A DNA stretch of 40,181 nt from contig JAJYWN010000072.1 in NCBI GenBank assembly GCA_021791495.1, positions 1 to 40,181 of the forward strand, given 5' to 3'. This stretch comes from Bacillota bacterium (GTDB lineage: Bacteria > Bacillota > Sulfobacillia > JAJYWN01). The translations under genes and the position numbers were made by a program. The notes under the pieces were generated by a model. The model did not search any database. It was not told where the DNA came from and was given only the letters and a program-made list of their open reading frames with translations. This document shows, piece by piece, positions 1 to 40,181 of the stretch; position 1 is the stretch's first letter, and the number at the start of each line of letters is the position of its first letter.

Positions 1-423
1 TTGGGACGGTTTTCCGCCAAAATCTAATGGGTGTCTCGTGGCTACCGCTAGAATTCTGGCGGAAATCGGCCTCCAATAGTCTGACAAAGACAAAACCTAG
101 CGTTTTCCGCGGGTGAGGGTGCCACGTTTTGGCGGTTCTCCTCCTCTGCCCCCTTCCTGGTGAGCTTCGAAGCCACGACGGTTCACACTGTCGAGGTTGG
201 CGAACCCGGATCGGACGAGTGGGTAAGGCAGGGGCCAGGGATGCTCCCTTGATTCCCAGAGGGTCCTTTAGGGCCGGGGGGGACTGCCCGCCCAGAGGCA
301 CACGCCGGTGTAGGTGGTGTTTCCGCAGGTAGGCTGCTTCCCTCCCGGTTAGGGGGCTAGGAGCCTGTCGGGCAAATCCTCTTAGGATAGGGTTTACCAG
401 GCCAGACGGAGAACTGGAAGGAT
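1..423. other. Non-coding stretch with dispersed TTTTGGCGG-type repeats
   Basis: No credible gene is seen here; the one open frame (129-332, +) has no recognisable domain. The left part holds a 12-bp inverted pair, TTTCCGCCAAAA at 11-22 and TTCTGGCGGAAA at 54-65 (one mismatch), plus partial copies GTTTTCCGC at 102-110 and TTTTGGCGG at 127-135. The region just before 424 (from about 358, GAGCCTGTCGGGCAAATCC) may be the left end and leader of the transposase remnant that follows. That is inferred from position only; no terminal repeat partner was found. Confidence 0.4.
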
Positions 424-510
424 ATGAGGACATTCATTCCATACGAGCAGAATCACTCCTTCCTGTTGCCCCCGGACTTGCGTGAGTGGCTACCTGAAGG
501 GTTTTTGGCG
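424..510 (+). pseudogene. IS1182-type transposase N-terminus, broken
   Basis: The ATG at 424 opens a frame whose first residues (MRTFIPYEQ...LLPPDLREWLPEGFLA) are the typical N-terminus of IS1182-family DDE transposases. After residue 29 the frame stops matching the family and ends at 594. The missing continuation lies immediately downstream on the opposite strand (511-639). The family match is from recognised sequence style, not a search. The rest of the transposase, with its catalytic acids, is absent from the window. Confidence 0.7.
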
Positions 511-639
511 CTGGATCAGCAGTTTCACCATCATCGCCGGGTGGTACGCCGGGTGTCCCCGGTCGTCGTCTTCATAGACACGATAAGTCTCTGAAAGGTC
601 CAGGGTGTCCACCACGTCGCTGATGAGCGAGGCCCACGC
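511..639 (-). pseudogene. Inverted continuation of the IS1182-type transposase
   Basis: Read on the minus strand, these 43 codons give the segment that normally follows EGFLA in this transposase family. Recognisable parts are SLISDVVDTLDLSETY, then a VYEDDDRGHPAYHP block and MMVKLLI. Joining 424-510 to the reverse complement of 511-639 restores a continuous N-terminal domain. The simplest reading is a local inversion of about 0.13 kb, with a GCG triplet shared at the junction. Beyond 640 the family sequence does not resume, so a second break or deletion is also needed. Confidence 0.7.
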
Positions 640-769
640 TATGCAAACCCGCAAAGCGGGCCACCCGAAAGGGGCTTTGTCGGCTTTTCATTTTGAAGTG
701 ACCACCAGCAAGCCGTCAGCTGTTGTGAGGTAGTCCTATCCACCTTGAACGACTTCGCCCGGTGGTCTT
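640..769. other. Insertion-sequence debris with short hairpins
   Basis: There is no gene. The palindrome CCCGC-AAA-GCGGG lies at 648-660. CAAAGC (652-657) can also pair with GCTTTG (674-679). From 678, TGTCGGCTTTTCATTTTGAA followed by GTGACCACC looks like an IS21-type terminus (begins TG, AT-rich, then GTGACC). No transposase of that family is present and the call is weak. It would fit a nested IS scar. Confidence 0.3.
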
Positions 770-1285
770 TCATGAGGGAGCCAAAGACGAGGTCGGGGAC
801 ATCGCCGGAGTCTCGGCTCCGGCGCGGCTCTTGAACATCAGCGTCAACTCACCGGTGAGAACAGTCGTGCCTTTCTGGTTGATGGCTGCCAGTTCCACCA
901 CGACCAGCCCTGACCCGCGACCGCCCAGCACTCTGGTGCGTTTGACGGTCATCTCCCCGTGAATAGTGTCGCCGGCCCGCACCGGTTCCTTGAAACGCAG
1001 CTCATTGATACCCATGAAGGCCACCACTGTGCCATCCAGAACCCCCAGCCGCGACACCAGGCCGATCAGAAAGGACAGGGTCAGCATGCCGTGGGCGATG
1101 CGGGAACCGAAAATAGTGGTCTTGGCGAACTCCTCGTCGGTGTGCAGCGGGTTGAAATCGCCGGTGAGGCTGGCAAAGGCGGCGATGTCCGCCTCGGTGA
1201 CCGTGCGCGAAGGAGTGATCATCTTATCGCCGGCACTGAAATCCTCGGCGTATTTGCCCAAAAGGGGGCCCATGGTGCTTGTCAT
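770..1285 (-). CDS. MaoC-like (R)-hydratase / dehydratase
   Basis: 171-aa single hot-dog domain protein of the MaoC-like dehydratase family. Members hydrate trans-2-enoyl-CoA thioesters to (R)-3-hydroxyacyl-CoA, in fatty-acid or polyhydroxyalkanoate metabolism or in substrate-specific pathways. The hydratase-2 motif is visible at residues 40-48 (LTGDFNPLH), with the catalytic pair Asp43 and His48. The last 20 or so residues are a low-complexity tail outside the fold. The ATG at 1285 follows GGGAGG at a good distance; Met5 is an alternative start. It is transcribed divergently from plsY across 216 bp. The acyl substrate cannot be told from sequence. Confidence 0.88.
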   Translation of the reverse strand: MTSTMGPLLGKYAEDFSAGDKMITPSRTVTEADIAAFASLTGDFNPLHTDEEFAKTTIFGSRIAHGMLTLSFLIGLVSRLGVLDGTVVAFMGINELRFKEPVRAGDTIHGEMTVKRTRVLGGRGSGLVVVELAAINQKGTTVLTGELTLMFKSRAGAETPAMSPTSSLAPS

Positions 1286-1501
1286 GGAGAGATACCTCCC
1301 AGTACTAGATTAGAATGGCCCGAGGCGAAGCGGCCGAGCCTCCGCCGGCAGGTCGTGTTCGCCCTCAGTCGTTCGGAAACCTGCCTGGGCAGGAGCCACC
1401 GCGGACGTGACCGAATAAGCCTACCCGAAAAGGGCAAAGCAGTAAGGGGTAAGAGTTATGGCGGCGTGGCGGACCTGAACGTTCCGTGGGAGGGATGAAC
1501 C

Positions 1502-2086
1502 GTGCAAGGCGCGGACGTGGTGCTGGTGGTTCTGGGCTATGTCCTTGGCTCCATTCCGTCGGGTTACATCTGGTCGCGTCTGGTCAAGGGGGTCGACGTC
1601 CGTTCGACCGGTAGCGGCAACGTGGGCGGCATGAACGTGGCGCGGAACGTGAGCCCCTTGGCCGGAATTCTGACCGGTGTCACCGATGCCGGCAAGGGTG
1701 CCCTGGCTACGTGGCTTGCCCTCAGTTTCGGCAGCGGCCCCGCCGTGGCCATGGCCGCCGCCGTCTTGGCCGTGCTGGGCCATAACTACATGCTCTTCCT
1801 GGGTTTCCGCGGCGGTAAAGGGCTGGGTGTCACCATCGGCTCACTCCTGGTGCTGGCGCCCGTGGCTATCATCTACGCCGCGCTGGCCATAGTGCTGGCT
1901 TCCGTCATTCTCCGCGACACCAACACCGGCACCGGCATCGGCGCCCTCCTGATCTGGGCCGCCTTCTGGCTGGGCTTCCATAGCGCAACCTGGGCCCTTT
2001 TCGGGCTGGCCGTGGGGCTGGTGATCTTCTCCAAGCACGTGGGAGATGTGCGGGCCTACCTGAAAGGGCGGCGTCAGTTGGTCTAG
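1502..2086 (+). CDS. plsY: Glycerol-3-phosphate acyltransferase PlsY
   Basis: 194-aa polytopic membrane enzyme that transfers an acyl group from acyl-phosphate to sn-glycerol-3-phosphate, giving lysophosphatidic acid, the first step of bacterial phospholipid synthesis. All PlsY signatures are present: GSIPSGY near residue 16, DVRSTGSGNVGGMNVAR at about 32-48, DAGKG near 62, and GHNYMLFLGFRGGKGLGVT at about 87-105. Five or so hydrophobic segments match the family, and the length is normal. The start is GTG, preceded by GGAGGG. The gene stands alone and ends 3 bp before the convergent acetyltransferase stop at 2090, with no clear terminator between. Confidence 0.95.
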   Translation: MQGADVVLVVLGYVLGSIPSGYIWSRLVKGVDVRSTGSGNVGGMNVARNVSPLAGILTGVTDAGKGALATWLALSFGSGPAVAMAAAVLAVLGHNYMLFLGFRGGKGLGVTIGSLLVLAPVAIIYAALAIVLASVILRDTNTGTGIGALLIWAAFWLGFHSATWALFGLAVGLVIFSKHVGDVRAYLKGRRQLV

Positions 2087-2089
2087 CGG

Positions 2090-2638
2090 TCAGGCGGGAC
2101 GGTCAGGCACGAGCCGGCGGAATTCGTCCGCCAGCACCTCCATCATGACCTCGTCGTGGTAGCGGCCGCCGGTGAACCGGTGCTCCTTCATCACGCCCAC
2201 TACCTTGTAGCCGCACTTCTCGTAGGAGCGGATGGCCCGCCGGTTGTCGGAGTAGGCGGTCAGGACGACCTTGTGAAGGTTCAGGGTATCGAAGGCGTGC
2301 CGCAGCAGCGTGCGCATGGCGTCGGTCCCGTAACCGTTCCCCCAGTGCTCTTTGGCGCCGATGACGATGCCCGCCGTGGCGTGGCGGTGTCGCCAGTCGA
2401 TCCCGTGCAGGCCGATCTGGCCGAGGTATTCACCGTCCAGGGTCTCCATGGTGAAGTGGCGGTCGTTAGGTGAATCGCCCCGCGCCGCCGCCTCGATCCA
2501 CTTCTCCTCCGCCACCGAGGAGATGGGCCCGGCCATGGTGAGATAGCGGGTAACCTCCGGGTCGTTGATCCATCTGACGGCGTTCTCCAAATCCCGCCGT
2601 TCGATGGCCCGTATCCTTACCTTATCCCCTGTGAGCAC
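2090..2638 (-). CDS. GNAT acetyltransferase, RimJ/RimL type
   Basis: 182-aa single-domain GCN5-related N-acetyltransferase. The N-terminus (LTGDKVRIRAIERRDLENAVRWINDPEV) is the usual RimJ/RimL opening. The acetyl-CoA pyrophosphate loop is GAKEHWGNGYGTDAM, and the C-terminal NRRAIRSYEKCGYKVVG block is the conserved helix-strand end. The family acetylates protein N-termini, amino sugars, polyamines or antibiotics; the substrate here is unknown. The frame stays open far upstream, but I choose GTG at 2638 because GGAGGG sits 6 nt before it and homology starts there. It lies 11 bp after the YczE-like gene and is probably co-transcribed with it. Confidence 0.88.
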   Translation of the reverse strand: MLTGDKVRIRAIERRDLENAVRWINDPEVTRYLTMAGPISSVAEEKWIEAAARGDSPNDRHFTMETLDGEYLGQIGLHGIDWRHRHATAGIVIGAKEHWGNGYGTDAMRTLLRHAFDTLNLHKVVLTAYSDNRRAIRSYEKCGYKVVGVMKEHRFTGGRYHDEVMMEVLADEFRRLVPDRPA

Positions 2639-2649
2639 TTGAAGCCCTC

Positions 2650-3423
2650 CTATTTCCCGCTTTCGGCGACGTCTCCTGAAGTGGGACGTACCAGCGACCT
2701 CAGCTTGTACAGAAGCCCTTGCCGAACCCCGGTCCGCGGCACAGGCACCCGTAAGAGCCAGCGTAGCCGGGGCAGCCGCTCCAAACGCCGGAAGACTTCG
2801 AAAGACCGGGCCACCGACCATCCCAAGACGAAGGGGCCGACGACGGTCCCCACCCCGACCGGCCCGCCCAGGAGGAAGCCGGCCACCAGCACGGTCAACT
2901 CCATAATGGTGCGGATCGTTCCCACGTTCATTCTGGTGAGGCGTGTCAGGGCCAGCATCAGCCCATCGCGCGGCCCGGCGCCCATCCCGCTTGAGGTGTA
3001 CCAGGCCGTCCCGAACCCCATCATGACATTGCCCGCTATCAGGAAAAGGATCTTCATGGAGAGAGCAGGGGGAACAGGCATGAACGTCGCCCGGGCGTAA
3101 TCCACCATCAGGCCAACCACCAGGATGTTCAGGAGGGTGGTCAGGGTGGGGCGGATGCCCAGGAAGAGGCTGACGAAAACGATGATGCCCCCGACGATGA
3201 TGGAGACCCGGCCGAAGGTGATGCCGGTGAGGGTGGAGAGCGCCTGGTGGAAAACGGACCACGAGGCCAGCCCCAGCGAAGCCTGGACGGTCATGGCCAT
3301 CCCCACGGCGAAGCAGAAGAGACCGGCCACCACGTAGACGTATTTCACTGCGAGAATGAAGGCTGCTTCAAGAGGTGCTTTCCGGGCCGACTTCAGGGTT
3401 GTCCGCCTGCCTTTCCGTCGCAC
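2650..3423 (-). CDS. YczE/YitT-like integral membrane protein
   Basis: 257-aa membrane protein with five or six hydrophobic segments between residues 25 and 205 and a basic C-terminal tail. The pattern of small-residue-rich helices (GLFCFAVGMAMTVQASLG, FGTAWYTSSGMGAGPRDGLM) matches the YczE/YyaS-type membrane proteins of Bacillota. One Bacillus member influences surfactin production, but the molecular role is unknown. The start is a GTG with AGGGA upstream. It is the first gene of a two-gene minus-strand unit with the GNAT. Divergent from the ATPase gene at 3631. Confidence 0.75.
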   Translation of the reverse strand: MRRKGRRTTLKSARKAPLEAAFILAVKYVYVVAGLFCFAVGMAMTVQASLGLASWSVFHQALSTLTGITFGRVSIIVGGIIVFVSLFLGIRPTLTTLLNILVVGLMVDYARATFMPVPPALSMKILFLIAGNVMMGFGTAWYTSSGMGAGPRDGLMLALTRLTRMNVGTIRTIMELTVLVAGFLLGGPVGVGTVVGPFVLGWSVARSFEVFRRLERLPRLRWLLRVPVPRTGVRQGLLYKLRSLVRPTSGDVAESGK

Positions 3424-3630
3424 GCTCTATCCCTGATTCCGCTACACGCGCTGAACTCCTGCGTGACGCGGCCCTCGGCACCGCACCTCCTGCTCAAGGG
3501 CGCGGGACTGCGGCCCAGGACATGCACCAGACTGGGACTTCCGCACTATTTTGAGTACGTAGATCGCGCATACGGAGGTCCGTGTCGCCGAAGGTGCGGG
3601 ACCTGGCGCGTACGCAAGGAGGAACCAGCT

Positions 3631-4746
3631 TTGGCTAAGAAGGGTTACGTCAAGAAGGTCTTCCCCGGCAACAACACCTCGCTGGGCTTTTACTCGTTCT
3701 ACGACCACATCATCACCCCGGACGCCACACGCATCATGGTCATCAAGGGCGGTCCGGGCGTCGGCAAGTCGACCTTCATGACCAAGATCGCGGAGACCAT
3801 GATCAACGATGGTTTCGACTGCGAGTACCACTGCTGCTCGGGAGACAACAACTCTCTGGACGGCATCGTTTTCCCGCAGATCGGTGTAGCCCTCATCGAC
3901 GGGACGGCTCCGCATGTGCTGGACCCGAAAAACCCAGGCTGCGTCGATGAGATTATCCACCTGGGCGACTACTGGGACGAAAACGGGATTCGGAAGAACA
4001 AGGCGCAGATCCTTTCCTGCAACCGCGACACCGGGCGCCTCTTCGCCCGTTCCTATCGCTACCTGCGCGCCGCCCAGGCGGTCTACGAAGACTGGGAAGA
4101 AGCGAACATCGAGGCGATGGATTTCGGCCGCGCCAACCGTACGGCCTACGACCTCATCACCGAGATCTTCGCCGGCAAACCCATCTCGCCGAAGACAGGG
4201 CATGAGCGCCGACTGTTCGCCGCCGGGATCACGCCCGCCGGCATGGTCAATTACTTGGATACCATCCTGCTACCGTACCAGACCAAATTCATCATCGAAG
4301 GCGACCCGGGCACGGGCAAGTCGACTCTGCTTCAGAAAGTGGCCAACGCCGCCGTCGAACGCGGCTACGACATCGAGTTGTACCACTGCCCGCTGAACCC
4401 GGCCAAGGTGGAGCACGTGATGATCCCCGGTCTATCGGTGGCCTTGACCAAGTCCATCGAACCCCATAACTATGTCCCACAACCCGGCGACAGGGTCATC
4501 GACATGAACACCTGCCTGAGCCCGGAAATCCGCGCCAAGTTCGCTGATATCGTCGCCGCGGCCTCCCGCCTCTTCAACGACCTGTTCGCCCAGGCAACCT
4601 TCTACATCGGCCAGGCCAAGAAAGAACACGACCGGATGGAGACCTTCTACGTGCCGCACATGGATTTCGCGGGCATCACCTCTCTCCGGGAAAAGACCCT
4701 GCACCGCATCCGCAAATACGCAGAGGAGAAAGGCTTCAAGGCGTAA
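3631..4746 (+). CDS. Two-P-loop ATPase, PRK06851 type
   Basis: 371-aa cytoplasmic protein made of two related P-loop NTPase halves. Walker A motifs are GGPGVGKST at residues 40-48 and GDPGTGKST at 224-232. After each comes a similar block (YHCCSGDNNSLDGIVFPQIGVALIDGT and YHCPLNPAKVEHVMIPGLSVALT), showing an internal duplication. This matches a Bacillota family of unknown function annotated as ATPase or putative nucleotide kinase. The frame is open from 3247, but TTG at 3631 is chosen because AAGGAGG lies just upstream and the first domain starts there. A small unknown gene follows after 14 bp. Confidence 0.8.
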   Translation: MAKKGYVKKVFPGNNTSLGFYSFYDHIITPDATRIMVIKGGPGVGKSTFMTKIAETMINDGFDCEYHCCSGDNNSLDGIVFPQIGVALIDGTAPHVLDPKNPGCVDEIIHLGDYWDENGIRKNKAQILSCNRDTGRLFARSYRYLRAAQAVYEDWEEANIEAMDFGRANRTAYDLITEIFAGKPISPKTGHERRLFAAGITPAGMVNYLDTILLPYQTKFIIEGDPGTGKSTLLQKVANAAVERGYDIELYHCPLNPAKVEHVMIPGLSVALTKSIEPHNYVPQPGDRVIDMNTCLSPEIRAKFADIVAAASRLFNDLFAQATFYIGQAKKEHDRMETFYVPHMDFAGITSLREKTLHRIRKYAEEKGFKA

Positions 4747-4760
4747 GCCATGAACTAAGC

Positions 4761-5192
4761 ATGGCCAGAGTGCTCGAAGGTCCGATCTGGGTTTACATCC
4801 TTCCGGACGACCTGGACCCCGGTCCCGTGGCGGGAAAATGGCTGTACCGCGCACGGTTCGGGCTCCTCGCCCTGTCCGTGCACATCCTCGGACGGCTGGT
4901 GGATAACGGAGTGGTGGCGGCGGCCAAGTACGCGCGGGGCGACCCGGAGGGGCGCTATGGCACCGCCGCGGACCGTTTCCAAGCTGGCGAGCCTTCACTC
5001 CTTTGCCTCTACACCCGTAAGCCGAAAGACCGGGAAGTGAAAGGAGTCTTCGAGGCTCTGACGAGTCTGGAGACAGAGATCTGGGTGGCGGAGACGGCCG
5101 CCGGTCCAGGAAGGAACCGCCACGACCGGCTGCCCGTGCGCATGGTGCGCGGGCGCAGACTGAAGAAGGAGCGCGGGGACGGGGACAAGTAG
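4761..5192 (+). CDS. Hypothetical protein downstream of the ATPase
   Basis: 143-aa protein I do not recognise. It starts 14 bp after the two-P-loop ATPase and ends just before a strong hairpin, so the two probably form one transcript. Third-position GC is high, as in neighbouring real genes. The first 60 residues are mixed hydrophobic with aromatics (WVYILPDD, FGLLALSVHILGRLVDNGVV), but no convincing membrane helix is seen. The C-terminus is strongly basic (RGRRLKKERGDGDK). The ribosome-binding site is weak, which would fit translational coupling to the ATPase. Confidence 0.6.
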   Translation: MARVLEGPIWVYILPDDLDPGPVAGKWLYRARFGLLALSVHILGRLVDNGVVAAAKYARGDPEGRYGTAADRFQAGEPSLLCLYTRKPKDREVKGVFEALTSLETEIWVAETAAGPGRNRHDRLPVRMVRGRRLKKERGDGDK

Positions 5193-5200
5193 AAAGACAA

Positions 5201-5234
5201 CAAGGCCGTGGGGCGGCCATCGCCCACGGCCTTG
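5201..5234. terminator. Convergent hairpin terminator
   Basis: A perfect 12-bp stem (CAAGGCCGTGGG / CCCACGGCCTTG) with a 10-nt loop lies between the plus-strand gene ending at 5192 and the minus-strand hydrolase ending at 5292. On the minus strand it is followed by TTGTCTTTCT, so it best serves the hydrolase transcript. On the plus strand there is no T-run, although the stem could still stop or protect that transcript. Confidence 0.75.
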
Positions 5235-5291
5235 TCGCGCCAAGTAACCCTGTTTGCACGCTGGAGAACCTTGTTTTCGTGTCCTGTTTCC

Positions 5292-6005
5292 TTAATAGGT
5301 GAAACGGTGAGTGCCAATGGTCATCGACCACGGACGGGCCCACAGATAGCTGTTGGTGACCGTCCGGAAGTCGAAGAAGTACAACGCACCACCGGTCGGA
5401 TCCCAGCCGGCGATAGCGTCGCGGGCCGCCTTAATGGAGTCGGCCGAAGGCGCGCGGTCGATGGTACCGTTGGACACCGGCTCGAACTGGTTGTTCTGGT
5501 AGATAACTCCCGCCAGTGTCTTCGGGAACTTACCACTCATCATGCGGTTGATGACCACCGCACCGACGGCCACCTTGCCCAAGTACGGCTCGATACCCGC
5601 CTCGGCCTGAATCAGGTGGGCCAGGAGCATGATGTTCGCCTGGCTGGCCTGGATGCGGGCGCTCGAAGCGGTCTTGCCACTGGTCGTTGTCTGGGCTGTG
5701 GCCGGAGCCGCCTGACCGGCCTTGGCGGCGGCGCTTGCCGCCGGCGTGCCGGATTTGGCTGTCTGGCTGCTAGGCACCTTAGTCGTCGGCGCCGCCGGAG
5801 TCGCCGGGGTCGTGGCCACGGCCGGAGTCGGAGCCTTGGCCGAAGCCGGCGCCGGTGCCGCGGCGGACGGCGCCTGGTCGGCCGCCGATCTCGTGGTTGG
5901 CAGCGTCTTGGCGGCGACCACCGGGGTGAGCAGCATCGAAGTCAACGATACGACACAGATTAGCAGCGCAATCAGAGGACGTCTGGCCTGTCCTAACTGA
6001 CGCAT
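5292..6005 (-). CDS. Secreted SleB/CwlJ-type cell-wall hydrolase
   Basis: 237-aa exported protein. It has an N-terminal signal sequence (basic start, then LIALLICVVSLTSMLL), an Ala/Pro/Thr-rich linker of about 80 residues, and a C-terminal Hydrolase_2 domain of about 115 residues. The domain shows LLAHLIQAEAGIEPYLGKVA with the expected catalytic Glu, then GAVVINRM, QFEPVSNGTID and a YFFDF...W end. SleB and CwlJ digest spore-cortex peptidoglycan in germination, and vegetative homologues act on the wall. There is no peptidoglycan-binding repeat as in classical SleB; the linker takes its place. ATG at 6005 is preferred over 6011 because GGAGGG is 7 nt away from it and only about 1 nt from the other. 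Confidence 0.85.
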   Translation of the reverse strand: MRQLGQARRPLIALLICVVSLTSMLLTPVVAAKTLPTTRSAADQAPSAAAPAPASAKAPTPAVATTPATPAAPTTKVPSSQTAKSGTPAASAAAKAGQAAPATAQTTTSGKTASSARIQASQANIMLLAHLIQAEAGIEPYLGKVAVGAVVINRMMSGKFPKTLAGVIYQNNQFEPVSNGTIDRAPSADSIKAARDAIAGWDPTGGALYFFDFRTVTNSYLWARPWSMTIGTHRFTY

Positions 6006-6110
6006 GTGCATCCCTCCTGTCTTTCGGGCAGTATGGATGGCACGCTTGGGTTAGGGCGCGCCAACGGGGCGCGTGGCCCCGTCGTTTCAAATGGCCGCTA
6101 TCCAGTTGTC

Positions 6111-6150
6111 AAAAAGAAAATCGGCGTTGCCCGCCGACGTAGGCATTGTA
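6111..6150 (-). promoter_or_regulatory. Hairpin with T-run in the hydrolase leader
   Basis: On the minus strand, TCGGCG-GGCAA-CGCCGA (6137-6121) is followed by TTTTCTTTTT, the shape of an intrinsic terminator. A TACAAT -10-like box lies just upstream (6150-6145), and a TTGACA overlaps the end of the T-run. The element sits about 100 bp before the hydrolase start and no other minus-strand gene precedes it. It could be an attenuator or a protective 5' hairpin, or it could end a short transcript. The sequence does not decide between these. Confidence 0.45.
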
Positions 6151-6237
6151 ACGCGCCGCACTCTTTTTCGCGACCCGCAAATATTGGGCAGAGTTGAAGT
6201 CCAAGGAAAAGCGTCGAAAAAACCTGGCGCCGCCCTA

Positions 6238-6267
6238 TTGACACGTACTCGGGGGCGGCGTTACCAT
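6238..6267 (+). promoter_or_regulatory. Promoter of hsp20
   Basis: TTGACA at 6238-6243 and TACCAT at 6262-6267 are separated by 18 bp, a plausible housekeeping sigma promoter 68 bp before the hsp20 start. No CIRCE inverted repeat is seen, so HrcA control is not suggested. Confidence 0.5.
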
Positions 6268-6334
6268 GGTCTCGAAGGTCAGGAAACATCAAAAGAGCAA
6301 TCAAGGTCAAAACCATGTGGTGGAGGTGGAACCT

Positions 6335-6775
6335 ATGACCGACCTTGTGAGATGGGAACCTTTCCGTGAGTTGAGGAGAGCGCGGGACGAGATGAACCGC
6401 CTGCTGGCCGACACGTTCTTGGAGATGCCGGGGCGCTTGGTTTCGTGGCAGCCGGCGACTGATCTGTACGAAACCGCCGAAGCCTTCGTCATCAAGGCCG
6501 ACCTTCCGGGGTACAGCCCGGAGGATGTCGAGATCACGTTCACCAGCGGGATTCTGACCGTCAGCGGCGAGCGCAAGACGGAAGCTGAAGAGAAGGCGGA
6601 GTGCTACTACTGCAGGGAACGCGGCGCCGAGCGCTTCAGCCGGAGCTTCCAGCTTTCGCCCGACATCGATACGGCGAAGATCAAGGCCGAGTTTAAGAAC
6701 GGTACGCTGAAAGTCACTCTGCCCAAACCCGAGAAGGCGCTCCCGAAGACGATCAGGATCGAGGCTGCGAAGTAA
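6335..6775 (+). CDS. Hsp20-family small heat-shock protein
   Basis: 146-aa small heat-shock protein, an ATP-independent holdase that binds unfolding proteins. The alpha-crystallin domain runs from about residue 38 (WQPATDLYETAEAFVIKADLPG) to 138. It contains the LPGYSPEDVEI strand, GILTVSGER, and the C-terminal FKNGTLKVTLPK signature. The usual I-x-I/V anchor is present at the end (KTIRIEAAK). The frame is open from 6266, but ATG at 6335 is preferred because a strong GGAGGTGGA precedes it and the protein then has the standard length. It is a single-gene transcript. Confidence 0.95.
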   Translation: MTDLVRWEPFRELRRARDEMNRLLADTFLEMPGRLVSWQPATDLYETAEAFVIKADLPGYSPEDVEITFTSGILTVSGERKTEAEEKAECYYCRERGAERFSRSFQLSPDIDTAKIKAEFKNGTLKVTLPKPEKALPKTIRIEAAK

Positions 6776-6871
6776 GCCCTGAACCGGCTCGAGCCCGCGC
6801 GGGAAGATACCTCTTCCGTACCTGCACGGAATCATAGTCTTTGCGCAGCGTAATGATAAGATCAGCGGACA

Positions 6872-6902
6872 GAGACCCCGCCAGTGCGACTGGCGGGGTC
6901 TC
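6872..6902. terminator. Perfect 14-bp GC-rich hairpin
   Basis: GAGACCCCGCCAGT (6872-6885), loop GCG, then ACTGGCGGGGTCTC (6889-6902) form a perfect inverted repeat about 100 bp after hsp20. Neither strand shows a proper T-run after it, so it may be an unusual terminator, an RNA-stability element or a mobile-element end. The terminator label is the nearest fit rather than a demonstrated function. Confidence 0.4.
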
Positions 6903-7348
6903 CACATGCGGGCCCGGAAACCCCCCACACGCCCACCCTCTGATGGTTGTGGGCTCCAGTGTTTGCAGACGTGGGCTGGGTCCCTTGGGCCCGACTACTG
7001 CCAAACATCCACGGGGCGAATCTCCCCGCCTCAGCCGAAGTGTGGAATTCTTGCCAAACCAGGCAGATGAAGGTGCATTTTTTGCATGCTGAGGCTTTAG
7101 GAGGTGTGTGTGAGCGGGGCAGACCGCCCCGGCGGAGGCTGAACGTGGTCACCGATGGGGTCTAGTTCACAATAATTGGTCGTTACGGTCAACCGCACCG
7201 ACTTGACCGGGATTGGTTTCCGGTGGGTATGCAAGAAATGCTCTTTCACGAAGCGCCAAAAGCAGATTTTGCTCACTCGAACCCGCATCGTCGGCCGGCG
7301 CTCCATCCGCGATCCGGAGCAGTATTTTGCCTTGGGCAGCGGGGCAAC

Positions 7349-7375
7349 AAAGATATCAAAGATATCAAAGACATC
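7349..7375. repeat. Three tandem 9-bp repeats before the ZIP gene
   Basis: AAAGATATC, AAAGATATC and AAAGACATC follow head to tail and end 14 bp before the ZIP transporter ATG. An AT-rich direct repeat at that place could be a regulator-binding site in the 5' leader. No known operator is matched. Confidence 0.5.
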
Positions 7376-7389
7376 TGCGAAGATAGTTG

Positions 7390-8160
7390 ATGGAGCGAAA
7401 GGGGGTCGCCGCACCGGTGCTCTGGGCAAGTTCTTTGGCTGGCCTGGCGCTTGCTCTTGGCGGAGCGTTGGGCTACTGGTGGCCCCGGACGAGCCTCAGG
7501 TTCACCGCAGCCGCTTTGGGCCTGGCTGGCGGGATGATGGCTTCCGTGGCGCTTATCGACCTGTTGCCCCGTTCGGTTGGCCAGGTGGGTCCGGTCTTGG
7601 CTTTCGCCTGGAGCGTCGCCGGCCTGGTGGTCATCTCAGCCGTGGAGCGGGTTATCCCGCACCACTCATGTGCGAACGGCCGGGGGGAAGACCATCGTGG
7701 GTGTCACTACGCGGTACCTACTGCCTCTGCGCTGCCCACGATATCCATGATCATGGTGGCCGGTGTCATCGCCGTACACAATGTGATGGAGGGAGCCACC
7801 GTGTCCGTCAGCTATGCAGCCGGCGGCGAATTGGGTCTGGGAATAGCTGTGGCGGCCGGACTTCACAACCTGCCCATCGGCATGGCCCTGGCGCCATCCG
7901 GGCAAAGCCGAACGGCAAGGTTGGCGGGCCTGGTAATTTTGGCGGTTGCCGGTCTGGCTACTCCCCTTGGCACACTAGCTGGCTCACGGCTGTTTCCACT
8001 AGCCGACCGGTCTTTCCCCACCGCCTCCGCCTTCGTCGGCGGAACCATGTTGGCGCTGGCTCTCTGGGAGTTGATGCCCCGCGCCCTGGTCGCCCACCGC
8101 GGGTGGGCCGTGGCCGCCGCCCTTGGAGGCGCGCTGGCCATGCATTTCCTGGGCGACTAG
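7390..8160 (+). CDS. ZIP-family metal transporter
   Basis: 256-aa membrane protein of the ZIP (ZRT/IRT-like) family, which moves Zn2+ or other divalent metals into the cytoplasm. About eight hydrophobic helices are present. The two metal-site helices are visible: IAVHNVMEGATV (His130, Asn131, Glu134) and AAGLHNLPIGMALAP (His159, Asn160). In the second, the usual Glu of HNxPEG is Ile163, which may alter metal selectivity or rate. A His/Cys-rich loop (residues 91-106, starting HHSC and ending GCH) fits the variable metal-binding loop of the family. No clear Shine-Dalgarno precedes ATG 7390. The direct repeats at 7349-7375 are upstream, and no terminator follows. Confidence 0.85.
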   Translation: MERKGVAAPVLWASSLAGLALALGGALGYWWPRTSLRFTAAALGLAGGMMASVALIDLLPRSVGQVGPVLAFAWSVAGLVVISAVERVIPHHSCANGRGEDHRGCHYAVPTASALPTISMIMVAGVIAVHNVMEGATVSVSYAAGGELGLGIAVAAGLHNLPIGMALAPSGQSRTARLAGLVILAVAGLATPLGTLAGSRLFPLADRSFPTASAFVGGTMLALALWELMPRALVAHRGWAVAAALGGALAMHFLGD

Positions 8161-8161
8161 C

Positions 8162-8443
8162 GACTTCGACAAGGCCTACCTGCTCGCCCGTGTGGTGGTG
8201 GACGGCTCGGGTGAGACGACCGGCCTCTTGCTCGCGCCCAGCGCCCAGGCGAACGCCACCTTCTCTGCGCCCGCCTACGCCAATCCGCCCCGCCTCACTG
8301 AGTCCGACTTGAGTGTTGGTGCCGACGGCGCCGACATCAAGGTCAAGGAGGAGGTGCGCTATGGGTCGATGCCGGGCCTCCACCGCGATTCGACCGAAGG
8401 ACCAGGACTCGTTCCCGGAGGACCTTCGGTAGAGCCCTCTTGA
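8162..8443 (+). pseudogene. 3' remnant of an unidentified gene
   Basis: From 8162 the plus strand keeps the codon pattern of a real gene (third positions mostly G/C) through DFDKAYLLARVVVDGSG and on to a stop at 8441-8443, but has no start of its own. It begins directly at the stop of the ZIP gene, in another frame. It looks like the C-terminal 90 or so codons of a gene whose 5' part was lost. I cannot name the family. Its stop overlaps the -35 box of the next operon. Confidence 0.5.
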
Positions 8444-8469
8444 CAGGTCACCCCCTGGCCGCCTATACT
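8440..8469 (+). promoter_or_regulatory. Promoter of the GntR/ABC operon
   Basis: TTGACA (8440-8445), an 18-bp spacer and TATACT (8464-8469) form the best consensus promoter in the window, 62 bp before the GntR gene. A second -10-like TATAAT lies at 8473-8478. Confidence 0.8.
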
Positions 8470-8491
8470 GTGTATAATCAATATTCACAGT
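8467..8491. promoter_or_regulatory. Probable GntR operator overlapping the start point
   Basis: An inverted repeat with arms ACTGTG (8467-8472) and CACAGT (8486-8491) and an AT-rich centre (TATAATCAATATT) overlaps the -10 box and the likely transcription start. Placement and symmetry fit autorepression by the YtrA-type regulator encoded directly downstream. Confidence 0.65.
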
Positions 8492-8530
8492 GGAGGCCAA
8501 ACACCGGCCACCGCACAAAGGGGAGCCGCC

Positions 8531-8929
8531 TTGTTCTTCGTTTCGCCCGCCAACCCAGAGCCCCTGTACCAGCAAGTTGTGGATCAGCTCCGCGGGCTCA
8601 TCCTGCGCGGCGAACTGGCGCCTGGCTCACCACTTCCCTCTGTGCGCCAACTGGCGGAAGAGATCTCCGCCAGCGTCATCACTACCCGCCGCGCCTACAC
8701 TGAGCTGGAGCGCGAGGGGATGATCGTCACGAGGCAGGGTTTGGGGACCTTCGTGGCCGACCTGGACGTTGAGCGCCGCCGCCGCGCCGCTACCGCGCTC
8801 GTCCTCGATGAGCTCCGCCGGGTGGCTCGCCGGGCGGCGCCCCTGGGGGTGCTGGGGGCCGACTTCATTGAACTGGCCAGACAAGCCGCCGCTGGGGCGG
8901 AGTCGGAAGTCCGGAGGGCTGACCACTGA
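8531..8929 (+). CDS. GntR-family regulator, YtrA subfamily
   Basis: 132-aa transcription factor. The winged helix-turn-helix spans about residues 10-78 (PLYQQVVDQLRGLILRGELAPGSPLPSVRQLA, then ITTRRAYTELEREGMIVTRQGLGTFVA). Only a short helical tail follows, which is the YtrA subfamily architecture with no ligand-binding domain. YtrA-type regulators usually repress a co-transcribed ABC transporter operon and respond to cell-envelope-active compounds. The start is TTG 8531 with AGGGGAG upstream. It is the first gene of a four-gene operon with its own promoter and palindromic operator. Confidence 0.92.
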   Translation: MFFVSPANPEPLYQQVVDQLRGLILRGELAPGSPLPSVRQLAEEISASVITTRRAYTELEREGMIVTRQGLGTFVADLDVERRRRAATALVLDELRRVARRAAPLGVLGADFIELARQAAAGAESEVRRADH

Positions 8930-8949
8930 AAGCTGAGGGAGGTCTCGAT

Positions 8950-9879
8950 ATGCTCCGCATCCCCGAAGACACCGTCAAAGTGACGCCGCCCCTCCTGACC
9001 CTGGAGGACGTCTCCCGGCAGTTCCCCGGCTTCCTCCTGGACCGGGTCAGTTTCCGTCTGGAACCCGGCTACGTCATGGGCCTCATCGGGCCCAACGGGG
9101 CAGGCAAGACCACCCTCATTAAGCTCATGCTGAACCTCCTGCGGCCCTCGGCCGGGACCATCACCATCTTCGGTCTGGACCACCGCCGGCACGAGGTGGA
9201 GGTCAAGAAGCAGCTTGGCTACGTTGGCGAAAGGGCGCACTATCCCCCCGAGGCGACCGCGGAGTGGGTGGGGCGGTTCATGGCCCAGTGGTTTCCCACC
9301 TGGGACGATGCGCTCTACCGGTCTTATCTGAACCGCTTTGCAGTACCGCCCCGCGGGGTTGTTCGAACCCTGTCCAAGGGGCAGGTAACCAAACTGGCCC
9401 TGGCCGCCGCCATGGGGCACCGCCCGCGCCTCCTTATCCTCGATGAGCCCACCTCCGGTCTGGACCCGTTGGTTCGCCGCGAAGTGGTGGGGGCGTTGCG
9501 GGAGGTGGTGCGCGACGAAGGGCGGTCGGTCCTTTTCTCCACCCACATCCTGTCCGACCTGGAATCCCTGGCGGACTATATCACCGTGCTGGCTGGAGGT
9601 CACCTGATCACCTCAGAATCCATGGACACTCTGGCCGACCGGTGGAAGCGTCTCACCTACACATGCACGCCTGGGCCGCGCCCGCAAGGGTCTTCCTCGG
9701 TGATCACCGGCGACTTCGGGCCCGACCTCGTGAATAACATCGGCCTTGCTACCCCTTCCACCGGGCCGGTGGAGGTCGCTTCGCTGTCCCTGGAGGAGAT
9801 CCTCGCCCAACTGGTGCACGCCGGCAGCGCACCACCCGAAAGCGGGAGGGAGCAAGGCGGGAGGGTGGAGCGGCAATGA
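8950..9879 (+). CDS. ABC transporter ATP-binding protein, YtrB/BcrA-like
   Basis: 309-aa ATPase subunit of an ABC-2 type transporter. Walker A is GPNGAGKTT at residues 48-56. The signature region is degenerate (TLSKGQVTKLALAAAMGHRP, with LSKGQ for LSGGQ), as in YtrB-like proteins. Walker B is LLILDEPTSGLDP and the switch His is in STHILSD. An extra C-terminal stretch of about 80 residues follows the fold. The start has GGGAGG upstream, and the 3' end overlaps the permease gene by ATGA, implying translational coupling. Cargo is unknown; relatives act in envelope stress or antibiotic defence. Confidence 0.92.
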   Translation: MLRIPEDTVKVTPPLLTLEDVSRQFPGFLLDRVSFRLEPGYVMGLIGPNGAGKTTLIKLMLNLLRPSAGTITIFGLDHRRHEVEVKKQLGYVGERAHYPPEATAEWVGRFMAQWFPTWDDALYRSYLNRFAVPPRGVVRTLSKGQVTKLALAAAMGHRPRLLILDEPTSGLDPLVRREVVGALREVVRDEGRSVLFSTHILSDLESLADYITVLAGGHLITSESMDTLADRWKRLTYTCTPGPRPQGSSSVITGDFGPDLVNNIGLATPSTGPVEVASLSLEEILAQLVHAGSAPPESGREQGGRVERQ

Positions 9880-10550
9880 AACTGAGTTCTCTGCTCGGCC
9901 TTGAGGTTTCCGCGGCCCGTCGCTTCCTCCGTTCCGGCGTGCCAGTCTTGGGCGCCCTGACGGCCGCGGTCACCGCGCTACCTGATCCACGCGTCCCCCG
10001 GGAGTTCGCCGCCGTCCTGGTGGTGGTCATGGGAATGTACTCGAGTATGGTGGCCCACGAAGACGGAGCCGGGGGCCGCTGGGCGCTTCTCCGATCCCTG
10101 CCCGTCCCCCCCGAAGACCTGGTCCGGGCCCGTTTCCTTGCCACTGCGGCCATGCTACTCGCCGTGGCCGGACCCGGCCTCCTGACCCTTGCCGCCGTTG
10201 GTGCCGTGAATGGCTCCTCCGCCTTCACGCCTTTCGCTGGGTCCGCCGCCTGGATGTGGGCGGTCACCTTCGGCACGACCCTGGCACAGGTGGGGTACCT
10301 CACCGCCGCCTACTTCCGCCTCGGATACCGGCGCGGATACTCGCTCCTGCGGGGCGTCGTCACCATGGGGTTAGTCTTCCACCTCACGGACCAGGCCTCG
10401 CAGTCCACCAGCCCATGGGTGAGCGCCCATCCGATCGCCGCACTGGCCGTGGTCCTGGGAGGGGCACTCCTCTTCTACCTGCTCTGTTACCAGTATTCGG
10501 CCAGTCACTTTCCCGACCTGGAGATCGGAACGGAGGTGGCGGGCCAATGA
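9876..10550 (+). CDS. ABC-2 type permease, subunit 1
   Basis: 224-aa hydrophobic protein with about six predicted helices and a motif (MVAHEDGAGGRWALLRSLPVPPEDLVRARFL) typical of small ABC-2 permeases, where an RxLP-type loop lies between the second and third helices. It overlaps the ATPase gene by 4 bp and the next permease gene by 4 bp (ATGA both times), so the three proteins are likely made in fixed ratio as one transporter. Confidence 0.82.
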   Translation: MKLSSLLGLEVSAARRFLRSGVPVLGALTAAVTALPDPRVPREFAAVLVVVMGMYSSMVAHEDGAGGRWALLRSLPVPPEDLVRARFLATAAMLLAVAGPGLLTLAAVGAVNGSSAFTPFAGSAAWMWAVTFGTTLAQVGYLTAAYFRLGYRRGYSLLRGVVTMGLVFHLTDQASQSTSPWVSAHPIAALAVVLGGALLFYLLCYQYSASHFPDLEIGTEVAGQ

Positions 10551-11197
10551 AGGCGCTGTTCAAGGTAGCCCTGTGGGACCTTGGAGCGGAGCGCGACGCC
10601 CTATGGTGGTCGGCCCAAGTGGCCCTGGCCTCAACCTTCCTTCTCCTCTTCAGCCCCGGCCCGCTGCCGGCGAGCGGCAATTTCCTGTCCTTTGGGGTGG
10701 CGCTTTACACCTACCGGGTCCTCTTCCTCAGTTCTATCGACTGGCCGACCCTGAGAGCCCTCCCCGTCCCGCCCCGGCTCATCGTCCGCGCCAGGTTCTT
10801 CCTGATACTCGGAGCAGCCGCCGGATACCTGGCGCTGGCCGCGGCGCTGGGACGAATCCTCGGCCTCCTCAACCCCGGGGTCACCATTGCGGCGGCCGGC
10901 CTGCCTGCCTTCGGTGTGGGGTGGGGCGTGGCTGTGGCGGGGTCGGGTCTGTGGGCGGCGGTCTGTTTTGCCACCGGCAAGGGCAGCCTTGCGCCGCCCG
11001 CCGCATTGGCGCTGATGGCTGTCATCATGGCAGTTCTCTTCCCCTTCACGCTCTCGGTCCTGGTAGCGGCCGGACCGACCTTACGCTCCGCCGGCCCCAT
11101 CGCCTCATTTATCACCGGATCCCTGCCGGGGCTGTTCGTCTTCGCGCTGAGCCTGCTATACGCGGAGAGGGCCTTCGCCGAGGTCGAGATGGCGTAG
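10547..11197 (+). CDS. ABC-2 type permease, subunit 2
   Basis: 216-aa polytopic membrane protein, distantly similar in plan to the preceding permease: short cytoplasmic N-terminus, two helices, then a RALPVPPRLIVRARFFL loop corresponding to RSLPVPPEDLVRARFL in subunit 1, then four helices. This suggests the two are diverged paralogues forming a heterodimeric channel. The frame is open upstream, but ATG 10547 in the ATGA overlap is the natural start. It is the last gene of the operon and ends just before the hairpin at 11203-11221. Confidence 0.82.
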   Translation: MKALFKVALWDLGAERDALWWSAQVALASTFLLLFSPGPLPASGNFLSFGVALYTYRVLFLSSIDWPTLRALPVPPRLIVRARFFLILGAAAGYLALAAALGRILGLLNPGVTIAAAGLPAFGVGWGVAVAGSGLWAAVCFATGKGSLAPPAALALMAVIMAVLFPFTLSVLVAAGPTLRSAGPIASFITGSLPGLFVFALSLLYAERAFAEVEMA

Positions 11198-11202
11198 CCA
11201 GC

Positions 11203-11221
11203 AGCCCGGAGCTACCGGGCT
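11203..11221. terminator. Shared hairpin between convergent operons
   Basis: AGCCCGG (11203-11209), loop AGCTA, CCGGGCT (11215-11221). The loop contains the stop codon of the minus-strand P-type ATPase, and the stem follows the plus-strand permease stop. It lacks a T-run, so terminator activity is only inferred from position. Confidence 0.4.
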
Positions 11222-13506
11222 CTCACCAGCCTTAGCCCGTTGGCGATGACGATCAGGGCCGCCCCGGTGTCGGCGAAGACGGCCATCCACAAGGTGGCAA
11301 GGTTCAGAAACGTGAGAACGAGGAAGACGGCCTTGACGGTCAAGGAAAAGGCGATGTTCTGACGGATGATCCCAAGCGTGCGGCGCCCCAGGCGGATGAG
11401 ATAGGCCAGCTTCGACAAATCGTCCGACATCAGGGCGACGTCGGCCGTCTCCAGGGCCGCCGCCGAACCCGCCGCCCCCATGGCCACCCCGACGGTGGCG
11501 GTCGCCAGTGCCGGCGCGTCATTGACGCCGTCGCCCACCATGGCGACCTTGCCGAAGGTCCCCAACAAGCCGCGGACCGCGTCCACTTTCTGCTCGGGCA
11601 AGAGCGAGGCCCGGAAATCTCCGACCCCGGCGCGCCGCGCCACCGCCGCCGCCGTGGCGGGGTTATCACCCGTGAGCATGACCACCCGCGCTATGCCCGC
11701 GCTTTCCAGCGCCGCCACCGCTTCCGGGGCGCCCGGGCGCAGCCGGTCGGCTACGGCGCAAAGGCCCAGGAACCGGCCGGCCCTGGTCACGTAGGCCACC
11801 GTCTTGCCTTCGGCCTCCAGTTCGGTGGCGCGGGAACGGAGGGCGAGGGAGGCGGCTGCGGCGGAGACGGGTGCGGCGGAGACGGGCGCGGCCAGTTCCT
11901 CTGCCCCCACAGTGATGGCGACGCCGTCCACCACGGCCCGGACTCCCAGGCCCGGGACGGTTTCGGTGGCCTCGGCCGCCGTGATGGGGAGGTCGGCATG
12001 CCGGGCGCGGGTCAACACCGCCGCCGCCAGCGGGTGCTCGGATCGGCTTTCGGCTGCCGCCGCCGCCATCAGGAGTTCCTTCTCGGTGACGCCAGCCTCC
12101 GGGACCAGGTCGGTCACCGCCGGCCTACCTTCCGTAAGGGTGCCGGTCTTGTCGAAGGCCACCGCCTTCAGAGAACCGGCGGCTTCCAGGTGCGCTCCGC
12201 CCTTGATCAAGACTCCCAGGCGCGAGGCACTGCCGATGGCCGAGACGATGGCCACGGGCGTGGAAATCACCAGGGCGCAGGGGCAGGAGATGACCAGGAG
12301 GATGAGGGCTTTCTTGAACCAGGGAATGAAGGGCTGGCCGAAGAAGAGGGCCGGCGCCACCGCGACCAAGGTGGCGACGACGATGACCGCCGGCGTGTAA
12401 TAACGGGCGAAGACGTCCACGAACTGCTGGGAAGGCGCCCGCCGCGCCTGGGCTTCTTCCACCAGGCTCAAAATGCGCGAAATGGTGGTGTCCTGTGCCT
12501 TCCGGGTCACGCGCACTTCCAGGGCTCCCCGGCCGTTGATGGTGCCGGCGAAAACCTCGGCCCCTTCCTGCTTCTCCACCGGCGTGGATTCGCCGGTGAT
12601 GGGCGCCTGGTTCACCGCCGACTGACCGGCGGTCACCATCCCGTCCACAGGGATGCGCTCGCCCGGTTTGACCACCACCGTGTCGTCGATGGTGATCTCC
12701 TCCACGGGCAGGCGGATGTCGTTCCCCCAGCGGCGGACCACGGCTTCCTTAGGTGTCAGTTCGATCAGCGAACGGATGGACCGGCGTGTGCGGTCGAAGG
12801 CATAGGCCTGAAGAGTGTTACCAAGGGAAAAGAGGAAGACGGCCGCCGCCCCTTCGTTCCACTGGCCGATGGCGGTGGCGCCGACGGCGGCCACGGTCAT
12901 CAGGAAGTTCATGTCCAGCGTCCGCCCGAGGAGGGCGAAGAAACCGGCTTTGGCCACGTGGTAGCCGCCCAGGACCATCCCAGCCAGGAAGAAGCCGTGG
13001 ACGACCGGGAGGCCCGCCCCGGTGTACGACGCCAGGTAGGCGGCGACGATGAACAGGCCGGAGGAAGCCGTTAGGACGGCCTTTTGATTCCGCCAGAGGA
13101 AACTCCTCTCTGCTCCGCCACCCGTGCCGGCCGCGGTTCCGGCTCCCATGCCGCCTCCCGGCGCCTTGGCCCCCGGCCGCTGGGCGGGAGCGGCCGAGTA
13201 ACCTGACCTCTCCACGGCCGCCACGATGGCCTCACTCGGACAGTTGTGGATGGCGGTCAGTTTGGAGGCGGCGAAGTTCAGGTCGACCGAGGCCACACCT
13301 TGCAGGCGCCGGATGCGTTTCTCAAGTTTAGCGGCGCAGTCGGCGCAGTCCAGCCCCCCGACGATGAAGACCGAACGGACCAGAGCCTCAGTCTCCTCAC
13401 TCGTCGCGGCACCGGGCGCGTCCTGCGGAAGGCCGGGGCCGGCGGTGGTCACCGGCGCGTTTGTGGATGAGGCGGCCTCGGATGAGGCCGTCGCTGGTGC
13501 GGACAA
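11212..13506 (-). CDS. Zn2+/Cd2+/Pb2+-exporting P1B-type ATPase
   Basis: 764-aa heavy-metal P-type ATPase (ZntA/CadA group), which pumps Zn2+, Cd2+ or Pb2+ out of the cytoplasm using ATP. After a disordered N-terminus of about 42 residues comes one HMA domain with GLDCADC (Cys54, Cys57), then the P1B core. Its features are TGES at about 304-307, the CPC metal site (Cys408-Pro-Cys410), the phosphorylated Asp452 in DKTGTLTEG, and GDGVNDAPALA. Near the C-terminus, LTVKAVFLVL and FADTGAALIV carry the Lys and Asp-x-Gly typical of the zinc group. The start is TTG with AGGAGG upstream. It is the third gene of the efflux operon, 20 bp after the ArsR repressor gene. Confidence 0.94.
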   Translation of the reverse strand: MSAPATASSEAASSTNAPVTTAGPGLPQDAPGAATSEETEALVRSVFIVGGLDCADCAAKLEKRIRRLQGVASVDLNFAASKLTAIHNCPSEAIVAAVERSGYSAAPAQRPGAKAPGGGMGAGTAAGTGGGAERSFLWRNQKAVLTASSGLFIVAAYLASYTGAGLPVVHGFFLAGMVLGGYHVAKAGFFALLGRTLDMNFLMTVAAVGATAIGQWNEGAAAVFLFSLGNTLQAYAFDRTRRSIRSLIELTPKEAVVRRWGNDIRLPVEEITIDDTVVVKPGERIPVDGMVTAGQSAVNQAPITGESTPVEKQEGAEVFAGTINGRGALEVRVTRKAQDTTISRILSLVEEAQARRAPSQQFVDVFARYYTPAVIVVATLVAVAPALFFGQPFIPWFKKALILLVISCPCALVISTPVAIVSAIGSASRLGVLIKGGAHLEAAGSLKAVAFDKTGTLTEGRPAVTDLVPEAGVTEKELLMAAAAAESRSEHPLAAAVLTRARHADLPITAAEATETVPGLGVRAVVDGVAITVGAEELAAPVSAAPVSAAAASLALRSRATELEAEGKTVAYVTRAGRFLGLCAVADRLRPGAPEAVAALESAGIARVVMLTGDNPATAAAVARRAGVGDFRASLLPEQKVDAVRGLLGTFGKVAMVGDGVNDAPALATATVGVAMGAAGSAAALETADVALMSDDLSKLAYLIRLGRRTLGIIRQNIAFSLTVKAVFLVLTFLNLATLWMAVFADTGAALIVIANGLRLVRAR

Positions 13507-13526
13507 GGGTTTTCGCCTCCTAAGGC

Positions 13527-13937
13527 TTAGTGCAGAACGTGGGCCAGACCCTGGCTGATCAAGGACACCACATGATCATCATCGAGCGAGTACAAAGAGA
13601 CTTTGCCTTCGCGTCGGAACTTGACGAGACGCAAGTTACGCAAGAGGCGCAGTTGGTGGGACACCGCTGAGGGTGAAACCGCCAAGAGACGCGCCAGATC
13701 GCCCACGCACAGCTCGTGCAAAGACAGGGCGTGGATGATACGCAGTCGCGACGGGTCACCCAGGACGCTGAAAGTCTCAGCCAGCCGGGCTACGGCGGTC
13801 TCCGGCATGACGTAGCCGGCCAGCTCCCCCGGCGGACTTGCCTCAGGCGAAAGGCGAGGCTTGTCCGAAGGAGTCGTCTTTCGCCCGCGGGATCTGTTCG
13901 CAGGCGCCTTCTTACCTCTCGATGTCGAAACCGGCAT
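13527..13937 (-). CDS. ArsR/SmtB-family zinc sensor, CzrA-like
   Basis: 136-aa metal-responsive repressor. The winged helix-turn-helix covers about residues 48-115 (LAETFSVLGDPSRLRIIHAL, SPSAVSHQLRLLRNLRLVKFRREG). The C-terminal helix carries Asp120, His122, His133 and His136 in the D-x-H-x10-H-x2-H spacing of the alpha-5 zinc site of CzrA-type sensors; His136 is the final residue. The CadC-type alpha-3 site is incomplete (ELCVGD has one Cys). Zinc should release it from DNA and derepress the operon. ATG 13937 overlaps the preceding gene by 26 bp. ATG 13808 (Met44) is a reasonable alternative that removes a basic, unstructured extension. Confidence 0.88.
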   Translation of the reverse strand: MPVSTSRGKKAPANRSRGRKTTPSDKPRLSPEASPPGELAGYVMPETAVARLAETFSVLGDPSRLRIIHALSLHELCVGDLARLLAVSPSAVSHQLRLLRNLRLVKFRREGKVSLYSLDDDHVVSLISQGLAHVLH

Positions 13938-14118
13938 CCTCGACCACCTCGGCCACCTTCTCGCGGCTGACCACGGCGGGATCGAAAGCGACCCGCGCGG
14001 TCTGGGCGGGGAGGTCGATCTCCACGCTCATAACTCCTTTCAGTCCTCCAAGCTCCTTCCGTACCTGCGCCGCACAGTGGGGGCAATCGACTCCGGTGAC
14101 AGTAAGGATCTCGGGCAT
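13912..14118 (-). CDS. HMA-domain metallochaperone
   Basis: 68-aa single heavy-metal-associated domain of the CopZ/MerP fold. The metal motif is GVDCPHC (Cys11, Cys14), followed by the VEIDLPAQTARVAFDP strands and VVEDAGFDIER end. Such proteins carry or buffer a soft metal and can pass it to a P1B ATPase. Being first in an operon with a zinc-type sensor and pump, it may serve zinc or cadmium rather than copper. ATG 14118 is chosen over 14154 because GGGAG precedes it and the domain starts there. The 3' end overlaps the repressor gene. Confidence 0.88.
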   Translation of the reverse strand: MPEILTVTGVDCPHCAAQVRKELGGLKGVMSVEIDLPAQTARVAFDPAVVSREKVAEVVEDAGFDIER

Positions 14119-14144
14119 TCCACAACCACTCCCTTCACTAAAAC

Positions 14145-14164
14145 ATATGAACATATGCTCATAT
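14145..14164. promoter_or_regulatory. ArsR/SmtB-type operator of the efflux operon
   Basis: ATATGA-ACATATGC-TCATAT is an inverted repeat 27 bp upstream of the metallochaperone start. It closely resembles the ATATGAACAnnnnTTCATAT-like operators bound by SmtB/CzrA repressors. It sits where bound repressor would block transcription of the minus-strand operon; the -35 and -10 boxes themselves are not clear. Confidence 0.75.
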
Positions 14165-14295
14165 ATTCCATCTGATTCGACCGTATTCCTTCAAGGTCGA
14201 AGACATTACAAAAAGCTACACGCACCAGGCTGAAACGGTCAGGAATCGTCAAAAAAAGCGCAGGTAGACGACACCATTGCAGGAAGGGAGAGGAA

Positions 14296-16182
14296 ATGGA
14301 GCGCTCGAAATATACGGCTGGGAAGGTGGTACTCATGCGCCGGACGTCGGTATTGGCCCTTTCCGTATTGGTCGCTGCCGCTTTGGCGGTGGCGGTGATG
14401 GTTCTCGCGGCCAAGCCGTTCCCAACCGCCCGGTTGACCCGGGGAGCACTCGGCTTCCGCCCCGACCGCGCCATGGACCTCACCCGGACACTGGCCAGCG
14501 GTTTCCCGTCCCGCGCCGACGGTCAGCCTGAGGCCGGCATGGCCGCCTCCTGGATCAGGGACGAGTTCCTAGCGCTGGGCCTGGAAACGCAGGTCCAGTC
14601 CTATGAAGCTCTCATCGGCGGCCGGTGGGTCACCTCCCAGAACATCATCGGCGTGAAGCGTGGGCGGTCCGCCGAGACGGTCGTGGTTTCAGGCCACTAC
14701 GATATCCCTCCTTTCGTCTCCGAGGGTGCCGCTGACGACGCCTCGGCCGTGGGGGCCGTCCTTGAACTGGCCAGAGTCTTCGCCATCGAAGCCACGCCGG
14801 CCCGGACCCTGGTGTTTCTGGCCAGCGGGACCGAGGAATACGGCATGGTGGGGGCGCGGGAGTTCATCAAGGATAACCCGACCGGCGGACCACTGGTGGC
14901 CGCGGTCAACCTCGATTTCCTGAACATGGGAGAGATGGCCGGCATCGGCATCCGCTACACCGGTACCCACCGGGGGTATACTCCGCCGTGGCTGCGGGCT
15001 CTGGCACGGGGGGCGGCGGCCCAGCAGGCCCCGGTATACGAAGTGAACGCCGCCGAGGAGTGGGTGGAACGTTCGGTGGCGGTGTCGCTCACGGAGGCCG
15101 GCATCTTCCTCGAGAACGGCATACCGGCGGTAAACCTCACGGGGATTCCCGTGGAGAATGCCGCGCAAAGGGACCTCTATCACACACCGGGAGACCGCGC
15201 CGCGAACCTCAGGGTTGATTCCATGGCCAAGTGGGGGATGGCCGTGGAACGTCTGATCCGGTCGTTATCCGAGCTTCCGGCTATTCCGGCAGAATCGATG
15301 TCCTACTTCACCATCCCCGGCGGTGACCCGAAATACGTCCCCGACTGGGCAGTCATGCTGGCCCAGCTTCTGGCGTTCACCCCGCTGGTGGTGGGTCTCG
15401 TCAGTGGTCTGGCCTCCGGTAGGCGGCCGGAGGGAGGGGTTATGGAGTGGCTCCGCGGGCCGGCGACCCGGCTCTGGCGCCGTTGGCTCATCCCCGCCGG
15501 TGCGGGCCTGGTGTCCTTCGGACTGCTGAAGGCGCTGCCGGCGCTCGGAGCCCTGCCCCAGTACCAAGTCTACCCCGCCACGCAAAAGGACCCCGCCCTC
15601 TATGATCCCAGTTGGTGGCCGTATCTTCTGGTAGCCATTGCTTTCTTGGCCGCGTTCATCCTGCTGGTCCAGGTGGTCCCTTTCCGGCGGTCTTCCTCCG
15701 GGATGGGGCTGCGACCCGTCCGTCCCGCCAAGGAATGGGAAGGGCGTCGCCTGGCCGCATTGGCCCTGCTCGGCATGGTGGCAGTGGTGACCATTCTGGA
15801 AGGCGCGGGCTTCGCCGCCGTACTCTTCCTTCTGCCACTGGCGCTACTGTGGCTCTTTCTAGAGTTACCGGATGGGCCGGCGGCCATCATCTTCAATTTG
15901 GCCGTCATGCTCGTCTCGGCCGCGCCCTTCTTCGTTCTCGCTTACCTCTTCAGCCGGATGTACTTTGTCGGCCCCATCTGGAACTACCTCCTTCTAAGCG
16001 CCGCCCTGGGGCTCTTTAGCATCAAAGCGGTGCTGGCGTTTCTGGCCACCGCGGCCCTCTTCTTCACGACCTTCGTCATAGCCTGCGTGCCGGTGGAGGC
16101 CGGCGCCCCGGCCTACGCAGTCCACGAGAAGCTGCCCTACCGGCCCAGTTCCGGGGGAAGACGCACCGCCTCAGAGGCCTGA
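14296..16182 (+). CDS. Membrane-anchored M28 family metallopeptidase
   Basis: 628-aa peptidase with an N-terminal membrane anchor (about residues 17-38), an extracytoplasmic M28 aminopeptidase domain (about 60-325) and a C-terminal membrane domain of about seven helices. The co-catalytic zinc ligands are visible: SGHYD (His134), GAADDAS (Asp147/148), GTEEYG (Glu180/181, base plus ligand), NLDFLNMG (Asp207) and LYHTPGD (His296). The family removes N-terminal residues from peptides outside the membrane. The topology recalls eukaryotic Fxna/ERMP1-type M28 proteins and some bacterial relatives. The start is ATG with GGGAGAGGAA upstream. It is monocistronic, divergent from the zinc efflux operon. 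Confidence 0.88.
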   Translation: MERSKYTAGKVVLMRRTSVLALSVLVAAALAVAVMVLAAKPFPTARLTRGALGFRPDRAMDLTRTLASGFPSRADGQPEAGMAASWIRDEFLALGLETQVQSYEALIGGRWVTSQNIIGVKRGRSAETVVVSGHYDIPPFVSEGAADDASAVGAVLELARVFAIEATPARTLVFLASGTEEYGMVGAREFIKDNPTGGPLVAAVNLDFLNMGEMAGIGIRYTGTHRGYTPPWLRALARGAAAQQAPVYEVNAAEEWVERSVAVSLTEAGIFLENGIPAVNLTGIPVENAAQRDLYHTPGDRAANLRVDSMAKWGMAVERLIRSLSELPAIPAESMSYFTIPGGDPKYVPDWAVMLAQLLAFTPLVVGLVSGLASGRRPEGGVMEWLRGPATRLWRRWLIPAGAGLVSFGLLKALPALGALPQYQVYPATQKDPALYDPSWWPYLLVAIAFLAAFILLVQVVPFRRSSSGMGLRPVRPAKEWEGRRLAALALLGMVAVVTILEGAGFAAVLFLLPLALLWLFLELPDGPAAIIFNLAVMLVSAAPFFVLAYLFSRMYFVGPIWNYLLLSAALGLFSIKAVLAFLATAALFFTTFVIACVPVEAGAPAYAVHEKLPYRPSSGGRRTASEA

Positions 16183-16309
16183 TGGGCCAGGTCAATGGAT
16201 TTCGCTAAGGTGAATAGGGCCGGGATACTTGACCATAGGAAATAATACTTTCGTCCCAGGCCACTTTGCCCCTTTTTCACGAGAGTGGTTTGACTAACTC
16301 GGCTTGAAG

Positions 16310-16339
16310 TTGCGTGCCGTATACTCCGGGGGGTATAAT
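16310..16339 (+). promoter_or_regulatory. Promoter of the DUF302 gene
   Basis: TATAAT at 16334-16339 with a weak -35, TTGCGT, at 16310-16315 (18-bp spacer). The promoter core is occupied by the palindrome at 16320-16337, so it is probably repressible. Confidence 0.55.
16320..16337. promoter_or_regulatory. CsoR-family-type operator
   Basis: TATACTCC-GG-GGGGTATA is an 18-bp imperfect palindrome (one mismatch between arms) lying within the spacer and -10 box. Its form, TATAC-yCC then GGGGTATA, matches the sites bound by CsoR/RcnR/CstR-type repressors that sense Cu(I), Ni/Co or sulfane sulfur. No such regulator gene is in the window, so it would act from elsewhere. Confidence 0.6.
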
Positions 16340-16371
16340 TGGGGCAATCCAACCATCGAGGTGACCAGTCC

Positions 16372-16782
16372 ATGAGCGCCGCAACATTAGAGAACATGCA
16401 GTACACCAAGGTTTCTCCAGTCGGCTTCGACGCGACCGTGACCGCGATCGAAGAGGCCACCAGCGAAGCCGGTTTCCGCGTCCAGCACATTCACGACGTA
16501 CAGGAGACCCTGAGGCAGAAGGGCTTCACGCGCACCCCCATGAAGATCGTGGAGCTGTGCAACGCCGGCTATGCGGACAAAGCCCTCCGCGGTGACGTGG
16601 CCGTCAGCCTGTTCATGCCCTGCAAGATCGTGGTCTACGAGGATGACGGGCGGACGGTGGTCAGCGCCCTCCGGCCGGCGATGATCTCGGCTTTCTTCCC
16701 CGAGGCCGGTCTCGAGGATGTGGCCACCGAAGTGGACACGAAGGTCCGGGCCATCGTGGACCGGGCCACGTCCCCGCGGTGA
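16372..16782 (+). CDS. DUF302 domain protein
   Basis: 136-aa cytoplasmic protein covering one DUF302 domain. Visible landmarks are the FDATVTAIEEATSEAGFRV helix, DVQETLRQKGF, and the conserved cysteines in ELCN (Cys63) and MPCK (Cys84), followed by VVYEDDGRTVVSAL. The biochemical function is unknown; the domain is often met near sulfur, copper or redox genes. ATG 16372 is chosen for AGGTGA 8 nt upstream; the frame is open a little further. It is a single-gene transcript whose promoter carries a CsoR-like palindrome, which suggests response to copper or reactive sulfur. Confidence 0.85.
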   Translation: MSAATLENMQYTKVSPVGFDATVTAIEEATSEAGFRVQHIHDVQETLRQKGFTRTPMKIVELCNAGYADKALRGDVAVSLFMPCKIVVYEDDGRTVVSALRPAMISAFFPEAGLEDVATEVDTKVRAIVDRATSPR

Positions 16783-16905
16783 AGGCTTGAAACACCCTTG
16801 AGCTAGGGCTTCAGCTTTCCAGGGCCCCGGCTTTCCCGCCATTCGGTTCAGCGGGAGTCTGCTGAGGAATCGCTCTACTAATCCGGCGCCGGCATACCTT
16901 TCAGT

Positions 16906-17895
16906 ATGACGCGCGTCCGCGGACCCGGCCCGTATCTCAGGGTGTTCGCCGCTCTGGTGGCGGTCACGGCCATACTCGGTACCACGCTGGCCGTTCTGTC
17001 GGCGCGCCGCGGTATCGCGCCGTCCACTCCGTCCGCCGCGTCCGCCCCGCCTGGCCCGTCCGCCCCGATCGCCGCAGGTGCCTCCGGCGGCGGGGGCGGC
17101 GCCGCCACGGCCACCCCTGCCACCGGAAGATCCACCTCCCCGTCCTTTCGGGTGGTTCAGGCAGTGCCCGGAGCGGGGCCGTGGGTGGCCCTGACTTTCG
17201 ACGCTGGGTGGGAGTTCAGTAACTGCACCGCGCTCTTGGATGTCCTGGCCGCGCGCAAGGTCACCGCGACTTTCTTCTTGCGCGGCCAGTGGGCGTCCGA
17301 CCACACCGGCCTGGCCCAGGCCATCGTGGCCGCCGGGCACCAGGTGGGGAACCACTCGCTGACGCACGCCGACATGGCCACGCTCGGCTGGGAAGACGTC
17401 CGCAAGGAAGAAGCCGGCGGCGCAGCGGCCATTGTGGCGGCCACTGGCACCGGCCCCCCCGATCTCTTCCGTCCCCCCTACGGGTCCTACACACCTGACA
17501 CGCTCCGACTCTTAAGGGAGCAGGGCTATCGGGCCATGGTCATGTGGGACGTCGATAGCCTGGACTGGACGGGGTTGGCCACGGACGCGCTGGTGACGCG
17601 GGTCTTATCCATGGTCAAACCGGGTTCGGTCGTCTTGATGCACATCGGGGGAGAGAACACCGTCAAAGCTCTGCCGGCGATTCTGGACGGCCTGGCAGCC
17701 AGGGGATTGCAGCCGGTCACGGTGAGAACGTTGCTGAATCTGGCCGACGGGTTGCCGCCCGGTGAGAGCGCCGGCGGGCTACCCGGAGGGGCGGTCGGCG
17801 TGGCGGCCTCGGAGATAGCCGGCAGACTTGGAGACGCGTCCCGTCCGGCCGCCGGCGACTCGACGCGGGTCGGTCAAGGTTGCGTGTCGGAATGA
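16906..17895 (+). CDS. Polysaccharide deacetylase, PdaA/PdaB-like
   Basis: 329-aa exported protein: N-terminal membrane anchor (residues 11-32), Ala/Pro/Gly-rich linker to about 80, then a NodB domain of about 185 residues and a low-complexity tail. NodB motifs are TFDAGW (Asp99), NHSLTH (His150, His154), FRPPYG (Arg189), WDVDSLDW (Asp215) and LMHIG (His246). The second Asp of the usual TFDDG is Ala100, as in PdaA/PdaB-type enzymes where that ligand is replaced. These enzymes deacetylate peptidoglycan sugars, often in spore-cortex or wall maturation. The Shine-Dalgarno is weak. The 3' end overlaps the convergent GGDEF gene by 22 bp. Confidence 0.85.
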   Translation: MTRVRGPGPYLRVFAALVAVTAILGTTLAVLSARRGIAPSTPSAASAPPGPSAPIAAGASGGGGGAATATPATGRSTSPSFRVVQAVPGAGPWVALTFDAGWEFSNCTALLDVLAARKVTATFFLRGQWASDHTGLAQAIVAAGHQVGNHSLTHADMATLGWEDVRKEEAGGAAAIVAATGTGPPDLFRPPYGSYTPDTLRLLREQGYRAMVMWDVDSLDWTGLATDALVTRVLSMVKPGSVVLMHIGGENTVKALPAILDGLAARGLQPVTVRTLLNLADGLPPGESAGGLPGGAVGVAASEIAGRLGDASRPAAGDSTRVGQGCVSE

Positions 17896-19436
17896 GAGAC
17901 CTGCGCCGGGGACTTCTGTACCGATAGGCAAACGTTATTGCGCCCTCTGTCCTTGGCGGCGTACAGCGCGTCATCGGCCGCCTTGAACAGCTCCTCGCCG
18001 CTGCCGGCGTGTTCTGGAACGGTGGCCACGCCGATGCTCACGGTCGCCCTTACCACCTCTTGCCCGGGGCAGAACTCGGCCGCGCCGACGCGCTGGCGGA
18101 TCCGCTCCGCCACCTGAGCCGCTTCGCGGCTGGCGGTCTGGGGCATGAGGATGATGAACTCATCACCGGCGTAGCGGATGACGATGTCCGTCATTCGGAC
18201 GGCGACGCGCAGAGCCTCGCTGACTTCCTTGATGAGTTGATCACCCACGGGGTGACCGTAAGCGTCGTTCACCGTTTTCAGCCCGTCGCAATCGAGGAAC
18301 AGCATGGAGAGGGGAGTGCCGTACCTCTTCGATCGCGCCACCTCTTCTTGGAGCCGGCTCACCAAGTAGCGCGAGTTATAGAGTCCGGTGAGGTTATCCC
18401 GTAACACCAGTTCTTTGGTGCTTTCGTAGAGCCAGGCGTTGGTGATGGCTACCGCCGCCTGGTTGGCGAAAATGGTGACCAGAGAAAGGTCGTTCACGCC
18501 GAAACGGTTCAGCCCGCGGCGGGAGACCCGGATGACGCCCAAAATGCGCTGGTCGAAGGCCACCGGGGCCACGATGTACGAAGCGTCCTCATAGCCGGTA
18601 CCCGGGATGTGCTGGGCCCGTGAGTCCCGCTCGGCATCCCCGAGGAGCAGTGGTTCGCCTTTCTCGGCCACCCAGCCCGTGAGCCCCCGGCCCAGTTTGA
18701 CCCGGAAACGGCGCGTACTCTCGTCTTCGTCGGGCCCGTAGACGGCCGGGTCGAAATCGGTCTCCACCGCGAACAGCTCCGCGTGGTCTTCGTCGACAAG
18801 GTACAATACGGCGGCTTCGGCATTCACCATCTGGCGGAGCTGGGAGACAGTGTTCTTCAAAGTCGACGCTAGGTTGAGGTTGGCCGAGAGGCGGCTGGCC
18901 TCGGCCAGGATCTGCAGGTGATGGCGTTCTCGTTCCTTGCTCCGGAATTCCCCCACGATAAAGCTGATGAAGAAGCTGATGAACAGCATGCCGCCGAATC
19001 CCACCAGGCCGATCCGCACGAAGGTGGGGTCGTAATCGTAGAAGGCGGGGAGGAGGGCCGCGATGCCGTTCAGCACGGTCACCTCCATAGACTCCGAAGG
19101 GGTGAAGAAGAAGGGCGCCACGGTCGTGGTTAGTAGATAGAGGACCAGGAAATAGGAGTGGGACCCTCCGCTAACGAACACCAGAGCCGCCACTCCGGCC
19201 GCACTGATCGCAGGCAGCAGCAGACGCAGCCGCATGAATAGATTGCGCCGAATCCGGGTGAACCAGAACGACACTCCCGCAAGGAGAGCCAGCATGACCA
19301 CGGTCGCCACGGTATTGACGCCGGGCTGGGGGAATGGGAAGAAGGTGAAAAACGCAGCCACAACCCCGGTGACCCAGAACAGTGCCACCGTGCGCCGCCT
19401 CACCCTGATAGGTAATGACAGAGACCCTTCGGGCAT
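17874..19436 (-). CDS. Membrane GAF-GGDEF diguanylate cyclase
   Basis: 520-aa membrane sensor predicted to make cyclic di-GMP from GTP. Five or six N-terminal helices (residues 15-162) are followed by a helical linker, a GAF domain (about 187-335) and a GGDEF domain (about 345-505). The active loop is RYAGDEF (423-427), where Ala for the first Gly is usually tolerated. The inhibitory I-site RMTD (414-417) sits the canonical 5 residues before it. The magnesium-binding Asp is in FLDCDGLK. It faces away from a second GGDEF gene at 19718, with 281 bp between them. Its C-terminal 22 bp overlap the deacetylase gene. Confidence 0.92.
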   Translation of the reverse strand: MPEGSLSLPIRVRRRTVALFWVTGVVAAFFTFFPFPQPGVNTVATVVMLALLAGVSFWFTRIRRNLFMRLRLLLPAISAAGVAALVFVSGGSHSYFLVLYLLTTTVAPFFFTPSESMEVTVLNGIAALLPAFYDYDPTFVRIGLVGFGGMLFISFFISFIVGEFRSKERERHHLQILAEASRLSANLNLASTLKNTVSQLRQMVNAEAAVLYLVDEDHAELFAVETDFDPAVYGPDEDESTRRFRVKLGRGLTGWVAEKGEPLLLGDAERDSRAQHIPGTGYEDASYIVAPVAFDQRILGVIRVSRRGLNRFGVNDLSLVTIFANQAAVAITNAWLYESTKELVLRDNLTGLYNSRYLVSRLQEEVARSKRYGTPLSMLFLDCDGLKTVNDAYGHPVGDQLIKEVSEALRVAVRMTDIVIRYAGDEFIILMPQTASREAAQVAERIRQRVGAAEFCPGQEVVRATVSIGVATVPEHAGSGEELFKAADDALYAAKDRGRNNVCLSVQKSPAQVSHSDTQP

Positions 19437-19717
19437 TGGGCCCGGCCCTCTTTCTAACGTGACGGGCGCCGGCTTGAGACCTCGGATTCGCGCCCTGCGA
19501 TAACCAGACCGGAAAAGGCCCTAAAACTAACACACCATTCGTCGTAGCCCAGTGCCGTTCCTCCCCCCTTGCCGTCTGGGGAGAGCATATAGAAATCCCA
19601 CTCATGCCGGTGCCCGCTCCTTCCGATATTTAGGCTAGAGTGGCGTGCCGCTTCAGTCAGTCCATCTGCCACGGCAAAGCCTTGGAGGCATGGCCTTTGA
19701 GCGCAAGAGGAAACGAC

Positions 19718-20590
19718 GTGAAAGTCAATATGCTGGCCGTCCGTCTGGCCCACGAACTCCGCCTGGTGGCGAATCCGGCGGCCTTCTATGAACGGGTCTC
19801 GTCCGTCGTGGGCGAGGAACTGGCGGTCCATCATTGCCGTTTCATCCCTATCAGCGGCCGCGATGGCGTCCCTCCCACCGCCGCCGCGGGCGAGATCTGC
19901 CTTCCCGTGAACACGGCCGACGAGAGGACCATTGGCTACCTGACCGGTTTTCCGGCGAAAGGCGGGAAAAGCGCCTCCGTAACTGCTGCCCGCCTGGAAC
20001 GGGCGGCGGCTTTGCTGGCCGGGCCGTTGGAAGTCGCCTTGACCATCGACAGCATGCGTGAGGCCCTTTCCATGGACGAACTCACCGGGCTCTACACCCA
20101 GCGCTTGTTCCGCCGCAGGTTGCTGGAAGAAGTCGCCCGCGCCAAGCGACACGGGCGGACCTTTGCCGTGGGGCTCATCGACGTTGACCATCTGGCCTTG
20201 TTCAATGAACTGGCCGGCTGGGCGGCGGGGGACGAAGTGCTGGTAAACCTATCGAACTCCCTCACCACGACTCTGAGAGCCTCCGATTTCGTGGCCCGTC
20301 TGGGTGGGGACGAATTCGGTGTCATCATGATGGAGACCGGCCGCACGGGCGGCACCTTATGCCTCAAGCGGGCCATCTCCGATTTTTCCGGGCGGTGCAT
20401 GCTGGTCCATGGCCAGGTCTACTCCGTTCCCTCCGTGGCCTATGGGGTGGGGGCTTACCCCGCGGACGGGGAGGACCCTGTCCGTATGCTGGCCATGGCC
20501 ACCCGGCGTATGGTGCAACGCCAGACACGGGTCGGAGGCGACTCCGGCTCCGGTCGGGTGATCCAGCTGGCGCCGCCGCAGGCCGACTGA
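19718..20590 (+). CDS. Soluble GAF-like/GGDEF diguanylate cyclase
   Basis: 290-aa cytoplasmic protein with no membrane segment. Residues 10-110 look like a small or degenerate GAF domain (NPAAFYERVSSVVGEELAV, ICLPVNTADERTIGYLTGF). Residues 118-275 are a GGDEF domain with the LTGLYTQRLF opening, LIDVDHLALFNE, an intact RLGGDEF loop (196-200) and the I-site RASD (187-190). The expected product is cyclic di-GMP. The frame is open from GTG 19640, but GTG 19718 has AAGAGG 7 nt upstream and suits the domain start; ATG 19730 is also possible. The divergent arrangement with the membrane GGDEF gene suggests shared control. Confidence 0.9.
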   Translation: MKVNMLAVRLAHELRLVANPAAFYERVSSVVGEELAVHHCRFIPISGRDGVPPTAAAGEICLPVNTADERTIGYLTGFPAKGGKSASVTAARLERAAALLAGPLEVALTIDSMREALSMDELTGLYTQRLFRRRLLEEVARAKRHGRTFAVGLIDVDHLALFNELAGWAAGDEVLVNLSNSLTTTLRASDFVARLGGDEFGVIMMETGRTGGTLCLKRAISDFSGRCMLVHGQVYSVPSVAYGVGAYPADGEDPVRMLAMATRRMVQRQTRVGGDSGSGRVIQLAPPQAD

Positions 20591-20703
20591 GGTCCGGAGA
20601 GAAACCAGGGAAAGCCGGGGAGGAGCCCCCGCCCCCTGAAGTAGGATATCGGCCCGCCGGGGAGGAATACTCCTTGGGTCGAAATATCCGCTTGCAGGGG
20701 GGA

Positions 20704-23292
20704 ATGGATGGCGTGGCCAAGAAGCCCGCAAATCGCAAGACTTTGGGCGGTCTCGTACCGCCGGCGACACATCTCGGGTTTGAAGTCGGGGCCGACCGCT
20801 GCCTGGCAGACTGGAAGCAGATCGTGGATTACTTCCGGCTCCTCGGGCAAGGATCGGACCGGGTCCAGATCCACGACATGGGCCTCACCACCGAAGGGCG
20901 CCCCTTCATCTTCGCTCTCATCTCGTCCCCGGAGAATCTGGCCAGCATCGAGAGATTCCGCGGCCTTCAGGCCCGGCTGGCCGACCCCCGCGGCCTTTCG
21001 GAAGAAGAGGCGGCGGGACTCCTGGCCGAGGGGCGCAGCGTGGTGATGATCAGCTGCAGCATCCACGCGACCGAAGTCGGGGCGGCCCAGATGTCCATGG
21101 AGTTGGCCTACGACTTGGTCACGGGAGACGACGAGCGGACGCGGCAGATTCTGGAGAACGTCGTTTTCATCCTTGTGCCGTCGCTGAACCCGGACGGACT
21201 GGACCTGGTGGTAAACTGGTACCGGAAGACGCTGGGCACCCCTTACGAGGGGTCACAGCCACCGGAACTCTACCACAAGTACGTGGGGCACGATAATAAC
21301 CGCGACTGGTTCATGCTGACCCAACCGGAGAACCGCCTGACGGTGGAGAAGATCCATAACGTTTGGCACCCCATGATCGTCTACGACCTCCACCAGATGG
21401 GCAACGACGGCGTGCGCCTGTTCCTGCCGCCGTACATCGATCCCTTCGATCCGAACGTGGACCCCATTCTGCAGGAAGAGACCACCGTCATCGGGTCCAC
21501 CATGGCCCTGGAGGTCATCGCTTCGGGCCGGGGCGGGGTGGCCCACGGCATGATCTTCGACTGCTTCTCGCCATCCCGTGCCTACCAGCACTATCACGGA
21601 GGTATCCGCATCCTGTCCGAGGCCGCCAGCGTGAAACTGGCGACGCCCATCGAGCAGAGAGTGGACGAACTGAAGAAGTCGCGCGACGGAGCGGTGGACG
21701 CGACGGTCTCTTCGCTGAACCACCCGTTGGTTTGGAAGGGTGGGACTTGGCGACTCCGCGATATCGTCGATTACGAGAAGATCGCCGCCATGGCGGTGCT
21801 GGCCCATGCGGCCCGGTTCCGTTATGAATGGGTGCGGAACTTCTACCGCATCAGCCGGCACGCCATCGAAACGAAAAAGCCCTACGCTTTCATCGTCCCG
21901 GTCGAACAGCGCGACCCGGCCACCGCCGCCGAGATGCTGCAGGTCTTGCGGAAAGGCGCCGTGGAGATTCACCGGGCCACCGACTCCTTCACCGCCGATG
22001 GCGTCCAGTATCCGGCCGGCACCTTCGTCATCCTCCTGGCGCAGCCTTACGGCCCGTACGCCAAGACCATGCTCGAAGTCCAGAAGTACCCTGATCTCCG
22101 TCAGTATCCGGGTGGTCCTCCGAAAGCGCCCTACGACATCACTGCCTGGACCTTGCCCCTGCAGATGGGGGTTCAAACCATTCAAGTCGACCGGCCTTTC
22201 CAGGCGCCCTTGGAGAAGGTGGACCAGGTCGAGGCCCCGCCCGGGCACATTGTCCCCGAGCCCCTGCCTCTTTCCAGCAACGGTTCCGCGGGCCGGTCGA
22301 AATCCCTGGTGGGCTACCTGTTCGGTCCGGAAACCAACAATGCCGCCCGGGCCGCCAACCGCTTCCTGGCCCGTGGCGTGCAGGTCCACCGGGTCTGCAA
22401 CGGTCTGGAGACCGATTCCGGGCAATGGTTCCCCGAAGGCACCTTCTTCGTGGAGAACGCCTCCGGCGTGAAAGACATGGCCACCTCCATCGCCAAGGAG
22501 TTGTCGCTGGCGATGCACCCCGTGTCCGAGGAACCGGACAGCTGCCTGTGGCACGTGGCCGCGCCCCGGGTGGGCCTGTATCAATCGTACATGCCGAACG
22601 CGGACGAAGGCTGGACCCGGTTCATCCTGGAAAACTACGAGTTCCCTTACTCGACCGTGCGTAACGCGGACATCAAGGGTGGGCGGCTGGTCGATAAGTT
22701 CGACACCATCATTCTCCCGGGCGCGCCGGCACGGGTCATCGCCGACGGGCACGCCAAGGGGTACCCGCCGGAGTACTTAGGTGGGTTGGGGGCTCAGGGG
22801 CGGGCGGCCTTGAGCGAGTTCGTCGAGGGCGGCGGCCTCCTGGTCACCTTCGGACCCGCGGCCAACTGGGCCATCCAACAGCTGTATCTGCCGGTGAAGA
22901 ATGTGCTGGAAGGCCTGAAACCCGAGGAGTTCTACCTGCCGGGTTCCTTCCTGGGCACGGTGGTGGACCCCACGCACCCGGTGGGATACGGGCTTCCAAG
23001 GGAACTGCCGGTCCTCATGGTCCAAAGCCCGGCTTTCGACATTGCGGAAGGCGAGGGGGACATCGTCGCCCGCTTCCCGCCCAACGACTCGCTGCTATCG
23101 GGCTGGATCCTGGGAGCCCAGAAGCTCCACGGGAAGGCGGCTATCGCCGTAATCAACCGCGGGCTCGGCAGCGTGGTCCTGATTGGGCCACGGGTGCAGT
23201 TCCGGGCTCAAACCCGCGGGACCTATAGGATTCTGTTCAACACCATCTTCTATGGGTCCGCGGAGTGCGGCGGGGAATGCTACGACGAGTAG
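20704..23292 (+). CDS. M14-family zinc carboxypeptidase, large form
   Basis: 862-aa protein without a signal peptide. The N-terminal third is an M14 metallocarboxypeptidase domain: HATE (His121, Glu124), NPDG (162-165), DNNRDW (198-202, substrate-carboxylate Arg200) and DLHQMG (His230, third zinc ligand). The remaining 550 residues form two further regions, the last (from about 640) with a class-I amidotransferase-like look (DTIILPGAPARV, GGGLLVTFG). Large M14 proteins of this plan are widespread but mostly uncharacterised. ATG 20704 and GTG 20713 are both possible; the latter has better spacing from the G-rich ribosome-binding site. A long hairpin follows the gene. Confidence 0.85.
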   Translation: MDGVAKKPANRKTLGGLVPPATHLGFEVGADRCLADWKQIVDYFRLLGQGSDRVQIHDMGLTTEGRPFIFALISSPENLASIERFRGLQARLADPRGLSEEEAAGLLAEGRSVVMISCSIHATEVGAAQMSMELAYDLVTGDDERTRQILENVVFILVPSLNPDGLDLVVNWYRKTLGTPYEGSQPPELYHKYVGHDNNRDWFMLTQPENRLTVEKIHNVWHPMIVYDLHQMGNDGVRLFLPPYIDPFDPNVDPILQEETTVIGSTMALEVIASGRGGVAHGMIFDCFSPSRAYQHYHGGIRILSEAASVKLATPIEQRVDELKKSRDGAVDATVSSLNHPLVWKGGTWRLRDIVDYEKIAAMAVLAHAARFRYEWVRNFYRISRHAIETKKPYAFIVPVEQRDPATAAEMLQVLRKGAVEIHRATDSFTADGVQYPAGTFVILLAQPYGPYAKTMLEVQKYPDLRQYPGGPPKAPYDITAWTLPLQMGVQTIQVDRPFQAPLEKVDQVEAPPGHIVPEPLPLSSNGSAGRSKSLVGYLFGPETNNAARAANRFLARGVQVHRVCNGLETDSGQWFPEGTFFVENASGVKDMATSIAKELSLAMHPVSEEPDSCLWHVAAPRVGLYQSYMPNADEGWTRFILENYEFPYSTVRNADIKGGRLVDKFDTIILPGAPARVIADGHAKGYPPEYLGGLGAQGRAALSEFVEGGGLLVTFGPAANWAIQQLYLPVKNVLEGLKPEEFYLPGSFLGTVVDPTHPVGYGLPRELPVLMVQSPAFDIAEGEGDIVARFPPNDSLLSGWILGAQKLHGKAAIAVINRGLGSVVLIGPRVQFRAQTRGTYRILFNTIFYGSAECGGECYDE

Positions 23293-23346
23293 ACCGGCAC
23301 CACGGTTTGCCGGACGAGAACAGGTGAGATAACAAGGCACAGATGG

Positions 23347-23398
23347 GGGCCACACCGGTCGCCGGGTCCGCGTCACGACCGGCCGACCGGGGTGGCCC
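23347..23398 (+). terminator. Long hairpin after the M14 gene
   Basis: GGGCCACACCGGTCG (23347-23361) pairs with CGACCGGGGTGGCCC (23384-23398) at 14 of 15 positions around a 22-nt loop, and is followed by TCTTA. It lies 55 bp after the M14 stop and 33 bp before the NYN gene, so it probably separates the two transcripts. Confidence 0.6.
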
Positions 23399-23431
23399 TC
23401 TTAGCGCCACAGGAGCCGTGATCAGCGGACC

Positions 23432-24049
23432 ATGAAAGTCATCGTCGATGGCTACAACCTCCTACGACGAGTGCCCGCCCTGGCTGCCATGGAACGGAGC
23501 GGGCCGGGCGGGATGGAGGCGGCCCGGAACGAACTGCTGCGCCGGCTGGCCGGGTATCACCACCTATCGGGGAACGGCGTCACGGTGGTCTTCGACGGCC
23601 AGTCGGTGGGCGCCGTGACGCGTTTCGACCGGCGTTCTGGTGTGACCGTGCTATACTCCCGGCAGGGGGAGACCGCCGACGCTGTCATCGCCGGCCAGGC
23701 GGCGCGGGAACCGGGCAGTACGGTGGTGTCTTCAGACCGGGAAGTCCAGACGGCGGCGCGGAACGCCGGCTGTCGGACCGTTGAGGTGGACCGCTTCTGG
23801 GAATTGGTCTGCGAGGGGATTCCGCGCTCCAGGGCGCCGCGGGCCGCGCCGCCTGGGGCCGCCGGGGCTCAGACAGGTGGCGTTGCACCTGGTAGTGGCA
23901 AGGCCGCAAGGGGCGGAGTCTCGGGCGGCTCGCCGGGCAACGCGCCAAGGGGCGGCGCCAAGAAGGGCAATCCCCACCGCCGCTCCAAAGCCGAACGGCG
24001 TCGAGAACTGGAACAGAACCTTCTGGAGCGCAGGTTGAGAGGCAGATAG
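23432..24049 (+). CDS. NYN-domain RNase, YacP/Rae1-like
   Basis: 205-aa protein with an N-terminal NYN (PIN-like) nuclease domain of about 125 residues. The acidic cluster is visible at VDGYN (Asp6), VFDG (Asp55), TADAVI (Asp83) and SSDREV (Asp102). This is the family of Bacillus YacP/Rae1, an endonuclease that cuts mRNA in the ribosomal A-site. The last 80 residues are an extra Gly/Ala/Arg-rich tail ending in a basic helix (RRSKAERRRELEQNLLERRLRGR). It may bind RNA or the ribosome, and is longer than I expect for the family. The start ATG is clear although the Shine-Dalgarno is modest. Confidence 0.85.
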   Translation: MKVIVDGYNLLRRVPALAAMERSGPGGMEAARNELLRRLAGYHHLSGNGVTVVFDGQSVGAVTRFDRRSGVTVLYSRQGETADAVIAGQAAREPGSTVVSSDREVQTAARNAGCRTVEVDRFWELVCEGIPRSRAPRAAPPGAAGAQTGGVAPGSGKAARGGVSGGSPGNAPRGGAKKGNPHRRSKAERRRELEQNLLERRLRGR

Positions 24050-24100
24050 CGCATACTAACTCCGGACCATCAAGGGTCAGGGGACGGGGGTCGGCGCTAG

Positions 24101-24307
24101 GTGGATGTGGTGGAGTTATTCGATACCGTTATCGGGGTGGCAGGTTACGCTGTGGCGGCCTTGTTACGATTCATGCTGGGGACCTGGATGGGCTGGCTGC
24201 TGATACTGGTGTTCCTGTGGACGGCGGTCAGCGGCCGCCTCATCGGCGATCAGAGACACCGCCTGGCCGGGCGCGCGGGACGGCGCCGGGCCAGGGCGGG
24301 ACGCTAA
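24101..24307 (+). CDS. Small membrane protein of unknown function
   Basis: 68-aa protein with one long or two short hydrophobic segments (FDTVIGVAGYAVAALLRFMLG, WMGWLLILVFLWTAVSG) and a strongly basic C-terminus of about 20 residues. The GTG start at 24101 has only a loose G-rich ribosome-binding site. It follows the NYN gene by 51 bp and may be co-transcribed. I recognise no family. It ends 7 bp before the convergent YdjM-like stop. Confidence 0.5.
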   Translation: MDVVELFDTVIGVAGYAVAALLRFMLGTWMGWLLILVFLWTAVSGRLIGDQRHRLAGRAGRRRARAGR

Positions 24308-24314
24308 TCACCAA

Positions 24315-25127
24315 CTACGCCTGGTAGATGGTCTCCTTCATGCGGAAGGTCACAAGTAACGTCAGCGGTAGCAGGAACGGGATGAAGAACGCATAGGCCA
24401 CGATGTCAAACAGGCCGCGGCTGAGGACGAAGGACAGAACGCCGAGCAGGACCGACGGTACCAGGAGCGCCACCGACCAGAACCTCAGTCTGGGCTGGTA
24501 GGCCGCATCCGTCCCACGCCGGCGCGCGATCCGCAGCAGGTACCAGAAGTAGAAGGCGATGGCGGCCGAATCCAGGGCCCCCAGCATGTTCGATACCCAC
24601 CCCGGAGGCTGGTAAGAAGCCCACAGGTTGATGGTCGCCGGAATACCGGCGTAGTTCAGGGGCCACAGCAGCCGCACCGCACTGAACCACACGAAGATGT
24701 CCACCACGACGTGGGTCAACATGCCCAGGCCGATGCCGCCGGCCACCGCCCGGCGGTGGGGCGACCGGCACAAGGCATAGACCAAGACGGCCACGGCGGC
24801 GATGGTGATGATGCTGTGACTGAAGGAGCGGTGCATGGTGACCCCGACCTTCGAGTTTATCAGGTAGATCGGGCCCAGCAGGAAGAAATCAACGTCCGGC
24901 AAGAGGTTCCCCAGGACATAGGCGAACTTGAAAGCTTTGGTTCCGGCGCTTTCCGTTGCGACACTGGCGCTGGTGCCGGCACCTGTGCCGGCACCGCGGG
25001 CGGCGGCATCGGCGGTTTCCGGTTTCCCAGCCGGCGTTTCGGGCGGCGTCGCCCCTTGCCGTCGTGCCCCTCCGACCCTTGAGGCCACGTAGAGCCCCAA
25101 TGCCCCGTGGAGACCGAGTTGAGCCAT
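24315..25127 (-). CDS. YdjM-like membrane protein, metal-dependent hydrolase family (DUF457)
   Basis: 270-aa integral membrane protein of the DUF457/YdjM family, annotated as putative metal-dependent hydrolases. The conserved polar motifs are GNLLPDVDF, MHRSFSHS and GMLTHVVVDI, which place Asp and His residues near the membrane surface and could bind a metal. About six helices are present. A low-complexity loop (residues 23-62, Ala/Gly/Thr-rich) is inserted between the first short helix and the GNLLPD motif. The function is unknown in the family. Transcribed divergently from mobA. Confidence 0.78.
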   Translation of the reverse strand: MAQLGLHGALGLYVASRVGGARRQGATPPETPAGKPETADAAARGAGTGAGTSASVATESAGTKAFKFAYVLGNLLPDVDFFLLGPIYLINSKVGVTMHRSFSHSIITIAAVAVLVYALCRSPHRRAVAGGIGLGMLTHVVVDIFVWFSAVRLLWPLNYAGIPATINLWASYQPPGWVSNMLGALDSAAIAFYFWYLLRIARRRGTDAAYQPRLRFWSVALLVPSVLLGVLSFVLSRGLFDIVAYAFFIPFLLPLTLLVTFRMKETIYQA

Positions 25128-25313
25128 GTCCCCTCACCCGACCTTCCGACCGTATTTCCAGACGCCGGGAATCCTTCGCTCAGGCAGGCCAAAGTCCTCC
25201 CGGTGGTGTAGAATACATGAAGGCCGTGGAAGCCATGGCGGATGGGTGCCGTGGCGGAGGCCGCGGTTGACAGGTACGTCCCAGCACGAGGAAGCCGGGA
25301 GGTCGGGCGCGGA

Positions 25314-25919
25314 TTGGACAGAGTAACCGGGGTGATCCTGGCAGGCGGAAGGAGCTCCCGCTTGGGTCGTGACAAGGCCTTCCTCGATTTCGGCGGCGCC
25401 CCGCTGATCTCCCGCCTGTATGCCGCCGTGGACGGCCTTTTCCGAGAGGTGATCGTCGTGGCACCCGACCCGTCGGCTTTTTCCTTTTTGCCCGTGCGGG
25501 TGGTGGCCGATACGTTCACCGGGAAGGGGCCCCTGGCCGGCGTGCAAGCCGGGCTGGCCGCTCTGGCCCCCGGGTCCGATGCCGCTTTCCTCCTGGCCTG
25601 CGATCTTCCGTTCGCAAACCGTGGTCTCATCCGCCATCTGATCGGGATGCGTGACGGTCACCAGGCGGTGGTGCCAAAAAAGGGCTCCTTCGTCGAGCCT
25701 CTGCACGCCCTGTACGACCGGCGCTGCCTTCCGGCCGTCGAAAGGGAACTGGCGGGCCCCTCGCCGCGTGTCAGTTCCTTTTTCTCGCGGGTGGACGTGC
25801 GTTACGCCGGTCCCGAGGAGGTCGAACCTTTCGGACCTTGGGAGCGACTGTTCTTCAATATCAATACGCCAGAGGACTACGCCCGGGCCCTGGACCTGTT
25901 GGGGGGCGCGATCTCATGA
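25314..25919 (+). CDS. mobA: Molybdenum cofactor guanylyltransferase MobA
   Basis: 201-aa nucleotidyltransferase that attaches GMP to molybdopterin to give the guanine-dinucleotide cofactor of DMSO-reductase-type enzymes. The N-terminal signature is VILAGGRSSRLGRDKAFLDFGG, and the metal-binding Asp is in LLACDLPF. Further blocks are GPLAGVQAGL and the C-terminal FFNINTPEDYARA. The frame is open from 25242. TTG 25314 is chosen for GGGAGG about 11 nt upstream and the normal N-terminal length, but this start is uncertain. The stop overlaps the HAD-GNAT gene by 4 bp (ATGA), indicating an operon. Confidence 0.88.
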   Translation: MDRVTGVILAGGRSSRLGRDKAFLDFGGAPLISRLYAAVDGLFREVIVVAPDPSAFSFLPVRVVADTFTGKGPLAGVQAGLAALAPGSDAAFLLACDLPFANRGLIRHLIGMRDGHQAVVPKKGSFVEPLHALYDRRCLPAVERELAGPSPRVSSFFSRVDVRYAGPEEVEPFGPWERLFFNINTPEDYARALDLLGGAIS

Positions 25920-27313
25920 AGCCGACCAACGGCGCCGCCCCGGGAGCGGTTCAGGCTCCGGCCATCGAGGCTGTGGTTTTCGACGTCGACGGGACCTTGA
26001 CGAAAGTGGGCAGCCCCTGGCAGTACCTCCACGAGCGGCTGGGGACGTGGACGGGGCGGGGGGAGCGGCACCTCCGTGATTTCCAGGAAGGGCGTATCGA
26101 TTACGACACCTTCGCCCGCCTTGACGCGGAAGCCTGGCGCGGAGTCCGGCGCGGCGAGATGCGCCGGCTGGTGAAGGAGATCGAATGGCGGCCGGGCGTC
26201 CTCGACACCCTGCTGGCACAGAAGACCGCGGGCCGAAAGATAGCCCTGCTCTCCTCGGGTCTGACCTTGATCACCGACAGGGTCCAGGACGAATTCGGCG
26301 ATATCGCCGACTTCGTCCTGGCGAACGAAGTCCTCTTCCGCTTCGGACGGGCCACCGGGAGGGTGGCGGTGCGCGTGCCTTGGAAGGGGAAAGCCGAAGC
26401 CCTTGACCAGGTAGTGAAAGCCCTGGGTGTGCCTCCGGAGCGGATGGCCCACGTCGGGGACGGGTCCGGGGATATACCGGTTTTCCGACGCGTGGCTCTC
26501 AGTGTGGCGACTGTCGATGCGCCGGAGGAGGTCAAGCAGGCGGCTTCGACGGTCTTGACCAGCGTGGACCTGAGGTCGCTCTTGTTGGTCCCGGGGTTGC
26601 AGGGGGCCCTTGACGGCGACGGCGACGGCGGCGGCTACGGTGATGGCGACAGCTGCGTGGATGGGAGGCGGGAGGCGGCGGCGGCCGGCGGGGGCGGCGC
26701 CCTCCAAGGCGCTCAGAACGGGCGCCCACCCGAAAGAAACGGCAGCCTCGAGGTCCTTGGCCAGGGTCTGGGGCTGGCCATCCGGCGCGTGACGCGCGGG
26801 GACCTGAAATACCTCTACCACCTTTTTAACGACCCGGATGTGGGCTACTACGCCTCGGCCTCAAGGATGCCGCGGATGACCTGGAGGCAGTTGGAGCAGT
26901 ATCATGCCATCTGGTCGAAAGGGGAACCGGCGGCCGGTGTCAGGCTCATCATCGAGGAGGCGGGCCAAGACATCGGCGTTCTGGCTTACACCGACTACGG
27001 CAGCCCGGGAGAACCGCACGTGGTCATGGGTATCGCCCTGGATGCGGGACATTGGGGGCGGGGTCTGGGTCCGCGCTCTATCGCGCTTTTCTTACGTTAT
27101 GCTTTCGAGACCCTGGGATACGCCAAAGTGGAGCTGGACGTCTTCGACCACAACCCCCGAGCGCGCAAGGCTTTCGAGAAATGCGGTTTCCGGCCTGTGC
27201 AGAGGGTGGACGCCCGTCACTACCTGGACGGGCGCAGGGTCTACACGACGGTGATGGAGGTCACGCCGGAGACGTTCCGCGCCTCCCAGGCCGGGCAACT
27301 CCTGGACGGCTAG
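25916..27313 (+). CDS. HAD phosphatase-GNAT acetyltransferase fusion
   Basis: 465-aa two-domain protein. Residues 18-220 are a SerB-like HAD hydrolase: DVDGT (Asp23, Asp25), LLSSGL, GKAEAL and GDGSGDIPVF are motifs I-IV, with a helical cap after motif I. Residues 285-455 are a GNAT acetyltransferase (LAIRRVTRGDLKYLYHLFNDPDV, GIALDAGHWGRGLGPRSI, NPRARKAFEKCGF). The linker is low-complexity and rich in Asp/Gly. No frameshift is needed, so this is a genuine single reading frame. Pairing a phosphatase with an acetyltransferase suggests two steps on one small metabolite, but the substrate is unknown. ATG 25916 overlaps the mobA stop; the 3' end shares CTAG with the convergent GGDEF gene. Confidence 0.85.
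   Translation: MKPTNGAAPGAVQAPAIEAVVFDVDGTLTKVGSPWQYLHERLGTWTGRGERHLRDFQEGRIDYDTFARLDAEAWRGVRRGEMRRLVKEIEWRPGVLDTLLAQKTAGRKIALLSSGLTLITDRVQDEFGDIADFVLANEVLFRFGRATGRVAVRVPWKGKAEALDQVVKALGVPPERMAHVGDGSGDIPVFRRVALSVATVDAPEEVKQAASTVLTSVDLRSLLLVPGLQGALDGDGDGGGYGDGDSCVDGRREAAAAGGGGALQGAQNGRPPERNGSLEVLGQGLGLAIRRVTRGDLKYLYHLFNDPDVGYYASASRMPRMTWRQLEQYHAIWSKGEPAAGVRLIIEEAGQDIGVLAYTDYGSPGEPHVVMGIALDAGHWGRGLGPRSIALFLRYAFETLGYAKVELDVFDHNPRARKAFEKCGFRPVQRVDARHYLDGRRVYTTVMEVTPETFRASQAGQLLDG
26612..26650 (+). repeat. GACGGC simple repeat in the fusion linker
   Basis: A near-tandem run of GAC/GGC triplets encodes Asp-Gly repeats (residues 233-245) exactly between the HAD and GNAT domains. It is prone to slippage and so a likely place for length variation between strains. 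Confidence 0.7.
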
Positions 27314-28926
27314 ACCTCGGTGCAGTTCCCTCCGCGCTGCTTGCCGTGATGTAGCGCCAGTTCGGCCTTCATGACCAGTTCCTCGGAACTGACCGTATCC
27401 TTCGGAAGAGAGGCCACCCCGGCGGTCATGGCCACCTGGAGCGCCCGGCGCCCTCTGGGTTGCCAGACCTTGGCGCCGATCTCCCGGCGGATTGCGTCCA
27501 CCAAAGCCACGGCTTCCTCCTTCCCCACGGCGGGGAGGATGAGGGCGAAGGAGTCGCCCGTCAGCCGGTAAACCTGGCCTTTTTCTCCAGTGAGCGACCG
27601 GAGGGCGTCGGCGACCCCGCGCAACACAGCATCGCCGGCGGCATGACCGGCCTCATCGTTCAGTTTCTTGAAGTCGTCCAGGTCGAGAATGGCCAAGGAG
27701 AGGGGTTGCCCGTAGGTGGCGGCGGCGCGGATGCCGCGGGCTAGGGCGGGGCGGAACGAACTCTCGTGCTGGAGTCCCGTCATGCGGTCCACCGTGTCGG
27801 TGCGGCTTTTCTGGTAATCGACCGCCTTTCCCAGGAGATCGGAGGAGAAAAGGAAGACCTGGTTCTTTCCCCTGGTCTTGGCCTCGTACATCGCCCGGTC
27901 GCTCCGGTCAAGCAGCTCTTTGATGGTCCCGCCGTCGCAAGGATAGGTGGCCACCCCGATACTGACCGTCAAGGGTGTGGACACCGTGGCGGCGGCGCCG
28001 GTGGGGAACTGCAACATCTCGGTCTTGGCGCGGATGCGTTCGGCCACCAGGCGGGCGGTTTCCTTGTCCGTGGCAGGGAGGATGACGACGAATTCGTCCC
28101 CGCCCAGCCGCGCCACGATGTCCGGCGCCCGGACGCCGCTGCGCTTGCGCGTGGAGCTCTTTAATGTCTCTGCCAGGAGCTTCAGGGCCATGTTCCCCAC
28201 CAAATGGCCGAAGCGATCGTTCAGGCGCCCGAAGTCGTCCAGCTCTAGGAAAAGGACAGAAAAGGGGCGGCTGTCGCGTCCGGCGCGGGCCAGTTCGTCT
28301 TCCAGGTTGCCGATGAGAGCGCGGAAGTTGAAAGCACCTGTGGTCTCGTCCAGTTGGGAGTCGCGGAGGAGGTCACTCCGCTTCACGGCGATGCCGGCCA
28401 GGTCGGAGCAGGCCCGGATCAGGTCTTCCGCCGCCTCGGTGAAGGGGGCCGAGCGGCGGGCCTTGGCCAGCAGGAGTACGCCCAATACTTCTTCGGAGGT
28501 CCGCATGGGCTGGCAGACGAACGCTCGCAGGTTGGCCGCGAGTCCAGGCGCCAGCTCTACGGCGGCGGAGGGGCTGTCGCCAGCCACGGGCGATTTCACG
28601 ACGGCCCCGGTGGCCGCCTGCCCGAGGGGACCGAACCCGATAGGAATGGAAAGACTGAGACGGAGCGCGTCTCGGAAACGGTGCTCGGCCAGGGGAGTCA
28701 GAGCGGATGATTTCCGGTCGAGGACCAAGGCCAAGCCGCGGTCGGCCGCGGTAGCCTCGGCCACCACTTTCAGGACCAAGGTCAGGGTTTCATCCAGGGG
28801 GTGGCTGGCCGCCACGATCTCGGAAACGGCGCGGAGCACGAAGTAGTACCTGCCAAGGTCATTGCGGGACGGACGCCCAGCTCCAGGGACCGGACCTGCG
28901 CCCCCGTCCGGGCCGGGTGCACTCAT
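27310..28926 (-). CDS. GAF plus tandem GGDEF protein
   Basis: 538-aa soluble protein. A GAF-like domain (about 30-185) is followed by a first GGDEF domain (about 192-358) with an intact RLGGDEF loop (275-279) and I-site RAPD (266-269). A second GGDEF domain (about 380-535) has the loop degenerated to RLTGDSF (456-460) and no Arg-x-x-Asp before it. The first domain should make cyclic di-GMP; the second probably cannot, and may bind nucleotide or act in dimerisation. Both keep the metal-site strand (LELDDFGRLND and ILDLDDFKKLND). It converges on the HAD-GNAT gene, and the two stops overlap in CTAG (27310-27313). Confidence 0.92.
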   Translation of the reverse strand: MSAPGPDGGAGPVPGAGRPSRNDLGRYYFVLRAVSEIVAASHPLDETLTLVLKVVAEATAADRGLALVLDRKSSALTPLAEHRFRDALRLSLSIPIGFGPLGQAATGAVVKSPVAGDSPSAAVELAPGLAANLRAFVCQPMRTSEEVLGVLLLAKARRSAPFTEAAEDLIRACSDLAGIAVKRSDLLRDSQLDETTGAFNFRALIGNLEDELARAGRDSRPFSVLFLELDDFGRLNDRFGHLVGNMALKLLAETLKSSTRKRSGVRAPDIVARLGGDEFVVILPATDKETARLVAERIRAKTEMLQFPTGAAATVSTPLTVSIGVATYPCDGGTIKELLDRSDRAMYEAKTRGKNQVFLFSSDLLGKAVDYQKSRTDTVDRMTGLQHESSFRPALARGIRAAATYGQPLSLAILDLDDFKKLNDEAGHAAGDAVLRGVADALRSLTGEKGQVYRLTGDSFALILPAVGKEEAVALVDAIRREIGAKVWQPRGRRALQVAMTAGVASLPKDTVSSEELVMKAELALHHGKQRGGNCTEV

Positions 28927-29038
28927 GGGCCTCCCCCTCCTTTCGCCCGGCCCATTTTCTCCCCCAGCAAGGATTTTCCCTGCCCGCGGGCTAATCCTTA
29001 CCCGCTGTCAGAGACACGGTCGGAAGAAGGATTCTCTT

Positions 29039-30079
29039 TTGTCACCCGCATTCTTCCCCCCGGTCCGGCCGGACCAGGGAAAAAGCGCAGACGGCAGGCA
29101 CACCGGCAAGGACGGGGGCCGTCACGTCCGGCCTCCGCTGGCCTTGCGAGCCGGCACGGCGCTGGGCGGGTTCCTCTTCGTGGCCGGTGTCGCTTCCCTG
29201 GTGTGGCAGTTCCAGAACCAGGGCGCGACGCTGCCGTTTCCGGGGTTGCAGGGGTTAAACCCGGGAACGGTCCTGTATGGTGCCGCCGGCGCCGCCGGGC
29301 TGGGGCTGGCCATGGCCGTTCTCGGCTGGCGGGCGGCGTTGAAGGAACGCCAAAACGAGGACTTCTGGAACTCGGCTACCCGCGTCGACCCCGACATGGC
29401 CGGGTACCGCGAGGAAGACGACGCCCGGCTGGAAGCGCAGGCCGGACCAGACTGGCGCTGGCTTTTGCCCTTCATGATCGCCGGTTTCATCACCGGGGCC
29501 GTCTTCTACCTCGAGCAGACTTGGTACTACACCGACTCTCCTTACCGTTTCATGGCGATCGCCTTCACCGCTGTGATGCTCCTGGCATGGGGGGCCGTCT
29601 GGGCGGTCTGGCGAGGAATACGCGCGGTTATTTCACGCCGCCGGAAGAAGGGCCGGCGGTGGGACGCCGCCGTGCGGGGCGGCGGCCGCTCCATGCGGGC
29701 CGTGCGGAAAGCCCCGCCCCCCGAGGTGGAACCGGAGGCGGCGGTGGAAGAGAAGCCGGCGGCCGAACCCGCAATGGAACCGGACGCCGATGCCGGCGCG
29801 CAGGCGCTGGAGGGACCGGCGGCCGAGGCGTTGGTAGCCTCGCCGGGCGCCGTCGTGAGTGGCGACGCCGGGCCGGGTTCTGGCGGAGAAGCGGACTTGA
29901 ACTGGGATGACTTGGGCGCGCCGGAACCACGGCGTTTGGTCGAAGCCATCGAAGCGGTGCTCGACCACGAGCGGGTATACAAGGAATCGGCGGCGGCTGT
30001 CGCCGAGCAACCAGAGGATGGCGGCTCCAAGCCAAAAACGCCAAGAACGCGGGGGCGGCGGCGCAAGCGCACCGGCTGA
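29039..30079 (+). CDS. Four-helix membrane protein of unknown function
   Basis: 346-aa protein I do not recognise. About 36 basic residues precede four membrane segments arranged as two hairpins (roughly 37-57, 77-99, 142-160, 174-195), separated by a hydrophilic acidic loop (NEDFWNSATRVDPDMAGYREEDD). The last 150 residues are a cytoplasmic Pro/Ala/Glu-rich region ending in a short amphipathic helix (RRLVEAIEAVLDHERVYKESAA) and a basic tail. TTG 29039 is chosen because AGAAGGA lies 7 nt before it; TTG 29144 would remove the basic extension. It is divergent from the tandem GGDEF gene and upstream of two other envelope genes. Confidence 0.6.
   Translation: MSPAFFPPVRPDQGKSADGRHTGKDGGRHVRPPLALRAGTALGGFLFVAGVASLVWQFQNQGATLPFPGLQGLNPGTVLYGAAGAAGLGLAMAVLGWRAALKERQNEDFWNSATRVDPDMAGYREEDDARLEAQAGPDWRWLLPFMIAGFITGAVFYLEQTWYYTDSPYRFMAIAFTAVMLLAWGAVWAVWRGIRAVISRRRKKGRRWDAAVRGGGRSMRAVRKAPPPEVEPEAAVEEKPAAEPAMEPDADAGAQALEGPAAEALVASPGAVVSGDAGPGSGGEADLNWDDLGAPEPRRLVEAIEAVLDHERVYKESAAAVAEQPEDGGSKPKTPRTRGRRRKRTG
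29062..29075. repeat. Perfect 14-bp palindrome GGTCCGGCCGGACC
   Basis: A perfect self-complementary 14-mer lies at the start of the four-helix membrane gene if TTG 29039 is the start, or in its leader if TTG 29144 is. It could be an operator for the divergent pair with the GGDEF gene, or a translation-limiting hairpin. Confidence 0.35.
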
Positions 30080-30248
30080 CCGGCCCGCCCTCACGGGTAA
30101 CCGGTGCGTTCTCGCTGCTAGCTGGCTTTCCGTCCCGTTTGTCGAACGAAAACTCCCGTCCCTTTTTTCCAGCGGTAGGATGTGCTAGCCCTCAGGACAA
30201 CCCTTGCCCACACGGAACAAAATCGATGGGGGTTAGGGGGCGGGTCTC

Positions 30249-31010
30249 TTGGCCCGGCGCTTTCTGTCCATTGCTGTCCTGGTAGGCTTGGCGGCCCTGG
30301 TGGCCGGCGCGTGGTTCCGCTGGCAGGAAGCGCGGGGCCTCGTCATACTGGAAATCGTGGAGACGGATAACCGGGCCCTCGTGGCCTGGCCGGAGGTCTC
30401 GAAAAAACGCCTTTTCCGACTGGAGCCGAGTCCGGCCGGCGGCGATGCCGGTCCCGTCTTGACCGGTCCCATACCTGGCCTCACTTTGCTCGGCGCCCGC
30501 GCTCTCGTACTCTGGGAAGTTGAGAACGAGGATATCCTCATCTATCAACGCCTCATTCCCCTGCGGCGGCTGCCGGCCGCCATCCCCATATCGGGAGAAC
30601 TAACATGGTACGGCGCGTTGGAGGAGACGTCGCTCCCCAAGGGGGCCGCCCGCCTCCTACCTGACACGGAACCCCTCCCTCCATCCGGTATCATCAACCT
30701 CATCGATAACAGAGCCCGGGTCCTCGGCGGAGACCTGTTGGTCCTGGGCCTGGGGCCCGACGGCAGTCTCGAGCTGTCCTACGGGGGGTACGGTTTCGCC
30801 CTGGCGCCGGGCGGGGCTTGGGGGGAGGCCCGGCGAAGGGGAACTGGCGGTGAGGACGTGATCGCACCGGCGGATGACTGGGCGGGACGACTTACAGAAG
30901 CGCTGGAATCAGGAGACGCCGTCACGAAGGTCACCTTGGTGAACCACGGCCGGTGGTACCCTAACCGGTCGGAAGACCAGCGGTATGCTAACCTGACCCA
31001 GGTACGGTAG
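30249..31010 (+). CDS. Membrane-anchored extracytoplasmic protein, unknown
   Basis: 253-aa protein with an N-terminal anchor (residues 4-22, FLSIAVLVGLAALVAGAW) and a mainly beta-strand exterior part with many hydrophobic-polar alternations (GLVILEIVETDNRALVAWPEV, LGARALVLWEVENEDILIYQRLIPL). No known domain is recognised. The start is TTG 30249 with a G-rich ribosome-binding site. It is followed after 13 bp by the lipase-like/PKD gene and probably forms an operon with it. High third-position GC supports it being real. Confidence 0.65.
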   Translation: MARRFLSIAVLVGLAALVAGAWFRWQEARGLVILEIVETDNRALVAWPEVSKKRLFRLEPSPAGGDAGPVLTGPIPGLTLLGARALVLWEVENEDILIYQRLIPLRRLPAAIPISGELTWYGALEETSLPKGAARLLPDTEPLPPSGIINLIDNRARVLGGDLLVLGLGPDGSLELSYGGYGFALAPGGAWGEARRRGTGGEDVIAPADDWAGRLTEALESGDAVTKVTLVNHGRWYPNRSEDQRYANLTQVR

Positions 31011-31023
31011 GGAGGGGCGTACG

Positions 31024-33933
31024 ATGACGGATCACCGGAAGGTGCGTTGGGCGATCGTGTTGGCGCTGGTGGCGGGACTCCTGGCGGAAGGCCCTTGGGC
31101 CGGGCCTGACGCGATTGGCGGGGGCCGGAGTGCTTGGGCGACCGTGGCGGCGGCCGCGCCGGTCCGACACCCCATTGTCTTCGTGGATAGCTCCGCGAAG
31201 AGCGCCAGAGACCTCTGGTCCTGCCCGGCCACCATCAGACCTGAATACGCCAGTCTGTGGGACCGGCTGACGGACATGGGCTACGTCCCCGGGAAGGACC
31301 TGTTCTCGGTTTCCCTCTCATCGGGTTTGAAGGGCGACTATGCGGAAAGCTACCGGACTCTACTCATACCCGCCATCCAGAGAGCCAAAGAAGCCTCGGG
31401 GGTGGCGATTGTGGACCTGATCGCCACAGGCCTGGGTGCGCTGGCGGCCCGCTTCTACACCGTGTCGCCAGACTATGCGGGTGACGTCGGGACCCTGGTG
31501 ATGGTGGCACCACCCAACCGCGGTTCTCTGGCGGCGACACTCTTGCGGTCGTCCTCCGTCTCCGACACGGTGGCCCGGCTCCTGTCCGCCAGTCCCCAGT
31601 ACGCCTCTCCGGGGGCGGGAGGCCTTCCGAATCCCACGCCTCTGAAAGAAGAACTGGAAAGGGCAGCCCGCCAGTTGCCACCGTTCACCAGTGAAGTGGC
31701 GTATGTTACCAGCCGGGCCCGTGACGCCTACGAACCACTCATCGCCTACTACCGGAAAGCCATCAAGTGGGAACCCCGGCCGGACATCAAGTCGAACAAG
31801 GCCACGATGACTTTCGAGGAGTGGCTGGCGGAAGAAATGCCCGAAGTCTACCTGAAATGTCTGTCCAAAGCGCAAGACCCGCCGGTCACACCTGACTATA
31901 TCCTGGATGGCCCCGCGGGCCCGCCTGGGCCGGGCATGGACCTCTCCCGAGCTTACTACGAGACTCTGGCCATATCCGCCGCCCAGCAGTCCTTGACCAA
32001 GACCACTTTGGGGGCGAAAGCTGTCCCCATTGACCTCGGCGAGTTACTGGCCGCTGTCCTTCCGGCCGCCGACCCAAAAGGAGCGGCGATCCGCTGGATT
32101 GGCGCCCTGGCGGCCCGTCTGGGGCTGAAGTGGTTTGCTCAGAACCAGCGGACGCTGGCAATATCCGCGGCGAAAGCCTTGTCGGGGGCCGACGCCAGTG
32201 ACGTGGCCTTCGACCGCCTGGTAAGGACGGACCTGGTCCTGCCGGTAGGCCACGACTACGCCGGGCGGCCCGTCTTCGATCGTTTGGTCGCCAACTGCTT
32301 CCTGGATGCCTGGAACCGGGCGGATCTGGTGGCTAGAACCGCCAACGAAAGGGCGGCTTTCTTCTCGGGAAACAGCCGCCCGGGGCCAAACGTTCGGTAT
32401 ATCACCGTCGCCGGAAGTGTCTCCAACCCATACACGGCTTTTGTCCCTTGGGCCAGGGACAATGACCTTTTCACCGAGGTGGACTCGGCTCTCCTCATGC
32501 CCGGAAGAGACGACGTCGTGGCGGTCTTCCGTTCCACCATGTCGGCCCGGGCCGGCATGCTCACCCACAACGAGACCGTCCACCGGTTCATTACCCAAGC
32601 TCTTTCCTGGGATTACCCCACGCGGGCCCGGCTGGCCCCCACGGCCCGGAGCGCGTGGAGTCTATGGACGTGGGAGAGGACGGGTTCGGCGGACGTTGAG
32701 GCCTGGAGCCCTGGGTACATCGAGATCGACTCGGCGCGGCTGCCGGGTCTCTCGGGTCTCTTGGAGGTGGATCTGAATTTCCCGCTATCGCCTCCGGGTT
32801 TGGTCCCCAGGGCTTGGGTCTACTGTGAGAGCGGCGACGGAAGGTGGGTCGAACAAGAGGAACTGACCCTCCGGGCCGACCCGCTCCGGCCGGGAGCCAA
32901 GGCCTCAGTGGAAGGGTTCGGCGGAGCCTACCGCCGCGTTTTGGTGGGCTTCCGCTATGTTCCGGACCCCGCTTTCGGGGAAAGCGCCGCCGTTCCCCAG
33001 AAAGCCGTGTCGGTCGACCTGACCTATACCGCCCGTTTCAAGCCGCTCCCGGCGTCCAAGAGCCAGGGAATGGCACCTGTGGCTACCGCCCCGAAAACGG
33101 ACCCGCCTCGGGGCTCCGGGCCGGACTCTGGCCAGGCTCCTGGACCGACCACCGGGTCGGCTACCGGGTCGGCTACCGGGCCTGCTACCAGGCCCGCTAC
33201 CAGGCACGCTATCGGGCGATCTACTGGGGCAGCCCCCGGCTCAGTTCTGAGCCCCACTCCTGCCTTCACGCCCGACTCATTCCCCGGTCCACGGGATGCG
33301 GTAGCCGCCGGAACCGTGACCGAGGACGAGCCCGAGACGATCCGGGTCATTCGCCACAGTAAAGAAACCACTCATCTCGATCCGGTCGAAATCAGGCACC
33401 AGACCTGGGTCTGGGATTTCGGTGACGGAACCGTCTGGCGCGACAACAATCCCGCCGACTGGAAGACCAAAGTCTCTCACGTTTACTCCAAGCCCGGCAA
33501 ATACACGGTTACGGGCCAATCGATGACCGGTGACGGCCGGGTGCTGACCACCCGGCGCTGGGCGGTGGATGTCGGCGCGGATGCCGGCGGGCAGGGCGAT
33601 AAAGGTCGTGAGGAGGTCTTCGAAGCATCATCACTCGAACCCCTGGCGGCGCAGGCTAGGCTGTCCGGTCCGATCGAGTGGGTGACGGGGCGGCCGGCCG
33701 ATTTCAACGTCCAGGTCCAGGTCGAAAGGCCTGACAATTGTACTGGGATGACCGTGCAAGTAGATCCGGGGAACAGATTCAGGGTGATTTGGGAGCGTCC
33801 CGGACGCTTCCTCGTGGCCGCCGCGGTCGTGGTAGACCTAAGCCTGGTTCTAAATGGGGAAACGCTCAAAATTCGCAACATCTACCGGTCGGAGATGGAA
33901 GTTAACGTGTTGGCACTTAGCATTACGGACTAA
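31024..33933 (+). CDS. Secreted lipase-fold pseudoenzyme with PKD domain
   Basis: 969-aa exported protein. After a signal sequence (about 1-43), residues 48-170 follow a lipase/PGAP1-like alpha/beta-hydrolase pattern. Where such enzymes have VDL-x-GHSMGG-LVARYY, this has VDLIATGLGALAARFY (130-145), so the nucleophile Ser is Gly136. The later acid and His regions persist (GRDDVVAVF, Asp496/497; MLTHNETVH, His515/520). A Pro/Thr/Gly-rich stretch with 12-nt repeats (residues 710-737) leads to a PKD domain (WDFGDG at 797-802, HVYSKPGKYTV) and a final beta-rich domain. PKD domains commonly bind polymers or proteins outside the cell. The role is probably binding, not hydrolysis. ATG with AGGGAGGGG upstream. 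Confidence 0.75.
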   Translation: MTDHRKVRWAIVLALVAGLLAEGPWAGPDAIGGGRSAWATVAAAAPVRHPIVFVDSSAKSARDLWSCPATIRPEYASLWDRLTDMGYVPGKDLFSVSLSSGLKGDYAESYRTLLIPAIQRAKEASGVAIVDLIATGLGALAARFYTVSPDYAGDVGTLVMVAPPNRGSLAATLLRSSSVSDTVARLLSASPQYASPGAGGLPNPTPLKEELERAARQLPPFTSEVAYVTSRARDAYEPLIAYYRKAIKWEPRPDIKSNKATMTFEEWLAEEMPEVYLKCLSKAQDPPVTPDYILDGPAGPPGPGMDLSRAYYETLAISAAQQSLTKTTLGAKAVPIDLGELLAAVLPAADPKGAAIRWIGALAARLGLKWFAQNQRTLAISAAKALSGADASDVAFDRLVRTDLVLPVGHDYAGRPVFDRLVANCFLDAWNRADLVARTANERAAFFSGNSRPGPNVRYITVAGSVSNPYTAFVPWARDNDLFTEVDSALLMPGRDDVVAVFRSTMSARAGMLTHNETVHRFITQALSWDYPTRARLAPTARSAWSLWTWERTGSADVEAWSPGYIEIDSARLPGLSGLLEVDLNFPLSPPGLVPRAWVYCESGDGRWVEQEELTLRADPLRPGAKASVEGFGGAYRRVLVGFRYVPDPAFGESAAVPQKAVSVDLTYTARFKPLPASKSQGMAPVATAPKTDPPRGSGPDSGQAPGPTTGSATGSATGPATRPATRHAIGRSTGAAPGSVLSPTPAFTPDSFPGPRDAVAAGTVTEDEPETIRVIRHSKETTHLDPVEIRHQTWVWDFGDGTVWRDNNPADWKTKVSHVYSKPGKYTVTGQSMTGDGRVLTTRRWAVDVGADAGGQGDKGREEVFEASSLEPLAAQARLSGPIEWVTGRPADFNVQVQVERPDNCTGMTVQVDPGNRFRVIWERPGRFLVAAAVVVDLSLVLNGETLKIRNIYRSEMEVNVLALSITD
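33151..33234 (+). repeat. Seven 12-bp tandem repeats
   Basis: The unit ACCGGGTCGGCT repeats seven times with increasing divergence. The first two copies are identical and the rest differ at several positions. They encode Thr-Gly-Ser-Ala-like tetrapeptides linking the lipase-like region to the PKD domain. Identical copies at the 5' edge suggest recent slippage there. Confidence 0.8.
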
Positions 33934-34011
33934 AATGAAGTACCTGACAGATTCACTTAGTGATTGTGAGGCAAAGTTACAAATAGGGTCATAAATCAGG
34001 TCTAGCAAGGT

Positions 34012-34041
34012 TTGACACGAAAGGGATAGGCGATTGACAAT
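34012..34041 (+). promoter_or_regulatory. Probable promoter of the ccm operon
   Basis: TTGACA (34012-34017), an 18-bp spacer and GACAAT (34036-34041) lie in the most AT-rich stretch of the window (33934-34094), 54 bp before ccmE. A second TTGACA at 34034-34039 overlaps it but has no good -10. The palindrome TCACT-T-AGTGA at 33953-33963 is a possible regulator site upstream. Confidence 0.55.
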
Positions 34042-34094
34042 GAGAAAGGTATGTAGAGCCTGTGGTTGGAAAGGATTGCTTGGAGGGACGGCCG

Positions 34095-34490
34095 TTGCGC
34101 AACTCTCGCATCTTGATTGGCGCATTGATTATCGTAGCCGCTATCACCTACTTAGCCATTACTGGGTTCACAAAGTCAACCGCCTATTATGTGGAAGTCG
34201 ACGGCTACCTTAGTAAAGCCTCGGCCATCGGGAGCCAGGTGGTGAGGGTGGCCGGCACCGTGAAGCCCGGGAGCATTAAATGGGAGCCGGGGAGCATTTT
34301 GTTGGACTTCACGCTGTCGGGACAAACGGGAGAGTTGCCCGTGACATTCAAGGGCATTCGTCCTGATAACTTCGAGGACGGCCGCACGGTGGTGGTGGAG
34401 GGTAAGATGGGAGCCAAGGGAGTGTTCGCCGCCAAGAAGCTGATCATTCAGTGCCCTTCGAAGTATGAGGCGGCACCCAAAGGACAATAA
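34095..34490 (+). CDS. ccmE: Cytochrome c maturation heme chaperone CcmE, Cys-x3-Tyr variant
   Basis: 131-aa membrane-anchored heme chaperone. It receives heme from CcmC/CcmAB outside the membrane and passes it to CcmF for attachment to apocytochrome c. One N-terminal helix (residues 5-24) is followed by the beta-barrel domain (GSQVVRVAGTVKPGSI, LPVTFKGIRPDNFEDGRTVVVEGKM). The covalent heme residue is normally His in HxxxY; here the motif is CPSKY with Cys120 and Tyr124. The Cys form is known from archaeal and Desulfovibrio CcmE. The start is TTG 34095 with GGAGGGA upstream. It is the first gene of the ccm operon. Confidence 0.9.
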   Translation: MRNSRILIGALIIVAAITYLAITGFTKSTAYYVEVDGYLSKASAIGSQVVRVAGTVKPGSIKWEPGSILLDFTLSGQTGELPVTFKGIRPDNFEDGRTVVVEGKMGAKGVFAAKKLIIQCPSKYEAAPKGQ

Positions 34491-34504
34491 GGGGGACAAC
34501 ACTC

Positions 34505-36799
34505 TTGGTCGCTCTAGGTCGACTGGCAACCCTCGTTGCCTTGCTCGGGTCGGTCTACGCTGTGGTTTGGGGGGCCGGCCTGGTTTGGGCCAAGGAAGTC
34601 AAACCAAAAGCCAAACCCGTCCGTCAGAAGGAAAAGAAACGCAAGAACAGTCTTGGCGTGGAACCGCCCGCTCCGACAGCGGGCTTCCCAGTCCTCCCTC
34701 AGGCCGTCGCGCAGAATGTCCGCTTGGGGCTGGGTGTGGCGGCTGCCGCCGCCACCGTGGCGACTCTCGCTCTCTTGGGTTTGCTGGTGACCAGCGACTT
34801 CCGGGTGGAGTACGTCGCCTCCTATACCAGTAAGGCTCTCCCCTTGGTGTACAAGCTTTCCGCCTTCTGGGCCGGACAGGCCGGCAGCCTACTGCTGTGG
34901 TTATGGCTGCTCACCGTCTACGGCTTTCTGGTGTCCATGTCCCGACGTGACGAAAGCCTCGCGGTCCGGGCCGCCGTTCTGCTGGCAGCGGTATCGGTGT
35001 TCTTTGGTCTGGTGACCGTGGCGGTCACCCCTCCCTTCGCCACACTGGCCGAGCCTCCGGCCGACGGCAACGGGCTGAACCCCCTTCTTCAGAACTTCGG
35101 CATGGCGGTGCATCCGGTCACTCTCTACCTCGGATACGTGGGGTTGGCGGTGCCCTTTGCCTTCGCGCTGGCTTCCCTCCTGGCGGGGCGCCGGACCGAC
35201 GAATGGATCCGCCGTTCGCGACTCTGGACTCTGTTCTCCTGGTTGTTCCTCAGCATCGGCATCCTCACCGGTGCCCAGTGGGCTTACGTGGAACTGGGGT
35301 GGGGCGGGTACTGGGGTTGGGACCCTGTGGAGAACGCTTCGCTCCTGCCGTGGCTGACCGCCACCGCCTACCTCCATTCCGTCATGGTGCAGGAACGGCG
35401 TGGGTCGTTCCGGGGCTGGAACTTCTTCCTCGCCTCGCTGACCTTCATGCTCACGGTGTTCGGGACGTTCCTCACCAGGAGCGGCGTCTTGTCTTCCGTA
35501 CACGCCTTCCCCAATACCGGCCTCGGCCTGTGGTTCCTGGCATTCATGGGTGTGTGCCTCGCCGCCATGTTCATAGCCTTGAGCCAACGGCCAGGAGTCC
35601 TCAGCGACGAGTCCGCGACTTCGGAAAAAGACATTAGAGTCGGCATTCTCTCCCGTGAAGCATCCATTCTGATTACCAACTTCCTCTTCCTCGCCTCGAC
35701 CTTCGCCGTGTTCTGGGGGACGCTGTTCCCCCTCATCTCCAAGGCTTTCGGTCGCGGTGAAGTGGCGGTGGATGCCGGGTTCTACAACCGTGCCAACTTG
35801 CCCGTGTGGTTCCTGGTGATGGTACTACTCTCCATCTGTCCGATCCTGGCCTGGAAGAACACCACCGGCAGAGACTTCCTCTCCCGGTTCCGCTGGCCCT
35901 TGGCGGGGGCCATCCTGGCCGTGGCGGCCGGTTTCGCCGAAGGCATCCGGGGCGCCCTCACCTCCGCCGTCTTAGCCGCGGCCGGGCTCACCTTGGGGTC
36001 CGTCATTTCGGAAATGGCGCGGGCCATAGCGGCGCGCCGGCGGTCCACCGGTGAGTCACTATTGACCGCGGCCTACGGTGCGGCTACCCGGGACCGCCGC
36101 AAGTTCGGGGGCCTCACGGTCCACCTGGCGGTGGCCCTGATCGCCATCGGGATTTCGGGAGCTGCCCTAGGGACAGCCGATCAGACCGCAAACTTGGCGG
36201 TGGGCCAGTCCATGCAGGTGGGTGGATACGAAATCACCTATAACGACCTCACCATGCGCGACGAACCCAACCAGACCGTCGTTGTAGCCGCCCTCACCGT
36301 GAAACAAGGAGGACGGGTCCTGGGGACACTGCAGCCGCGCAAGGCTTTCTTCGAAAACTACGAGGAGCCGGCCACCGAGGTGGCGGTCATGGGCAGCCTG
36401 GCCCGCGATATCTACGCTATCCTGGGTGGTTGGAGCGAGGATAAGAGTGCCACACTCAGGATCATCATCAACCCGCTCATGGCTTTCCTTTGGCTTGGCG
36501 GGTATGTCTTGACCGCCGGCGCCCTCTGGGCAGCCTGGCCGCCGGCCCGCCGGCGCGCCGCCGGTCTGGGTATCAAGGGGCTGGATCTTGCGACCCCAGC
36601 CCAGGCGCAGGAACTGATGGAGGCGTCGGGCCGCGCCGCATCGGCGGCAGCTATGGCGGCGGACCAGGCTATCGAGGCGGCTGTGGGCCAGTTAGTGGGA
36701 GAGGGGAAGGGCCGCGGGCGGACCTGTCCCCATTGCGGAGCCAGGCTCATGTCACCGGGGCAACGTTTCTGCCACCAGTGCGGCAAAGAGCTAGCCTAG
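34505..36799 (+). CDS. ccmF: Heme lyase subunit CcmF with zinc-ribbon tail
   Basis: 764-aa polytopic membrane protein of System I cytochrome c maturation, thought to reduce and attach heme carried by CcmE. About 14 helices are seen. The WWD heme-handling loop is at about residues 262-280 (WGGYWGWDPVENASLLPW), and conserved blocks such as FGTFLTRSGVLSSVHAF follow. It differs from typical CcmF in two ways. A charged segment of about 40 residues (KPKAKPVRQKEKKRKN) sits between the first and second helices. The C-terminus bears a zinc ribbon, CPHC-x11-CHQC (Cys741, 744, 756, 759). TTG start with AAGGGGG upstream, 14 bp after ccmE. Confidence 0.93.
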   Translation: MVALGRLATLVALLGSVYAVVWGAGLVWAKEVKPKAKPVRQKEKKRKNSLGVEPPAPTAGFPVLPQAVAQNVRLGLGVAAAAATVATLALLGLLVTSDFRVEYVASYTSKALPLVYKLSAFWAGQAGSLLLWLWLLTVYGFLVSMSRRDESLAVRAAVLLAAVSVFFGLVTVAVTPPFATLAEPPADGNGLNPLLQNFGMAVHPVTLYLGYVGLAVPFAFALASLLAGRRTDEWIRRSRLWTLFSWLFLSIGILTGAQWAYVELGWGGYWGWDPVENASLLPWLTATAYLHSVMVQERRGSFRGWNFFLASLTFMLTVFGTFLTRSGVLSSVHAFPNTGLGLWFLAFMGVCLAAMFIALSQRPGVLSDESATSEKDIRVGILSREASILITNFLFLASTFAVFWGTLFPLISKAFGRGEVAVDAGFYNRANLPVWFLVMVLLSICPILAWKNTTGRDFLSRFRWPLAGAILAVAAGFAEGIRGALTSAVLAAAGLTLGSVISEMARAIAARRRSTGESLLTAAYGAATRDRRKFGGLTVHLAVALIAIGISGAALGTADQTANLAVGQSMQVGGYEITYNDLTMRDEPNQTVVVAALTVKQGGRVLGTLQPRKAFFENYEEPATEVAVMGSLARDIYAILGGWSEDKSATLRIIINPLMAFLWLGGYVLTAGALWAAWPPARRRAAGLGIKGLDLATPAQAQELMEASGRAASAAAMAADQAIEAAVGQLVGEGKGRGRTCPHCGARLMSPGQRFCHQCGKELA

Positions 36800-36815
36800 G
36801 AAAAGGGGAACCGGC

Positions 36816-37886
36816 ATGTTGAGAAGCCGATGGGCAAACCACAAAGCACTTCGCGGAGCCGCGGGGCTGATGGTGTTCCTGATGGCCCTGAGTCTCACCG
36901 TCGCTTTCGGCGAGGTGGCCGGAGCCGATGCCTCCGCGGTCACCCTCCAGGACTATAGCGTCCTGATACGGCTGGATGACGGCTCCCTGTATTTCCACGA
37001 GACGTGGGTGGCGAAGAATGCCGGCCAGACCAAGGTGGCGCCTCTCACGATCAACCTACAGCCAGGCTACAGCGGGCTCAGCATAGCGCGCGGTCCGGCC
37101 AGCGAGAAGTTGACGGCCACGGCCAAGGGGTTCGAGGACACCGAAGGTGTGGAAGCGGGCGCGGAAAAGGAGTACGTGGTCAGCTTCCGGGTCCCCTACA
37201 CGTCCGGCGCCGCCGCCTTGGATTTCACCTCCCCATACCAGACCAGCGGTCTGGTGGTCCTGGTCGACCAGCGCTTGGACCTTACCGGGACCGGTTTCAC
37301 CAAAGGCCAAGCCGTTGCCATGGGTACCAACAGCTATGTGGAATATGACGCTACGGCCGGCAAGGCCGGACAGTCCGTCACGATACAGGTGAAGGCCAAG
37401 CCGGGCGCCACCGCCGGTGGCGGCACCCAGCCGGGTGGGGGCACGGGTGCGTCCGGGACGGCCACCAAACCCCAGAGTGACCAGGCGGCCACGGCTTTCC
37501 TGATCGTAATGGCCCTATTCCTTTTCGGCGCCATCGGACTGTTCGTGGTCCTGCGGAGCCGAGGCGGCCACCGGCTGCCCATCGCCGATCAGACGGCCGC
37601 CGGACCGGCGCCCAACACCTCGGGAGGCAGAGTCCCTTCAGGGCGGCGGGCCACCGCCACTTCCTACCCCAGCTCCGGCCAAAGTGCTTCGGCTCTGGAC
37701 ACCCCCGAGAAGCGAGAGTTGGTGGAACTCCTGGCCGACCTTGATCGCCGCTATGAAGCCGGCGCCCTGGACGAAACCGAATACCACCAGGAACGGAGCA
37801 AGGCCAAGAGCAAGTTGACGGCCCTCATCCTTGGCTCCCAGGCCGGGAGCGACGGCACCGCCGGATCATCCAGTTCAGCTCCCTGA
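36816..37886 (+). CDS. Secreted/anchored CcmI-like component of the ccm operon
   Basis: 356-aa protein: signal sequence (about 1-37), extracytoplasmic beta-rich domain (about 42-200), Gly/Thr-rich linker, one membrane helix (about 224-246) and a cytoplasmic tail. The tail ends in ELLADLDRRYEAGALDETEY and a basic helix. That pattern (leader-Asp, Gly-x-Leu-x-Glu/Asp-x-x-Tyr) resembles the short segment seen in CcmI-type proteins and SHOCT-like modules. Position between ccmF and ccmA implies a role in cytochrome c assembly, perhaps apocytochrome handling. That is inference; no TPR repeats are present, so it is not classical CcmI. ATG start with AAAGGGG upstream. Confidence 0.65.
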   Translation: MLRSRWANHKALRGAAGLMVFLMALSLTVAFGEVAGADASAVTLQDYSVLIRLDDGSLYFHETWVAKNAGQTKVAPLTINLQPGYSGLSIARGPASEKLTATAKGFEDTEGVEAGAEKEYVVSFRVPYTSGAAALDFTSPYQTSGLVVLVDQRLDLTGTGFTKGQAVAMGTNSYVEYDATAGKAGQSVTIQVKAKPGATAGGGTQPGGGTGASGTATKPQSDQAATAFLIVMALFLFGAIGLFVVLRSRGGHRLPIADQTAAGPAPNTSGGRVPSGRRATATSYPSSGQSASALDTPEKRELVELLADLDRRYEAGALDETEYHQERSKAKSKLTALILGSQAGSDGTAGSSSSAP

Positions 37887-37904
37887 GAGGTCAGTGCTGC
37901 CATC

Positions 37905-38606
37905 TTGCTGCACGCCACTGGTGTGACCAAGCGCATAGGGGGACGGGTCGTCCTGGACCGGGTGGATCTGGACGTCGTCCCCGGTGAGGCCGTGGCCCTG
38001 ATGGGACCAAACGGAGCCGGCAAGAGCACACTCCTCCGGGCTCTGGCCTGGCTTTCGCCTCCCTCGTCGGGCCAGGTGACGGTGGGAGAAACTCGACTGC
38101 CGGCGGCTTCACCCGGAGCCCGAAGCCAGATGGGAGTCCTGTTGCACCATACCTTCCTGTATGAGTCCCTGACCGGCCTGGAGAATTTGGTCCTGCATGC
38201 CCGGCTCCACGGCGTGGCCGATCCGAAACGGGCAGCGGGTCAGTGGTTGGAGCGGGTGGGACTCACGCTATTCGCTCACGAACCCTCGCGGACCTACTCG
38301 CGGGGGATGCAGCAACGCCTGGCCATCGCCCGCACCCTGATCCACCGCCCCAAGGTCCTTCTCTTGGACGAGCCCTACACGGGTCTGGACTTGGACGGGG
38401 AGGAGTTACTGTCCGGTCTCATCCGTCAGTTCCGGGATGGCGGCGGCTCCGTCTTGATGGTCACGCACGACCTGGAGACGGGGGCGGCCGTTTCCGATCG
38501 GTTCATCGTGTTGGTCCGCGGACGGGTTTCGGGAGAAATGGCGGCCGGCGCCGTCAGCCGTGCCGGCTTGGAGGAGCTTTATCGGCAGGGGAGGGCCAAG
38601 CCGTGA
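37905..38606 (+). CDS. ccmA: Heme exporter ATP-binding protein CcmA
   Basis: 233-aa ABC ATPase that with CcmB releases heme-loaded CcmE from CcmC. Walker A is GPNGAGKST at about residues 37-45. The signature loop is TYSRGMQQRLAIARTL (SRGM in place of SGGQ, common in CcmA), and Walker B is VLLLDEPYTGLD with the switch His in VTHDLE. The N-terminus (LLHATGVTKRIGGRVVLDRVDL) is standard. The start is TTG 37905; the nearest G-rich ribosome-binding site is rather far upstream, so the start is a little uncertain. The stop overlaps ccmB by GTGA. Confidence 0.9.
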   Translation: MLHATGVTKRIGGRVVLDRVDLDVVPGEAVALMGPNGAGKSTLLRALAWLSPPSSGQVTVGETRLPAASPGARSQMGVLLHHTFLYESLTGLENLVLHARLHGVADPKRAAGQWLERVGLTLFAHEPSRTYSRGMQQRLAIARTLIHRPKVLLLDEPYTGLDLDGEELLSGLIRQFRDGGGSVLMVTHDLETGAAVSDRFIVLVRGRVSGEMAAGAVSRAGLEELYRQGRAKP

Positions 38607-39277
38607 AGTATCTGGCCGGCCTGCTCACAATCACATGGAAAGATATCACGGCGGAGTTCCGGACCAAGGAAATGTCCACCTCCATGGGGATCTTCGCCCT
38701 CTTAGTCATGGTGGTCTTCGGCTTCGCCCTGCGTCCCGGGGCTGAGGAGACCGTGGCCGTCTTCCCGGGGTTCGCCTGGATCGGGTTCTTCTTTGCTGGG
38801 CTGCTGGGTCTGTCACGCTCCTTCGTCTCGGAGAAGATGAACGGGGCCATGACCGGCCTGATGCTGGCACCGGTCGACCGGAGCGTTATCTACTTCGGTA
38901 AGGTGGCCGGGAACCTGCTGTTCATGTTTGTGGTGGAGGCCGTCTCCTTTCCCCTCTATATCGTCTTGTTCGATGTGCCGGCGCCCCAGCGTCCGGGCTC
39001 CTTGGCGCTGGTGGCCTTCCTGGGAACGCTGGGCTTCGTGGCCGTCGGGACATTTCTGGCTGCCCTGGCCGCCAACACGCGCACCAGTGAATTGCTGCTG
39101 CCCATCCTCCTGTTCCCTCTGGCCGTCCCGCTGGTGATAGCGGTGGTCTCCATGACCCGTGCCGCTCTGACCGGCGACTTTACCGACACGGCGTCTTGGT
39201 GGAGGATGCTGGTGGTCTACGATGCGGTGTTCTTGGTGGTGCCGTGGCTCTTATTCGAGTATCTTCTGGAGTCGTGA
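38603..39277 (+). CDS. ccmB: Heme exporter permease CcmB
   Basis: 224-aa membrane partner of CcmA with six helices. Recognisable CcmB features are the N-terminal WKDITAEFRTKEMSTSMGIFALLV and FFAGLLGLSRSFVSEKMNGAMTGLMLAPVDRSVIYFGK. The frame is open well upstream, inside ccmA, but GTG 38603 in the GTGA overlap gives the normal length. It in turn overlaps ccmC by GTGA, so ccmA, ccmB and ccmC are translationally coupled. Confidence 0.92.
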   Translation: MKYLAGLLTITWKDITAEFRTKEMSTSMGIFALLVMVVFGFALRPGAEETVAVFPGFAWIGFFFAGLLGLSRSFVSEKMNGAMTGLMLAPVDRSVIYFGKVAGNLLFMFVVEAVSFPLYIVLFDVPAPQRPGSLALVAFLGTLGFVAVGTFLAALAANTRTSELLLPILLFPLAVPLVIAVVSMTRAALTGDFTDTASWWRMLVVYDAVFLVVPWLLFEYLLES

Positions 39278-40059
39278 GCATGATGGTCGGAGCGAAGAGT
39301 CCATCCGCATCGCGGGTCTTCCACGCTTCCCGCCGTTCCCGCGCTCCCGGCACCTTTTGGACCGCCGCCATGGCGCCGGCCATGCTGACCGCGCTCTACG
39401 CCATCTTCGTGTACGCCCCCGATGAAAGGGTCATGGGAGCCGTCCAGAAGGTATTTTACTTTCATGTAGCTTCTGCCTGGAACGGGATTTTGGCCTTCCT
39501 GGTGATGTTCATCGCCAGCGTGGGGTATCTCCTGTCGCGTCGTCCGGGCTGGGACGAACTGGCCTTCGCCTCGGCCGAGGTGGGAGAGGTGTTCACCACC
39601 GTCACCTTGTTGACCGGTCCTCTCTGGGGCAAAGTAGCCTGGAACATCTGGTGGGATTGGGACCCCCGGCTCACCACCACCTTGGTCCTCTGGACCGTCT
39701 ACGGCGTCTATCTGGTGGCCAGGCACTATGCGGGCACCGAAGTGACGCCTGGCCAAGGGGACGGCCAGGATGCCTCTCGGGCGGCGGTACAGGCGGCGGT
39801 AATCGGGATCATCGGCTTTGCCGACATCCCCATTCTCCTGATGTCCATCAAATGGTGGCGCAGCGTCCACCCGGTCCTGCTACAGGGAGCGAAGATGAAC
39901 ATCGCCCCTCCTATGGCCTGGACCCTGGGGATATCGGTCGCCGCCTTCACTTTACTGTATGTGGGCTTGCTAGGCTTGCGGCTGCGCCTGGAACGGGCGC
40001 GCCGGGAAGTCCGGCGGCTCCTCGCGGCCGGTCTGGCCGGAAAGGGAGTGGGACGATGA
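39274..40059 (+). CDS. ccmC: Heme-handling protein CcmC
   Basis: 261-aa six-helix membrane protein that delivers heme to CcmE. The periplasmic WWD loop is WGKVAWNIWWDWDPRLTT, and the flanking heme-ligand regions are KVFYFHVASAWNG and IKWWRSVHPVLLQG. The N-terminus has about 25 extra basic residues before the first helix. GTG 39274 (overlapping the ccmB stop) is chosen; ATG 39280 two codons later is equally possible. The stop overlaps the ccmD-like gene by ATGA. Confidence 0.93.
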   Translation: MSMMVGAKSPSASRVFHASRRSRAPGTFWTAAMAPAMLTALYAIFVYAPDERVMGAVQKVFYFHVASAWNGILAFLVMFIASVGYLLSRRPGWDELAFASAEVGEVFTTVTLLTGPLWGKVAWNIWWDWDPRLTTTLVLWTVYGVYLVARHYAGTEVTPGQGDGQDASRAAVQAAVIGIIGFADIPILLMSIKWWRSVHPVLLQGAKMNIAPPMAWTLGISVAAFTLLYVGLLGLRLRLERARREVRRLLAAGLAGKGVGR

Positions 40060-40181
40060 CACATTCCGCGTTTTTTTGGGTCTTTGCCGTGGTCTGGGGT
40101 CTGTTCTTCATCTACACAGCCGCCCTCCACAAACGCCAAGGCAAGTTGGAGGGGGAATTGGACGAGTTGCGGCGGCGCTAC
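40056..40181 (+). CDS. ccmD: CcmD-like small membrane protein, cut by window end
   Basis: The 42 codons present encode one membrane helix (FFWVFAVVWGLFFIYTAAL) and the start of a charged helix (HKRQGKLEGELDELRRRY). This matches CcmD, which stabilises the CcmABC-CcmE complex. It starts in an ATGA overlap with ccmC and continues beyond the window. The symbol rests on position and topology as much as on sequence. Confidence 0.75.
   Translation, partial: MTHSAFFWVFAVVWGLFFIYTAALHKRQGKLEGELDELRRRY

Follow-up and report, generated by a model that had tools for sequence, protein, structure and literature searches.

A conserved pair of a membrane-anchored protein and a secreted candidate pseudolipase, next to an apparently unrelated probable orphan gene akin to PilM-fusion N-termini, upstream of ccmE in a Bacillota genome

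Secreted triacylglycerol lipases, such as B. subtilis LipA (1i6w), the Burkholderia lipases and BlEst2 (6wpx), combine an alpha/beta-hydrolase fold with an export signal, a nucleophile Ser, a catalytic His and a conserved acid Asp. In the lipase/Lif (LipH/LipB) pairs, the gene beside that of the lipase encodes a partner with a membrane anchor and an extracytoplasmic domain. According to one report (PMC13381987), Lif foldases are anchored in the membrane and are needed for lipase maturation. PKD domains are found in secreted proteins such as the collagenases ColG and ColH, where they are joined to a protease. A different kind of protein, the PilM fusion, has an N-terminal membrane hairpin and an acidic, P/A/E-rich linker in front of the actin-like domain of PilM. 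Here we describe a locus of a Bacillota bacterium that resembles each of these systems in part.

The window is the whole stretch of DNA analyzed, 40,181 nucleotides of contig JAJYWN010000072.1 (assembly GCA_021791495.1). Three ORFs on the same strand (29039-33933, +), which we call genes A, B, and C, lie immediately 5' of ccmE and ccmF:

29039..30079, + strand: gene A, P/A/E-rich tail after four hydrophobic segments; apparent orphan membrane region
30249..31010, + strand: gene B, 253 aa, beta-rich extracytoplasmic domain behind an N-terminal membrane anchor
31024..33933, + strand: gene C, 969 aa, predicted secreted multidomain pseudolipase
34062..34490, + strand: ccmE, neighbor outside the B-C unit
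34505..36799, + strand: ccmF, neighbor outside the B-C unit

B and C are separated by 13 bp and A and B by 169 bp; between C and the annotated ccmE ORF there is a gap of 128 bp, which contained one promoter-like match (1 found versus 0.5 expected in shuffles). In searches of Pfam and NCBIfam, the PKD domain of C was the sole named domain, and nothing significant was found in A or B. An earlier note on this DNA had described three genes running in the same direction just before ccm, and both the ORFs and the ccmE/ccmF annotation bear this out. The note had also taken the three genes to be one cluster, and this did not survive a comparison of gene order in relatives, in which A drops out. We favor, with moderate confidence, the reading that the interval holds two unrelated things, namely an orphan related to PilM membrane anchors (A) and a probably co-translated pair making a membrane-tethered extracytoplasmic complex (B-C).

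We searched a sample of 61 genomes and found the pair across a single class of monoderm Bacillota, the one to which Sulfobacillus belongs. In one same-class genome, 20 kb of an 84,933-base contig were compared with the plasmid of Sulfobacillus acidophilus DSM 10332 and were identical to it, and the genomes were therefore assigned to the class of that organism. Matches to C were present in 48 of the 61 genomes. A B profile placed B immediately upstream at 31 of the 37 C loci (the call at one of these, L084, is weak), and the two ORFs often overlapped or touched; the same order was seen at an extra locus, L187. Elsewhere, B was inside an over-extended C frame (L078), 2-10 kb from C in the same locus (L061, L073), or on another contig (L091). 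The C locus of L085 is at a contig end, and L070, in which C has no hydrolase domain, has no B. Outside the class, the C-terminal module of C was matched in full once, in a genome of the phylum sample (G083), and among the matches listed from a scan of genome contigs with the PKD/Ig part, most were unrelated PKD proteins. B and C are a conserved and probably co-translated pair, and no account of a pair of this kind was found in the literature searched. The suggestion in the earlier note of an undescribed system thus stands for B-C, whose order is conserved, but not for A, which is no member of it. What many deep-branching monoderm Bacillota have kept is an unnamed gene pair without a family.

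The proposal that A, B, and C form one envelope system draws on their shared strand and their neighboring positions in the window. However, A was beside B-C in none of the other genomes searched and was found instead in PilM fusions, and the commonest gene upstream of B was that of a NUDIX hydrolase (8 families). A three-gene operon was ruled out by gene order in relatives, and the proposal of a single system, which the same gene order largely refutes, is scarcely credible. The grouping of the genes is hereby corrected, in that the probable orphan type IV pilus fragment is not to be counted within the B-C system.

Gene C encodes a hydrophobic N-terminus followed by several domains:

31162..32643, + strand: alpha/beta-hydrolase (lipase) domain, residues 47-540; a large helical insert occupies about 176-400
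31429..31431, + strand: nucleophile-elbow codon GGC of residue 136, encoding Gly in place of the Ser of active lipases
32668..33045, + strand: beta domain, residues 549-674
33058..33324, + strand: Pro/Thr/Gly-rich, apparently disordered linker, residues 679-767, modeled at low confidence (pLDDT < 50)
33331..33573, + strand: PKD domain, about residues 770-850
33607..33921, + strand: C-terminal Ig-like beta domain, residues 862-966, with the signature GPxxWVTGRPAxFxV...WERPGxFxVxAAVTV

The model of C superposed on the secreted triacylglycerol lipases with Z scores of 15-19; the hydrolase domain and B. subtilis LipA gave a Z of 19.4 at 2.4 A over 171 residues. Secreted lipases were also matched by sequence when a profile of the C family was used, down to 2e-16. 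C has the export signal and the acid Asp in common with these enzymes. In contrast to them, C in the window lacks the nucleophile Ser and the His, carries the large helical insert, has additional beta, PKD, and Ig-like domains, and is paired with B. The PKD domain scored above the Pfam cut-off (PF00801/PF18911, 35.7 bits versus 23.5 and 31.8 versus 27). In this single PKD, C is like the ColG/ColH-type proteins, but here the PKD is followed by an Ig-like domain specific to the class and is joined to an apparent pseudolipase rather than to a protease. The PKD and Ig-like domains were the most conserved parts of the protein (mean pairwise identity 0.386 each, versus 0.351 for the N-terminal core of the hydrolase domain and 0.225 for its insert). 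Some relatives keep only the signal, PKD, and Ig-like parts (254 aa in L070), and the hydrolase domain is absent from the longer C-type genes of L186 and L188.

Residue 136 of C in the window is Gly and is located between a strand (130-135) and a helix (137-147) of the model. Among the 34 C proteins that could be scored at this position, 10 had Ser, 23 had Gly, and 1 had Asp. A glycine at the strained nucleophile elbow would be favored where the fold is kept without catalysis. The position of the catalytic His is Ala in the window (A510), is His in 10 of the 10 Ser members, and has remained His in many Gly members. The acid Asp (D481) was conserved in 35 of 35 proteins. A tree of the C family, made with a quick method and having weak deep support and long branches, needed 7 changes of the Ser state, of which at least 2 are forced by well-supported branches; L064 (Ser) and L078 (Gly) are sisters with full support. 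Judged from these residues, C is a predicted pseudolipase in most members of the family, with several independent changes at the nucleophile. The description of C in the earlier note as a secreted, lipase-like PKD protein with a dead hydrolase fold therefore agrees with what we found, and the loss of the nucleophile extends to most of the family. Because Ser-His-Asp members and Gly members occur within one orthologous family, a non-catalytic role of a lipase fold can be tested on close pairs.

The loss of Ser is not proof that every activity was lost, and C might be an active lipase or esterase whose rearranged active site compensates for the Gly. The fold, the invariant Asp, and the His retained by many Gly members would be compatible with such an enzyme. 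C of the window, however, also lacks the HG oxyanion motif in addition to the His, and in some relatives the hydrolase domain is missing altogether. Taken from the sequences, an active enzyme appears very improbable, and we continue with C as a predicted pseudolipase.

The N-terminal part of B contains a single membrane segment:

30252..30329, + strand: predicted membrane helix of B, residues 2-27

The remainder forms a beta-rich body in the AlphaFold model (pLDDT 86), in agreement with the anchored, beta-rich protein that had been noticed earlier. Two relatives have a lipobox-like motif at the position of this helix, LGGC in L093 and VSGC in L089, in keeping with attachment to the outer face of the membrane. 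When the B model was compared with solved structures, the best Foldseek E value was 0.29 and the VIA Z was at most 4.3, to unrelated chains, although the absence of a match is no proof of a new fold. The presence of B followed the hydrolase domain of C. B was found with 33 of 34 hydrolase-bearing C loci versus 0 of 3 hydrolase-less ones (Fisher 5e-4), the latter sample consisting of L070, L186, and L188. These data suggest that B acts on the lipase-fold domain, catalytic or not, either anchoring it or helping it to fold, and the association is the best clue to the mechanism.

The main rival to a binding or assembly complex is a foldase-like role of B. B would then be a membrane-anchored steric chaperone like Lif, and C would leave the cell instead of being retained at the membrane. 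The position of B next to C, its N-terminal anchor, and its restriction to hydrolase-bearing loci are all expected of such a chaperone, and the C profile matched the Burkholderia lipases that need Lif. Unlike the partner in the known pairs, however, B is beta-rich, is encoded upstream of C, and persists in members that have lost catalysis. In the window, the client would be catalytically dead. Lif, which is helical (PDB 2es4), was not among the listed fold matches of the B model (best VIA Z 4.3). We regard the foldase reading as rather unlikely.

We propose instead that B and C form a complex that is tethered to the membrane and serves in binding or assembly, largely without catalysis. C would be exported via the Sec route, and its lipase-fold domain, which has lost Ser and His in the species of the window, would no longer be an enzyme but would act in binding or as a scaffold. 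The PKD and Ig-like tail, as the constant part, may make contact with the wall, with a ligand, or with a partner, and B, in the membrane, may anchor or fold the lipase-fold domain, presumably by binding C. From the signal sequence of C and the membrane helix or lipobox of B, a location in the envelope is plausible, and the pair may take part in the assembly of an envelope complex, as the earlier note had suggested. It is possible, and we put it forward only tentatively, that the class has an undescribed surface system, consisting of a membrane protein with an unmatched fold and a secreted lipase fold that was converted, several times and independently, from an enzyme into a non-catalytic binding module on a conserved PKD/Ig-like arm. 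Omp85 was found in 0 of the 61 genomes, while the controls were positive, which makes a single membrane likely in this class, and an outer-membrane complex was ruled out on the same grounds. For related deep Bacillota, an absence of outer-membrane genes has been described (PMC11448272).

Gene A encodes 346 aa from a TTG start; the start codon is uncertain, and the open frame extends back to 28862. The earlier note had described a four-helix protein with a long acidic tail. The four hydrophobic segments were found, but the acidity is limited to the middle 99 residues of the tail, which have 23 D/E versus 5 K/R, and both tail ends are basic. The second membrane hairpin links A to other proteins:

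29459..29608, + strand: second TM hairpin of A, with an LExxWYxTDSPYRF-type motif common to PilM-fusion N-termini

An unbiased search with full-length A gave matches in three other genomes. Two of these were the N-termini of PilM fusions, whose C-terminal halves are PilM, and the third (L055) had an unrelated layout and was aligned within the low-complexity tail. The identity between A and the PilM-fusion N-termini was 37-47% over 34-65 residues, and the likeness is limited to some 35-65 residues within a membrane segment. A profile of the hairpin gave further weak matches, several of them in PilM-fusion frames (the same-order genomes G001 and G002, and also G028 and G031); because PilM fusions were among the sequences used to build this A4 profile, its further matches are not independent. 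In addition to the hairpin, A has an acidic P/A/E linker in the style of these proteins, which are from the same class. Its place upstream of ccm is also similar to theirs in sister-order genomes. In G001 and G002, PilN-like and PilO genes come after the PilM fusion, with ccd, copper, and ccm genes farther along the same strand, and the A-PilM/PilN/PilO genes are about 13 kb upstream of ccmE. In G027, an A-type sequence in a PilM fusion is about 9 kb from B-C.

Unlike the fusion proteins, A does not carry the PilM actin-like domain. No PilM_2 match was found in A or anywhere in the assembly of the window, and a PilB-type ATPase was not found there either, the only matches being two Tad-like T2SSE proteins (~1e-65); this assembly (4.2 Mb, 97% complete, 81 contigs) could have PilM or PilB in a gap. 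PilB-type matches of ~1e-140 were present in G001-G003. The lack of PilM and of a PilB-type ATPase, together with the kinship to PilM fusions near ccm, suggests that A is probably an orphaned remnant of a PilM (type IV pilus) locus. A membrane-anchor region, fused to the N-terminus of PilM in relatives, would have been left near ccm after PilM and PilB were lost. The reading frame of A is intact and its GC3 is ordinary, so a residual function is possible and A may still be a functional gene.

The nearness of B-C to ccm raises the question of whether the pair serves cytochrome c maturation or the assembly of a respiratory chain. B-C and ccmF were no more than about 11 kb apart in 5 of the 23 genomes having both (chance under random placement ~2e-6), and B-C directly precedes ccd/ccm genes in L066 (ccdA/tlpA first), in L187, and in the window. 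The proximity is thus recurrent, but it is not accompanied by co-occurrence, because CcmF was present in 23 of 48 genomes with B-C versus 7 of 13 without (Fisher 0.76), and a ccm-tied function was left unsupported. Most loci, moreover, have other neighbors. Besides the NUDIX hydrolase upstream, the commonest were DUF1405 and an uncharacterized class-wide family downstream; FeoB also occurred, and SpoVT and IreB were nearby in other families. We consider a role in cytochrome c maturation improbable and take the position near ccm to be inherited gene order rather than function. The downstream family c5 was ruled out as a dedicated partner of the pair, because it was present in 61 of 61 genomes.

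A family of proteins of about 300 aa (alignment A5) comprises the product of 11761-12648 in the relative's locus L088 and its homologues. The family was found in all 61 genomes of the class set, in 1-4 copies each, and the extra copies often lie after C, the secreted pseudolipase gene, or DUF1405. An NCBIfam search with the family gave no match, nor did a Pfam search of one member. In genome G004, a tandem pair of B-like genes (locus L060, 369-1714) lies upstream of C.

Upstream of gene A in the window, a HAD-type phosphatase and a GNAT acetyltransferase are joined in a single ORF (25838-27313), and a GAF protein with two GGDEF domains (27310-28926) is oriented divergently from A. In two relatives' loci (L229, 686-3100; L230, 16764-19148), PilM is fused to a long N-terminal region with multiple transmembrane segments and an acidic linker. 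Such membrane anchoring is unusual for PilM, which as a rule is soluble and resides in the cytoplasm.

The CcmF ORF (34505-36799) carries a zinc ribbon at its C-terminal end (approximately residues 739-763), with a Pfam match close to or at the cut-off, and a tail resembling it is encoded on a separate small downstream gene in sister-order genomes (L229, 19171-19638; L230, 3603-4109).
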